Shown here piece by piece: positions 1 through 45,997 of a stretch of 45,997 nucleotides of DNA (position 1 is the first letter of the stretch; each line of letters begins with the position of its first letter). The notes under the pieces were generated by a model that was not told where the DNA came from, did no database searches, and was given only the letters and a program-made list of their open reading frames with translations. The position numbers and the translations under genes are program-made. Source of the stretch: Burkholderiaceae bacterium (GTDB taxonomy: Bacteria > Pseudomonadota > Gammaproteobacteria > Burkholderiales > Burkholderiaceae_C). The stretch is taken from the NCBI GenBank assembly GCA_014879745.1, contig JACSRM010000227.1:1-45997 (forward strand), in the 5' to 3' direction.

Positions 1-68
1 AGCTCAGCTGGGAGAGCGCTGCGTTCGCAATGCAGAGGTCGGGAGTTCGATCCTCCTCCTCTCCACCA
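1..68 (+). tRNA. tRNA-Ala (anticodon CGC), 5' end cut by the window
   Basis: The D arm, anticodon arm (stem CTGCG/TGCAG, loop TTCGCAA, anticodon CGC reading GCG Ala codons), T arm (GGGAG, loop TTCGATC, CTCCT) and 3' acceptor strand CCTCTCC followed by A and an encoded CCA (66-68) are all visible. The 5' acceptor strand and first spacer bases lie before the window. An intrinsic terminator follows 11 bases after the CCA. Confidence 0.93.
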
Positions 69-123
69 CGATTCCTGGAGCCAGGCCCTCATGTCGATGA
101 CGGCCTGGCTTTTTCTTGCCCGG
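66..123 (+). repeat. Direct repeat, copy 1 (tRNA CCA end plus terminator)
   Basis: This 58-bp segment begins with the CCA of tRNA-Ala and runs through the terminator to CTTGCCCGG. It recurs at 1276-1334 in the same orientation with three substitutions and one extra T in the T-run. The two copies bracket a toxin-antitoxin module, as the flanks of a tRNA-targeted insertion would. Confidence 0.85.
79..117 (+). terminator. Rho-independent terminator of the tRNA-Ala transcript
   Basis: A perfect 9-bp stem, AGCCAGGCC (79-87) with GGCCTGGCT (102-110), is followed by a T-run (110-114, then C, TT). A mutated second copy of this terminator lies at 1289-1326. Confidence 0.85.
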
Positions 124-603
124 ATCGCCAGTGCTGGCGCGGGTTCGCGGCTTGATGCGGTGCCTTGCCGCTGGCCAAAGGGGTGCCATTCCCCGCCCGC
201 CCAGCCTCTCCATTCGACCTGTGGCTGGCCGATGCACGGCGGGTCGACAAACCAGCGACTTGCGCGCGGTGGTTCGCGGTCAACGCCGGCGACCGGCGCA
301 GAGTCGAACCCGTCCATGCGACAGAACAACCGATCCTGATCGTCCCAGGGCCAGGGCAACTCGTTGTTCTGAACGCCCTATGGATCGCACCGATACGGTT
401 CGGTATCAGTGCGGCTATCGGACGACGAAGCGTGGGCTCGAGATCGACGCTGTGCGATATGAAAGCTTTCTTTGATGTGCCGATGCAAGTTCAAGCGGGC
501 TTGAACTGGAGCGAGCGACCCAGCCCCCCTCACCCAGTGCAGCCTGGCGGCTTGTATTGATATTATATACACTTTCTCCATACCATTCCTCCCGGAGCCG
601 GTC
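124..603. other. Gene-free stretch between tRNA and toxin-antitoxin operon
   Basis: No convincing coding frame is seen. A perfect hairpin AGTTCAAG-CGGG-CTTGAACT lies at 488-507. Just upstream of the antitoxin is an AT-rich patch (552-570) with GTAT (554-557) and ATAC (567-570) in inverted orientation around TGATATTAT. It stands out in this GC-rich DNA and is a candidate promoter/operator for autoregulation by the ribbon-helix-helix antitoxin. I see no integrase or other mobility gene. Confidence 0.5.
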
Positions 604-897
604 ATGTCCAAAGAAGCCGTGTTCACCATGAAGCTGGAGCCCGAGCTGCGCGACGCCTTCATGGCCGAGGCCGAGGCCAGCCACCGCCCGGCGTCGCAGG
701 TCGTGCGGGAGCTGATGCGCGAGTTCGTCGAGCGTCAACGGCAGGCACGCGAGTACGACGCGTTCCTGCGCGCCAAGGTCGATGCGGCGCGCACGCAGAT
801 CGCCTCCGGCCAGGTTGCCAGCAGCGCGGACGTCGAAGCGCGCTTCGCCGCCCGTCGAGCCGCGCTACGGGCGAAGGCCGGCGGCGCTGACGCATGA
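604..897 (+). CDS. Ribbon-helix-helix antitoxin (ParD/CopG-like) of a type II TA pair
   Basis: This 97-residue protein has a short N-terminal beta strand (about residues 5-11, VFTMKLEP) followed by two helices, the second carrying RPASQVVRELMREF. That is the usual ribbon-helix-helix DNA-binding fold of ParD/CopG-type antitoxins. The charged, Ala-rich C-terminal half would wrap the toxin. The start is preceded by a GGAG at 593-596. The gene ends in a 4-bp ATGA overlap with the toxin gene, the standard layout of such pairs. By family precedent it neutralises the downstream toxin and represses the operon; the AT-rich inverted motif at 554-570 is a plausible operator. The region between the two 58-bp direct repeats (66-123 and 1276-1334) contains only this pair, which suggests acquisition as a unit. 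The exact antitoxin family is uncertain. Confidence 0.8.
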   Translation: MSKEAVFTMKLEPELRDAFMAEAEASHRPASQVVRELMREFVERQRQAREYDAFLRAKVDAARTQIASGQVASSADVEARFAARRAALRAKAGGADA

Positions 898-1178
898 GAG
901 TCCTGTGGACCCTGTCCGCCGAGCAGGACCGCGCCGACATTGTCGATTTCATCGCCCAGGACAACCCGCGCGCTGCCATCCGGATGGATGAGCTCTTCGG
1001 GGCAGCGGTCGGCCGACTGGCCGAGCACCCCTTGATGGGGCGGCCTGGACAGATCCCGGGTACCCGCGAGTTGATCCCGCACGAGAGCTACCGGCTGGTC
1101 TACGAGGTGCAGACCGACACCGTGTGGATCTTGGCCCTGGTGCACACCGCTCGCCTGTGGCCGCCGGCCCGGCCGTGA
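894..1178 (+). CDS. RelE/ParE-family toxin
   Basis: This 94-residue protein has the ParE/RelE signature: an N-terminal strand then a helix with DRADIVDFIAQDNPRAA, a central PLMGRPGQIPGTRELI segment, the strand YRLVYEVQTDTVWILALVHTAR, and an early C-terminus ending in WPPARP. ParE-branch toxins typically poison DNA gyrase and RelE-branch toxins cleave mRNA; the sequence looks closer to ParE but the target cannot be decided here. The ATG overlaps the antitoxin stop (ATGA, 894-897), so translation is coupled. Length is normal for the family and no truncation is seen. Confidence 0.82.
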   Translation: MRVLWTLSAEQDRADIVDFIAQDNPRAAIRMDELFGAAVGRLAEHPLMGRPGQIPGTRELIPHESYRLVYEVQTDTVWILALVHTARLWPPARP

Positions 1179-1275
1179 TAGGGGGCAGTCGGCGGCCCTC
1201 GACCCGCAGGCCCGCAGATGCCCGCGGCATTACTCGTAAGCTCAACGAGCGGCCTTTGCGGCAGGCAACCGCCCG

Positions 1276-1334
1276 CCACGACTCCTGGAGCCAGTCCTTC
1301 ATGTCGATGACGGCCTGGCTTTTTTCTTGCCCGG
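1276..1334 (+). repeat. Direct repeat, copy 2 (tRNA end plus terminator)
   Basis: Second copy of the 66-123 segment, about 1.21 kb downstream in the same orientation. Differences are T72/C1282, G85/T1295, C88/T1298 and one extra T in the T-run. The copy starts at CCACG, the tRNA CCA boundary, but the preceding bases do not form a functional tRNA. Confidence 0.85.
1289..1326 (+). terminator. Duplicated, weakened intrinsic terminator
   Basis: AGCCAG (1289-1294) pairs with CTGGCT (1315-1320) and is followed by six Ts. The inner part of the stem is broken by the G-to-T change at 1295 relative to copy 1. It could still end transcription from the toxin-antitoxin operon. Confidence 0.6.
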
Positions 1335-1625
1335 GTCGAGCGAACCGGCCGCCCTGTGCGGTGCCATGACCGCGACGAGCGCGGCAGGCAAGGCCGTGAC
1401 CGAACCTCGTCCGCCTACGCGAAGCTCGGCCGCAGGATGCCGAGCCTGCCATGGCGGGGGAAGTCGCGTGACGCCGGCACGGGCGATTGGCGACGGCATC
1501 GAACCAGAGCGACAACAGCGAGTACTGATTCATCCTGCTCGTCCGCCGCGCGGACGGCCCGCGCTCGGACGCGGTGCGGCGCGCGAGCGGTTCTCGGTTT
1601 CGCAAGCACCTGGTAACAATTTGGC

Positions 1626-1655
1626 TTGAAATGTGCGTTTTGCACATTTACAATG
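1626..1655 (+). promoter_or_regulatory. Sigma70-like promoter with overlapping palindromic operator, upstream of the DUF6502 gene
   Basis: TTGAAA (1626-1631) and TACAAT (1649-1654) are 17 bp apart. The spacer is filled by a perfect inverted repeat, AAATGTGC (1629-1636), GTTTT, GCACATTT (1642-1649). A second one overlaps it: CACATT (1643-1648), TAC, AATGTG (1652-1657 region). This gives three alternating AATGTG half-sites. The position is that of a repressor site. The predicted transcription start falls at about 1661, next to the ATG at 1662, suggesting a leaderless or nearly leaderless mRNA. Confidence 0.62.
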
Positions 1656-1661
1656 TGCCGC

Positions 1662-2594
1662 ATGCGATCGTCATCACCACCTGCCGCGAAGGCGCCCCCC
1701 GTCGGTGCCGCCACCGCCGACGCCGAGGCCCTGACGCATGCGGTCAACGCGCTGCTCGCGCCGATCGCGCAGCTCGCCGTCGCCAAGGGCATGCCGTGCT
1801 CGACGGTCGAGGCACTGCTGCGCAAGGCGTTCGTTCGCGCCGCGCGCGACGCGCATCCGAACCTCGCGCCGCAGCGCATGGTGAGCCGCATCGCGACCGC
1901 GACCGGCCTGAATCGCCGCGAGGTGACGCGCCTGACGCAGCACGACGCCATGCCCGCGCCGCGGCGCCCGCTGTCGGCTGAGGTCTTCGCGCGCTGGTCG
2001 AGCGATCCGCACTATCGCGATGCGAAAGGCCGCCCGCGCAAGCTCGCACGCCAGGGCCCGGCGCCGAGCTTCGAGGCGCTGGCGCAGTCGGTGACGCGCG
2101 ACGTGCACCCGCGCAGCCTGCTAGACGAACTGCTGCGTCTGGGGCTGGCCGCCGCCGACGCGGCGGACGACAGCGTCGCCCTGGTTCACGACGCCTTCGT
2201 GCCGCGCGGCGATGCCGCGCGCATGCTCGGCTTTCTGGGCGACAACGTCGGCGACCATCTGAGCGGCGCCGTCGCCAACGTGCTCGGCGACGGCCGTCGG
2301 CACTTCGAGCAGGCGGTGTTCGCCGACGAACTCTCGGCGCAGTCGCTCGAGGCGACGCGCGCGACGATCAGCGCGCAGTGGCACGCGCTCGCCGCCGCGC
2401 TCGTGCCGCAGCTCGAGGCCGCGATCGCAGCCGATCGCGCCGCGGGCCGCGCGCAGGACCAGCGCCTGCGCATCGGCCTCTTCAGCTACAGCCAACGCAT
2501 GCCCGACGACTCGGGCACGACGCCGGATGACGCGGCCATCCGGACGAACGAAGCTCTGCCGCCCATCCCCACAAACGAGAGAGACCGCTCATGA
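1662..2594 (+). CDS. DUF6502 family protein
   Basis: The ~310-residue protein resembles the DUF6502 family, whose biochemical role is not established. Residues about 25-85 are helical and include a segment like a winged-helix/HTH (CSTVEALLRKAF...MVSRIATATGLNRREVTRL), followed by an Arg/Pro-rich linker and a largely helical C-terminal region. I prefer the ATG at 1662 because an apparent -10 box covers 1649-1654, which excludes the in-frame TTG at 1626 and ATG at 1653 if that promoter is used. The gene ends in an ATGA overlap with the DUF5666 lipoprotein gene, a pairing I recall as common for these two families. The palindromes over its promoter suggest autoregulation, which is inference. Confidence 0.75.
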   Translation: MRSSSPPAAKAPPVGAATADAEALTHAVNALLAPIAQLAVAKGMPCSTVEALLRKAFVRAARDAHPNLAPQRMVSRIATATGLNRREVTRLTQHDAMPAPRRPLSAEVFARWSSDPHYRDAKGRPRKLARQGPAPSFEALAQSVTRDVHPRSLLDELLRLGLAAADAADDSVALVHDAFVPRGDAARMLGFLGDNVGDHLSGAVANVLGDGRRHFEQAVFADELSAQSLEATRATISAQWHALAAALVPQLEAAIAADRAAGRAQDQRLRIGLFSYSQRMPDDSGTTPDDAAIRTNEALPPIPTNERDRS

Positions 2595-3895
2595 GCACAC
2601 GCACTCCAGTCACCGGCATCGCGCCGCCGCCTGCCCCGCGCCGCCTGCTGCGCGCCGTATGCACCTTGTCGGCGGCAGCGCTGCTGCTCGCCTGCGGCGG
2701 CGGCGGGGGCGACGTCGCCGGTGTCGGCACCGGCGGCACCGGATCGTTCAGCATCGGCACCGTCACCGGCTTCGGCTCGGTCTTCGTCAACGGCGTGCGC
2801 TACGAAGACGACGGCGCGCGGCTGATCGACGACGACGGCACGGTGACGATCCTCGGCAGCAGCGCCAACCCGCTGCGCGTGGGCATGGTGGTCGAGGTCA
2901 CCGGCAGCGACGACGGCGGCGTCCGCAGCGCGACGCAGATCGCCTACGGCGCCGAGCTCGAAGGGCCGGTGACCGCGGTCGACGCCGCCGCCGGCACCTT
3001 CCGCGTCTTCGGCGTCACGGTGCGCACAACGTCGACGACGGTCTACGAAGATATCGCCGGTGTCGCGTCGCTCGCCGCCGGCAACGTGGTCGAGGTCCAC
3101 GGCCTGCCCGACAGCGCCGGCCGGATCGTCGCGACCCACGTCGAGCGCGAGGCGACGAGCGAGGCCGCCTACGCGGCGGACGGTGGCACCTACCGGCTGC
3201 GCGGGCCGGTCGACGGGCTCCTCAGTTCGTCGTCGGGCAGCACCTTCACGCTGCGCGGCGTCGCGATCCGCACCGACGGCGCAACGCAACTCGACGGCAC
3301 GCCGACCGAAGGCGCCTCGGTCAGCGTGCGCCTGAACCCGACGCTGCAGTCCGACGGCCGCTATCTCGCCCAGCGCGTCAAGGTGCGCAGCGCGTCGTTC
3401 GACGATCTGCCCTCTTCCGCTGAGGCCGAGATCGAAGGCTACGTCAGCGATCTCGATGCGAGCGCCGGCAACTTGAGCGTTGCCGGCTATCCGGTGCGGC
3501 TCGCGGCGAACGTCGCCTACGAGGACGGCACCGCCGCCGACCTGAAGAACGGCGTGCGCATCGAGGCCAAGGGCAGCGTCACCAACGGCGTGCTGGTCGC
3601 GGCGCGGATCGAGTTCGAATCGCTCGACGACGATGACGACGGCGATGACGACGAGGTGCCGGGCGGGCTGCCCGAGTTCGAGTTCAAGGGCACGGCCGCG
3701 TGCATCGAATGCGGCGCCAGCAGCGGCAGCTTCGGCATCAAGGGCGTCACCGTGACCTACGACGCGCGCACCGAGTTCGACGACGGCCTGAGCGGCACGA
3801 CACTCGAAGGCCGCATCGTCGAGGTCGAGGCCGTGGCCGAGACGAGCACGGGGGGCACCGTCTACCGCGCGACGAAGATCGAGCTCGACGACTGA
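2591..3895 (+). CDS. DUF5666 domain-containing lipoprotein
   Basis: A 434-residue secreted protein with an N-terminal hydrophobic stretch and a lipobox (LLLAC, Cys at about residue 36) followed by a Gly-rich spacer, so it is probably a lipoprotein. The mature part is a series of similar beta-rich repeats of 60-90 residues built on GxVTxFGSVFVNGVRY / EGPVTAVDAAAGTFRVFGVTV / EIEGYVSDLDASAGNLSVAGYPV, the DUF5666 pattern, each likely a small OB-like barrel. An acidic run (DDDDDGDDDE) lies at about residues 343-353. Function is unknown. It is translationally coupled to the DUF6502 gene upstream. Confidence 0.8.
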   Translation: MSTRTPVTGIAPPPAPRRLLRAVCTLSAAALLLACGGGGGDVAGVGTGGTGSFSIGTVTGFGSVFVNGVRYEDDGARLIDDDGTVTILGSSANPLRVGMVVEVTGSDDGGVRSATQIAYGAELEGPVTAVDAAAGTFRVFGVTVRTTSTTVYEDIAGVASLAAGNVVEVHGLPDSAGRIVATHVEREATSEAAYAADGGTYRLRGPVDGLLSSSSGSTFTLRGVAIRTDGATQLDGTPTEGASVSVRLNPTLQSDGRYLAQRVKVRSASFDDLPSSAEAEIEGYVSDLDASAGNLSVAGYPVRLAANVAYEDGTAADLKNGVRIEAKGSVTNGVLVAARIEFESLDDDDDGDDDEVPGGLPEFEFKGTAACIECGASSGSFGIKGVTVTYDARTEFDDGLSGTTLEGRIVEVEAVAETSTGGTVYRATKIELDD

Positions 3896-3905
3896 TCGGC
3901 GATGC

Positions 3906-3937
3906 CGCCGCCCACGCGCCGCTGCACATGGGCGGCG
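3906..3937. terminator. Hairpin between convergent genes, possible terminator
   Basis: CGCCGCCCA (3906-3914) pairs perfectly with TGGGCGGCG (3929-3937), 10 bases after the DUF5666 stop. There is no T-run, so termination is only suggested by position between convergent genes. Confidence 0.4.
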
Positions 3938-4080
3938 CAGTGGTTCGATTCAGCGGCGAGTGCCATCCCGACGCGCGAGAGCCAACCGGGCGTGGTTGGT
4001 TCTTCTTCGACCCATGGCTCGGCACTGGCGCGCTTTCGGTCGGGGTCGCGACGGGCGAAGCCGCAGCGGCCTCAGCGGCC

Positions 4081-4587
4081 TCAGCGCGTCGCCCCGAACG
4101 CCGGGTGGTAGGTGACGATCCCGTGCGGGGCCGAATCGTCGAGCGGGACGGCCAGGAAGTAGCCGGGCGGCGCCCCGGGGAGGACCAGATCAGCGGTCGC
4201 GCGAAAGCCGAAGCGCCGGTAGTAGTCGGGGTCGCCGAGCAGTACGCATCCACTCGCAGCGCGCGGCCGCAGAGCCGCAAGCGCAGCGTGCATCAACGAG
4301 GCGCCGATTCCGCGCCGCTGATGCGCGGGGAGCACCGAGATCGGGCCCAGGCCGTACCAGCCGGCCGCACCATCGCTGATCGACACCGGCGAGACGGCAA
4401 CATGGCCGACGACCGCATCGTCGAGCGCTGCGACGAGCGAAATCGTCAGCGCGCCCGCACGCCGCAGCGCATTGACGATGTGCTGCTCGGTATGGCTGGT
4501 GTGCGGCGCCTGCGCGAAAGCTGCGCGCGTGACGGCATCGATCGCCGCCGCATCGGCCGGCAGTTCGTCCCTGATCGCGAGCGACAT
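4081..4587 (-). CDS. GNAT-family N-acetyltransferase (YhbS-like)
   Basis: A 168-residue acetyl-CoA-dependent acyltransferase. The N-terminal strand IRDELPADAAAIDAVTRAAF, the VVGHVAVSPVSI strand, motif A (GLGPISVLPAHQRRGIGASLM, with the pyrophosphate-binding QRRGIG at about residues 91-96) and the C-terminal DPDYYRRFGF segment match YhbS-type GNAT proteins. The substrate cannot be read from sequence. It is the last gene of the minus-strand run DUF2249-ccoG-FmdE-like-GNAT, 69 bp after the FmdE-like gene, and converges with the DUF5666 gene. Confidence 0.85.
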   Translation of the reverse strand: MSLAIRDELPADAAAIDAVTRAAFAQAPHTSHTEQHIVNALRRAGALTISLVAALDDAVVGHVAVSPVSISDGAAGWYGLGPISVLPAHQRRGIGASLMHAALAALRPRAASGCVLLGDPDYYRRFGFRATADLVLPGAPPGYFLAVPLDDSAPHGIVTYHPAFGATR

Positions 4588-4656
4588 CGGGCTCGCCGGC
4601 GTCAGACGATGAAGCCGTCGGCAGGCTGAGCGACTTCGGCCCGCGATCGCGGCGCG

Positions 4657-5307
4657 CTACGCATCCGCCGGGACGGCAGCGGCGACGCCTTGCACTTCGA
4701 TGACCCGCGGGTCGTCGGCGAACTCGGTGAGCAGCCTGCGCACGCGCTCCTGCCAGATCGTGCCGAAGAGTTGCTCCTCTTCCTCGCTCGCGACGCCCGT
4801 CAGGCAGCGCGGCATCAGGACCGGGACACGGGCGTCGCCCGGCACGTGCTCGAGATGCGCGCTGACGACGACCGACGCGCCGGTGTCGAGCCGCGTGAAG
4901 CGGATCTGCCCCGGCAGGTCGACGCCGAAGGCGAGCAGCCGGCGCCGATCGAAGCGGCCGGCGAGGCCCTTGAAGCCGGTATCGACCGTCGCGCCGGTGA
5001 GCAGCGTCACGACGTTGGCGATCACCCCGGTCACACCCTCGAGCGCGTCGTTGCGCAGTTCGACGCTGATGCCGCCGCGCACCGGCAGCGAGTCGGGATA
5101 GAGCGCACCGAAGGCAGCGCGCGTCATCAGGTAGGCCGACGCGACCGTCGGGCACGAATGGCCGGCGAGCCGGACCACATCGGCGTAGCCGTATTCGAGG
5201 ATGCCTCCCGGCGCGGCGCCGAGGAACGCGGCGAGCGGATCGCGCACGCGGATGCGCGGCGCGGCGTCGTAGAAGTCGGGCAGTTGCATGGTGATGATCT
5301 CCGGCAT
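4657..5307 (-). CDS. FmdE-like protein
   Basis: A 216-residue protein resembling the FmdE domain (formylmethanofuran dehydrogenase subunit E): a GHSCP motif (His50, Cys52), an Ala-rich helix and the VELRNDALEGVTGVIANVVTLLTGATVDTGFKG segment. FmdE-type proteins also occur alone in non-methanogens, where their role is unclear; they may bind metal. No formylmethanofuran pathway genes are nearby, so methanogenic C1 chemistry is not implied. The start at 5307 gives MPEIITMQL; the ATG at 5289 is an alternative. It lies 41 bp after ccoG and is probably cotranscribed with it, under the NsrR-like box at 7144-7166. Confidence 0.68.
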   Translation of the reverse strand: MPEIITMQLPDFYDAAPRIRVRDPLAAFLGAAPGGILEYGYADVVRLAGHSCPTVASAYLMTRAAFGALYPDSLPVRGGISVELRNDALEGVTGVIANVVTLLTGATVDTGFKGLAGRFDRRRLLAFGVDLPGQIRFTRLDTGASVVVSAHLEHVPGDARVPVLMPRCLTGVASEEEEQLFGTIWQERVRRLLTEFADDPRVIEVQGVAAAVPADA

Positions 5308-5348
5308 GGGTTCGAGGATTCGCTGAATCGGCAGTTCGCGCCGGCCGT

Positions 5349-6797
5349 TCAACGCGGAACGAAATAGGTCGACTTCTCGCGCGCGGTCGTCACGACGCCG
5401 TCGTCGTCGGTCGAGACCTCGAGCACGATCGGGCTGGCGCGACCGCGGTAGGCCTCGGCCGCCTCGGGCGCGAGCGCGAGGCGCAAGACGAGCGTGCCGA
5501 TGCCCGTCGGCGGCACGTCGACCGCGGCCGGCGAGGTGATGCGCAACCCCGGCAGGCCGGACGCCTCGACGCGGTAGCGCCGCGCCTGCTCGGTGCCGTT
5601 GGCGATGTGCAGCGTATAGACGTTCTCGATCTGCCCGCCTTCGACGACGCGCGCGAGCGACCCCCGATCCTTGATGATGTCGACCGTGAAGCCCTTGCGC
5701 AGCGACAGGCTCGCGACGAAGGCGATGCTCGCCGCGATCAGCACCGCGCCGTAGATCAGCACCCGCGGGCGCAGCACGCGGCGCAGCATCTCGTTGCGCG
5801 TCAGGTGGCTGGCAACGCCGCGCTCGGTCGCGTAGCGGATCAGCCCCGGCGGGTAGTTCATGCGGCCCATCACGTCGTCGCAGACGTCGACGCAGGCGGC
5901 GCAGCCTATGCATTCGTTCTGCAGGCCGTTGCGGATATCGATGCCGGTCGGGCAGACCTGCACGCAAAGGCCGCAGTCGACGCAGTCGCCGAGGCCCAAT
6001 GCCTTCGGATCGGCCTTGCGCGAGCGCGAACCGCGCGCCTCGCCGCGCTGTGTGTCGTAGGCGATGACGAGCGAATCCTTGTCGATCAGCGCGCTCTGGA
6101 AGCGCGCATACGGGCACATGTACTTGCACACCTGCTCGCGCATGTAGCCGGCGTTGCCGTAGGTCGCGAAGGCGTAGAAGAGGATCCAGAACACTTCCCA
6201 CGGCGACAGCGCGAACGACGCGAGGCTCGCGCCGAGGGTGCGGATCGGCGTGAAATAGCCGACGAAGGTAAAGCCGGTGACGAGCCCGATCGAGATCCAC
6301 GCAAGCTGCTTGGCGCCCTTGCGGGCGAGCTTCTCGGCGCCCCACGGCGCAGCGTCGAGCCGGATGCGGGCGACGCGGTCGCCCTCGGTGTGGCGCTCGA
6401 CCCAGAGGAAGATCTCGGTATAGACCGTCTGCGGACACGAATAGCCGCACCACAGGCGGCCGGCGACGGCGGTGAAGAAGAACAGCGCGAGTGCCGAGAT
6501 GATGAGCAGCGCCGCAAGATAGATCAGATCCTGCGGCTGCAGCACGAGGCCGAAGACGAAGAAGCGGCGCTGCGAGATATCGAACAGCATTGCCTGCCGT
6601 CCGTTCCATTGCAGCCACGGCAGGCCGTAGAAGATGCCCTGCGTGAGCCACACCATCGTCCAGCGCCAGCGCGCGAACCAGCCGTGGACGGCGCGCGGAT
6701 AGACCTTCGCCTGCTTCTCGTACATCGAGACCACGAAGTCCGCGTCCGCCGCGGCGGCGACCGGGCGAATCGGGATCACTGGGCGAGGCTCGGACAT
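5349..6797 (-). CDS. ccoG: Cytochrome c oxidase accessory protein CcoG/FixG
   Basis: A 482-residue membrane Fe-S protein with several transmembrane segments (roughly 45-65, 88-112, 165-185, 195-215 and 325-345). CGYSCP (Cys117/121) and CKYMC (Cys224/228) lie near the membrane, then two [4Fe-4S] motifs: CVDCGLCVQVCP (272-282) and CIGCAACVDVC (296-306). The C-terminal ~130 residues form the Ig-like FixG_C domain. CcoG reduces Cu(II) for cbb3-oxidase CuB assembly in studied species. No ccoNOQP operon is in this window; instead it follows a DUF2249 gene (66 bp gap) behind an NsrR-like site, which suggests NO-responsive expression. Confidence 0.95.
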   Translation of the reverse strand: MSEPRPVIPIRPVAAAADADFVVSMYEKQAKVYPRAVHGWFARWRWTMVWLTQGIFYGLPWLQWNGRQAMLFDISQRRFFVFGLVLQPQDLIYLAALLIISALALFFFTAVAGRLWCGYSCPQTVYTEIFLWVERHTEGDRVARIRLDAAPWGAEKLARKGAKQLAWISIGLVTGFTFVGYFTPIRTLGASLASFALSPWEVFWILFYAFATYGNAGYMREQVCKYMCPYARFQSALIDKDSLVIAYDTQRGEARGSRSRKADPKALGLGDCVDCGLCVQVCPTGIDIRNGLQNECIGCAACVDVCDDVMGRMNYPPGLIRYATERGVASHLTRNEMLRRVLRPRVLIYGAVLIAASIAFVASLSLRKGFTVDIIKDRGSLARVVEGGQIENVYTLHIANGTEQARRYRVEASGLPGLRITSPAAVDVPPTGIGTLVLRLALAPEAAEAYRGRASPIVLEVSTDDDGVVTTAREKSTYFVPR

Positions 6798-6863
6798 GCC
6801 GGCTGCGCGATCAACGGCGCTGCGGCGCCGTGCGGCTGGCGGCGGCGCGTGCGCGAAGGCGCA

Positions 6864-7121
6864 TCACTTGACGACGAAGTCGATCACGATCGCGCCCGGG
6901 TCGCGCTGGCGGTATTCGATGCTCACGCGCTCGCCGTAGTGCGTCATGATCTGGTCGAGCAGCGGCAGCGGATCGTGGTCGTTGACGAAGCGCATCGTCT
7001 CGCCCGGGTTGAGCGCATCGAGCGCGCCGAAGATCGCCGCATGGCGAAAGCGCTTCGCGATGCCGCGCGCGTCGAAGGGGTAGATCGCGGTCGGCGAGAG
7101 GTGCAGGTGGGCTTGCGACAT
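6864..7121 (-). CDS. DUF2249 domain protein (first copy)
   Basis: An 85-residue single-domain DUF2249 protein. The conserved core is DARGIAKRFRHAAIFGALDALNPGETMRFVNDHDPLPLLDQI, with the typical VNDHDP motif at about residues 45-50, followed by a basic strand and the C-terminal GAIVIDFVV. These TusA-like alpha/beta proteins cluster with hemerythrins, NnrS and denitrification genes; the biochemical role is not settled. Start chosen at 7121. It heads the operon with ccoG. Its upstream region holds an NsrR-like palindrome and a sigma70-like promoter. A second family member lies at 27437-27733. Confidence 0.85.
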   Translation of the reverse strand: MSQAHLHLSPTAIYPFDARGIAKRFRHAAIFGALDALNPGETMRFVNDHDPLPLLDQIMTHYGERVSIEYRQRDPGAIVIDFVVK

Positions 7122-7143
7122 GACGGCCTTTCAGCGGGTTGTA

Positions 7144-7166
7144 AAGATGGATGCGGAATGCACCTA
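7144..7166 (-). promoter_or_regulatory. nsrR box: NsrR-like binding site upstream of DUF2249-ccoG
   Basis: The palindrome AAGATGGATGC-G-GAATGCACCTA matches the published NsrR consensus (AAGATGCATTT-N-AAATGCATCTT) at 16-18 of 22 informative positions, with the AAGATG half intact. It covers the predicted transcription start downstream of the -10 at 7166-7171, a repressing position. An nsrR gene is in this window at 25482-25979. Confidence 0.68.
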
Positions 7167-7194
7167 TTCTACGGAGTGCGCCGGCCTAAAGCAA
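7166..7194 (-). promoter_or_regulatory. Sigma70-like promoter of the DUF2249-ccoG operon
   Basis: On the minus strand TTGCTT (7194-7189) and TAGAAT (7171-7166) are separated by exactly 17 bp. The start point would be near 7159, inside the NsrR-like box, with a ~38-nt leader to the DUF2249 ATG. Confidence 0.55.
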
Positions 7195-7262
7195 TATCCA
7201 CCATACATCTTCACAACGGGGCGTACCGGCCGATGGCCTCGCCCCGGCGCCGGCGTCGGGCC

Positions 7263-7844
7263 CTACGCTTGGCCGGGCGGCGCGTCGAAACGCAGTTCTC
7301 CGGCCGTCGCCACGCCGTTGCGTCGGCCCGGATACTCGAGCCACGCCATCGCGACGTTGAGCTCGTCGACGATGCGCGCCGCGTCGATGCGCGCTCCTTC
7401 GCGCGTCTCGATGCTCTCGGTCGTGTGCGCATCCGACACCAGCGTCAGGTCGTAGCCGCGGTCGAGCGCGGCGTAGGCCGTCGCGCGGATGCACCAGTTC
7501 GTCGCCGCACCCGCGAGCACGATGTGCGACGCCGCGCGGCGCGCGAGTTCGTCTTCGAGCGTCGTCTGCTCGAACGCCGAGTTGAAGCGCTTGTGAACGA
7601 CGGCTTCGTCCGCGCGCGGCGCGAGTTCCGACACCCATTGCCAGGCCGGCGTGTCCGGTGCGAGTTGCTCGTCGCCGTGCTGCACCCAGATCACCGGCAC
7701 GCCTTGCGTGCGCGCGCGCTCGACAGCGCGCGCGACATTGGCGACGATGCGCGGCGCGTCCCACGCATCGCGCACGACGCCGACCTGGACATCGACCACA
7801 ACCAATGCGGCATTGCCGCCTTCGCGTACGGTAGCCATCGTCAT
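7263..7844 (-). CDS. Isochorismatase-family cysteine hydrolase
   Basis: A 193-residue cysteine hydrolase with the family's catalytic triad: Asp18 (VVVDVQ), Lys85 (HKRFNSAF) and Cys118 (AGAATNWCIRATAYAALDRGYD). The start at 7844 is supported by a CGGGAG ribosome-binding sequence at 7847-7852; the ATG two codons later is possible. Such enzymes act on amides or related small molecules (nicotinamide, ureidoacrylate, N-carbamoylsarcosine); the substrate is not determinable here. It stands alone between the DUF2249 promoter and the sensor kinase gene on the same strand. Confidence 0.88.
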   Translation of the reverse strand: MTMATVREGGNAALVVVDVQVGVVRDAWDAPRIVANVARAVERARTQGVPVIWVQHGDEQLAPDTPAWQWVSELAPRADEAVVHKRFNSAFEQTTLEDELARRAASHIVLAGAATNWCIRATAYAALDRGYDLTLVSDAHTTESIETREGARIDAARIVDELNVAMAWLEYPGRRNGVATAGELRFDAPPGQA

Positions 7845-7948
7845 CGTCTCCCGAGAGCGCGGCACCGGCCCGCGCGCGACCGACTGTAGCGCGTCATCCG
7901 CGACGCCGCGCCGGACGAATCAGCAGGGCTTGCAGTGCGCACCGCCGG

Positions 7949-9373
7949 TCAGACCGGATACCGCGGTTCGATATCTTCGACCACGGGACACGCAAAAACG
8001 ATCTCGAAGCTCGTGATACCGCCCGCGCAGGTCGCGGCGATCGTCGCGCCGTGCGCCTGGACGATCGACTTCGTGATCGCGAGGCCGAGGCCGACGCCTT
8101 CGCTCGCCTTGCTGCGCGACGGGTCGACGCGATGGAAACGCTCGAAAACGCGCTCGAGATGCTCGGCCGGAATCGCCTCGCCCGGATTCTCGACGCGCAG
8201 TACCGTCTCGCCCGAAGGCCGGATCGCGACGCGCACCCGCACCGTGCCGCCGCGCGGCGTGTGGCGGATCGCGTTCGACAGCAGGTTGCCGAGCGCGCGG
8301 CGGATCATCAGGCGGTCGCCGTCGATGCCGCCCTCGCCTTCGAGCGCGAGGCCGACGCCGCGCTCGTCGGCATAGGCGTCGTAGAACGCGAACAGCGCCT
8401 GCGCCTCGGCGCCGAGGTCGACCCGCTCGCGATGCGGCACCATCAGGCCGTGGTCGCTCTGGGCGAGGAACAGCATGTCGGTGATCATGCGCGCGAGGCG
8501 CTCGTACTCTTCGAGATTGGAATAGAGGACCTCGCGGTATTCGTCGGCGCTGCGCGCCTTCGATACGGCGACCTCGGTCTGCGTGCGCAGGTTGCTGATC
8601 GGCGTGCGCAGCTCGTGCGCCAGGTCCGACGAGAAGTCCGACAGCCGCCGAAACGATTCCTCGAGCCGCGCCAGCATGTCGTTCAGCGCGCTCGCCAGGT
8701 CGACGAGTTCGGCCGGCACTGCGGCGAGCGGCAGCCGTTCCCCGAGGCGGCTCGCCGAGATGTCCTGCGTGACGCGCGCCATCGCCCGCATCGGCGCCAG
8801 GCCGCGGCGCGCGGCGGCCCAGCCGAGCAGCGCGGTGATCGCGATGCCGCCGCCGATCGCGAGCATCAGGCTGCGCCGAAACGCCGACAGGAAGACGAGG
8901 TGGTGCTCGATATCGAGCGCGACGGCGACCGTTGCCGGCCCCTGCCCCGCGATGCCGGTCGCGGCCTGCGCGACGATGCCGCGAAAGCTCTTGCCGCCCG
9001 CGTGCCAGACGAGCGGCGCAGGCGGCGCCGACGCATCAGCCTGCGCGAAAAGTGCCGCTGGAATGTCGGCGTGACCCGACGCGAACAACTCGCGGCCGTC
9101 GGCCGCGATGACGCGCAACGCGAGATCGTGGTGGCCGACGAGCGCATCGGCCAGGCTCGCCGCCGCGGCGTCCAGATCGCCGGGCGCCTGCACACGCGCG
9201 AGGCGGTGACGGACGAGTTCGAGCTTGCCTTCGAGTTCGGTCAGGTCCTGCTGCTCGAAGTGCGCCTCGACGAGATGGCCGACGAGCACGCCGACGCCGA
9301 TCAGCACCGCCGCCGACGCCGCGGCGAAGAGCAGCGTGAGCTGCAGCGTGATCGACGCCCGGGCGCGGATCAA
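7949..9373 (-). CDS. Heavy-metal sensor histidine kinase (CusS/CopS-like)
   Basis: A ~474-residue inner-membrane kinase. TM1 is at about 12-32, a periplasmic sensor domain at about 33-165 and TM2 at about 168-186, then HAMP, the H box [14 protein letters not shown] with phospho-acceptor His253, the N box [12 protein letters not shown] and the G box [10 protein letters not shown]. The start is inferred as TTG at 9373, forming a TTGA overlap with the response-regulator stop; no better start maintains TM1. It pairs with the OmpR-type regulator upstream, and the divergent operon encodes copper/metal export, so periplasmic Cu(I) or a similar soft metal is the likely signal. Confidence 0.9.
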
Positions 9374-10050
9374 GCGCCGCCTTCCGCGTCGAGCACGTAG
9401 CCCATGCCGCGCACGGTGCGGATCAGCTTCGTCTGGAAGCCGTCGTCGATCTTCGCCCGCAGCCGGCGCACCGCGACCTCGATGACGTTGGTGTCGCTGT
9501 CGAAGTTCATGTCCCAGACCTGGGACGCGATCAGCGAGCGCGGCAGCACCTCGCCCTGGCGGCGCAGCAGCAGCTCGAGCAGCGCGAACTCCTTGGCGGT
9601 GAGGTCGATGCGGCGGCCGCCACGCGTGACGCGCCGGCGCAGCAGGTCGAGCTCCATGTCGGCGGCGCGCAAGTGCTCGGCCTCGATCCCCTTGCCGCGG
9701 CGCAGCAGCGTGCGAACGCGCGCCAGCAGCTCGGCGAACGCGAAGGGCTTCAGCAGGTAGTCGTCGGCGCCCGACTCGAGGCCCTTCACGCGGTCCTCGA
9801 CCTGGTCGCGCGCGGTGAGGAACAGCACCGGCATGCGCAGCCCCGCGGCGCGGATGTCGCGCAGCACCTGCCAGCCGTCGATGCCGGGCAGCATGACGTC
9901 GAGCACGACGAGATCGTAGTCCTGCGTCAGCGCCTGGTGGCGGCCGTCGAGCCCGTCGCGAACGAGGTCGGCGACAAAGCCGGCCTCGGCGAGCCCCTGC
10001 TTCAGGTAGTCGCCGGTCTTGGGTTCGTCTTCGACGATCAGGATCTTCAT
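9370..10050 (-). CDS. OmpR-family response regulator (CusR/CopR-like)
   Basis: A 226-residue response regulator. The receiver domain has acidic residues EDE (7-9), phospho-acceptor Asp51 (VLDVMLPG), LTARD and the KPF lysine; the C-terminal winged helix has [55 protein letters not shown], the typical heavy-metal-regulator form. It overlaps the kinase start by 4 bp. It probably binds the ATGACAA-N2-TTGTAAT site at 10105-10120 in the divergent promoter region and activates the metal export genes. Confidence 0.93.
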
Positions 10051-10104
10051 CGTTGGATTCTTCGACGTGCGATTGTGCGCGGCGCGCTGCCGTGGCGGCC
10101 GAAG

Positions 10105-10120
10105 ATGACAACTTTGTAAT
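10105..10120. promoter_or_regulatory. CusR/CopR-type box in the divergent promoter region
   Basis: ATGACAA-CT-TTGTAAT matches the CusR/CopR palindrome ATGACAA-N2-TTGTCAT with one mismatch. It lies 55 bp upstream of the regulator start and 69 bp upstream of the DUF411 gene, so it can serve both divergent units. Confidence 0.72.
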
Positions 10121-10188
10121 CCGGCTGCAAACCGGCTGACAGCATCGCGGCGGCAGCATAGGCGCCATCCGTTGATCACACGACCGCG

Positions 10189-10665
10189 ATGAACCTTGCA
10201 TCTCATTTGATCGGCCGCCGCCGCTTCGGCACGGCGATCGCCGCCCTTGCGCTCGCACCCTTTGCTCCGGCCCGGGCCAACGAGCCGCCGCTGATCGAAG
10301 TCTGGAAGTCGCCGACTTGCGGCTGCTGCAAGGACTGGATCGCGCACGTCGAGGCAAACGGCTTTCGCACCCGCACCCACGACAACGGCAACACCGACGC
10401 CCGCCAGCGGCTCGGCGTCGACATCCGCTACGGCTCGTGCCACACCGCACTCGTCGGCGGCTATGCGATCGAAGGCCACGTGCCGGCGCGCGAGATCAAG
10501 CGATTGCTGAAGGAAAAACCCGCCGCGATCGGGCTTGCGGTGCCGGCGATGCCGCTCGGCTCGCCCGGCATGGACGGCCCCGAATACGGCGGGCGCAAGG
10601 ACGCCTACGACGTCCTGCTGCTGACCAAGGGCAAAGGCGCGAGCGTCTTCCAGGCCTACCGATGA
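10189..10665 (+). CDS. DUF411 periplasmic metal-binding protein
   Basis: A 158-residue exported protein. The leader carries GRRRF before a hydrophobic stretch and ends in ARA/NE, so it resembles a Tat or Sec signal. The mature domain begins [23 protein letters not shown], a thioredoxin-like DUF411 fold with the CGCC motif (about residues 44-47), plus [23 protein letters not shown] and the PMGSPGM-like [11 protein letters not shown]411 proteins accompany copper-resistance operons and probably bind Cu in the periplasm. It is the first gene of a cluster with 4-bp stop/start overlaps through the adaptor. Confidence 0.88.
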
Positions 10666-11855
10666 AGCCGGCGTGGGCGCTCGCGCTCGCGGCGCTGATC
10701 GCCTCGCCGCTGCACGCGCAGACGCTCGCCCAGGCGCTGGCCCAGGCCTGGGCGCACGCGCCGCAGGCCGGTGCATTCGCCGCGCGCGACGCCGAGGCAC
10801 AGGCCGGCAGCGAGCTTGCGTCGAACCTGCTCGCGGCGCCCGCTTCGGTATCCATCTCGACCTTGAACGACCGGCTCGGCAGCGGCGAAGGTCTGCAGGA
10901 GTGGGAGGTCGAACTGACGCTGCCGCTGTGGCTGCCGGGGCAGCGCGGCGCACGCGAGACGCAGGCGCAAAGCGCTGCCGACGAGGTCGCCGCGCGGCGC
11001 CGCGCGCTGCGCCTGCAGCTTGCCGGCGAACTGCGCGACGCGTGGTGGGCGCTTGCCGCGGCGCGCGCCGACGCGGTGCTTGCCGATCAGCGCCTCGCGA
11101 CCGCTGCCGCGCTCGAAGCCGATGTCCAGCGCCGCGTGAAGGCGGGCGATCTGGCGCGCGTCGATGCCAACCTCGCGGCGGGCGAACGGCTCGCCGCGCG
11201 GTCCGCGCAGCTCGACGCCGGCCGCGCGCTGCGCAGCGCCGAGCAGGCCTGGCGCCAACTTACCGGCAACCCGCCGCCGGCAACGCTCGCGCCCGAAGCG
11301 CCCGCCGCCGCATCCGCCCCGGACGACGACCACCCCGCACTTGCCGCCATGCTTGCCGCGTCGCGCACGGCGCAGGCGAGCCTTCAGGTTGCCGCAGCGA
11401 CGCGGCGCGACGCGCCCGAACTCGCGCTGCGCTACTTTCGCGACCGCCCGACGTACAACGACGAGCCGAGCCACGCGGTCGGCGTCAAGTTGACGCTGCC
11501 GTTCTCGTCGGGTCCGCGCCTGCGCCAGGAAAGCGCCGGCCTGCAGGCCGAGCTGGCACAGGCCGACGGCGAACTCGAGCAGGCGCGGCGCAAGCTTGCG
11601 CTGGACGCCGAGACGGCACGCCTCGACCTCGACGCCGCGCGGCGCCAGATCGAGCTGGCGCGCGAGCGGCGCACGCTCGACGCCGACACGCTGGCGCTTG
11701 CGCAGAAGTCGTTCGCGCTCGGCGAATCGGGGCTGCCCGCGCTGCTGCTCGCGCGCGCCGCCGCCTACGCGGCAGACGCGTTGCTCGTCCGCGAGGAGAT
11801 CGCCGCCGACGCGGCGCAATCGCGCCTGAACCAGGCGCTCGGAGTACTGCCATGA
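10662..11855 (+). CDS. TolC-family outer-membrane efflux protein
   Basis: A 397-residue protein with a signal peptide (cleavage near LHA/Q at about residue 18) and the alternating long helices and beta hairpins of TolC/CusC proteins: [23 protein letters not shown], then [19 protein letters not shown], and in the second repeat [26 protein letters not shown]. It forms the outer-membrane channel of a tripartite RND exporter with the adaptor and pump downstream. It starts inside the DUF411 stop (ATGA) and its own stop overlaps the next start in the same way. It is shorter than E. coli CusC (about 460 residues) but carries both repeats. Confidence 0.88.
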
Positions 11856-12424
11856 GATCGGCTGCGATCGTTCTTGCGTTGCTGCTGGCCGGCAACGCCT
11901 TCGCCCACGGCGGCGAGGACCACGGCGACGGCGCTGCTGCCACGCCAGCCGCCGCGGTCGAAGCCGGCCCGCGCGCAACCGCCGCGAGCGAGGACTTCGA
12001 ACTCGTCGCGCTGCCGCAGGGCGACAAGCTGCTGATTTACCTCGACCGCTTCGCGACCAACGAGCCGGTTGCCGGCGCGACGATCGAGATCGAAAGCGGC
12101 GCGTTCAAGGCCGTCGCCGCTGCGGTCGGACCCGGGGTCTACGCGGTCACCGGCGACGCCTTCAAGACACCCGGCCGCCACGCGCTGACGATCACGATCG
12201 AGACCGACGCAAAGTCCGGCGGCATCTCCGATCTGCTGAGCGCGACGCTCGACGTTGCGGCGCCGAAGGCTGCCGGCGGCGATTCCGATATCCGCTCGCC
12301 GCTGGCCATCGCCGGCCTCGGTCCGACGACGCTGTCGCTCGTCGTCGCTGTCGTGCTGCTCGCGATCGGCGCGATCGCATGGCGCCGCCGCGCTCGCGCA
12401 GGCACCGAAGGACCGACGCCATGA
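11852..12424 (+). CDS. His-rich periplasmic/membrane-anchored protein of the metal efflux operon
   Basis: A 190-residue protein I cannot assign to a named family. A signal peptide ends at FA/HGGEDHGDG, leaving a His/Asp-rich metal-binding N-terminus. A beta-rich domain follows (LVALPQGDKLLIYLDRFATNEPVAGATIEIESGAFKAV...GVYAVTGDAF), and a C-terminal transmembrane segment (about 158-178) ends in Arg-rich cytosolic residues. The mature adaptor encoded next begins similarly (HGDEDHG), suggesting related metal-capture tails. It is coupled by ATGA overlaps to the TolC-like and adaptor genes, so it probably serves as a metal-delivery or accessory subunit. Confidence 0.72.
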   Translation: MRSAAIVLALLLAGNAFAHGGEDHGDGAAATPAAAVEAGPRATAASEDFELVALPQGDKLLIYLDRFATNEPVAGATIEIESGAFKAVAAAVGPGVYAVTGDAFKTPGRHALTITIETDAKSGGISDLLSATLDVAAPKAAGGDSDIRSPLAIAGLGPTTLSLVVAVVLLAIGAIAWRRRARAGTEGPTP

Positions 12425-13545
12425 GCAACAGCCTCGTACGGGCGACGCTGCTCGCCGCCGCACTGCTCGCCCCGCTGCTCGCCATCGCGCACGGCGACGA
12501 GGACCACGGGCCAAGCGAGGCCCCCGCCGCCGCAACGCTGCCGAGCGGCAGCGCGCCGCAGCGCCTGCCCGACGGCAGCGTCTTCGTGCCGAAGGCGGTG
12601 CAGCACCAGCTCGGCGTGCGAACCGAGCTTGCGACGCTCGGGCCGCTCGCGGCGTCGGTCGAACTCAACGGCCGCGTCGTCGCCGACCCTGCCGCGAGCG
12701 GCCTCGTGCAGGCAAGCCAGCCGGGCCGCATCGAGCCGCCGGCAGCCGGCCTGCCGACGCTCGGCCAGAGGGTCGCGCAGGGGCAGGTGCTGGCCTGGCT
12801 GCGGCCGGCGGCGAGCAGCATCGACATCGCGAACCAGCGCGCGCAACTCGCCGCGCTCGACGCCGAGGCCGCGCTTGCCGCCAAGCGTGTCGAACGCGTC
12901 GAGCAGCTCGAAGGCGCGCTGCCGCAAAAGGAGATCGACGCCGCGCGCGTCGAGCGCGCCGCGATCGACAAGCGCCGCGCCGCGGTGCGCGCGAGCGTCG
13001 ATCGCGCCGAAGCGCTGCGCGCGCCGGTGGCGGGCGTGATCAGCGCCGCGGCGGTGAGCGCCGGCCAGGTCGTCGATGCACGCGAGACGGTGTTCGAGGT
13101 CGTCGATCCGGCGCGCCTCGCGGTCGAGGCGCTCGCCTACGACCCGGCGCTCGCGCAGGGCATCACCAAGGCATCGGCCGCGCTGCCGGGCGGCGGCACG
13201 GCCAAGCTCGGCTTCGTCGGCGCCGGCCGCCAGTTGCGCGAGCAGGCGCTGCCGCTGCTGTTTCGCGTCGCCGCCGCCGACGCGCCGCTCGCCGTCGGCC
13301 AGCCGCTCGCGGTGACGGTGCAGACCGGCCGCAGCGTCGAAGGCGTCGCGCTGCCGCGCGCGGCGCTCGCTCGCAATGCGGCCGGCGACTGGATCGTCTG
13401 GCTGCACACCGGCGCCGAACAGTTCGCGCCGCGCAAGGTCGCGTTCCAGGCGCTCGACGCCGGCCGCGTCGCGGTCACCGCCGGTGTGCACGGCGGCGAC
13501 CGCGTCGTGACGCAGGGCGCGAGCCTGCTCGGCCAGGTCCGGTAG
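12421..13545 (+). CDS. RND efflux periplasmic adaptor subunit (CusB-like)
   Basis: A 374-residue membrane-fusion protein. A signal peptide is followed by the His-rich start HGDEDHG, then the barrel-sandwich/lipoyl halves (GRVVADPAASGLVQASQPGRIEPPAAGLPTLGQRVAQGQVLAWL and RAPVAGVISAAAVSAGQVVDARETVFEVVDPARL), a helical hairpin between them, and a beta-barrel and membrane-proximal domain ending RVVTQGASLLGQVR. It links the inner-membrane pump to the TolC-like channel. The start overlaps the preceding stop (ATGA). The stop codon TAG (13543-13545) coincides with the first bases of a 268-bp palindromic element, so the original C-terminus may have been altered. Confidence 0.9.
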   Translation: MSNSLVRATLLAAALLAPLLAIAHGDEDHGPSEAPAAATLPSGSAPQRLPDGSVFVPKAVQHQLGVRTELATLGPLAASVELNGRVVADPAASGLVQASQPGRIEPPAAGLPTLGQRVAQGQVLAWLRPAASSIDIANQRAQLAALDAEAALAAKRVERVEQLEGALPQKEIDAARVERAAIDKRRAAVRASVDRAEALRAPVAGVISAAAVSAGQVVDARETVFEVVDPARLAVEALAYDPALAQGITKASAALPGGGTAKLGFVGAGRQLREQALPLLFRVAAADAPLAVGQPLAVTVQTGRSVEGVALPRAALARNAAGDWIVWLHTGAEQFAPRKVAFQALDAGRVAVTAGVHGGDRVVTQGASLLGQVR

Positions 13546-13810
13546 GGCCTGTTCACACTACGGGAAGAGACCGCGTTGTGACCAGGAATGCCGCAGGCAA
13601 GGCGCAAACCGCAGCCGGGTTGGACACCCGGCGAGGATTTGCAACGCCGCATGCGGCATTCCTGGCCGCAACCCGAAGGGAAGGCCCGCCGGCACGGGCC
13701 ACTTATCGTTGCATCGTTTGCCCGCACGTCAGTCCCGTCGGCGCGCTGCGCCTGGATTGGCCCGTGCCGGCGGGCCTTCGCGGCCCTTCCCGTAGTGTGA
13801 ACAGGCCCTA
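13543..13810 (+). repeat. 268-bp structured palindromic element (copy A)
   Basis: Terminal inverted repeats start TAGGGCCTGTTCACACTACG and continue GGAAG; the right end is their perfect complement, finishing in CCCTA at 13810. Inside are a hairpin with 14-bp arms (CCAGGAATGCCGCA/TGCGGCATTCCTGG) and one with 21-bp arms (13681-13701 with about 13758-13778). The core at about 13595-13650 reads GCAAGGCGCAAACCGCAGC, a small hairpin, then CGAGGATTTGCAACGCCGC. The core recurs at 36086-36141 and, inverted, at 33951-34005. The ends supply the adaptor stop codon and lie 1 bp from the pump ATG. Confidence 0.85.
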
Positions 13811-13811
13811 A

Positions 13812-16800
13812 ATGTTCGAGGCGCTGATCCGCTTCAGCCTGCGCCAGCGCCAGCTGGTGCTGTGCGTTTCGCTGTTGCTCGTCGTCGCCGGTGGGTTGAC
13901 GGTGCGCCAGATGCCGGTCGATGTGTTCCCCGACCTCGACCGGCCGACGGTGACGCTGATGACCGAGGCCGGCGGCATGGCGCCGGAGGAAGTCGAGCAG
14001 CTCGTCAGCCTGCCGATCGAATCGGCGATGAACGGCATGCCGGGCGTGACGCGCGTGCGATCGGTATCGGGCGTCGGGCTGTCGATCGTCTACGTCGAGT
14101 TCGCCTGGGGCACGGACATCTACCGCAACCGCCAGCAGGTCAGCGAGCGGCTCAACCTCGTGCGCGAGCAGATACCGCCCGGCGTGCTGCCGCAGCTCGG
14201 GCCGATCTCGTCGATCATGGGCGAGATCCTGCTCATCGCGCTGCCGGCCGACCCGGCCAAGGCGAGCCCGATGCAGGTGCGCGAGTTCGCCGACTGGGTG
14301 CTGCGCCCGCGGCTCCTGACGATCCCCGGCATCGCTCAGGTGATCCCGATCGGCGGCGAAGTGCGGGAGTACCGCGTCGCGCTGCGTCCGGCGCAGCTGC
14401 AGGCGCTGGCCGTCGAGCGCGCCAAGCTCGACGCCGCGCTCGCCGATTTCGGCGCCAACACGAGCGGCGGCTTTCTCGAGGCGCAGGGCCGCGAGGTGCT
14501 GATCCGCCAGATCGGCCGCACGCACCGCATCGAGGATCTGCGCAACCTCGTCGTCGATGTGAAGAACGGCCAGCCGATATTGCTGTCGCAGCTCGCCGAC
14601 GTGACGATCGTCGCCGCCACCAAGCGCGGCGACGCGAGCTACAACGCCAAGCCCGCCGTCGTGCTGTCGGTGCAGAAGCAGCCCGGCGCCGACAGCGTGC
14701 GGCTCACGCGCGAGGTCGAGGCGGCAATCGCGTCGCTTGCGGCGAGCCTGCCGGCGGGGATGGAAAAGCCGCAGTTCCTCTTTCGCCAGGCCGACTTCAT
14801 CGAGCATTCGGTCGGCAACGTCGTCGAGGCGCTGCGCGACGGCGCGATCCTCGTCGCGATCGTGCTGTTCGCGTTCCTGCTCAACGTCCGCACGACGCTG
14901 ATCTCGCTGGCCGCGATTCCGGTCTCGCTGCTCGCGACGGCACTCGTCTTCCACGCCTTCGGCCTGTCGATCAACACGATGACGCTCGGCGGCCTCGCGA
15001 TCGCGATCGGCGAACTGGTCGACGACGCCGTCGTCGGCGTCGAGAACGTGCTGCGCCGCCTGAAGCTCAATCGCGCGCTGCCCGCGCCGAAGCCGGCGAT
15101 CGAGGTCATCGCGAAGGCGACGCTCGAGGTGCGCTCGGCGATCGTCTACGCGACGGTCATCATCGTCCTCGTCTTCGTGCCGCTCTTCGTGCTGCCGGGA
15201 ATCGAGGGGCGGCTCTTCACGCCGCTGGGCATCGCCTACATCGTCTCGATCCTCGCCAGCATGATCGTCTCGGTGACGCTGACGCCGGTGCTCGCCTACT
15301 ACCTGCTGCCGGGGATGAAGCGGCTCGATCATGGCGACGGCGCGCTCGTCGCCTGGCTCAAGCGGCTCGATGCGCGGCTGCTCCGCTGGTCGTTCGCGCA
15401 CTCGGGCAAGCTGCTCGCCGCCGCGCTCGCCGCCGTCGCCGTCGCGGCGGCCAGCATCGCCTTCTTCCCGCGCTCGTTCCTGCCGCCGTTCAACGAGGGC
15501 ACGCTGACGATCAACGTGCTGCTGAACCCGGGGAGCTCGCTTGCCGAATCGAACCGCGTCGGCACGCTCGCCGAGCAGCTCGCCGCCGCCGTGCCCGAGG
15601 TCACGCAGGTCGGCCGGCGCACCGGCCGCGCCGAACTCGACGAGCACGCCGAGGGCGTGCACTACACCGAGATGGACGTCGATCTGAAGCCGTCCGCGCG
15701 CAGCCGCGACGAGATCGTCGCCGACATCCGCAAGCGGCTGGCCGTGCTGCCGGCGGCGATCAGCATCGGCCAGCCGATCTCGCACCGGCTCGACCATTTG
15801 CTGTCGGGCGTGCGGGCGCAGATCGCGCTGAAACTCTACGGCGACGACCTCGACACGCTGCGCGGCCTGGCAGATGAACTGCGCGAGCGGCTGGCGGCAA
15901 TCCCCGGCATCACCGACCTGCAGATCGAGAAGCAGGTGCTGATCCCGCAGGTCAAGATCCGCGTCGACTACGACGCCGCGGCGCGCCACGGCGTCGCGCC
16001 CGGCGCGCTGCTGCGATCGCTCGAGCAGATGATCGACGGCGAGCGCATCACGCAGGTGATCGAGGGCAACCGCCGCTTCGACCTCGTCGTGCGTCTGCCC
16101 GACGCGGCGCGCGACGTCGACGCGCTCGCGAAGCTGCCGATAGCGACGCCGCTTGGCAGCGTGCCGCTCGCGCAGCTCGCGACGATCGACGACGGCGACG
16201 GGCCGAACCAGATCAGCCGCGAGAACGGCCGAAGGCGGATCGTCATCTCGGCCAACACCGACGGCAGCGACATGGCGAAGACGATCGCCGCGGTGCGCGC
16301 CGAGCTGGACGCCCGGCCGCTGCCGGAAGGCTACTTCACCGCGCTCGAAGGCCAGTTCCAGGCGCAGGAGGAAGCGTCGCGCCTGATCGCGCTGCTCGCA
16401 CTCGTCTCGCTCGCGCTGATCTTCCTCGTCCTCTACAGCCGCTACCGCTCTTCGACGCTCGCGCTCATCATCATGGGCAATATCCCGCTCGCGCTCGTCG
16501 GCAGCGTCGCCGCGCTGTGGATCTCGGGCCAGCCGCTGTCGGTCGCCGCGCTCGTCGGCTTCGTCACGCTCGCCGGCATCGCGACGCGCAACGGCATCCT
16601 GAAGATCAGCCACTACATCAACCTGTGCGCGTTCGAAGGCGAACGATTCGGCCAGCCGATGATCGTGCGCGGCTCGCTCGAGCGGCTGACTCCGGTGCTG
16701 ATGACGGCGCTCGTCGCCGCGTTCGCGCTCGTGCCGCTGCTGCTCGCGGCCGACGCGCCGGGCAAGGAAGTGCTGCACCCGGTCGCCGTCGTCATCTTCG

Positions 16801-16916
16801 GCGGGCTCGTCAGCTCGACACTGCTCGACAGCCTGCTCACGCCATTGATGTTCTGGCGCTGGGGCGAAAAGCCGCTCGCCCGCTTGCTTGCCGCGCACGA
16901 AGCGCAGAGTTTTTGA
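13812..16916 (+). CDS. RND heavy-metal efflux pump (CusA/CzcA family)
   Basis: A 1034-residue inner-membrane proton/metal antiporter of the HME-RND group. TM1 is at about 12-30. A large periplasmic domain opens with VDVFPDLDRPTVTLMTEAGGMAPEEVEQLVSLPIE, followed by the TM2-TM6 block with the TM4 signature GGLAIAIGELVDDAVVGVENVLRRL, then the second periplasmic domain and TM7-TM12. Acidic residues in TM4 (Glu/Asp-Asp) fit proton coupling. The TM4 motif differs from the E. coli CusA form, so Cu(I)/Ag(I) versus divalent export is not certain; context favours copper. It is separated from its adaptor gene by element A, which may alter coupling or mRNA stability. Confidence 0.9.
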   Translation: MFEALIRFSLRQRQLVLCVSLLLVVAGGLTVRQMPVDVFPDLDRPTVTLMTEAGGMAPEEVEQLVSLPIESAMNGMPGVTRVRSVSGVGLSIVYVEFAWGTDIYRNRQQVSERLNLVREQIPPGVLPQLGPISSIMGEILLIALPADPAKASPMQVREFADWVLRPRLLTIPGIAQVIPIGGEVREYRVALRPAQLQALAVERAKLDAALADFGANTSGGFLEAQGREVLIRQIGRTHRIEDLRNLVVDVKNGQPILLSQLADVTIVAATKRGDASYNAKPAVVLSVQKQPGADSVRLTREVEAAIASLAASLPAGMEKPQFLFRQADFIEHSVGNVVEALRDGAILVAIVLFAFLLNVRTTLISLAAIPVSLLATALVFHAFGLSINTMTLGGLAIAIGELVDDAVVGVENVLRRLKLNRALPAPKPAIEVIAKATLEVRSAIVYATVIIVLVFVPLFVLPGIEGRLFTPLGIAYIVSILASMIVSVTLTPVLAYYLLPGMKRLDHGDGALVAWLKRLDARLLRWSFAHSGKLLAAALAAVAVAAASIAFFPRSFLPPFNEGTLTINVLLNPGSSLAESNRVGTLAEQLAAAVPEVTQVGRRTGRAELDEHAEGVHYTEMDVDLKPSARSRDEIVADIRKRLAVLPAAISIGQPISHRLDHLLSGVRAQIALKLYGDDLDTLRGLADELRERLAAIPGITDLQIEKQVLIPQVKIRVDYDAAARHGVAPGALLRSLEQMIDGERITQVIEGNRRFDLVVRLPDAARDVDALAKLPIATPLGSVPLAQLATIDDGDGPNQISRENGRRRIVISANTDGSDMAKTIAAVRAELDARPLPEGYFTALEGQFQAQEEASRLIALLALVSLALIFLVLYSRYRSSTLALIIMGNIPLALVGSVAALWISGQPLSVAALVGFVTLAGIATRNGILKISHYINLCAFEGERFGQPMIVRGSLERLTPVLMTALVAAFALVPLLLAADAPGKEVLHPVAVVIFGGLVSSTLLDSLLTPLMFWRWGEKPLARLLAAHEAQSF

Positions 16917-16941
16917 TCGACCACCCCGCAAGGAGAAGACC

Positions 16942-17418
16942 ATGAAGAGAAGAACCACCCTCGCCCTCGCCGCCGCGCTCGCGCTGCTGGCCACCGGCGC
17001 CGCGCGCGCACACGACGACGCGACCCTCGACAAGACCGCCGCGCCGCACGGCGGGCAGTTGCGGATGGCGGGCATCTACCACTTCGAGCTCGTCCTCGTG
17101 CAAGACAGCAAGACAGCGAAGGACAACCCGGTCGTCGTCTACCTGACCGACCATGCGGGCAAGCCGGTCTCGAGCGCCGGCGCGACTGGGAGCGCAACGC
17201 TGCTGGGAGCATCGGGCAAGGCGACGGCGACGCTGCAACCCGACGGCGACAACCGCCTGAAGGGCGCCGCGAAGTACGCGTCGACACCCGACACCAAGGT
17301 CGTGCTCGCGATCACGATGCCCGGCAAGCAGCCCGAGCAGGCGCGCTTCACGCCGTTCGCGAAGACGCAGGACCAGGCGCACGGCGGCATGCACGGCGAC
17401 GCGACGGCGAAGAAGTAG
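16942..17418 (+). CDS. Small periplasmic protein of the metal efflux cluster
   Basis: A 158-residue exported protein of no family I can name. A Sec signal peptide ends ARA/HDDATLDKTAAPHGGQLRMAG; a beta-rich domain (YHFELVLVQDSKTAKDNPVVVYLTDHAGKPVSSAGATGSATLL) follows, with a His/Met-rich tail (HGGMHGD). Short proteins of this kind follow metal RND pumps and probably bind the metal in the periplasm. Start 16942 is favoured over upstream codons by the AAGGAG at 16930-16935. It lies 25 bp after the pump. Confidence 0.75.
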   Translation: MKRRTTLALAAALALLATGAARAHDDATLDKTAAPHGGQLRMAGIYHFELVLVQDSKTAKDNPVVVYLTDHAGKPVSSAGATGSATLLGASGKATATLQPDGDNRLKGAAKYASTPDTKVVLAITMPGKQPEQARFTPFAKTQDQAHGGMHGDATAKK

Positions 17419-17648
17419 CCGGCATCGATTCCGCTGCGCTGCATTCGCCGGCACACCGTGCGCGGTGAAGCGATGCCGCTCGAACGAAGCTGACGGCGCG
17501 GCGACTTCGATGTAACGTGGCCGTCATCCGGCGGTCAGCGTCGCAGGTCCACGATGCGAACCGATCCGGCTTCAGCGGTCCCACCGGCAGGGCGCTCCCG
17601 GCCAGCGCGGAGGAAACCGGGCGCGTTTGCGGAACACGGAGGATGCAG

Positions 17649-17879
17649 ATGTTCTTCAACGGCGGATTCGGCATGGGCGGCATGCACGTCACGGGATGGT
17701 TCCTCTGGATCATCCTGATCGGCGTCATTCTCTTCATCGTCTTCGGCCGCCCCGGACGGCGGCGCGAAACGCCGCACGAGGTCTTGCGCAGGCGCCTCGC
17801 GAGCGGCGAGATCACGACCGACGAGTACGAGAAGCGCAAGGCGCTGCTCGACCGGGACGCACCCGGCGGCAAGGGCTGA
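17649..17879 (+). CDS. SHOCT-domain small membrane protein
   Basis: A 76-residue protein: Gly-rich N-terminus ([12 protein letters not shown]), one transmembrane segment ([17 protein letters not shown], about 16-32) and a C-terminal SHOCT motif ([24 protein letters not shown]). I chose the ATG at 17649 because GGAGG at 17638-17642 gives proper spacing; the ATG at 17643 would be too close. SHOCT proteins are frequent beside metal P-type ATPases; their role is unclear. It ends 10 bp before the ATPase start. Confidence 0.82.
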
Positions 17880-17889
17880 AGGGGTCGCG

Positions 17890-20082
17890 ATGGCGGGCGA
17901 GCACGCAGCGCACGCTCATGTGAAGCGCGGCGCGGCATCGGCGACGCCGGCAGAGCACGCAACCGCTCCCGGCACGATCTACACCTGCCCGATGCACCCG
18001 GAGATCCGCCAGGATCATCCGGGCAACTGCCCGAAGTGCGGCATGACGCTCGAGCCGCTGCTGCCAGCGCTCGATGACGGCGACGACAACCCGGAGTTGC
18101 GCGACTTCCAGCGCCGCTTCTGGTGGACGCTGCCGTTCACGCTCGCCGTCGCGACGCTCGCGATGGCCGGCCACGGCCTGGCGTGGTTTCACGGCGCGAC
18201 GCAGAACTGGATCGAATTCGGCCTCACGCTGCCGGTCGCGCTGTGGGCCGGCTGGCCGTTCTACGTGCGCGGCGTGCAGTCGGTGCGCCATCGCAGCCCG
18301 AACATGTGGACGTTGATCGGCCTCGGTACGAGCGTCGCCTTCGTCTACAGCGTCGTCGCGACGCTCGCGCCGCAGCTCTTTCCGGCGAGCTTCATGGTCG
18401 ATGGCCGCGTCGCGGTGTATTTCGAGGCGGCGGCGGTGATCATTTCGCTGACGCTGCTCGGCCAGATCCTCGAACTGCGGGCGCGCTCGCAGACGTCGGC
18501 TGCGATCAAGGCACTCCTCGGCCTCGCGCCGAAAACGGCGCGCCGCATCGAGGCTGACGGCATCGAGGCCGACGTGCCGCTCGCGCATGTGCATGTCGGC
18601 GACCGGCTGCGCGTGCGCCCGGGCGAGAAGGTGCCGGTCGACGGCGTCGTCGTCGAGGGCAGCAGCGCGGTCGACGAAGCGATGCTCACCGGCGAGCCGC
18701 TGCCGGTCACGAAGCGCCCCGGCGACAAGCTGATCGGCGCGACGCTGAATACGAGCGGCGCGCTCGTGATGCGCTCCGAGCACGTCGGCGCGGCGACCGT
18801 GCTCGCGCAGATCGTGCAGATGGTCGCGCAGGCGCAGCGTTCGCGCGCGCCGATGCAGCGCCTGGCCGACGTCGTCGCCGGCTGGTTCGTCGTCGCGGTG
18901 GTCGCGATCGCGGTCGCGACGTTCTTCGCCTGGGGCATCTTCGGCCCCGAGCAGGGTTGGGTCTTCGGCCTCATCAACGCGGTGGCGGTGCTGATCATCG
19001 CCTGCCCCTGCGCGCTCGGCCTCGCGACGCCGATGTCGATCATGGTCGCCGGCGGCAAGGGTGCGACGAACGGGGTGCTGTTTCGCGACGCCGCGGCGAT
19101 CGAGAACCTGCGCAAGGTCGACACGCTGATCGTCGACAAGACCGGCACGCTGACCGAGGGCCGGCCGGCGTTCGACAAGGCGATCGGCTTGAACGGCTTC
19201 GACGACGCCGAGGTGCTGCGCCTCGCGGCGAGCCTGGACCAGGGCAGCGAGCATCCGCTCGCCGCGGCGATCGTCGCCGCCGCGCGCGAGCGCGGGCTCG
19301 CGCTGGCCAAGCCGCAAGACTTCGACTCCGAATCCGGCATCGGCGTGCGCGGCCGCGTCGATGGTCGCGCGCTTGCGCTCGGAAACACGTCGCTGATGGA
19401 GCAGCAAGGCATCGACGTTGCAGCACTGCGCGACGCCGCCGAGGCGCTGCGTGCCGAGGGCGCGAGCGTGATGCACCTTGCCGTCGACGGCCGGTTGGCG
19501 GGTCTGCTCGCAGTGTCCGATCCGATCAAAGCGACGACGCCCGCGGCGCTCGCCGCGCTGCGCGGCGCCGGCCTGCGCGTCGTGATGGCGACCGGCGACG
19601 GCTTGACGACGGCGCGCGCGGTCGGTGCGCGGCTCGCGATCGACGAGGTGCACGGCGAAGTCAAGCCGGCCGACAAGCTCGCCCTCGTCGAGCGGCTGCA
19701 GGCCGAGGGGCGAATCGTCGCGATGGCCGGCGACGGCATCAACGACGCGCCGGCGCTGGCGCGCGCCGACGTCGGCATCGCGATGGGCACCGGCACCGAC
19801 GTCGCGATGACGAGCGCGCAGCTCACGCTCGTCAAGGGTGATCTGCGCGGCATCGCGACGGCGCGCGCGCTGTCGGTGGCGACGATCGCGAACATGCGCG
19901 AGAACCTCGCGTTCGCCTTCGTCTACAACGCGCTCGGCGTGCCGCTCGCGGCCGGCGTGCTCTACCCTTTCACAGGCTGGCTGCTGTCGCCGCTGATCGC
20001 GGCGCTCGCGATGAGCCTGAGTTCGGCCTCGGTGATCGGCAACGCGCTGCGGCTGCGCAACGCGGATCTGCGATCGGATTGA
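17890..20082 (+). CDS. copA: Cu(I)-exporting P1B-type ATPase
   Basis: A 730-residue ATPase. The N-terminal heavy-metal-binding segment [20 protein letters not shown] replaces the usual ferredoxin-like domain. Eight TMs are expected. Key motifs: TGEP phosphatase loop, CPC at residues 372-374 in TM6, DKTGT with phospho-acceptor Asp416, the SEHPL nucleotide-binding His, [10 protein letters not shown], then YN in TM7 (AFVYNALG) and MSLSS in TM8. CPC plus YN plus MxxSS defines the Cu(I)/Ag(I) P1B-1 group. It moves cytosolic Cu(I) to the periplasm, where the RND system could take over. Confidence 0.92.
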
Positions 20083-20272
20083 CCGGCGTCGCGCGCACTG
20101 CCAGTGTACGAGCGCGCGATCGTCCGCCATGCGCACTTGCCGGGTAATCCCGGGGCGCGCGGTGCGTCGTCGGGCCGCGAAGGCGTGATAACCTGACCGC
20201 GGTCCGCCGCGCTCCCGGCCAGGCGCCGCAACGGCGCGGCATATCCCTCCCGCGATCAAGTCTGGAATCACC

Positions 20273-21514
20273 ATGAGCAAACTGACCCGCCGCGAATTCA
20301 ACCAGATGGCGGCCGCATCGGCCGTGGCCGGCACACTCGCTGCACCGGCGCTCGTGCGGGCGCAGCCCAAGACGCTGAAGGTCGGCGTGCTGCTGCCGCG
20401 TTCGGGCACCCAGGCCTTCATCGGGCAGTCGTGCCAGCTCGGCGCCGACATCTCGCCCGGGCTGATTCGCGAGATGTACGGCGTCGATCTCGAACTGATG
20501 AACGCCGACACCGAGACCAACGTCGAGGTCGCGCGTTCGCGCGCCGAGAAGCTGATCAACGACGGCGCGCAGGTGCTGGTCGGGCCGTTCGACTCCGGCG
20601 CCGCCGCCGCCATCGCCCAGGTGGCCGAGCAGCGCAAGATTCCGTTCATCGTCAATATCGCCGCCGCGCCGCAGATCACCGAGCAGGGCTACAAGTACAC
20701 GGTGCGCAACTTCCCGACCGCGGTCGACCTGATCCACAACGGGCTGGCGCTGATGCGCGACCTGTTCCAGGCCACCAATACGGCGCCGCGCAAGGCCGTA
20801 TTCATGCACGTCAACGATACCTTCGGCACGTCGATGGTGAAGGGCATCGGGGCCATCCTGCCCAAGCTCGACTACCTGCCGTTCAAGGTCGTCGAGACGA
20901 TCTCGTACGACCCCGCGGCGCGCGACCTCTCGGTCGAGGTGGCGAAGGCGAAGGCGACGAACGCCGACTTCATCATGCTCGTCAGCCGGCTGAACGATGC
21001 CATCCTGCTGGTGCGAGAACTCGTCAAGCAGCGCTGGTCGCCGCAGGGCATCATCAGCCCGGGCTCGCCCGGCATGTACGAGGCGCAGTTCTACAAGGCG
21101 CTGGGCAACAAGTACTCCGACTACGCGATCTCCAACGTGCCCTGGTACAACCCGAACGCGGCGCTGACCAAGCGCGTCGAGGCGGCGTTCGCCAAGCAGT
21201 TCCCGAAGGAGAAGATGATGTTCCACGCGCTGAACGTCGGCTTCACCTTCGAGGCGATGATGATCGCCGCCGACGCCTTCAAGCGCGCCGGCAGCGCCGA
21301 CGGCGCGGCGCTCAACGATGCGATCCACAAGACCGATATCACCGAGCGGATGATGGTCGGCGGGCCGATCAAGTTCGACGCCAAGGGCCAGAACACGCAG
21401 ATCGCCTCGGCCTGCATCCAGAACCGCAACGGCCAGCCGGTGGTGGTGCTGCCCAAGGACGCGGCGCAGATGGCGCCCGTCTACCCGGTGCCGAACTGGC
21501 AGGCGCGCGGCTGA
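20273..21514 (+). CDS. ABC transporter substrate-binding protein (branched-chain amino acid type)
   Basis: A 413-residue periplasmic-binding protein of the Leu/Ile/Val family (type I fold). The leader MSKLTRREFNQMAAASAVAGTLAAPALVRA contains RRxF followed by a hydrophobic stretch, a likely twin-arginine signal. The mature part has KVGVLLPRSGTQAFIGQSCQLGADIS, VGPFDSGAAAAIAQVAEQRKIPFIV and IISPGSPGMYEAQFYKALGNKY. The ligand cannot be assigned; the family also carries amides, urea and aromatic acids. It starts a five-gene transporter operon, 52 bp before the first permease. Confidence 0.9.
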   Translation: MSKLTRREFNQMAAASAVAGTLAAPALVRAQPKTLKVGVLLPRSGTQAFIGQSCQLGADISPGLIREMYGVDLELMNADTETNVEVARSRAEKLINDGAQVLVGPFDSGAAAAIAQVAEQRKIPFIVNIAAAPQITEQGYKYTVRNFPTAVDLIHNGLALMRDLFQATNTAPRKAVFMHVNDTFGTSMVKGIGAILPKLDYLPFKVVETISYDPAARDLSVEVAKAKATNADFIMLVSRLNDAILLVRELVKQRWSPQGIISPGSPGMYEAQFYKALGNKYSDYAISNVPWYNPNAALTKRVEAAFAKQFPKEKMMFHALNVGFTFEAMMIAADAFKRAGSADGAALNDAIHKTDITERMMVGGPIKFDAKGQNTQIASACIQNRNGQPVVVLPKDAAQMAPVYPVPNWQARG

Positions 21515-21566
21515 GCCGGGCGGTCTCGACGCAACGCCGGGTCAGAGCCCGACGGGAGGTGTCTGC

Positions 21567-22433
21567 GTGCCGATCGACGCGATCGTCAATATCGTCGTCA
21601 GCGGCCTGCTGACCGGCCTGGTCTACGGGCTGATGGCGCTCGGCCTGTCGGTCATCTACGGCGTGGTGCGGATCGTCAATTTCGCGCACGGCGAGCTGAT
21701 GACGCTGGCGATGTACGGTGCGGTATTCGGCTTCGCGCTCGCCGGCATCGATCCGCTGTGGCTGCTGGTGCCGATGGCGCTCGCTTTCTTCGCCGTCGGC
21801 TACGCGCTGCAGCGGGTGATCGTCAACCCGTTCATCGACCGGCCCGAGCACTCGCAGTTCATCCTGCTGCTGGCGGTGGCGCTGGTGCTGGTCAACGCCC
21901 TGCTGATCGCCTTCGGCCCGGACGCGCGCAGCGTGCAGGTCGACTATGCGCTCGATTCGTACCAGATCGGCCCGCTGCTGGTCGACAAGGTGCGCGTCAT
22001 CTGCGCCGCGGTCGCGCTCGTCGCCTGTGCGCTGCTGTTCGCGATCTTCCGCTTCACCGCATTCGGCAAGGCGATCCGCGCCTGTGCCGACAACCTGCTC
22101 GGCGCGCAGGTGGTCGGGCTCGACGTCAAGCACCTGTACGCGCTGACCTTCGGCCTCGGGACCGCCTGCGTCGGCGTCGCCGGCTGCCTGCTGACGCTGC
22201 TGGTCGACGTGACGCCGGTCTCCGGGCCGGCGTATACGCTGCTCGCCTTCGTGATCGTGATCATCGGCGGGCTCGGCTCGATGGTCGGCGCGCTCGCCGG
22301 CGGCGTGCTGATCGGCGTCTCCGAGTCGGTCGCCGGGCTGCTGATCACGCCGTCGGCCAAGAGCATGCTGTCGTTCGCGCTGCTGATCCTGGTGCTGGCG
22401 TTCAGGCCGCAGGGCCTGTTCAAGGGCAAGTAG
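21567..22433 (+). CDS. Branched-chain amino acid-type ABC permease (LivH family)
   Basis: A 288-residue inner-membrane permease starting at GTG 21567 with a GGGAGG ribosome-binding site just upstream. Family motifs: GLVYGLMALGLSVIYGVVRIVNFAHGELMTL (about 16-46), AIRACADNLLGAQVVGLDVKHLYALTFGLGTACVGVAGCLL and FVIVIIGGLGSMVGALAGGVLIGVSESV. It pairs with the LivM-type permease, whose ATG starts directly after this stop codon. Confidence 0.93.
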   Translation: MPIDAIVNIVVSGLLTGLVYGLMALGLSVIYGVVRIVNFAHGELMTLAMYGAVFGFALAGIDPLWLLVPMALAFFAVGYALQRVIVNPFIDRPEHSQFILLLAVALVLVNALLIAFGPDARSVQVDYALDSYQIGPLLVDKVRVICAAVALVACALLFAIFRFTAFGKAIRACADNLLGAQVVGLDVKHLYALTFGLGTACVGVAGCLLTLLVDVTPVSGPAYTLLAFVIVIIGGLGSMVGALAGGVLIGVSESVAGLLITPSAKSMLSFALLILVLAFRPQGLFKGK

Positions 22434-23429
22434 ATGGACCGCTCGCGCATCGGCCTGCTGGTGCTGCTGGCGCTGCTGCTGGTGGTACCGCCGGTGCTCG
22501 ACCGCTACCTGCTGTCGGTGCTGATCCTGATCCTGTACTTCGCGTTCGTTGGCCAGGCGTGGAATATCGTGATGGGCTTCTGCGGCCAGCTGTCGCTCGG
22601 CCACGCCCTGTTCGTCGGCCTCGGCGCGTACACCGCGGCGGCGCTGTTCCAGCACTTCGGTGTGATTCCGTGGATCGGCATGCTGGCCGCGGTGGCGGTC
22701 TGCGTCGCGGCGGCGTCGGTGATCGGCTGGCTCGCATTTCGCTTCGGCATCGGCGGCACCTACTTCGCGCTGCTGACGATCGCCTTCGCCGAGTTCACCC
22801 GCATCGGCTTCGACCACCTCACCTGGGTCGGCGCCTCGGGCGGCTTCTTCCTGAAGGTGGTGCAGCAGGACCAGGTCGACCTGCTGCACCTGCGCGGCCA
22901 CCCGCTGATGTTCTACTACCTCGCGCTGGCGCTGGCGGTCGGCGGCTTCGCGCTGTCGGCGTGGCTGCTGCGCGGCAGGCTGGGTTTTTATTTCCGCGCG
23001 ATCCGCGACAACGAGGAGGCGGCGCGCGCCGCCGGCGTCGACACCTTCCGCTACAAGATGTTCGCGCTGCAGATCTCGGCCGGCATGACGGCGCTGGCCG
23101 GCGTGTTCTTCGCCTTCTACTACAACAACCTCTTCCCGGAGCAGATCTTCAGCATGGGCCGCTCGATCGAGATCATCCTCGCGCCGATCATCGGCGGCGT
23201 CGGCACGCTGTTCGGTCCGATCCTGGGGGCGGCGGTGCTCACCGTGCTCTCCGAGGGCATCAACGAACTGCTGTCGATCTCGGGCTACGAGATTCCGGGC
23301 GTCAAGCAGATCCTGTACGGCATCGCGCTCGGCCTGGCGATCATGTTCATGCCGAACGGCATCTGGCCCGCGATCGCGAACCGCCTGGGATTCAAGCGCC
23401 GGATTGCGCGCGACGATGACGAATCGTGA
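22434..23429 (+). CDS. Branched-chain amino acid-type ABC permease (LivM family)
   Basis: A 331-residue permease with the LivM motifs FVGQAWNIVMGFCGQLSLGHALFVGLGAYTAA (about 36-67), FYFRAIRDNEEAARAAGVDTFRYKMFALQISAGMTALAGVFFAFYYNN and SIEIILAPIIGGVGTLFGPILGAAVLTVLSEGI. It directly abuts the LivH-type gene and overlaps the LivG-type gene by 14 bp, so the operon is tightly coupled. Confidence 0.93.
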   Translation: MDRSRIGLLVLLALLLVVPPVLDRYLLSVLILILYFAFVGQAWNIVMGFCGQLSLGHALFVGLGAYTAAALFQHFGVIPWIGMLAAVAVCVAAASVIGWLAFRFGIGGTYFALLTIAFAEFTRIGFDHLTWVGASGGFFLKVVQQDQVDLLHLRGHPLMFYYLALALAVGGFALSAWLLRGRLGFYFRAIRDNEEAARAAGVDTFRYKMFALQISAGMTALAGVFFAFYYNNLFPEQIFSMGRSIEIILAPIIGGVGTLFGPILGAAVLTVLSEGINELLSISGYEIPGVKQILYGIALGLAIMFMPNGIWPAIANRLGFKRRIARDDDES

Positions 23430-24174
23430 CGTGCGCACCGATACGACGTCCCCGCTGCTCGAGGTGGCGGGGGTGTCGAAGAGCTTTCGCGGCCTGCGCG
23501 CGGTCTCGCGCGCCTCGCTCGAGGTCGCGCGCGGCGAGATCGTCGCGCTCATCGGCCCGAATGGCGCCGGCAAGACGACGCTGTTCAACCTGGTGGCCGG
23601 CTCGCTCGCGCCCGACGAAGGCACGATCCGCTTCCACGGTGCGAGTATCGAGGGCATGCGCCCGGATCGCGTCTGCGAGGCGGGCATCGGCCGCACCTTC
23701 CAGATCGTCAAGCCGTTCGCCGACATGACGGTGCTCGAGAACGCGATGGTCGGCGGCTTTCGCGGCACCGCCGATGCCCGGCTCGCGCGCTCGCGCGCCG
23801 ATCGCGCGCTCAAGGGGCTGGAGATGTGGCCGCTGCGCGACCGCCCGGCCTCGGCGCTGACGCTGCCCGACCGCAAGCGCCTCGAGGTCGCGCGGGCGCT
23901 GGCGACCGAACCGACGCTGCTGCTGCTCGACGAGGTGATGGCGGGCCTGCGGCCGACCGAAACCGACCAGATGGTCGCGGCGTTCAAGCGGCTGGCCGCC
24001 GAGCAGGGCGTGACGATTCTGCTGATCGAACACGTGATGCGCGCCGTGATGGCGCTCGCGCAGCGCGTCTATGTGCTGCATCACGGCGAGATCATCGCCT
24101 CGGGGACGCCGCAGCAGGTGACGTCCGATGCGCGGGTGCTCGAGAGCTATCTCGGCAGCGGGACGCCGCACTGA
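23416..24174 (+). CDS. ABC transporter ATP-binding protein (LivG family)
   Basis: A 252-residue ATPase with Walker A GPNGAGKTT (about 48-56), Walker B LLLLDEVMAGLRPTE and the H-loop EHVMRAV. The ABC signature is unusual: where most members have LSYGQQRRLE this one reads LTLPDRKRLEVARAL. The start ATG at 23416 lies inside the LivM gene and is preferred over TTG 23404. Its last base overlaps the LivF ATG (TGATG). It energises the permease pair together with the LivF-type ATPase, which has a normal signature. Confidence 0.92.
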   Translation: MTNRDVRTDTTSPLLEVAGVSKSFRGLRAVSRASLEVARGEIVALIGPNGAGKTTLFNLVAGSLAPDEGTIRFHGASIEGMRPDRVCEAGIGRTFQIVKPFADMTVLENAMVGGFRGTADARLARSRADRALKGLEMWPLRDRPASALTLPDRKRLEVARALATEPTLLLLDEVMAGLRPTETDQMVAAFKRLAAEQGVTILLIEHVMRAVMALAQRVYVLHHGEIIASGTPQQVTSDARVLESYLGSGTPH

Positions 24175-24878
24175 TGCTCGAGATCCGCGACCTGTCGGTG
24201 TTCTACGGCGATGCGCAGGCGATCGACGGCGTGAGCCTGTCGGTCGACGACGGGCAGGTGGTGGCACTGGTGGGCGCGAACGGCGCCGGCAAGACCTCGC
24301 TGATCCGCACCGTGGCCGGCATCCTGAAGCCACGCGCGGGATCGATCCGCTTCGACGGCCGCGAGATCGGCGGCCAGGACAGCCACCGCGTGTGCAACCT
24401 CGGCGTCGGCCAGGTCGCCGAGGGCCGGCAGGTCTTCCCGTCGCTGAGCGTGCTCGAGAACCTGCAGGTCGGTGCGATGCTGCCGCGCGCCCGGGCGCAC
24501 GCCGCGGCGGCGCTCGACCGGGTCTTCGCGATGTTCCCCCGACTCGAGGAGCGCGCGTCGCAGTCGGCCGGCACGCTGTCGGGCGGCGAGCAGCAGATGC
24601 TCGCGATCGGCCGCTGCCTGATGGGGGCGCCACGCATGATCATGTTCGACGAGCCCTCGCTCGGCCTGTCGCCGACGATGGTGGCCGAGGTCTTTCGCGT
24701 CGTCCGCGAACTTCACGCGCAGGGCATGACGATCCTGCTCGTCGAGCAAAACGTCGCCGCATCGCTGCAGATCGCCGACCGCGCCTGCGTGCTGGAAAAC
24801 GGCCGCATCGTGCTGGAGGGCACGGGCGCTTCGCTGCTCGACGACCCGCGGGTGAAGGAAGCCTACCTCGGCCTGTAG
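24174..24878 (+). CDS. ABC transporter ATP-binding protein (LivF family)
   Basis: A 234-residue ATPase with Walker A GANGAGKTS (about 36-44), signature LSGGEQQMLAIGRCLM, Walker B MIMFDEPSLGLSP, the H-loop EQNVAASLQIADRACVLENGRIVLEGTG and the typical VKEAYLGL C-terminus. All catalytic motifs are intact, unlike its partner's degenerate signature. It is the last gene of the transporter operon and converges with the hemerythrin gene 5 bp later. Confidence 0.93.
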   Translation: MLEIRDLSVFYGDAQAIDGVSLSVDDGQVVALVGANGAGKTSLIRTVAGILKPRAGSIRFDGREIGGQDSHRVCNLGVGQVAEGRQVFPSLSVLENLQVGAMLPRARAHAAAALDRVFAMFPRLEERASQSAGTLSGGEQQMLAIGRCLMGAPRMIMFDEPSLGLSPTMVAEVFRVVRELHAQGMTILLVEQNVAASLQIADRACVLENGRIVLEGTGASLLDDPRVKEAYLGL

Positions 24879-24883
24879 AGGCG

Positions 24884-25435
24884 TCAGCCGGGCGGCGCGA
24901 TGCCGCGCCGCTCGCGCATCGCGCGGCCGATCCGCTCGAGCGCATCGTCGCTCAACAGGCGCGCGGCCATCGGCAGCAGTTCCTTCTCCTCGCGCTCGAT
25001 GTGGCGTTCGTAGAGCGTGATCATGGGCTCGATATCCTGCGCGTCGAGCGACGCCGCGCCGCCGGCGGCGATCGCTTCGAGCTTGATGCGCACCTCCCGC
25101 CAGTGCGTCTCGAGGGCGCGATGATCGGCGGTCAGCGCGCCGACGATATCGTGCAAACAGACCGCGTCCGATCCGGCCATCGCCTCGATGAGCGCCGGAA
25201 AGAGGTCGGCCTCCTCGTCGGCATGGTGATCCCGGGCCGCGGTATCGAAATAGCGCAGCACGGCGGCCGCGGCGCTGCGCGCGGCGTCGTCGGCGCCGTG
25301 CCGGGCCAGATGCGGCACGAGGCGGCGCAAGGTGGCGCATTGGTTCTGGACGCGCTCGTGACAGGCGGCGAGCATCTCGAGCGGCACCTCGAAACTTGCG
25401 CCGGGGGCGGAACGGCCTGGCGGGCTGATCTTCAT
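24884..25435 (-). CDS. Hemerythrin domain-containing protein
   Basis: A 183-residue four-helix protein with the His/Glu ligands of a diiron site: HERVQNQ (helix 1), DHHADEEADLFPAL (HxxxE, helix 2), HRALETHW (helix 3) and YERHIEREEKELLPMA (HxxxE, helix 4). The start at 25435 has a strong AGGAGG-like ribosome-binding site (minus strand AGAGGAGGCAGCG). Proteins of this class (RIC/YtfE-like and relatives) bind O2 or NO and help repair damaged Fe-S clusters. It follows nsrR by 46 bp on the same strand and is probably cotranscribed with it, fitting an NO-defence role. Confidence 0.88.
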   Translation of the reverse strand: MKISPPGRSAPGASFEVPLEMLAACHERVQNQCATLRRLVPHLARHGADDAARSAAAAVLRYFDTAARDHHADEEADLFPALIEAMAGSDAVCLHDIVGALTADHRALETHWREVRIKLEAIAAGGAASLDAQDIEPMITLYERHIEREEKELLPMAARLLSDDALERIGRAMRERRGIAPPG

Positions 25436-25481
25436 CGCTGCCTCCTCTGGCGTCGCGCCGGTCCGATTTGCGCTGCCGCGT

Positions 25482-25979
25482 TCAGGCCTGGACCTTGGCG
25501 GCATCCGCGCGACGCAATGCCGGCGCCGGCTTCGCACCCCGCACGGGGACGAGTCGCGATACCGGCGGCAGGGCCGATATCGGCTCGGCGATCTCGGCGA
25601 GCGTGACGCCGTCGAGCACCTTGAAATAGGCCTGCATCGCGGCGTCGAAGACCCGCTTCAGGCGGCAGGTCGCCGACAGCAGGCAGGCATTCGTGCCTTC
25701 GTCGAAGCACTCGACGATCCGGAAGTCGGTCTCGGTGCGGCGCACGATCTCGCCGACCACGATCTGCGTCGGATCCTTCAGCAGCCGCATGCCGCCGCCG
25801 CGCCCGCGCGTCGTCGCGATCACGCCCTGGCGCGCAAGGTCGTTGACGATTTTCATCAGGTGGTTCTTCGACAGATGATGATGCTCGGCGAGTTCGGCGA
25901 TCGTCACCAGCCGATCGGGATTCGCGGCGCAGAACATCAGTACCCGCAGTGTGTAGTCGGTGTAGTCGGTGAGTCGCAT
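25482..25979 (-). CDS. nsrR: NsrR, NO-sensing Rrf2-family repressor
   Basis: A 165-residue Rrf2 protein. The N-terminal winged helix is MRLTDYTDYTLRVLMFCA...VTIAELAEHHHLSKNHLMKIVNDLARQGVIATTRGRGGGMRL. Cluster ligands Cys91, Cys99 and Cys105 follow (CFDEGTNACLLSATC, spacing C-x7-C-x5-C), as in betaproteobacterial NsrR. The C-terminus is extended and Pro/Ala/Arg-rich compared with E. coli NsrR (141 residues). NsrR represses NO-response genes through a [4Fe-4S] cluster that NO destroys. NsrR-like boxes occur at its own divergent promoter (26032-26054), before DUF2249-ccoG (7144-7166) and before sufB (33744-33766). Confidence 0.92.
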   Translation of the reverse strand: MRLTDYTDYTLRVLMFCAANPDRLVTIAELAEHHHLSKNHLMKIVNDLARQGVIATTRGRGGGMRLLKDPTQIVVGEIVRRTETDFRIVECFDEGTNACLLSATCRLKRVFDAAMQAYFKVLDGVTLAEIAEPISALPPVSRLVPVRGAKPAPALRRADAAKVQA

Positions 25980-26029
25980 CTGTGCCTCAAAAGCTGTACC
26001 CGGAGTGTTGCTTTAATGACGGCATCGCC

Positions 26030-26059
26030 TTAACATGCGTGCATTCTACATCTTATAAT
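26030..26059 (+). promoter_or_regulatory. Sigma70-like promoter of nnrS
   Basis: TTAACA (26030-26035) and TATAAT (26054-26059) are 18 bp apart, a near-consensus promoter with start near 26066 and a ~42-nt leader to the nnrS ATG. The spacer is occupied by the NsrR-like box. Confidence 0.7.
26032..26054. promoter_or_regulatory. nsrR box: NsrR-like binding site between nsrR and nnrS
   Basis: AACATGCGTGC-A-TTCTACATCTT matches the NsrR consensus best in its outer arms (AACATG and ACATCTT); about 14 of 22 positions agree. It lies exactly between the -35 and -10 boxes of nnrS and 53 bp upstream of nsrR, consistent with repression of nnrS and autoregulation. Confidence 0.7.
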
Positions 26060-26107
26060 TTCCGGCGTGTGAAAGTCTCCGTGGCGCGCCACGCAAGCTT
26101 CGATCCC

Positions 26108-27331
26108 ATGAGCCAAGAACGACCCGCCGTGCCGATTGCCCCGCCCTCGCCTGCGCCCGCCGCAGCGCAGGCCGGACAGCCGCGCGGCCTGCCCTTGCTG
26201 CGCCTCGGCTTTCGACCGTTCTATCTCGGCGCGGCGGCCTTCGCCTGCCTCTCGGTGCCGCTGTGGCTGGCCGTCTTCTTCGGGCACCTGACGCTGGATG
26301 CGCAGATCGCACCCCTCCTGTGGCACGCCCACGAGATGCTGTTCGGCTTCGCCGCCGCCGTCATCATCGGCTTCCTGCTGACGGCCGGCAAGGCGTGGAC
26401 GGGGCTGGCGACGCCGCGCGGCGCCTTTCTCGGCGCGCTCGCCGGCCTCTGGCTCGCGGCGCGCATCGCGGCGCTGGCCGCCCCGTATGCCGTCTATGCG
26501 GTGCTCGACGTGCTGCTGCTGCCGGTGGTGGCCGCCGTGCTGCTGGACGTGCTGCTGCGCTCGGGCAACAAGCGCAACCTGCCGCTGGCCGGGATCCTCG
26601 CCCTGCTCGCGCTCGCCAATCTGTGCTTTCATCTTGCCGTGCTCGGCATCATCGGCGTGCAGCCGATGCACGCGCTGTTTGCCGCGCTCGGCCTGATCGT
26701 GATGATCGAATGCGTGATGGCCGGCCGCGTGCTGCCGTTCTTCACGATGAGCGCGACGCCCGGCCTGAAGCTCGACGAGAAGCCCTGGGTCGTGAAGGCG
26801 ACGCTCGCAACGAGCGCGCTCGCGCTCGCGCTGTGGGTGTTCGCGCCGGCCGGATGGATCGTCGCGCTCGCCTTCGTGCTCGCCGCCGCCTGCCACCTGC
26901 TGCGCCAGTGGAGCTGGCAGCCGTGGGTCACGCGCGGCAGGCCGATCCTGTGGATCCTGCATGCCGCCTATCTGTGGCTGCCGATCGGCTTCGTGCTGCT
27001 CGCCGCGGCGCAGCCCGGCTGGGTCGCCGAATCGATCGGCGTGCACGCGCTCGCGGTCGGCGCAACCGGCGGGCTGATCATCGGCATGATCACGCGCACC
27101 GCGCGTGGCCACACCGGCCGGCCGCTGAAGGTCAACCGCGTCGAGGTCAGCGCCTACGGCCTGGTGCTCGCTGCCGCGGTGGCGCGCGTGCTGCTGCCGA
27201 TCGTCGCGCCGCAGTGGCTCGTCCAGTCGCTGTGGCTCGCGGCGGTCGCGTGGAGCCTCGCTTTCCTGCTCTACCTCGTCGTCTATGGGCCGTGGCTGAT
27301 GCGCACCCGGCTCGACGGCAAGGACGGCTGA
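26108..27331 (+). CDS. nnrS: NnrS family membrane protein
   Basis: A 407-residue, ~12-TM heme/copper protein of the NnrS family: LRLGFRPFYLGAAAFA near the start, LLWHAHEMLFGFAAAVIIGFLLTAGKAWTG (about 71-100, His ligands), GRVLPFFTMSATPGLK and the C-terminal MITRTARGHTGRPL. NnrS protects against NO by limiting formation of NO-iron complexes in Vibrio and is a common NsrR/denitrification-regulon member. The ATG at 26108 (MSQERPAV) is chosen because the promoter and NsrR-like box (26030-26059) lie upstream; the earlier in-frame codon at 25982 would start before the promoter. Confidence 0.93.
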   Translation: MSQERPAVPIAPPSPAPAAAQAGQPRGLPLLRLGFRPFYLGAAAFACLSVPLWLAVFFGHLTLDAQIAPLLWHAHEMLFGFAAAVIIGFLLTAGKAWTGLATPRGAFLGALAGLWLAARIAALAAPYAVYAVLDVLLLPVVAAVLLDVLLRSGNKRNLPLAGILALLALANLCFHLAVLGIIGVQPMHALFAALGLIVMIECVMAGRVLPFFTMSATPGLKLDEKPWVVKATLATSALALALWVFAPAGWIVALAFVLAAACHLLRQWSWQPWVTRGRPILWILHAAYLWLPIGFVLLAAAQPGWVAESIGVHALAVGATGGLIIGMITRTARGHTGRPLKVNRVEVSAYGLVLAAAVARVLLPIVAPQWLVQSLWLAAVAWSLAFLLYLVVYGPWLMRTRLDGKDG

Positions 27332-27436
27332 CAGCGCAGCCTTCGCGACCTGCCCACCGATCCGCCGGCATCCGGACCGATCCGCGCCCCTTCGAACGTC
27401 CCCTTTTCCTCAACCTGCCTGCAGAAAGGCCGCACC

Positions 27437-27733
27437 ATGTCCAGCCCCATCGCCACCACCATCCACGTCCAGCAGATCCCGCCGCGCGAGCGCCACGCGC
27501 ACATCTTCGCGTCCTTCGACGCGCTCGCCGTCGGCCAGGCGCTGCAGATCGTCAACGACCACGATCCGCGTCCGCTGCGCTTCCAGTTCGACGACCGCAC
27601 GCCGGGCCAGTTCGACTGGAGCTATATTGAGTCCGGCCCCGAGACCTGGCGCGTCAACATCAAGCGCACCGCGACGAAGGAAGCCGCCGGCAACAGCAGT
27701 TCGTGCTGCTCGGGCGGCGCCTGCGGCGGCTGA
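27437..27733 (+). CDS. DUF2249 domain protein with Cys-rich tail (second copy)
   Basis: A 98-residue DUF2249 protein: IHVQQIPPRERHAHIFASFDALAVGQALQIVNDHDPRPLRFQF with the VNDHDP motif, then PGQFDWSYIESGPETWRVNIKRT. Unlike the copy at 6864-7121, it ends in a Cys/Gly/Ser-rich tail (SSSCCSGGACGG) that could bind metal or carry sulfur. It lies 105 bp after nnrS on the same strand, so it is probably in the NsrR regulon. Confidence 0.87.
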   Translation: MSSPIATTIHVQQIPPRERHAHIFASFDALAVGQALQIVNDHDPRPLRFQFDDRTPGQFDWSYIESGPETWRVNIKRTATKEAAGNSSSCCSGGACGG

Positions 27734-27747
27734 GGGATCGATCCAGG

Positions 27748-27767
27748 GCACCGCCTCCCGGCGGTGC
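27748..27767. terminator. Hairpin between convergent DUF2249 and sufT genes
   Basis: GCACCGCC (27748-27755), TCCC, GGCGGTGC (27760-27767): a perfect 8-bp GC-rich stem in a 45-bp convergent gap. There is no T-run, so it is a possible bidirectional terminator by position only. Confidence 0.45.
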
Positions 27768-27778
27768 GCATTCGGCGT

Positions 27779-28324
27779 TCACAGGCCGAGCGTCAGGCGC
27801 GCGGCCTCCGACATGTGGTAGCGCGTCCACGGCGGGTCGAACACCATCTCGACATTGCACTCGGCGACGCGCGGCAGCGCCAGCACTTTCTCGTAGACCT
27901 CGTTGGCGATCGCCTCGCCCATGCCGCAGCCGGGCGCGGTGAGCGTCATCTTGATCGACACCATGACCCGCTCGTCGTCGATCGGAATCACGTCGCAGAC
28001 GTAGATCAGCCCGAGCTCGACGATATTGACCGGGATCTCCGGGTCGTAGCAGGTCTTGAGCGTTTCCCAGACGAGGCCTTTCACCTCGTCGAGCTTGACG
28101 TCGGCGTGCGCCTCGACGGCGACCGGCAGCGGCTTGCCGATCGCGTCGGCGTCGCGGCCGGCGAGCCGCACCAGCTGACCCTCGACGTGCAGCGTGAAAT
28201 TGCTGCCGAGCGCCTGCGTGATCTCGGCATGTGTGCCGGCCGGCAGATCGAGCGGCGTACCGTCGGGCACGCGCTCGACCTGCACCGGCCGGTTGGTGAC
28301 GACGGGTTCGCGCCAGGATTTCAT
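27779..28324 (-). CDS. sufT: Fe-S assembly protein SufT (DUF59)
   Basis: A 181-residue protein with the DUF59/MIP18 domain in its C-terminal half: VWETLKTCYDPEIPVNIVELGLIYVCDV, MTLTAPGCGMGEAIANEVYEKVLAL and the EMVFDPPWTRYHMSEAARLTLGL end. The N-terminal ~70 residues are SufT-specific. SufT proteins assist Fe-S maturation, notably under high demand. The start overlaps the sufU stop (ATGA). It is the last gene of sufBCDSUT. Confidence 0.92.
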   Translation of the reverse strand: MKSWREPVVTNRPVQVERVPDGTPLDLPAGTHAEITQALGSNFTLHVEGQLVRLAGRDADAIGKPLPVAVEAHADVKLDEVKGLVWETLKTCYDPEIPVNIVELGLIYVCDVIPIDDERVMVSIKMTLTAPGCGMGEAIANEVYEKVLALPRVAECNVEMVFDPPWTRYHMSEAARLTLGL

Positions 28325-28809
28325 GCTGCCTCGGTCTCGGTGCTGACCGCGCCGCTGTCGGGCGGATCGTTCAATGCATGCATCAATGCGTGCCAGCCGA
28401 GCATCGCGCACTTGATGCGGCTCGGGTAGCGGCGCACGCCGGCCAGGCTCACGAGCTTGCCCAGATGCGCCTCCTCGGGGTCGAGCTGGCCGGTCAGGAC
28501 GGCACGAAAGCGCTGCTGCAACTCCTGCGCGGCGGCGACATCGGCGCCACGCACCGCCTCCGTCATCATCGACGCCGAGGCGATGCAGATCGCACAGCCG
28601 TGGCCGCTGAAGCGGATATCGCCGACCTTGCCCTCCTTCAGATCGAGCTCGACCTTCAGCGTGTCGCCGCACGCCGGGTTGTGGCCGCGCGCTTCGTGGG
28701 TCGGCGCCGCAAGGCTGCCGAAATTACGCGGCGCGCGCTTGTGCTCGACGACGATCTCCTGGTAGAGATCGTTCTCGGCGGCCATCGCCGGGAGCTGGGC
28801 TGGATTCAT
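28321..28809 (-). CDS. sufU: SufU-like sulfur-transfer/scaffold protein
   Basis: A 162-residue IscU/SufU protein. Likely Zn/sulfur ligands are Cys47 and Asp49 (NPACGD), Cys72 (GHGCAICIAS) and Cys134 (RIKCAMLGW), the standard SufU set. SufU accepts persulfide sulfur from SufS and delivers it to SufBCD. Its ATG overlaps the sufS stop and its stop overlaps the sufT start (both 4 bp). Confidence 0.93.
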   Translation of the reverse strand: MNPAQLPAMAAENDLYQEIVVEHKRAPRNFGSLAAPTHEARGHNPACGDTLKVELDLKEGKVGDIRFSGHGCAICIASASMMTEAVRGADVAAAQELQQRFRAVLTGQLDPEEAHLGKLVSLAGVRRYPSRIKCAMLGWHALMHALNDPPDSGAVSTETEAA

Positions 28810-30047
28810 CGCAGCACCTCGAGCGCACGCGCGACGCCGGCGGCGAGCCGTTCGACGTCGTCATGCGTGTTGTAGACCGCGAACGACGCCCGCGTCGTCG
28901 GGCCGAGGCCGAGGTGATCGATCAACGGCTGCGCGCAGTGATGCCCGGTGCGCACCGCGATGCCCCGTTCGTCGAGCAAGGTGCCGAGGTCGTGCGGATG
29001 GACGTCGCCGGTGACGAAGGCGGCGATCGCCGACGTCTCCGCGTGCGGCGCGATCACCGTGACGCCGCCGAGCGCGGCGAGGCTTTTCACCGCGTGCGCG
29101 CGCAGCGCCGTCACGTGCGCGTCGACCGCAGCGCGGCCGAGGCCGTCGATGAAGTCCGCCGCAGCCGCCATGCCGACCGCGCCGCCGACGTTGGGCGTGC
29201 CGCCTTCGAGCCGCGCCGGCAGGCCGGCGAACTCGGCGCGCTCGAGCGTCACCCACTCGACCATGTCGCCGCCCAGGCGCAGCGGCACCAGCTTGTCGAG
29301 CGCGCTGCGCCGCCCGGCGAGCGCGCCGATCCCCATCGGGCCGTACATCTTGTGGCCGGAAAAGGCGACGAAATCGCATTCGAGCGCCGAGATATCGAGC
29401 GCCTCGTGGCTCACGGCCTGCGCCGCATCGAGCACGGTCAGTGCACCGGCCTGCTTCGCCAGTGCGAGCATCGCCTCGAACGGCGGCCGCTCGCCGGTCG
29501 CGTTGGCGCAGGCGGTGACGGCGAAGACGCGCGTGCGCGAACCGAGCAGCCGCTCGAGGGCGTCGATGTGCAGACGGCCCTCGGCGTCGGGCATCAGGAC
29601 GCGCAGCGTCGCGCCGCAGCGCCTGGCGGCAAGCTGCCACGGCACGAGATTGGCGTGGTGTTCGAGGCCGCTGACGATGATCTCGTCGCCCGTCTTCAGC
29701 ACCGCCGGCCCGTGACCCGCGAGCGACAGGCCCTGGGCGATGGTATTCAACGCCTCGGTTGTCCCGGAGGTGAAGACGAGTTCGTGCTGCGCACCGGCGC
29801 CGATATAGGCCTTGAGGCGTTCGCGCGCGGCCTCGAAATCGTCCGTCGCGCGCTGGCTCAGCGTATGCACGCCGCGGTGGATATTGGCGCGGTCGCGCGA
29901 CTCGAACTCGCGCATCGCCGCCATCACCGCGAGCGGCATCTGCGTCGTCGCCGCATTGTCGAGATAGACGAGCGGCGCGCCGTTGATGCTCTGCGCGAGC
30001 ACCGGAAAGCTGTCGGTGAGAGCGGCAAGCGGCAGACGTTCACCCAT
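28806..30047 (-). CDS. sufS: Cysteine desulfurase SufS
   Basis: A 413-residue PLP enzyme. YLDNAATTQMP near the N-terminus, GTTEALNTIAQGL, EHHANLVPWQ, the PLP-binding DAAQAVSH and Lys233 (SGHKMYGP), and the persulfide-forming Cys371 (RTGHHCAQPL) are all present. It removes sulfur from L-cysteine for SufU. The start at 30047 overlaps sufD by 8 bp and is preceded by AGGCTCCCC-like sequence; longer frames upstream lie inside sufD. Confidence 0.95.
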   Translation of the reverse strand: MGERLPLAALTDSFPVLAQSINGAPLVYLDNAATTQMPLAVMAAMREFESRDRANIHRGVHTLSQRATDDFEAARERLKAYIGAGAQHELVFTSGTTEALNTIAQGLSLAGHGPAVLKTGDEIIVSGLEHHANLVPWQLAARRCGATLRVLMPDAEGRLHIDALERLLGSRTRVFAVTACANATGERPPFEAMLALAKQAGALTVLDAAQAVSHEALDISALECDFVAFSGHKMYGPMGIGALAGRRSALDKLVPLRLGGDMVEWVTLERAEFAGLPARLEGGTPNVGGAVGMAAAADFIDGLGRAAVDAHVTALRAHAVKSLAALGGVTVIAPHAETSAIAAFVTGDVHPHDLGTLLDERGIAVRTGHHCAQPLIDHLGLGPTTRASFAVYNTHDDVERLAAGVARALEVLR

Positions 30048-31350
30048 GGGGAGCCTCCTGCACCCGCTGCGGCGCCGCCTGGCGCGCCGATGCCGCCAGA
30101 TGGTCGGCCACCGCGCGCTCGAGCAGCGCCTCGACGCCGAGCGACTCCAGCAGCTCGGGGTCGTCCAGGCCGCGTGCGAGAACGGCATGCGCCATGCCAT
30201 TCACGATCATCGCCCGCGCGTCGCGCTCGTCGATGCCGCGCTGGCGGGCGTAGAAGATCGCATCCTCGGGCATCGCGCCCCAGGTCGCGCCGTGCGCGGC
30301 CTGCACCTTGTCGTGATGAATCTCGAGGTGCGGACGCAGCACGAGCTTGGGTTGCCCGCCGGTCGGGATGCCGACCAATTTCTGGCGCAGCGCCGCCTCG
30401 TCGGCGCCGGGGGCGATCCGGCTGTGGGCATTGACGACGATGCGCGCGCCGGCATCGGCCAGCGCGAGCGCTTCGACGCTGCTTTGCGATGCCTCGCCGA
30501 CGTGTGCGACGCGCACCTGCTGTTCGAGCGCGGCGTGGGCGGCGAACAGCACCGCGGCGCTGCGCGCCTCGGCCTTCGCGCCATGCAGCTCGACGACCGT
30601 GCGCTGCAGGTGATAGCTGCTGCCCGAGGCGATCATCGCCTGCTCGTAGCGCGCCGCGGCGGCAAGCCGGGCGTCGATATGGTGCACGATGCGATCGCCG
30701 GCGGCCGGTGCGACGACGCGCAGATGCTGCAGCGCCGCGCCCTCCTCGAGCCGCACGTGGACCTGCATGTTCTGCACCAGGTCGCGCTCGCAGGCACTGC
30801 CCTGGTCGTCGCTTGCCGCGATGCGCTCGTGCGATTCGACGAGCACGCACTGCACGCCGGCCGCGACCTCGATCACGAGCAGCGGCGCCTCGACCGCGCT
30901 GCGCGGCTGGCGGCGCAACTGGAGCCAGACCGTCTCGCGATGCCGCGCCGCGCCCACATCGCCGCCGATGCGCACGCGCAGCCCCTGGCGGCACAGCGCG
31001 CGATGCGCCCAGGCGAGCGGTGCCGCGTCGTCGGCATCGACGCCGTCGCCGGGTTCGGCCAGACCGGCGAACAGCTCGGCGCGCTGCTCCGGATCGGCGG
31101 CATCGAGCCAGCGCGCCTCGACGCGCCCCGGCGGCTTGTGGCCGAGCGGATGCAGCGTCCAGCCGGCGCCGGCCAGCGGCGAGGCGTCGCACGCCTGCTC
31201 GCAGTTGGAATCGGCTTCGCCGAGCCAGACCTCGGCCGCGGGCGGCGGCAGGTGGCGGAAATCCTCCGCGTTGCGCGCGATCCAGCCCAGCCTCGCGATC
31301 CGCTCGCGGGCAAAAAGTGCATCGGCGCGTGCGCTGTCCATCGTCGTCAT
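30040..31350 (-). CDS. sufD: SufD subunit of the SufBCD Fe-S assembly complex
   Basis: A 436-residue SufB/SufD-family protein. The central beta-helix core (GVQCVLVESHERIAASDDQGSACERDLVQNMQVHVRLEEGAALQHLRV) and the C-terminal PHLEIHHDKVQAAHGATWGAMPEDAIFYARQRGIDERDARAMIVNGMAHAVL segment with the conserved KVQAAHG motif identify it. SufD forms a heterodimer with SufB and binds SufC. It starts 29 bp after sufC and overlaps sufS. Confidence 0.93.
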   Translation of the reverse strand: MTTMDSARADALFARERIARLGWIARNAEDFRHLPPPAAEVWLGEADSNCEQACDASPLAGAGWTLHPLGHKPPGRVEARWLDAADPEQRAELFAGLAEPGDGVDADDAAPLAWAHRALCRQGLRVRIGGDVGAARHRETVWLQLRRQPRSAVEAPLLVIEVAAGVQCVLVESHERIAASDDQGSACERDLVQNMQVHVRLEEGAALQHLRVVAPAAGDRIVHHIDARLAAAARYEQAMIASGSSYHLQRTVVELHGAKAEARSAAVLFAAHAALEQQVRVAHVGEASQSSVEALALADAGARIVVNAHSRIAPGADEAALRQKLVGIPTGGQPKLVLRPHLEIHHDKVQAAHGATWGAMPEDAIFYARQRGIDERDARAMIVNGMAHAVLARGLDDPELLESLGVEALLERAVADHLAASARQAAPQRVQEAPHG

Positions 31351-31379
31351 ACCTTCACAGTCGTTGCCGCGGCGCCCAT

Positions 31380-32150
31380 TCAGGCCACCGCCGGTTCGCC
31401 CGCACGCGCGAAGCCGGTGCGCGCGATATCGTGCGCCAGCGAGAGGCCGCCGGTCTCGGCGATGCATCCCTCGTGCAGGCGCAGCACGGCATCGGGCGCG
31501 AGCGACTCGATCATCTGCAGATAGTGCGAGACGACGACGAATGCCGTGCCCTTCGCGCGCAGTTCCTGGACCAGCGCGACGACGGCGCGCACGCCGTCGA
31601 TATCCATGCCGGAGTCGATCTCGTCGAGCACCGCCAGCTTGGGCGCGAGCAGCGCCATCTGCATCAGCTCGTTGCGCTTGCGCTCGCCGCCGGAGAAGCC
31701 ATCGTTCACCGGCCGGTTGAGCATCGCCTCCGGCAGCCCGAGGCGCTTGGCGGCATCGCGCGCGCCGCCGAGGAAGTCGAATGCATCGAGCGCCGTCTCG
31801 CCGCGCGACTCGCGCACCGCGTTGACGGCACTGCGGATGAAGAGGTTGTTCTTCACCCCCGGGATATCGGGCGGCGACTGGAACGACAGGAAGAAGCCGG
31901 CGCGGGCGCGTTCCTGTGCGTTCATCGCGAGCAGGTCCTTGCCGTCGAAACGCACCTCGCCGCCCATCACGCGGTAGCGCGGATGGCCGGCGAGCGTCAG
32001 GCCGAGCGTGCTCTTGCCGCTGCCGTTGGCGCCCATCAGCACGAACAGCGCGCCGGCCGGCACGTCCAGCGTGACCGACTTCAGCACGGTGCGCTCGCCG
32101 ACATCGACGCGCAGGTCGCGCACGTGCAGCAAGGGATCGGTGGTCTTCAT
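31380..32150 (-). CDS. sufC: SufC ATPase
   Basis: A 256-residue ABC-type ATPase without membrane partners. Walker A GANGSGKST (about 39-47), Q-loop SFQSPPDIPGVKN, signature FSGGERKRNELMQ, Walker B LAVLDEIDSGMDID and H-loop SHYLQMI are all canonical for SufC. It drives conformational change in SufBD. It lies 32 bp after sufB. Confidence 0.96.
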   Translation of the reverse strand: MKTTDPLLHVRDLRVDVGERTVLKSVTLDVPAGALFVLMGANGSGKSTLGLTLAGHPRYRVMGGEVRFDGKDLLAMNAQERARAGFFLSFQSPPDIPGVKNNLFIRSAVNAVRESRGETALDAFDFLGGARDAAKRLGLPEAMLNRPVNDGFSGGERKRNELMQMALLAPKLAVLDEIDSGMDIDGVRAVVALVQELRAKGTAFVVVSHYLQMIESLAPDAVLRLHEGCIAETGGLSLAHDIARTGFARAGEPAVA

Positions 32151-32182
32151 CGTTGGTCCTTGTTTCTCGAGTTGCGCGGCGT

Positions 32183-33637
<1,455 letters not shown>

Positions 33638-33739
33638 GCCCGGGCTCCGGTTCGATTGTTCGGCTCGCTACGCACCGCCGTGCCTCCTGCTGATGTGGGA
33701 AATCGGGGAGCGGGAGAGAGGATGCTCATGCCATTCCGA

Positions 33740-33766
33740 TTTATAGATGCAGATGGTATGCATCTT
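33740..33766 (-). promoter_or_regulatory. nsrR box: NsrR-like site over the sufB promoter
   Basis: The palindrome TAGATGCAGAT-G-GTATGCATCTT (33744-33766) agrees with the NsrR consensus at 17-18 of 22 positions, with the ATGCATCTT arm perfect. On the minus strand TATAAA (33745-33740) is a good -10, and the box covers the spacer and the -35 position, which itself is weak. The predicted leader to sufB is ~96 nt. No IscR-type site is evident. Confidence 0.68.
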
Positions 33767-33817
33767 TGGCCGCATCACCAAACCGGCCGGCAAAGACCGC
33801 AACTTCCGCGGGGCAAT

Positions 33818-34057
33818 TATCCTGGAAACGGCAGTTGACCTCTGCGGATTCTCACGATCGCCACGTAAACACAGACGTTGCAGGCTCCGACCGCATTCAC
33901 CCTTCAGGTGAGCGCGCTACGCACTCGCCGTCGCCGCGCTCGACGCGCCAGGCGGCGTTGCTCCTCCTCGCGGGCACGAGCCCGCAGCGTCGTCGCGCCT
34001 TGCCTGACACCCCGATCACGGCACCGGTGAGCGCGTTCAACTGCCGTCTCCAGGATT
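33818..34057 (-). repeat. 240-bp structured palindromic element (copy C, minus orientation)
   Basis: Terminal inverted repeats of 21 bp with two mismatches: left contains CCTGGAAACGGCAGTTGA (33821-33838), right TCAACTGCCGTCTCCAGG (34037-34054). The core at 33951-34005, read on the minus strand, is GGCAAGGCGC..., small hairpin GGGC-TCGT-GCCC, GCGAGGAGGAGCAACGCCGC. The distances from core to ends (52 and 133 bp) match copy B (51 and 132). The ends resemble those of copy B (CCnGGAnnCGGCAGTTG). Confidence 0.8.
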
Positions 34058-34093
34058 ATCGGCCAGACGCCGGGCCGTTGCAGAGGGCTGCGG

Positions 34094-36028
34094 TCAGGCG
34101 CTGGTCGATGCCGCGGACGGCCGGGTGACGGCCGACGGCACGAAGGCGTCGGTGAAGCAAAAGCCCTCGCCCAGCCCCTGCTCGATGAAGGCCGGCACCG
34201 CCGCCTCGACCATCTTGACCGAGCCGCAGACGTAGACCTCGTGCTGGCGCAAGTCGGGGAAGTCGGCCAGCATCGCCTCGTGGACGAGCCCGGTGCGCCC
34301 GCTCCAATGGCCCTGCGGATCCGGCTCCGAGAGGACCGGAACGAAGCGGAAGCACGGGTTCTCGCGCTGCCACTGCTCGGCAAGCGCGATCGCATACAGA
34401 TCGTCCTGCTTGCGAACACCCCAGTAGAGCCACATCGGCCGCGTGAGGCCGCGCGCGAAGGCATCCTCGACGATGCTCTTGATCGGCGCGAAGCCGGTCG
34501 CACCGGCAACGAACAGGATCGGGTGCGCGCTGTCGCTGAGCGTGAAGTGGCCGAGCGGCCCCTCGATGCGCAGCGTGTCGCCGACCTTCATCGACGTGAA
34601 GACGGCGCCGGTGAAGCGCCCGCCCGGGATGCGCCGCACGTGCAGTTCGATCTGGCCTTGCTGCTGCGGCGGGTTGGCGAACGAGAACGCGCGCCGTTGC
34701 CCGTCTTCGAGGATGATGTTGATGTACTGGCCGGCCTTGAACGGCAGCGTCGCGCCCTGCGGGAGCGAGAGCATGAGCCGGATCACCTCGGGCGCGAGGC
34801 GCTCCATGCTCTCGACGCGGACATCGAACTCGTGGATCGCGGCGAGTGCGGCGCGCGCGTCGGCCTCGACCTCGATGACGACGTCGGAGAGCGCCGTCGC
34901 GCAGCACATCAAGGCCTGGCCGCGGGCACGCGCGGCCTCGGGCAACGCACTCGGCTGGTAGGGCCCGAGATCGACGTTGCCGTGCAGCACGGTGCACAGG
35001 CACACGCCGCAGCCGCCGTTGCGGCACTCGTACGGCAGTTCGAGGCCATTGCGCAACCCGGCGTCGAGCAGCGTCTCGCCGCTGCGCACCGGCAGCGGAT
35101 CGCTCGTGCCGCTCGCGTGGTGCACCTCGAGATGAAAGTCCTGCGCGCGCTTGCGGCCGAACTTCGGCGGCAGCCACGGCAGCAGCACGAGCACGCCGGT
35201 GGCGCCGACGAGCAGCGCCCAGACCTGGCCGATTGGCCAGACCGAGACGAGCGGCAGCACGGCGAGGTAGAACCAGTCGAACTGCAGCGTCGTCACCGCC
35301 TCGCCGAGGTTGGCCGCGCCGCCCTGGCTCAGCACCGGACGCAGCGCCGACAGCAGCAGCAGCGTGATGATCACGCTTGTCATGATCGGCCGCGGCGGGT
35401 TGGTGCGCGCCTTCGGCACGCGCTGGACGTGGACCCATTGCACGAGCAGCAGCACGAGCGAGATGCCGATGTGCATGAACGCGAGCAGCGAGAAGAAGCG
35501 GTCGTTGACGCTGTCGGGGTAGATGAAGTTGCGCATCAGCGTGCCGCCGAAGCCGGGCAACCAGTCGAACCACTCGAAGGCAGCGACGATCGTGTACTGC
35601 GCGAGGTGGTCCCACGGCAGCATGAAGCCGGTGATGCCCGCCGAGTAGACGAGCCAGATCAGCACCACGCCGGTCACCCACGAAAACCAGCGGAAACCGC
35701 GGAAGTGGTTGAACGCGAAGTGGCGCACCATGTGGATCAGCATCGTGATGACGAAGCCGTCCGAGGCGTAGCGGTGGATGCTGCGCAGCACGCCGCCGGC
35801 GAACCACTGCCCGTGCGTCAGGCTCTCGACCGAGGTATAGGCGTCGGGGACGCCGGTCTCGAAGAACGCATACAGGTAGAGCCCGGTTGCGGCGACGACC
35901 CAGAACAGGAAGAAGCTGATCGCGCCGAGGTGGTAGAGCGGATTGAGCCGGTCGCCGAAGGCGGCGTTGAAGACCGCCTCGACCCGCATGAACAGCCATT
36001 GCAGGCCGCGTTGCAGAGCTTTGAGCAT
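34094..36028 (-). CDS. Cytochrome b / [2Fe-2S] ferredoxin / FAD-NAD(P) reductase fusion
   Basis: A 644-residue three-part membrane protein. Residues 1-205 are a bc1-type cytochrome b N-terminal domain with two bis-His heme sites (His85/His186 and His99/His200, x13 spacing in helices B and D) and the quinol-site-like GFMLPW. Further TMs follow to about 288. Residues 300-390 are a plant-type [2Fe-2S] domain (Cys335, 340, 343 and 375/376). Residues 400-632 are a ferredoxin-reductase module: RAFSFANPP for FAD, VAGATGFAPI and VCGSVKM for NAD(P). This would connect quinone, hemes b and NAD(P)H in one chain; direction is unknown. Start 36028 fits the domain; an upstream ATG would lie inside repeat B. 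Elements B and C bracket the gene. Confidence 0.85.
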   Translation of the reverse strand: MLKALQRGLQWLFMRVEAVFNAAFGDRLNPLYHLGAISFFLFWVVAATGLYLYAFFETGVPDAYTSVESLTHGQWFAGGVLRSIHRYASDGFVITMLIHMVRHFAFNHFRGFRWFSWVTGVVLIWLVYSAGITGFMLPWDHLAQYTIVAAFEWFDWLPGFGGTLMRNFIYPDSVNDRFFSLLAFMHIGISLVLLLVQWVHVQRVPKARTNPPRPIMTSVIITLLLLSALRPVLSQGGAANLGEAVTTLQFDWFYLAVLPLVSVWPIGQVWALLVGATGVLVLLPWLPPKFGRKRAQDFHLEVHHASGTSDPLPVRSGETLLDAGLRNGLELPYECRNGGCGVCLCTVLHGNVDLGPYQPSALPEAARARGQALMCCATALSDVVIEVEADARAALAAIHEFDVRVESMERLAPEVIRLMLSLPQGATLPFKAGQYINIILEDGQRRAFSFANPPQQQGQIELHVRRIPGGRFTGAVFTSMKVGDTLRIEGPLGHFTLSDSAHPILFVAGATGFAPIKSIVEDAFARGLTRPMWLYWGVRKQDDLYAIALAEQWQRENPCFRFVPVLSEPDPQGHWSGRTGLVHEAMLADFPDLRQHEVYVCGSVKMVEAAVPAFIEQGLGEGFCFTDAFVPSAVTRPSAASTSA

Positions 36029-36034
36029 CAGTAA

Positions 36035-36273
36035 CCCCGGATCCGGCAGTTGGACGCGCCCGAGCGGGCCGCCCTCGGGTGCGATAGCAAGGCGCAAACC
36101 GCAGCGATAGCACCCGCTATCGCGAGGATGTGCAACGCCGCGAGCGGACTCGAGGGCGGCTCGATCGGGTGCGCAGCGCTGTCACCCGGGCGATGGGCGT
36201 GGTCGTGGGAACGAATGACGACAGGCATGGACATTTCCGGCGAGAGCGCAGCGGTCAGCTGCCGGACCCGGGG
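36035..36273 (+). repeat. 239-bp structured palindromic element (copy B)
   Basis: Ends CCCCGGATCCGGCAGTTG (from 36035) and CAGCTGCCGGACCCGGGG (to 36273) pair at 18 of 20 positions. The core at 36086-36141 is GCAAGGCGCAAACCGCAGC, hairpin GATAGC-ACCC-GCTATC, GCGAGGATGTGCAACGCCGC. A further hairpin (GGGTG/CACCC) follows. The right end overlaps the last codons and stop of the upstream heme-copper-like gene. Orientation is opposite to copy C, so the pair flanks the 34094-36028 gene. Confidence 0.82.
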
Positions 36274-37685
36274 TCGGTCCTGCGCCGCAGCGCGCCGATG
36301 ACGACGACGACGAACAGCAGGCCGCCGACGATGGCGATCAGGCCGCCCAGCCCCATCAGCCCCATGCCGGCGATCTCGGCGCTGCTGCGCAGCACCTGCT
36401 CGGTACCGGCGACCTTGCGCTGCACGCCGTAGCCGCCCGACCAGACGAGGCCGACGATGTGCAGCAGCTGCCCGAAGCCGTAGAGCGCGGGCTGCCAGGT
36501 CGCGAGCCGGCCCTGCGGCGTGCCGTAACCCATGCGCGGCAGCAGGTGGTAGACGAGCCCCATCAGCGCGAGCGTGACGCCGACGATGCAGCCGTGGTAG
36601 TGCGCCGGGATGCGCACGTTGCTGCCGCTGATGAAGATGCCGATCACGCCGCCGGCGCCGAACAGCAGGACCGAGGCCACCAGCGCCGAGCGCAGCGGCC
36701 GCGCCTGCAGCGTCGCCGCCGGTGCGCCGGCAAGCGCGGCGACGACGGCGAGCGCGATCGGCACGATCGCGACCCCGCCGCCCAGGCGCATCGCCCAGGT
36801 CAGCGCGTCGCGGTGCTCGACCGACGCGATATCGTGCGCGAGGTAGGCATACGGCGTGACGAAGACGCTGACGAGCGCGAGCATGAACATCAGCAACGTG
36901 ACGCGCGGGCTGAGCGCGACGCGCGCGCCCGACGCCCCGGCGAGCCAGAGCCAGGCGACGAGCATCAGCAGCGTCCACGTGAACTGCAGCGCATGGCCGC
37001 CGCCCCAGAACAGGATCTCGTAGTACGCGCGGCCCTCGAGCGTGAGCGGCAGCACGGCGAACGACCAGCCGAAGGCGAGCAGCGCGACGGCGGTCGCGAC
37101 GACGCTCGCGTTCAGCCCGAAGCGCAGCGCGCCGCCGCCGTCGAAGCTCGCGCCCAGGCGCGGCGCGAGCCACAGCGAGCGCAGCACGAGCAGCGCGGTG
37201 CCGACCGCGAACAGCAGCAGCCCGCCGAGGAAGGCCGCGCCGTCGAGCACCGGGATGTAGTTGGCCATCACCGCCTCGCCGCTGCCGACGAAGGGCGCCA
37301 GCGACATCGCGAGCGCGCCGGCCGCGGCCAGGCCGAGCGCGGTCCACGCCAGACCGAGCGCGCGCGGCGCGCCGATCAGGCTCCACAGCAGGCCGGCGAT
37401 GGCAATGAACCAGACGAGGACCGAAAGATCGACGTGGACGACGAGCGCGACGCGAAAGAAGTCGGCGCTCGGCAGCAGCTTGTTGACCCCCGGCGTTCGC
37501 GCCAGCACGAGCAGGACCGAGAACACGCCGGACAGGACGAGCGCACCGAGACCGAGTGCGAGCCAGCCGCGCGCCAGGTCGCGGCGGGCGTCGGCCGGCA
37601 CCGCGAGCGTGTATTCGGTGTCGTGGCGCGCCTGCGGCAGCGCGGCTGCGCGCCCGGCGGGCACGGGGGCGAGGTGCGCGCTCAT
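36255..37685 (-). CDS. Heme-copper oxidase-like subunit I lacking apparent CuB His pair
   Basis: A 476-residue, ~12-TM protein of the heme-copper oxidase subunit I superfamily. Low-spin heme ligands His84 (VVHVDLSVLVWF) and His364, and high-spin heme ligand His362 (PAHYHGCIVG), are in place. Helix VI has His231 (GGGHALQF) but no Tyr four residues on. In helix VII, where CuB enzymes have an adjacent His-His pair after TP, this protein reads TPYAYLAHD, so Leu-Ala replaces the pair (His284 and His291 are nearby). By eye it most resembles cbb3/NorB-like sequences. It may have lost CuB and act in heme electron transfer or other chemistry. The start overlaps the preceding stop (ATGA). The last codons lie in repeat B. 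Confidence 0.78.
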   Translation of the reverse strand: MSAHLAPVPAGRAAALPQARHDTEYTLAVPADARRDLARGWLALGLGALVLSGVFSVLLVLARTPGVNKLLPSADFFRVALVVHVDLSVLVWFIAIAGLLWSLIGAPRALGLAWTALGLAAAGALAMSLAPFVGSGEAVMANYIPVLDGAAFLGGLLLFAVGTALLVLRSLWLAPRLGASFDGGGALRFGLNASVVATAVALLAFGWSFAVLPLTLEGRAYYEILFWGGGHALQFTWTLLMLVAWLWLAGASGARVALSPRVTLLMFMLALVSVFVTPYAYLAHDIASVEHRDALTWAMRLGGGVAIVPIALAVVAALAGAPAATLQARPLRSALVASVLLFGAGGVIGIFISGSNVRIPAHYHGCIVGVTLALMGLVYHLLPRMGYGTPQGRLATWQPALYGFGQLLHIVGLVWSGGYGVQRKVAGTEQVLRSSAEIAGMGLMGLGGLIAIVGGLLFVVVVIGALRRRTDPGSGS

Positions 37686-38200
37686 CGGAAGGTGATCCCG
37701 CCGCGCTGCGGATCGAAGTCGATCACCAGGATCTGCGCCGGCGCGAGCGTGACCGTCTTCTCGCTCTGGTAGTCGAAGCCGTCCTTGCGCGCATTGTCGT
37801 TGAGCCGCACCGCGAGCTGATGCGTGCCGGCCGGCACCGTCAGGCGCTGGTAGACCGACGAGGCGCCGTCGCGCGACAGGCCCGAGGGCGGCGCGACGTG
37901 GCGGATCGCCGGCTTGCCGTCGATATCGACCTCGACGACGACCGGCGAGCGCTCGCGCCCGCACTTCATCGGCGTGCGCATGTTGGGCGGCAGCTTGGCA
38001 AGCTCCTCCGGCGTGAGCTTGCGGCACTCGTCGACGCGCTGCGCCGCATGCGTGAAGCTGAGCTTGATCAAGGCCTCGTCGTCGGCCAGATGGCGGTACG
38101 TCGGCCAATGCGAGAAGACGCCGATGATGAGCGCGAAGACCCCATACAGCAGGGCCTGGCCGACCCAGGAGAAGCGCTTGCGCGCTGGAGTTTCATCCAT
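37682..38200 (-). CDS. Membrane-anchored protein of unknown function in the oxidase cluster
   Basis: A 172-residue protein I cannot assign. One N-terminal transmembrane segment (about 13-30, WVGQALLYGVFALIIGVFS) anchors a periplasmic domain of ~140 residues. It contains two Cys (58 and 80, ECRKLTPEELAKLPPNMRTPMKC) that could form a disulfide or bind metal, then a beta-sandwich-like region (VVVEVDIDGKPAIRHVAPPSG...YQRLTVPAGTHQLAVRLNDNARKDGFDYQSEKTVTLAPAQILVIDF). Start 38200 overlaps the upstream stop by 8 bp (ATGGATGA); 38215 is an alternative. Overlaps on both sides indicate a fixed stoichiometric partner of the neighbouring membrane proteins. Confidence 0.75.
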   Translation of the reverse strand: MDETPARKRFSWVGQALLYGVFALIIGVFSHWPTYRHLADDEALIKLSFTHAAQRVDECRKLTPEELAKLPPNMRTPMKCGRERSPVVVEVDIDGKPAIRHVAPPSGLSRDGASSVYQRLTVPAGTHQLAVRLNDNARKDGFDYQSEKTVTLAPAQILVIDFDPQRGGITFR

Positions 38201-39740
38201 ACCGAAGTTTCTCATGTGAAGGCCCCGCGGCGGCCGATACCCGCAGTCCGAGTACGGCAAGCGCCGCCTCGACGGCGGCCTCGTCGCCGGCGTCGGCCCA
38301 GACCGTTGCCACCCGTTCGGCCGGCACCGAACGGCGCAGATGCGGCTCGCGCAGACCGAGCAGGCGTTCGCGCGTCCAGCGCTGACCGAGGCGGAAGGTG
38401 CAGCCGCCTTCGCTGCACCCGGTGACGAGCACGCCATCGGCGCCGCCGCGCAACGCATATTCGACGAACGAAGGCGGCAGCATGCCGGTGCAGATCAGGC
38501 TGAACGCGGCGACGCCGGCGCCGGCGAGCGATTCGACGCGCGCGCCGTGATCGCAGCCGATGACGACAAGCCTCGGTCGATCGTCCGGCATGCGTGCAAG
38601 CGCCGCTTCCACGCGCTCGCGCAGGTCGTTGATCGGCGACTGCGGCATGTCGATGCCGGTGACGAGCGCGGCGCCCTTGCGAAACGGCGTCGACGACGGG
38701 CAGGCGCCGACGCAGATGCCGCAGCTCGCGCACAGGTCGGCGTCGACCTGCGCCATCTGGCGCCCGATGCGTCCGTTCGGGTGCGTGACCATCGTGATCG
38801 CCGTATACGGGCAGTCCTCGAAGCAGCGCCGGCAGCCGTTGCAGTTGGCGGGGTCGACGACCGCCACCGGCGCCGCCGCAGGCTGTGGCAGGAAGGGCAG
38901 CGCGAAGAGCGCGATCAGCGTGCCGGCGAGGAGCAGCCACACCGCGCCCGCCGAAGTCGCGTAGACGAGCGGATGGATGAAGAGCAGCCACCAGTCGAGC
39001 GCGAGCGTCGCCGGCACGACCGAGAGGTCGGCCGGGCCCTGGCTGTGCACCGGCAGCACGAGCGCCACCGCGATGAGCGACGCCGTGACCCCGATCGCGA
39101 GCCGCAGCGGCGGAAAGGCCTCGGCACGCGCCAGACGCTGGATGTGAAACCACATCGCGAAGACGATGAAGAGCGCCACCCCGAGATGGACGAAGATGAA
39201 GAGCGAGAACAGCCGGTCGCCGACGCTTTCGACGCCGATGAAGTTGCGCGTCAGCGGCGAGCCGAAGATCGGCAGCCAGTCGAGGAATTCGGCGGTCGCG
39301 ATCGCCGAGAACTGGCCGAGCTTGTCCCAGTTCAGCCAGAAGCCGCCGATCGCGGAGGCGAATGCAAGCGGCAGCAGCGGCACGCCGGTCAGCCACGAGA
39401 AGCGGCGAACACCGCTGTAGCGGCCGAACAGCCATTCGCGCAGCAGATGCGCGAGCATCGTGACGACGAACGCATCGGCCGCATAGCGATGCAGGCTGCG
39501 CAGCCAGCCGCCGAGAAACCATTGCTCGCGTGAAAGTCCGTCGATCGAGACGTAGGCCCCGGTGGCCGAGGTATCGAGCACGGCATAGAGGTAGATGCCG
39601 GTCACCGCGAGCAGCCAGAAGCACAGGAAGGCGAGCGCGCCGAGGTGTCGCAGCGGGTTGAGCGCACCGCCGCCGACGACGCGGTCGAGTGCCGTCTCGG
39701 CGCGCTGCCAGAGCGCGCCGCAACGCTCGCGCGGATTCAT
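38193..39740 (-). CDS. Cytochrome b / 2x[4Fe-4S] / MvhD-type iron-sulfur fusion
   Basis: A 515-residue fusion. Residues 1-205 form a cytochrome b N-terminal domain with His84/His185 and His98/His199, at almost the same positions as in the 34094-36028 protein, so the two are paralogues there. More TMs reach about 285. Two [4Fe-4S] motifs follow: Cys300/303/306/310 (CNGCRRCFEDCP) and Cys337/340/343/347 (CASCGICVGACP). Residues 390-465 resemble MvhD/FlpD (hydrogenase/heterodisulfide-reductase delta subunit): Cys396, Cys417 (LICTGMLPPSFVEYAL), Cys442 and Cys447 (GCSEGGC). MvhD links flavin-based bifurcating enzymes to partners; here it is on a quinol-type cytochrome. It overlaps senC by 4 bp. Confidence 0.83.
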   Translation of the reverse strand: MNPRERCGALWQRAETALDRVVGGGALNPLRHLGALAFLCFWLLAVTGIYLYAVLDTSATGAYVSIDGLSREQWFLGGWLRSLHRYAADAFVVTMLAHLLREWLFGRYSGVRRFSWLTGVPLLPLAFASAIGGFWLNWDKLGQFSAIATAEFLDWLPIFGSPLTRNFIGVESVGDRLFSLFIFVHLGVALFIVFAMWFHIQRLARAEAFPPLRLAIGVTASLIAVALVLPVHSQGPADLSVVPATLALDWWLLFIHPLVYATSAGAVWLLLAGTLIALFALPFLPQPAAAPVAVVDPANCNGCRRCFEDCPYTAITMVTHPNGRIGRQMAQVDADLCASCGICVGACPSSTPFRKGAALVTGIDMPQSPINDLRERVEAALARMPDDRPRLVVIGCDHGARVESLAGAGVAAFSLICTGMLPPSFVEYALRGGADGVLVTGCSEGGCTFRLGQRWTRERLLGLREPHLRRSVPAERVATVWADAGDEAAVEAALAVLGLRVSAAAGPSHEKLRYG

Positions 39741-40642
39741 CCCTCGGCGCTCGCGCGCGGTGGAAACTGACCGTTGGCCTTCGGCTTCTGCGCCGCGCCT
39801 TGCGTGCGCCGCAGGCGGCGGCTGGCGCGCAATTCGCCGACGAAGAACCAGAGCATCGCGATGACGAAGGTCACGCCGCCGGCGATCTCGAACGCGAGCG
39901 CGTAGCTGACGCGATATTCGCCGGTCGCCGGATCGTAGATCGAGCACAGGATGCGCACGCGGTCGACGAGGTCGGCCAGGTCGAGCCGCTGCGGCAGCGG
40001 CTCGTTGCGCAGCAGCTGGCGGATCGGCTCGGCGAGTTCATCGGCGCTGAAGTCTTCACCGTACACCTGGCGGTAGATGCGGCCCTGGCCATCGACCACC
40101 GTGACCTGCAGCAGGTGGTCGAAGCCCGCCTGGGTTGGCGTGTAGGCGAATCCGAAGTCGCGCGTCAGCGCCTCGACGGCCGACGGATGCGGGCTCAGGA
40201 ACTCCCAATTCGCCGCGGTGATGCGTTGCTGCGCGGCAAACGCCTTCATCGACGCCGGCGAATCGGCCGGTAGATTGAAGCCGATGCTGACGATGTTGTA
40301 CTGCCGCGGGTCCATGCTGCGGCCCATGCCCTCGATCGCCGCGGCGATCGCGCGCGTGCTCGTCGGGCAGACCTGGAAGCAGCCGGTGTACATGAAATTC
40401 ACGAGCAGCGGCTTGCCGCGGTAGTCGGCGAGGCGCACCGGCTTGCCGGCGCGATCGAGCAGCGTGTAGTCGCCGATCTTGCTGCCGATCGCGCCCTGGC
40501 TGATGCGCAGCGCCTCGGCCGGGTCGAGCGTGGCGCGCGAGACGGGTGCCTCGTCGGCGACCGCGCTGGCGACGAGCCCGGCCAGACAGATTCCGAGCAG
40601 GGTGACCAAACCCCGGCAACTGCGGGCGGCAGGCTTGTGCAT
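39737..40642 (-). CDS. SCO1/SenC copper chaperone with C-terminal membrane anchor
   Basis: A 301-residue SCO-family protein. A signal sequence (about 1-29) precedes the thioredoxin-like domain with GDYTLLDRAGKPVRLADYRGKPLLVNFMYTGCFQVCP: copper-binding Cys88 and Cys92 (CxxxC) and distal His176 (GFDHLLQV). After the domain a linker leads to a second transmembrane segment (about 247-268) and a basic tail, an extension not usual in SCO proteins. SCO proteins load the CuA site of subunit II. A CuA-type subunit II is encoded at 43277-43816 in the same run. SenC also accompanies norSY in ammonia oxidisers. Confidence 0.9.
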   Translation of the reverse strand: MHKPAARSCRGLVTLLGICLAGLVASAVADEAPVSRATLDPAEALRISQGAIGSKIGDYTLLDRAGKPVRLADYRGKPLLVNFMYTGCFQVCPTSTRAIAAAIEGMGRSMDPRQYNIVSIGFNLPADSPASMKAFAAQQRITAANWEFLSPHPSAVEALTRDFGFAYTPTQAGFDHLLQVTVVDGQGRIYRQVYGEDFSADELAEPIRQLLRNEPLPQRLDLADLVDRVRILCSIYDPATGEYRVSYALAFEIAGGVTFVIAMLWFFVGELRASRRLRRTQGAAQKPKANGQFPPRASAEG

Positions 40643-40652
40643 GCCGCAAATC

Positions 40653-41549
40653 CTAGCGCAACACGCCGTCGAGGCTCGCTCCGGCCAGCACCAGACTGAG
40701 TTGAAGCAGCGATGCGAAGAAGGAAGCCATCGCGGTCTTGCGGCTTGGCCGGCGCGCCAGCAGCCAGGACTTGTGCAGGAACACCGCGCCGCCGATGGCC
40801 GCTCCCGCGAAGTACCAGACTCCGGCGCCGAAGAGCACCGGCAGCAGCGACGCCGACACCAGTGCGACCGTGCTCCAGAAGACGGCCTGGGCCGCGCGCT
40901 GCGTGCCGACGACGACCGGCAGCATCGGCACGCCGGCTGCGGCATAGTCATCCTGGTTCGCGATCGCGAGACTCCAGAAGTGCGGCGGCGTCCACAGGAA
41001 GAGCACGAGCGCGAGCAGCAGTGGGAGCGCTCCGATCGCGGGGTCGACCGCAGCGGCGCCGGCGAGCACCGCGAAGCTGCCGGCAAGGCCGCCGACGACG
41101 ATATTGAGCCAGCTGCGCCGCTTGAGCCACACGGTATAGACGACCGCGTAGAAAAAGGCGCCGAGGAAGACATAGAGCGCGGCCCAGACGTTGAGCGCCC
41201 ACCACGCCGCGGCAACCGACAACGCGAGCAATGCACCGATCACGACCAGCCAGAGCGGAGTATGCGGCAGCGCGCCGGTGACGAAGGCGCGCTTGCGGGT
41301 GCGCGCCATGAGCCGATCGGACTCGGCTTCGACATACTGGTTGAATGCGCCTGCGCTCGCCGACGCCACCATCACCGAGACCGCGAGCACGAGCACCTGC
41401 GCCAGGCTCAGCGCCGGGCCCGGCGTGAAGGCAAAGCCGACCAGCGCGGTCAGCATGATCATCACGCCGATCCGCAGCTTGAACAGCCCGAGCACGTCGC
41501 GCACCAGCCGGGCCGGCGTGCGGGGCGCGAGTGCAAGGGCCGGCTTCAT
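40653..41549 (-). CDS. ctaB: Heme O synthase (protoheme IX farnesyltransferase)
   Basis: A 298-residue UbiA-type prenyltransferase with the Asp-rich motif NQYVEAESDRLMARTRKR (about 70-88), LNIVVGGLAGSFAVLAG, and LFLWTPPHFWSLAIANQDDYAAAGVPMLPVV, diagnostic of CtaB/CyoE. It farnesylates heme B to heme O. I prefer ATG 41549 over GTG 41552. It sits 13 bp after the subunit I gene and 10 bp before senC, so the terminal enzyme here may use heme O or A. Confidence 0.95.
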   Translation of the reverse strand: MKPALALAPRTPARLVRDVLGLFKLRIGVMIMLTALVGFAFTPGPALSLAQVLVLAVSVMVASASAGAFNQYVEAESDRLMARTRKRAFVTGALPHTPLWLVVIGALLALSVAAAWWALNVWAALYVFLGAFFYAVVYTVWLKRRSWLNIVVGGLAGSFAVLAGAAAVDPAIGALPLLLALVLFLWTPPHFWSLAIANQDDYAAAGVPMLPVVVGTQRAAQAVFWSTVALVSASLLPVLFGAGVWYFAGAAIGGAVFLHKSWLLARRPSRKTAMASFFASLLQLSLVLAGASLDGVLR

Positions 41550-41562
41550 CACCGCGTTCCGG

Positions 41563-43263
41563 TCAGGACAGGCCCCAGACCTGCGACAGGTACTTCCAGT
41601 TGATGAAGTAGTACAGCACGAAGGCGACGAAGAACACCATCGTCAGCACGAAGGTGCCGGGAGCGACGAAGCCGGCCGAGCCGTGGCTCTGTACCGCGAC
41701 GGTCGGCGCCGCGCGCGCCAGACGCACCGGCTTGGCACTCGTCGCGCCGCCTTCGAGTTTCTTGCCCCACAGCAGCGAACCGACCGTGATGTAGATGTAG
41801 ATCGCGCCGCCGACTATCGCGGCGACGCCGCCGACGCCGACCATTCCCATCATCAGGTAGGCCGCACCCGGCCATTCGTAGGCCATCGGCGCGCCGGCGA
41901 AGGCCATGTCCCAGTGCCGGCGGGCGACGCCGAGCGTGCCGGCGCCCATCATCACGAGGCAGAAGAAATACATCGAGAAGCCGAAGATGTACGGCTGCAG
42001 CCTGGCCAGCCCCGGGTTGATCATCTCGCGGCGGAACAGCACCGGGATCAGGTAGTAGGTCAACGCCATGAACGTCAGCGTCGTTCCGACGACGACCGTG
42101 GCGTGGAAGTGCCCCGGCACGTAGATCGTGTTGTGGATCAGCATGTTGAGCTGTTCGGTGCCCATCATCACGCCGGTGATGCCGCCCAGGAAGCCGAAGC
42201 CGACGAGCGCGATGAATACGCCCGAGAACACCGGGTTGCCCCACGGCGCCTTGCGCAGCCACTCGAAGAGGCCCTTGTTGTAGCCCTTGGCGCGCTGCGC
42301 GACTTCCATCGCGCCCGGCACGCTGAGCGCGTGGATCATCGACGCGAGCACCGCGAAGTACATGAAGTAGCTCGTATTGACGACCTTCCACGAGGTGCTG
42401 ACGCCCGGATCGGCGAGGATGTGGTGGGCGCTGGCGAGCTGCAGGAAGACGATGTAGAGCAGGAAGGCACCACGGCTCACGCGCTCGGACATCGGCTTCG
42501 CGCCGAACGCGATCGCCGCGACCAGATACCAGATCGAGATGTGCGCCGCGACGTTGATCTGCTGCGACGAGTGCCCGAACGCCCACCAGATGACGCGATA
42601 GGCGAGCGGATCGACGTTCTCGATCAGGCCGATCGACATCAGCCAGGTCGGAATCAGGATCATCGCGCCCGAGACGATCGTGAAGACGGCGATGATCGCC
42701 GCCGTCGTCGCGCCGAACGTGACGAGCGGCACCGAGCCGTCGTAGGTGTTGTCGCGCTTGGCGACGACGAGCGTGCCGAAAAAGACGAAGCACGCGATCA
42801 GCGCGCCGACGGCGAACAGGATCAGGCCGAGATAGAAGCTCTGCGCCGCCATCATCGGCACGTAGCTCGTCATCATCACGCTCGACTCGCCGGCATAGAC
42901 GGCGTAGTTGTTGACGACGGCGCCGATCACCATCAGTGCGAAAGCGAACCAGGCGATCTTCGGCGTCGCGATCCGGCAGCGCAGCAGCACCGACGACGCG
43001 AAGTACAGCACCGCGATCTCGAAGAAGATGATCCAGAAGATCAGCATGTTGATGCCGTGCGCGGTGAGCACTTGATAGAAGGTGTCGGCCTCGAGCCAGT
43101 GGATCGCGGGCCACCGCGTCAACACGACGCCGATCGCGAGAATGCCGCCGATCAGCAGGCAGACGACGGCGACGAACGCGTTGGCGAAGATCAGCTTCTC
43201 GGCGTTGGCCTCGAATTGCAGGCCCGACCTGGGGCAGGTCCGGTACGTGATGGCGCTGGACAT
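41563..43263 (-). CDS. Heme-copper subunit I lacking the catalytic Tyr; putative NO reductase (NorY/sNOR-like)
   Basis: A 566-residue, ~13-14-TM subunit I. Ligands: His69 (TAHGINMLIFW) and His387 for low-spin heme, His385 (VPGHFHA) for high-spin heme, His231 and His280/His281 for CuB (FGHSSQQ; ASAHHILADPG). The helix order and HHILADPG/WKVVN/HNTIYVPGHFH resemble B-type (ba3) oxidases, but ba3 has GHPIVY with the His-cross-linked Tyr four residues after the CuB His; here that position is Gln235. Loss of this Tyr is a mark of NO reductases. With the CuA subunit II and SenC the layout resembles norSY-senC. NO reduction is therefore my best inference; an unusual O2 reductase is not excluded. Confidence 0.85.
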   Translation of the reverse strand: MSSAITYRTCPRSGLQFEANAEKLIFANAFVAVVCLLIGGILAIGVVLTRWPAIHWLEADTFYQVLTAHGINMLIFWIIFFEIAVLYFASSVLLRCRIATPKIAWFAFALMVIGAVVNNYAVYAGESSVMMTSYVPMMAAQSFYLGLILFAVGALIACFVFFGTLVVAKRDNTYDGSVPLVTFGATTAAIIAVFTIVSGAMILIPTWLMSIGLIENVDPLAYRVIWWAFGHSSQQINVAAHISIWYLVAAIAFGAKPMSERVSRGAFLLYIVFLQLASAHHILADPGVSTSWKVVNTSYFMYFAVLASMIHALSVPGAMEVAQRAKGYNKGLFEWLRKAPWGNPVFSGVFIALVGFGFLGGITGVMMGTEQLNMLIHNTIYVPGHFHATVVVGTTLTFMALTYYLIPVLFRREMINPGLARLQPYIFGFSMYFFCLVMMGAGTLGVARRHWDMAFAGAPMAYEWPGAAYLMMGMVGVGGVAAIVGGAIYIYITVGSLLWGKKLEGGATSAKPVRLARAAPTVAVQSHGSAGFVAPGTFVLTMVFFVAFVLYYFINWKYLSQVWGLS

Positions 43264-43276
43264 TTGTGCTCCTCTG

Positions 43277-43816
43277 TTATTTCACGTACATGTGGCTCAC
43301 CATCGAGTGATGGTTGATGCCGCAGAACTCGTTGCACACGATCGAGAACCGGCCGGACTGGTTCGGCGTGACGTTGACGACATGCTCGAAGCCGGGAACG
43401 ACCTGGATGTTGATATTGGTCGGCTGCAGCGAGAAGCCGTGGTTGTAGTCGAGCGAGGAAAGGTGCAGCCGGTAGGTCTTGCCCTTCTCGAGCTCGATGA
43501 TCGGCCACCAGCTCCACAGCCGCGCGACGAGGTAGACGTCGCCCCCCGGCGGCGGCGCGACGACCGGGATCTTGTCCTCGCCTTCGGTGCGCACCGTGTA
43601 CTTGTCGACCACCGCCTGCGCCTTCGCGACGAAGGCATCGGGCGTGATGCGGTAGGTCTCGGTCGACAGGTTCTGCTTGCCGTAGATGTGCCAGCCGACC
43701 ATCATGAAGAACATCACCATGCACCAGGCGAAGGCGATCGCGATCCAGGTGCCTTCGACCCGGTCCAGCGGATGCTTCCACCACAGTCTCTCTGCCGGTG
43801 GCAGGATTGCGCTCAT
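43277..43816 (-). CDS. CuA-containing subunit II (NorS/CoxB-like)
   Basis: A 179-residue cupredoxin-type subunit II with one N-terminal transmembrane anchor (about 23-43) and a periplasmic CuA domain. CuA ligands are complete: His126 (DYNHGFS), Cys161, Glu163, Cys165, His169 and Met172 (CNEFCGINHHSM). The single TM and short length fit ba3-type subunit II rather than the two-TM A-type. It receives electrons from a cytochrome c or cupredoxin and passes them to the subunit I encoded 13 bp downstream. Confidence 0.92.
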   Translation of the reverse strand: MSAILPPAERLWWKHPLDRVEGTWIAIAFAWCMVMFFMMVGWHIYGKQNLSTETYRITPDAFVAKAQAVVDKYTVRTEGEDKIPVVAPPPGGDVYLVARLWSWWPIIELEKGKTYRLHLSSLDYNHGFSLQPTNINIQVVPGFEHVVNVTPNQSGRFSIVCNEFCGINHHSMVSHMYVK

Positions 43817-43862
43817 GTCGGATTCCTTTTGATTGAAAGGGAGAGGTCGGCGTTGCGCACGT

Positions 43863-44018
43863 TCACTTCGCCATCGGGATGGTGAAGATGTCGATCAGGC
43901 CCCACGCGATGTACAGGACCATCGGCACCATGACACCGATGAACAACAGCAGGAATGGGTTGTCGAGCAGTTGTTGCAACCAGGGCACGGGTTCGTTGTC
44001 GTCGTGGTTCGAGCTCAT
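43863..44018 (-). CDS. 51-residue membrane peptide heading the NO reductase-like operon
   Basis: A short gene with an excellent ribosome-binding site (AGGAGG, minus strand of 44021-44030 region) and one transmembrane segment (PFLLLFIGVMVPMVLYIAWGL, about 19-39) after an acidic, Trp/Pro-containing N-terminus (MSSNHDDNEPVPW). Position and size resemble small accessory subunits of heme-copper enzymes (CcoQ, ba3 subunit IIa). It lies 46 bp upstream of the subunit II gene. No sequence family is recognised. Confidence 0.75.
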   Translation of the reverse strand: MSSNHDDNEPVPWLQQLLDNPFLLLFIGVMVPMVLYIAWGLIDIFTIPMAK

Positions 44019-44328
44019 GAATGTCCTCCTTCGGTCGGGGTGCGGCGCATGAAGCAATCCGGCGGCATTCTGCTGGCGGTGCCGTCAACTTGATTTGACC
44101 CAGCACAAGAACGCGGAGATTGCCGGCCGGCATCCGGGCGCCCCCTAGGGATGACCACTACGCCCTGCGTTGCGCCGGAATCACACCCGACAATCGGTCG
44201 ACACCTCCGATCCGAAACCGCAATGAAGCGAACTCACGCGCACCCCGTTGGCCGGCCCCCGAACGCGACGCGACGGCCGCGGCGCCGCTGGAAGCCTCGA
44301 AGATTTCCGGCCGCCGGGAGGGTTTGAC
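44019..44328. other. 310-bp divergent promoter region
   Basis: Lies between the 51-residue peptide gene (minus) and ctaA (plus). It contains an inverted repeat GTCAA (44084-44088), CTTGAT, TTGAC (44095-44099). Only a weak 7/10 match to the Fnr/Dnr consensus is present, and no NsrR-like box is seen. No coding sequence is convincing. Confidence 0.55.
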
Positions 44329-45282
44329 GTGGCCTCGCCCGACCGCAGCCGCACGCTGTTGCGCCGCATGGCGCTGCTGCTCACCGTGCTCGTGCTCGTG
44401 ATCACGAGCCTGAGCGCCTACATCCGGCTGTCGCGCGCCGGGCTGTCGTGTGCCGACTGGCCGCAGTGCTACGGCGAGCGCCTGCGCCAGGCGCAGCAGG
44501 GCGTCTCGGCGACGGCCGGCGACAGCGACGCGGTCGCCGCGGCGCGCTTCGCGCATCGCATCGTCGCCAGCGCGGCCCTGCTGATCATCGTCGCGATCGT
44601 CGCCGTGTGCTTTTCCGCGCGCCCGGTGTGGCGGGCGGAGGGCGGCGTCGCGCTGGCGCTGCTCGCGCTCGCGCTCGGCCTCGCCGTGCTCGGACGATGG
44701 TCCAGCGACGCGCGCGTGCCGGCGGTCGCACTCGGCAATCTGCTGGGCGGCTTCGCGATGTTCGCGCTGTGCTGGCGCCTGCTGCTGGCTCCTGGCGCCG
44801 CACTGGCGCGCGGTGCGCGCGTGTGGGCGATGCTTTGCGTGCTGCTGCTCGCGACACAGATCGCGCTCGGCGGACTGGTCAGCGCCACCTACGCGGCGAC
44901 GAGTTGCGGCGGCTTCGCCGATTGCCTGTCGGCGGCGCGCAGCCTGCCCTGGAGTGCGCTCGATCCGTGGCGCGAACCGGTGCTCGACGGCGCCGTGCCG
45001 ACGAATGCGTCGGGCGCGCTGGCCCAGACCCTGCACCGCGGCGCGGCGCTGCTCGTGCTGGTCGCGACCGCGCCGCTCGCGCTCGTGGCCTGGCGCAGCC
45101 GCCGCCGTCTGGCCAGCGCGCTGCTGCTGGTGCTGCTGGCCGGCACGGCCGGCCTCGGCATCGCGATGGCGCGCCACGGCCCGACGCTCGCGATGGCGCT
45201 GGCGCACAACCTCGCCGCCGCCCTGCTGCTGGCGACGCTGTTCGCGTTGGCGCGCGGGCCCGCGACAGCCGACGAGCGTTGA
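44329..45282 (+). CDS. ctaA: Heme A synthase (COX15/CtaA family)
   Basis: A 317-residue, eight-TM protein. RLSRAGLSCADWPQCYG near the start (about 33-49), heme-ligand His residues in RFAHRIVAS and QTLHRGAALL, and the second Cys-containing loop TSCGGFADCLS match CtaA. It oxidises heme O to heme A. I chose GTG 44329 because GGGAGG precedes it by six bases and upstream codons lack a ribosome-binding site. It is divergent from the operon holding ctaB. Confidence 0.9.
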   Translation: MASPDRSRTLLRRMALLLTVLVLVITSLSAYIRLSRAGLSCADWPQCYGERLRQAQQGVSATAGDSDAVAAARFAHRIVASAALLIIVAIVAVCFSARPVWRAEGGVALALLALALGLAVLGRWSSDARVPAVALGNLLGGFAMFALCWRLLLAPGAALARGARVWAMLCVLLLATQIALGGLVSATYAATSCGGFADCLSAARSLPWSALDPWREPVLDGAVPTNASGALAQTLHRGAALLVLVATAPLALVAWRSRRRLASALLLVLLAGTAGLGIAMARHGPTLAMALAHNLAAALLLATLFALARGPATADER

Positions 45283-45334
45283 CGCAGATCATGGCCACTA
45301 CAATTTCCGGATTCGATCGTCATGGAGAGGAACG

Positions 45335-45997
45335 ATGGCGCCGCGCCCGTTCGATGTGCCTGGGTTCTTGTCGGTGCTGCCACTCTTCAATGACCTCAGC
45401 CCCGAGGAGTTGAAGCAGATCGCCCAGGGGTGCGCGCTGCGCCGTGTGGCGCGCGGCGAGATCCTGTACCGGGTCGGCGATCCGTGTGAAGAGTTTCACG
45501 TCATCGTCACCGGCCAGATCAAGCTGTTCCTGCTCTCGCCGTCGGGTCAGGAGAAGGTCGTCGAGCTGATCGGCGCCGGCCAGAGCTTCGCCGAGGCGGT
45601 CATGTTCAGCGATCGGCCCTACATCCTGAACGCGCAGGCGCTCACCGACTCGCTGGTGCTGACGGTCTGCAAGCAGGCGGTGCTCGCCGAGATCGAGCGC
45701 GATCACCGTTTCGCGCTGCGCATGATTGCCGGCCTCGCGCGGCGCCTGCACGGGCTCGTCAACGATGTCGAGGCCTATTCGCTGCACTCCGGGCTGCAGC
45801 GCGTGATCGGCTTCCTGTTGCGCGACCAGGCGCTCGAGGACGGCGAAGCAGGCGCGGTGCGAACCGTCTCGTTGCCGGTCAGCAAGGCGACGATCGCGTC
45901 GCGCCTGTCGCTGACACCCGAGTATTTTTCGCGCGTGCTGCACGAACTCGAGGCGCGCGGCCTGATCGAGATCGACCGCCGCGACATCCGCATTCTC
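45335..45997 (+). CDS. Crp/Fnr-family regulator, Dnr-like (3' end beyond window)
   Basis: 221 residues are visible. The N-terminal cyclic-nucleotide-binding-type beta barrel (LFNDLSPEELKQIAQGCALRRVARGEILYRVGDPCEEFHVIVTGQIKLF) and dimer helix precede the HTH at about 183-203 (SKATIASRLSLTPEYFSRVL). The recognition helix ExxSR pattern (EYFSR) predicts TTGAT-type sites. The N-terminal Cys cluster of Fnr is absent, so it is more like Dnr, which senses NO through heme. A GAGAGG ribosome-binding site precedes the ATG at 45335. It could regulate the NO reductase-like operon nearby. The end of the protein is cut off. Confidence 0.88.
   Translation, partial: MAPRPFDVPGFLSVLPLFNDLSPEELKQIAQGCALRRVARGEILYRVGDPCEEFHVIVTGQIKLFLLSPSGQEKVVELIGAGQSFAEAVMFSDRPYILNAQALTDSLVLTVCKQAVLAEIERDHRFALRMIAGLARRLHGLVNDVEAYSLHSGLQRVIGFLLRDQALEDGEAGAVRTVSLPVSKATIASRLSLTPEYFSRVLHELEARGLIEIDRRDIRIL

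Follow-up and report, generated by a model that had tools for sequence, protein, structure and literature searches.

A candidate NsrR operator over the predicted suf promoter, conserved in a comamonad clade

The suf operon analysed here is preceded by a palindrome, which raises the question of which regulator binds at this site and which signal is sensed. The operon is found in a window of 45,997 nucleotides (contig JACSRM010000227.1, assembly GCA_014879745.1). Downstream of the palindrome, the gene order is sufB, sufC, sufD, sufS, a sufU-like gene and a sufT-like gene. The features of the window are listed in Table 1. The region upstream of suf (34094-39947) codes for unusual fusion proteins, which flank a COX1-like protein. 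One fusion combines cytochrome b with a 2Fe-2S/FAD/NAD reductase, the other combines cytochrome b with 4Fe-4S and FlpD domains.

Table 1. Coordinates of the features in the window
Feature	Position	Strand	Basis or remark
NsrR-type operator, core GATGCATACCATCTGCATC	33746..33764 (extended 33742-33768)	-	consensus match and clade conservation
Predicted -10 element TACCAT	33753..33758	-	within operator; conserved TA...T
Predicted -35 element TTGGTG	33776..33781	-	17 bp spacer; conserved TTG
sufB	32183..33637	-	Pfam SUFBD_core
sufC (start inferred)	31380..32150	-	Pfam ABC_tran
sufD (start inferred)	30040..31350	-	Pfam SUFBD_core
sufS, cysteine desulfurase (start inferred)	28806..30047	-	Pfam Aminotran_5
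sufU-like scaffold	28321..28809	-	Pfam NifU_N
sufT-like gene (start inferred)	27779..28324	-	Pfam FeS_assembly_P
nnrS	26108..27331	+	Pfam NnrS, 358 bits
NsrR-type box between nsrR and nnrS	26034..26052	-	up to 3 mismatches to extended consensus; kept in G003 and G004
nsrR, Rrf2 regulator with D8, R12, C91, C99, C105	25482..25979	-	Rrf2 search, structure comparison, ligands
Two NsrR-type boxes before DUF2249	7144..7211 (7146-7164, about 7191-7209)	-	both kept in G003 and G004
DUF2249	6864-7121		downstream of the two boxes
ccoG	5349-6797		behind DUF2249

On the minus strand, the core of the palindrome reads GATGCAT-ACCAT-CTGCATC. The sequence 109 bp ahead of the sufB ATG (33637) on this strand is CAAAGATGCATACCATCTGCATCTATA. 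The earlier note had placed a near-perfect NsrR palindrome at the sufB promoter, and it is indeed present there (33746-33764), agreeing with the published NsrR consensus gATGyAT-N5-ATrCATc (PMC1274295) at 13 of 14 positions. This score was not reached by any of 2000 dinucleotide shuffles of the suf upstream region (p 0.0005). A rigid 23-base pattern had no match in the window and was then replaced. With the pattern GATGCA-N7-TGCATC and no mismatches allowed, the suf box is the sole site in the window, for which base composition predicts 0.001. In the whole genome (4.5 Mb), only two such sites exist, including the suf box, and about 0.1 are expected by composition.

The conservation of the box was analysed among relatives. 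SufB searches yielded 80 loci from public genomes, while the family sample comprised 399 genomes (the family is Comamonadaceae, judging by the named relatives). A suf operon was found in 53 of these 399 genomes; 40 operons belong to the same SufB clade (at least 84% identity) and 13 are divergent. When the Neisseria-type operator variant (G4 to T, C16 to A; PMC1274295) is allowed, 36 of the 40 clade promoters score at least 12/14. Conservation upstream of sufB in relatives had been suggested as a check on the box, and a recognisable palindrome occurs in 39 of the 40 clade promoters, with three loci (L202, L203 and L206) scoring only 10-11. A score of 12/14 is reached neither by any of the 13 divergent operons in the family nor, under the strict consensus, by any of the 74 suf loci outside the clade. 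Eight representative loci, combined under the strict consensus, give p ~6e-10, which is optimistic, as are the other p-values, because the compared genomes are related by descent. When promoters are aligned on the box, conservation amounts to 1.30 bits per base within it but only 0.24 in the sequence around it. Positions 4 and 16 change symmetrically in both arms (G/C 23, T/A 9, G/A 4, A/T 1). The arms thus change in step, the pattern expected for a homodimer. At L206 (genome G174), about 81 bp before sufB, there is a third symmetric variant, GATACAT..ATGTACA, with both arms altered together.

The centre of the box (TANNAT) coincides with a predicted -10 element, whose core (TA...T) is shared at this position by 37 of the 39 aligned clade promoters. 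The TTG of a -35 element is found at a spacing of exactly 17 bp in 21 of the 39 promoters, against a background of 1.2%. In the window itself, the promoter (TTGGTG-17-TACCAT) is a weak match to the consensus and was missed by a generic promoter scan, which had no hits. The promoter call is based on conservation. The operator would overlie a sigma70-like -10 element, so that a bound repressor would cover it.

A candidate for this repressor is encoded in the same window. The Rrf2 gene, which we annotate as nsrR, is divergent to nnrS, with a box in the gap between them and a hemerythrin gene behind nsrR. The closest solved structure is that of NsrR from S. coelicolor. All four [4Fe-4S] ligands are kept (D8, C91, C99 and C105, corresponding to D8, C93, C99 and C105 in S. 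coelicolor NsrR). The protein scores 114.6 bits with the NCBIfam NsrR equivalog model NF008240, below the cut-off of 182. Its score with the RirA model is slightly higher (123.7 bits), and is below the RirA cut-off, too. Since the NCBIfam NsrR cut-off is missed, the name NsrR-type is based on the ligands, the neighbouring genes and the protein's own box. The genome codes for three Rrf2 proteins, the other two being an IscR and a cysteine-free protein. The statement of the earlier note that no iscR is seen holds for the window but not for the genome: on contig C188, iscR adjoins iscS, and its product scores above the IscR cut-off. With the SUF-specific Rrf2 model TIGR02944, the three proteins score 48-71, below its threshold of 110.65 bits.

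The whole genome contains only seven sites with up to three mismatches to the extended consensus. Six of them are in front of suf, nsrR/nnrS, DUF2249-ccoG (two sites), a gene for a DUF3079 protein and a membrane-protein gene. The seventh (contig C167) is found where a long reading frame ends and was discounted as a probable chance match. The related boxes reported previously at nsrR/nnrS and DUF2249-ccoG are real, with up to three mismatches to the extended consensus, and weaker than the suf box. The suf box itself recurs in both congeners (G003 and G004). Apart from suf, a connection to NO is indicated by nnrS and by the hemerythrin gene that follows nsrR. The DUF3079 protein is small and rich in cysteine. 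Its gene has a box in front of it in two congeners (L170 on G000:C71 and L165 on G003:C103), which suggests that the DUF3079 family is linked to NO or Fe-S stress. Besides the suf box, the one perfect site in the genome (L004/L164, G000:C278) is located 32 bp before a gene for an apparently polytopic membrane protein of 472 residues, which has no match in Pfam or NCBIfam. Contigs C113 and C100 of G004 carry sites that, judged by the sites themselves, resemble the membrane-protein and DUF3079 boxes.

We sorted the NsrR proteins of the clade by their recognition helix into types A, B and C. The window protein is of type A. A recognised type is encoded in 35 of the 40 clade genomes. Four genomes (G305, G350, G352 and G367) carry the box while none of the three types was recognised; three of these are 82-89% complete, and the fourth consists of 840 contigs and has one Rrf2 match outside the typing. 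In the two boxless clade members, G219 (a genome only 90% complete) and an uncultured Comamonas (L062, G064), an IscR-type protein is present, and NsrR types A, B and C were not found. At L049 and L147, the type B gene adjoins ytfE/RIC, which serves Fe-S repair, as well as a globin-like gene; of these two neighbours, L145 has the globin-like gene alone. Type B relatives also occur at L048 and L143. Two or more boxes are in the gap at type B loci. Among the culturable relatives, Acidovorax facilis carries both types A and B, and Comamonas badia carries type B. The operator core ends in C in 9 of 11 type A genomes, versus 1 of 22 type-B-only genomes (p 1e-5, by a hand count that is confounded by common descent). 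The operator form TTCAT..ATGAA accompanies types B and C, and never A. As the regulator type and the suf sequence are co-inherited, this covariation supports a link between NsrR and suf but does not prove it.

At 62 of the 74 suf loci outside the clade, the gene immediately before sufB codes for an Rrf2 protein. No Rrf2 gene was found before sufB at any clade locus examined. The simplest reading is that the adjacent suf regulator was replaced in the clade, which is monophyletic in the SufB tree (100/100). This reading is weakened by the low support for the root of the tree (60/83) and by the divergent suf operons in the family, 12 of 13 of which likewise have no Rrf2 gene within the 1.5 kb examined. 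A more extensive scenario, to which we give an even chance, is that suf of the comamonad clade lost its adjacent Rrf2 gene and came under the control of the NsrR lineage that each genome had kept (the one near nnrS, the one beside ytfE or the third type), with the operator changing alongside. SUF would then serve to repair NO damage beside ISC.

Comparison lends good support to the assignment of the suf box as an NsrR operator, with repression that NO would relieve. The earlier note had read the site in this way, and this reading gains support from the family-wide conservation, the small number of sites in the genome with their placement at NO-related loci, and the cluster ligands kept in the local regulator. 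As a joint explanation, we consider it highly probable that an NsrR operator covers the -10 element of suf and that repression is relieved by NO, with feedback from the cluster supply. A [4Fe-4S] NsrR homodimer, encoded 8 kb away, would bind the box and block RNA polymerase. Judging from known NsrR biochemistry, NO would attack the cluster, and NsrR would leave the DNA. SufBCDSU would then be expressed together with the sufT-like gene, and Fe-S clusters would be rebuilt. Once the cluster supply is restored, the repressor would re-form and the operon would be shut. This would be a negative feedback loop, since NsrR needs its own [4Fe-4S] cluster for DNA binding.

It is conceivable, though unlikely, that the box is bound by this NsrR-like protein but that its main signal is Fe-S or iron status instead of NO, as with RisR of Myxococcus. 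RisR, an Rrf2 repressor of isc and suf, is a closer relative of NsrR than of IscR (PMC9973013), the activity of E. coli NsrR is lost when the ISC supply drops (PMC13343975), and the slightly better RirA score of the window protein fits as well. However, the window protein retains Asp8, a ligand in the NO sensor, its gene is divergent to nnrS with the hemerythrin gene behind, and its type B relatives are encoded beside ytfE/RIC and globin genes. Control of suf through the box by the IscR encoded on contig C188, as by apo-IscR in E. coli, is very unlikely, even though IscR is present in the genome and regulates E. coli suf (PMC5411485). The two boxless clade members keep IscR, which argues against this assignment. 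The IscR type 1 consensus is ATASYYGACTRWWWYAGTCRRSTAT and that of type 2 is WWWWCCNYA-N7-TRNGGWWWW. Compared with type 1, the box has mismatches at 10 of 25 positions. The closest fit to type 2 in the region has 3 mismatches and is not the box but a site about 50 bp from it. IscR may nevertheless provide an additional, weaker input on suf.

That the palindrome arose by chance or serves a different regulator (NorR or FNR/DNR, for example) is extremely unlikely. Chance is ruled out by the conservation. Vibrio NorR2 sites also contain GATGT...ACATC (PMC1274295), but their spacing differs (GATGT-N7-ACATC), they occur in tandem, and NorR requires a sigma54 promoter, for which the best match here has 4 mismatches. 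For FNR/DNR, there is no TTGAT-N4-ATCAA in the box.

Control of suf by NsrR as such has already been reported: E. coli suf is described as repressed by [4Fe-4S] NsrR, with relief by nitrosative stress (reviewed in PMC8593673, citing Partridge et al. 2009), and the same relief is predicted here. The E. coli operon is sufABCDSE, whereas the clade has sufBCDSU-T, with a near-consensus operator over the -10 element that is conserved clade-wide and with no adjacent Rrf2 gene. The proteobacterial NsrR regulon (Rodionov et al. 2005, PMC1274295) shares the consensus, the target nnrS and the Neisseria-type variant, but suf is not mentioned in the text of that paper. SUF-adjacent Rrf2 regulators (TIGR02944-type and relatives) likewise exert Rrf2-family control of suf, but the regulator of the clade would act from a separate locus. 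RisR (Myxococcus xanthus) and SufR (Mycobacterium tuberculosis) are cluster-sensing suf repressors, too (PMC9973013). The former governs isc as well as suf and differs from IscR in its major-groove residues, while the latter is another dedicated suf regulator. To our knowledge, neither of them uses the operator found here. A literature search that covered few subscription papers and had RegPrecise outside its scope gave nothing relevant on NsrR and suf in Comamonadaceae or Acidovorax, nor any previous account of such family-wide wiring.

The clade offers natural operator-regulator pairs for the study of shifts in Rrf2 specificity, as well as a testable case of regulator replacement. If the proposed circuit is true, it suggests that the second cluster-assembly system of a widespread family answers to NO via an Fe-S repressor, which would constitute a simple loop of damage and repair.

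Follow-up and report, generated by a model that had tools for sequence, protein, structure and literature searches.

Four consecutive genes of a Burkholderiaceae bacterium join two cytochromes b, each fused to a different soluble reductase, to a protein with a single transmembrane (TM) helix and a heme-copper subunit that lacks CuB, and we asked what such a set might do. An earlier note, made from the sequence alone, had taken the four for a putative new membrane redox complex. Within the window, the 45,997-nucleotide stretch of DNA analysed here, all four genes are present with the domains that the note had named, while its interpretation holds in part.

The four genes form the second half of a nine-gene operon

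The operon comprises nine genes, all on the minus strand, in the order small subunit, CuA subunit II, subunit I, heme O synthase, SCO and then the accessory four, which make up its second half. A complete heme-copper enzyme opens this operon 4.3 kb upstream of the four genes (44018-39737). The earlier note had overlooked that enzyme. It had described the four genes as consecutive and mostly overlapping; the first three do overlap, by 23 and 4 bases, but about 226 bases separate the third gene from the fourth. Chance does not account for these genes, since their predicted cofactor ligands are conserved across relatives. The features of the locus are as follows.

43863..44018, minus strand: 51-aa one-TM subunit (subunit IIa-like), operon gene 1; homologues occupy the equivalent place elsewhere, and 68 sequences share 10 invariant residues
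43277..43816, minus strand: eNOR subunit II (cupredoxin, CuA); COX2 Pfam, CuA ligands invariant
41563..43263, minus strand: eNOR subunit I, B-family heme-copper enzyme; COX1 3e-61
40653..41552, minus strand: heme O synthase CtaB; TIGR01473 above cut-off
39737..40642, minus strand: SCO/SenC copper chaperone; PF02630, C88, C92 and H176 invariant
38193..39740, minus strand: b~M, bc1-type cytochrome b with 2x[4Fe-4S] and MvhD/FlpD [2Fe-2S], 515 aa; Cytochrome_B 1e-17, FlpD/MvhD 2e-12, 4 His and 12 Cys invariant
37682..38215, minus strand: protein T, 177 aa, one TM helix and extracytoplasmic beta-sandwich; without Pfam family, AlphaFold pLDDT 92
36255..37685, minus strand: HCOx, CuB-less paralogue of eNOR subunit I, 476 aa; COX1 Pfam 2e-12
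34094..36028, minus strand: b~F, bc1-type cytochrome b with [2Fe-2S]-FAD-NAD(P)H reductase, 644 aa; Cytochrome_B, Fer2, FAD_binding_6, NAD_binding_1, full-length homologues in many genomes
44095..44108, minus strand: weak FNR/DNR-box-like site TTGTGCTGGGTCAA, two mismatches, upstream of the operon; perfect box in 46/101 relatives
44248..45282, plus strand: ctaA (heme A synthase), divergent neighbour; PF02628 2e-29
45302..45997, plus strand: Crp/Fnr-family regulator, continuing to the window end; PF00027 and PF13545, FtrB-like

The upstream enzyme carries the eNOR signature

eNOR, a type of NO reductase that has been recognised only recently, converts NO to N2O. Its published mark is a Gln at the position of the cross-link tyrosine (PMC8756737), and in subunit I of the operon Q235 replaces the cross-linked Tyr in 83 of 83 relatives. 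The best PDB matches of subunit I are B-family oxidases (7deg, 2e-53; 1ehk, 5e-45), and its heme and CuB histidines are intact, with H231, H280, H281, H385 and H387 invariant in 83 sequences and H69 conserved in 82. The CuA ligands of subunit II (H126, C161, E163, C165, H169 and M172) are invariant in 84 sequences. The upstream enzyme has the eNOR signature, so that NO-to-N2O activity is predicted for it, and its presence in the same operon supports the tie to an NO- or O2-reacting membrane enzyme that the earlier note had suggested, here one with the hallmarks of an NO reductase. Like members of the eNOR ('ba3-a1') family, it pairs the Gln with a CuA subunit II, and the operon includes SCO, as noted for ba3-a1 clusters (PMC6431628).

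Our first idea had been an sNOR (norSY-senC-orf1), the enzyme of ammonia oxidisers, which is likewise of the B family and has SCO/SenC in its operon. This was ruled out because the TM6 motif has Gln here rather than Asn, which the ammonia-oxidiser homologue L180 has at the tyrosine position, and because the ammonia-oxidiser enzymes are distant (about 25% identity). The host genome also contains a separate Asn-type copy (L234). A cytochrome cd1 nitrite reductase is encoded by the host as well.

bc1-type cytochromes b carry exchangeable reductase tails

The model of the cytochrome b domain resembles an actinobacterial bc1 cytochrome b (Z 24.1, 262 residues aligned, rmsd 3.0) and has six TM helices, which places the fused tail in the cytosol. 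The heme-b ligands H85, H99, H186 and H200 are invariant in the aligned relatives. What the domain shares with bc1/b6f cytochromes b is the diheme arrangement, helices A-F and, putatively, a Qo-like loop; it differs in having six helices only, a soluble reductase domain at the cytosolic end and D-W in place of PEWY. In the putative Qo region D251-W252-aromatic aligns with the PVWY motif of the host's own bc1, and the Pro and Glu of PEWY are not kept. The nine operon genes include neither a Rieske nor a cytochrome c1/f partner, and the host's own bc1 is encoded elsewhere.

In b~M, the 12 Cys of the Fd-MvhD tail are conserved across 85 sequences; its MvhD/FlpD domain scores 47.5 bits against a Pfam gathering cut-off of 22.3, and C111, C132, C157 and C162 are invariant. 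This is the same four-Cys [2Fe-2S] domain as in HdrABC-MvhADG and Flx complexes, but here it is fused to a membrane cytochrome b, and Pfam/profile annotation of the operon genes found no HdrA or hydrogenase partner. The four Cys of the 2Fe-2S domain of b~F are conserved across 81 sequences. The earlier description of paralogous cytochromes b on different soluble electron-transfer modules is supported.

Three unrelated tails occur on this one type of cytochrome b, namely Fd-MvhD, 2Fe-2S/FNR and, once (L034), a diflavin reductase; one other genome of that family was examined and held no second diflavin fusion. NAD(P)H is the usual electron source of FNR- and diflavin-type reductases. The b~F fusion has a single origin in the tree (support 0.95), and at loci L087, L115, L127, L129, L135 and L155 it substitutes for the MvhD fusion.

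A published ORF, RME88945.1, with a cytochrome c domain, cytochrome b6, DMSOR-beta and FlpD, is listed without discussion in Table A3 of PMC8756737. By that table row it is like b~M in uniting cytochrome b, [4Fe-4S] and FlpD in one protein and differs in its cytochrome c domain; it may be a relative of b~M with cytochrome c on the outer side. This row is all that the literature searched for MvhD/FlpD with heme-copper enzymes or NO reductases (the main eNOR paper lying outside the search) offered on a b/T/HCOx module, and the reductase-fused cytochromes b, T and the CuB-less paralogue are, relative to the eNOR family, additions without description there.

Cytochrome b and protein T form the constant unit

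Protein T has no Pfam or PDB sequence match. Its model (AlphaFold pLDDT 92), one TM helix followed by an extracytoplasmic beta-sandwich, gave no Foldseek match at E<=0.001, and the best match in a VIA search, the HGSNAT luminal domain at Z 9.3, lies little above what chance matches reach. The idea of T as a cupredoxin or CuA protein was set aside, with no cupredoxin among the VIA matches listed, an absence that weakens rather than refutes it. C64 and C85 are invariant, and Met and His are conserved as well. No redox motif was seen in the sequence of T, so there is no evident path by which electrons could pass directly from heme bL to CuA. Among 274 genomes, T is present in 25 and eNOR in 24, and T accompanies eNOR in 23 of the latter (Fisher 4e-30, for genomes that are not independent). 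T is also a good marker, indicating eNOR in the sampled Gammaproteobacteria (in the GTDB sense) almost as reliably as subunit I does.

The operon with eNOR is conserved in Beta-, Gamma- and many Alphaproteobacteria, and bacteria that carry its relatives live in wastewater, groundwater and soil, Candidatus Accumulibacter among them. Across many genera cytochrome b and T stay together as the constant unit, whereas HCOx and the FNR fusion may be present or absent. Where a cluster has two fusions, there may also be two T genes (L120, L143, L166). Of 14 alphaproteobacterial eNOR loci whose gene context was adequate, 5 have neither b nor T, which means that eNOR can function in their absence. Conversely, b~M-T-b~F occurs without adjacent eNOR at five loci, mostly in Accumulibacter. 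A perfect FNR/DNR box lies within 250 bases upstream of the operon in 46 of 101 relatives (0.1 expected); that of the window is weak, with two mismatches.

HCOx is an optional paralogue without a complete CuB site

The label 'CuB-less' proved correct: all 26 of the 26 homologues sampled lack the TM7 segment that bears the two CuB histidines. H84, H231, H362 and H364 are kept, so the ligand sets of both hemes remain, together with a single CuB ligand out of three. A catalytic role as NOR or oxidase was rejected on the loss of the TM7 pair, and the NO- or O2-reacting part that the earlier note leaned towards giving to HCOx would fall to the separate, intact subunit I upstream. In a small tree HCOx is sister to eNOR subunit I. 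It is absent from 5/24 eNOR genomes, most alphaproteobacterial loci and some Accumulibacter clusters, and it also adjoins ordinary oxidase genes. Independent occurrence, which had been named as grounds for giving up the earlier proposal, is therefore found for HCOx and not for b and T. Where HCOx occurs alone, CtaB is often its neighbour, in some cases along with SURF1-like genes. No match to HCOx was found among plasmids in PLSDB.

The four genes may supply electrons to eNOR

The explanation that we tentatively prefer, with a little less than even confidence, is that the four genes are an accessory eNOR module feeding cytosolic electrons via heme b to the quinone pool and eNOR. Each cytochrome b fusion together with T would make one membrane electron-transfer module. 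In b~F, electrons would pass from NAD(P)H to FAD and [2Fe-2S]; in b~M, from a soluble donor to MvhD and 2x[4Fe-4S]. Heme bH, on the cytosolic side, would receive them first, followed by heme bL and a quinone site like that of bc1, and from the quinone pool they could reach eNOR through cytochrome c and CuA, where NO would be reduced to N2O. HCOx would be an optional heme-bearing, catalytically dead paralogue that aids assembly or electron transfer, and the module may contact eNOR physically. The placement in an eNOR operon, the Gln signature of subunit I, the co-occurrence of T and eNOR, the bc1 fold, the alignment of D251-W252 with the host's PVWY, the swappable tails, the paired T genes of some two-fusion clusters, the published RME88945.1, the relatives' FNR boxes and the cd1 nitrite reductase all point this way. 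Against it stand the redox-motif-free T, the lost Glu and Pro of PEWY, the eNOR loci without b and T, the b~M-T-b~F clusters without eNOR and the weakness of the operon's own box.

The main rival, which we consider possible though rather unlikely, is a maturation module. Here b and T would bring electrons from the cytosol through the membrane, where these would convert Cu(II) to Cu(I), or reduce thiols, as the CuA and CuB sites of eNOR are assembled, with HCOx helping heme or subunit assembly. CcoG, the cupric reductase of cbb3 assembly, and CrpH (PepSY_TM), in its proposed role, offer precedents as membrane redox proteins tied to heme-copper maturation: CcoG joins membrane helices, 2x[4Fe-4S] and a periplasmic Ig-like domain (PMC7558416), parts similar in kind to those of b~M and T, and a heme-based PepSY_TM protein supports heme-copper enzymes (PMC13038864). 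The block follows the structural genes directly, in the company of the maturation genes CtaB and SCO, much as ccoGHIS is placed relative to cbb3, and the electron source appears interchangeable; the neighbours of lone HCOx genes and the conserved Cys, Met and His of T fit as well. Any metal site in T is putative, however, and the membrane domains of CcoG and CrpH are unrelated to those here, with no CcoG/FixG match for b~M in profile searches or for T. The bc1-type cytochrome b with its Qo-like region is unlike known metal reductases, and RME88945.1 links a cytochrome b6-FeS-FlpD protein to a cytochrome c domain.

Quinol-based bifurcation, with a Qo-like site sending one electron via eNOR to NO and the other via bL and bH to MvhD/FNR to reduce ferredoxin or NAD(P)+, appears very improbable. 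The Qo-like motif, the cytosolic low-potential modules on the heme bH side and the strength of NO as an oxidant would suit it, but the operon lacks a high-potential partner (Rieske, cytochrome c1), T offers no redox motif, and reductases of the diflavin class, to which the L034 tail belongs, usually work outward from NADPH. The MvhD-type bifurcation raised in the earlier note also wants for MvhD's usual partners, HdrA and hydrogenase, in the operon. Least likely is the stand-alone four-protein complex towards which that note leaned, with its own CuB-less subunit reacting with NO or O2. The contiguity of the four genes and their conservation in many Burkholderiales speak for it, but HCOx has lost its TM7 His pair, many clusters keep b and T without HCOx, the FNR fusion can replace the MvhD fusion, and an intact eNOR shares the operon.

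A wider possibility, which we hold to be doubtful, is that proteobacterial eNOR belongs to a larger assembly and has a soluble-reductant input of its own. NO reduction would then be powered by NAD(P)H or a ferredoxin-type reductant of the cytosol, by way of a bc1-type cytochrome b fused to an exchangeable reductase, the CuB-less paralogue being an electron-transfer subunit in many lineages. eNOR is an NO reductase and hence a possible source of N2O. Should either a dedicated NAD(P)H/ferredoxin input or a maturation module be confirmed, a look at subunits I and II alone would miss the control of electron supply or assembly. One bc1-type cytochrome b joined to three unrelated reductases in one operon context is a natural, directly testable case of modular electron wiring.

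The four genes close an operon with an eNOR signature

The source sequence is contig 399 of a 4.5 Mb draft genome, with a G+C content of 69.5% in the window. Among named relatives, an uncultured Burkholderiales bacterium (92%) comes closest, together with a MAG of Rhizobacter sp. (85% over the cytochrome b). The four genes at 34094-39740, which the earlier note correctly placed and proposed as a new membrane redox complex, are the last four of nine genes running head to tail:

44018 to 34094, minus strand: 51-aa one-TM protein; CuA subunit II; heme-copper subunit I; heme O synthase (CtaB); copper chaperone SCO; cytochrome b~2x[4Fe-4S]~MvhD fusion (b~M); one-TM protein with an extracytoplasmic beta-sandwich (T); CuB-less subunit I homologue (HCOx); cytochrome b~[2Fe-2S]~FAD/NAD(P)H reductase fusion (b~F)

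An ordinary SUF operon (SufB, SufC, SufD, SufS-like) follows on the 3′ side, and ctaA and a Crp/Fnr-family regulator lie divergently on the 5′ side. Elsewhere, window 2591-3895 encodes a protein with four DUF5666 repeats.

The best matches of the operon’s subunit I were B-family (ba3-type) oxidases, and its TM6 motif reads G-H-S-S-Q-Q. All 83 aligned relatives carry Gln where O2 reductases have the cross-linked tyrosine, and the histidines that bind CuB and heme are kept (H69 in 82 of the 83, the others throughout). Since published criteria for this position are Gln for eNOR, Asn for sNOR, Asp for gNOR and Tyr for O2 reductases (PMC8756737), this is by signature an eNOR operon. NO reductase activity has been reported for the same group under the name ba3-a1 (PMC8879329). 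The host also encodes cytochrome cd1 nitrite reductase, cbb3-type subunits, a split aa3-type subunit I and a separate Asn-type (sNOR-like, TM6 GHMYIN) B-family enzyme (L234, G000:C360); this set fits a denitrifier, one that carries, by signature, two non-canonical NO reductases. Another host locus (L235, G000:C10) holds an odd heme-copper subunit I with TM6 motif AHNLME and one of the two TM10 histidines only (SGHTMT), adjoining a copper P-type ATPase-like gene.

Among 101 regions upstream of the first gene, a TTGAY-N4-RTCAA box was perfect in 46 (0.1 expected from mononucleotide shuffles) and had one mismatch in 30 (1.7 expected). This excess indicates that the eNOR operon is generally under predicted FNR/DNR-type control. 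In the window itself the site is TTGTGCTGGGTCAA, which lies 90 bases before the first gene; with its two mismatches it is weak evidence alone, as shuffled sequence yields such boxes in 18.6 of 101. The FtrB-like Crp/Fnr-family protein at 45302-45997, downstream of the divergent ctaA, is a candidate regulator of the operon.

A cytochrome b–T unit commonly accompanies eNOR

We surveyed one and the same set of 274 genomes, spanning 222 genera of the class, for eNOR subunit I, T and HCOx. Subunit I of eNOR was found in 24 and T in 25, with both in 23 (Fisher 4e-30, the genomes not being independent). Completeness is 73-77% in the two genomes that have T alone, and in the sole eNOR-only genome eNOR is located at a contig end. 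HCOx was present in 19 of the 24 eNOR genomes and in 11 others, 30 in all, and is thus associated with eNOR yet optional. Across 80 named loci, a sample leaning towards b~F because that was the first sequence of the cytochrome b query, the usual order in Burkholderiales, Rhodocyclales, Steroidobacteraceae and Lysobacterales was 51-aa protein, subunit II, subunit I, (CtaB), SCO, b~M, T, HCOx, b~F. Where alphaproteobacterial eNOR clusters had adequate context, b~M-T was present in 9/14 and neither gene in 5/14, so the module is common, not obligatory. A single fixed complex of the four gene products is not supported: many loci share the gene order and T keeps company with eNOR, but HCOx is optional and b~F can replace b~M. 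Five loci, mostly Accumulibacter (L142, L147, L152, L153, L160), have b~M-T-b~F clusters, but the ~7–8 kb covered upstream contains no eNOR genes; gene calls suggest a possible 5′ truncation of b~M in L147 and L153.

In six loci (L087, L115, L127, L129, L135, L155) b~F stands in place of b~M, and three others (L120, L143, L166) have the order b~F-T-b~M-T, with one T gene after each fusion. These arrangements suggest that cytochrome b and T work together as a unit whose cytosolic tail can be exchanged. As a fusion, b~F has a single origin (tree of 83 sequences, support 0.95). In one genome only (L034:2972-5524, G156:C65), the same operon includes a tail of a third kind, a flavodoxin-FAD-NADP diflavin reductase; over 954 bases the cytochrome b segment that carries it shares 97.6% identity with the same genome’s b~M, of which it is a recent duplicate.

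The AlphaFold model of the cytochrome b (pLDDT 87) is bc1-type with six TM helices, and its VIA match to mycobacterial bc1 cytochrome b spans 262 residues (Z 24.1, rmsd 3.0); its profile also matched cytochrome b6 (2e-30) and b6f subunit IV (3e-4). Such a topology would place the fused reductase on the cytosolic side, beside heme bH. Four His are invariant, and invariant D251-W252 aligns to the Qo motif (PVWY) of the host’s own bc1 cytochrome b, but the Pro and Glu of the PEWY form are not conserved. In the model of T (pLDDT 92), a single TM helix spans residues 10-36 and a beta-sandwich residues 41-177, with invariant Cys 64, Cys 85, several Arg and Asp and one Pro. Family and sequence searches found no sequence family for T, structural matches were weak, and no redox motif is visible.

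HCOx and the role of the accessory genes

HCOx lacks the TM7 segment bearing the CuB His pair, bearing out its description as CuB-less, and keeps the low-spin and high-spin heme ligands; judged from these residues, it cannot form an ordinary heme-copper site. In a small tree with no ba3 or gNOR reference, 89 HCOx sequences fall together with subunit I of eNOR, and A-family enzymes and an sNOR branch separately (support 1.0). Lone HCOx often adjoins CtaB, SURF1 or other oxidase-maturation genes, which suggests a wider role in oxidase biogenesis. HCOx without eNOR, often beside CtaB, occurs in L043, L047, L049, L053 and others, and in L047 and L049 it also lies next to SURF1-like genes that belong to ordinary clusters for cytochrome oxidase.

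The same placement beside maturation genes, together with the position of the cytochrome b/T/HCOx block among CtaB and SCO, favors the strongest rival to a role in electron supply, namely maturation, by analogy with CcoG or with the role proposed for CrpH (PMC7558416, PMC13038864). In principle quinol bifurcation could occur, but it would lack a high-potential partner. The most economical reading is an electron-input module, reductant:quinone (or cytochrome c), serving eNOR. FNR and diflavin modules normally accept electrons from NAD(P)H and release them singly, so that flow from cytosol to membrane is likely. An ORF joining a cytochrome c domain, cytochrome b6, Fe-S and FlpD (RME88945.1; PMC8756737 Table A3) would, if a true relative, fit outer-side electron exchange with a c-type cytochrome. 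The individual parts belong to known kinds, and eNOR has been described before; as for the accessory module, it is provisionally new, no description having been found in a literature search that did not extend to the likeliest source, PMC11214002 (PNAS 2024). On the electron-input reading, a cytosolic reductant would pass electrons through the cytochrome b module to quinone, or to cytochrome c, in the service of eNOR.
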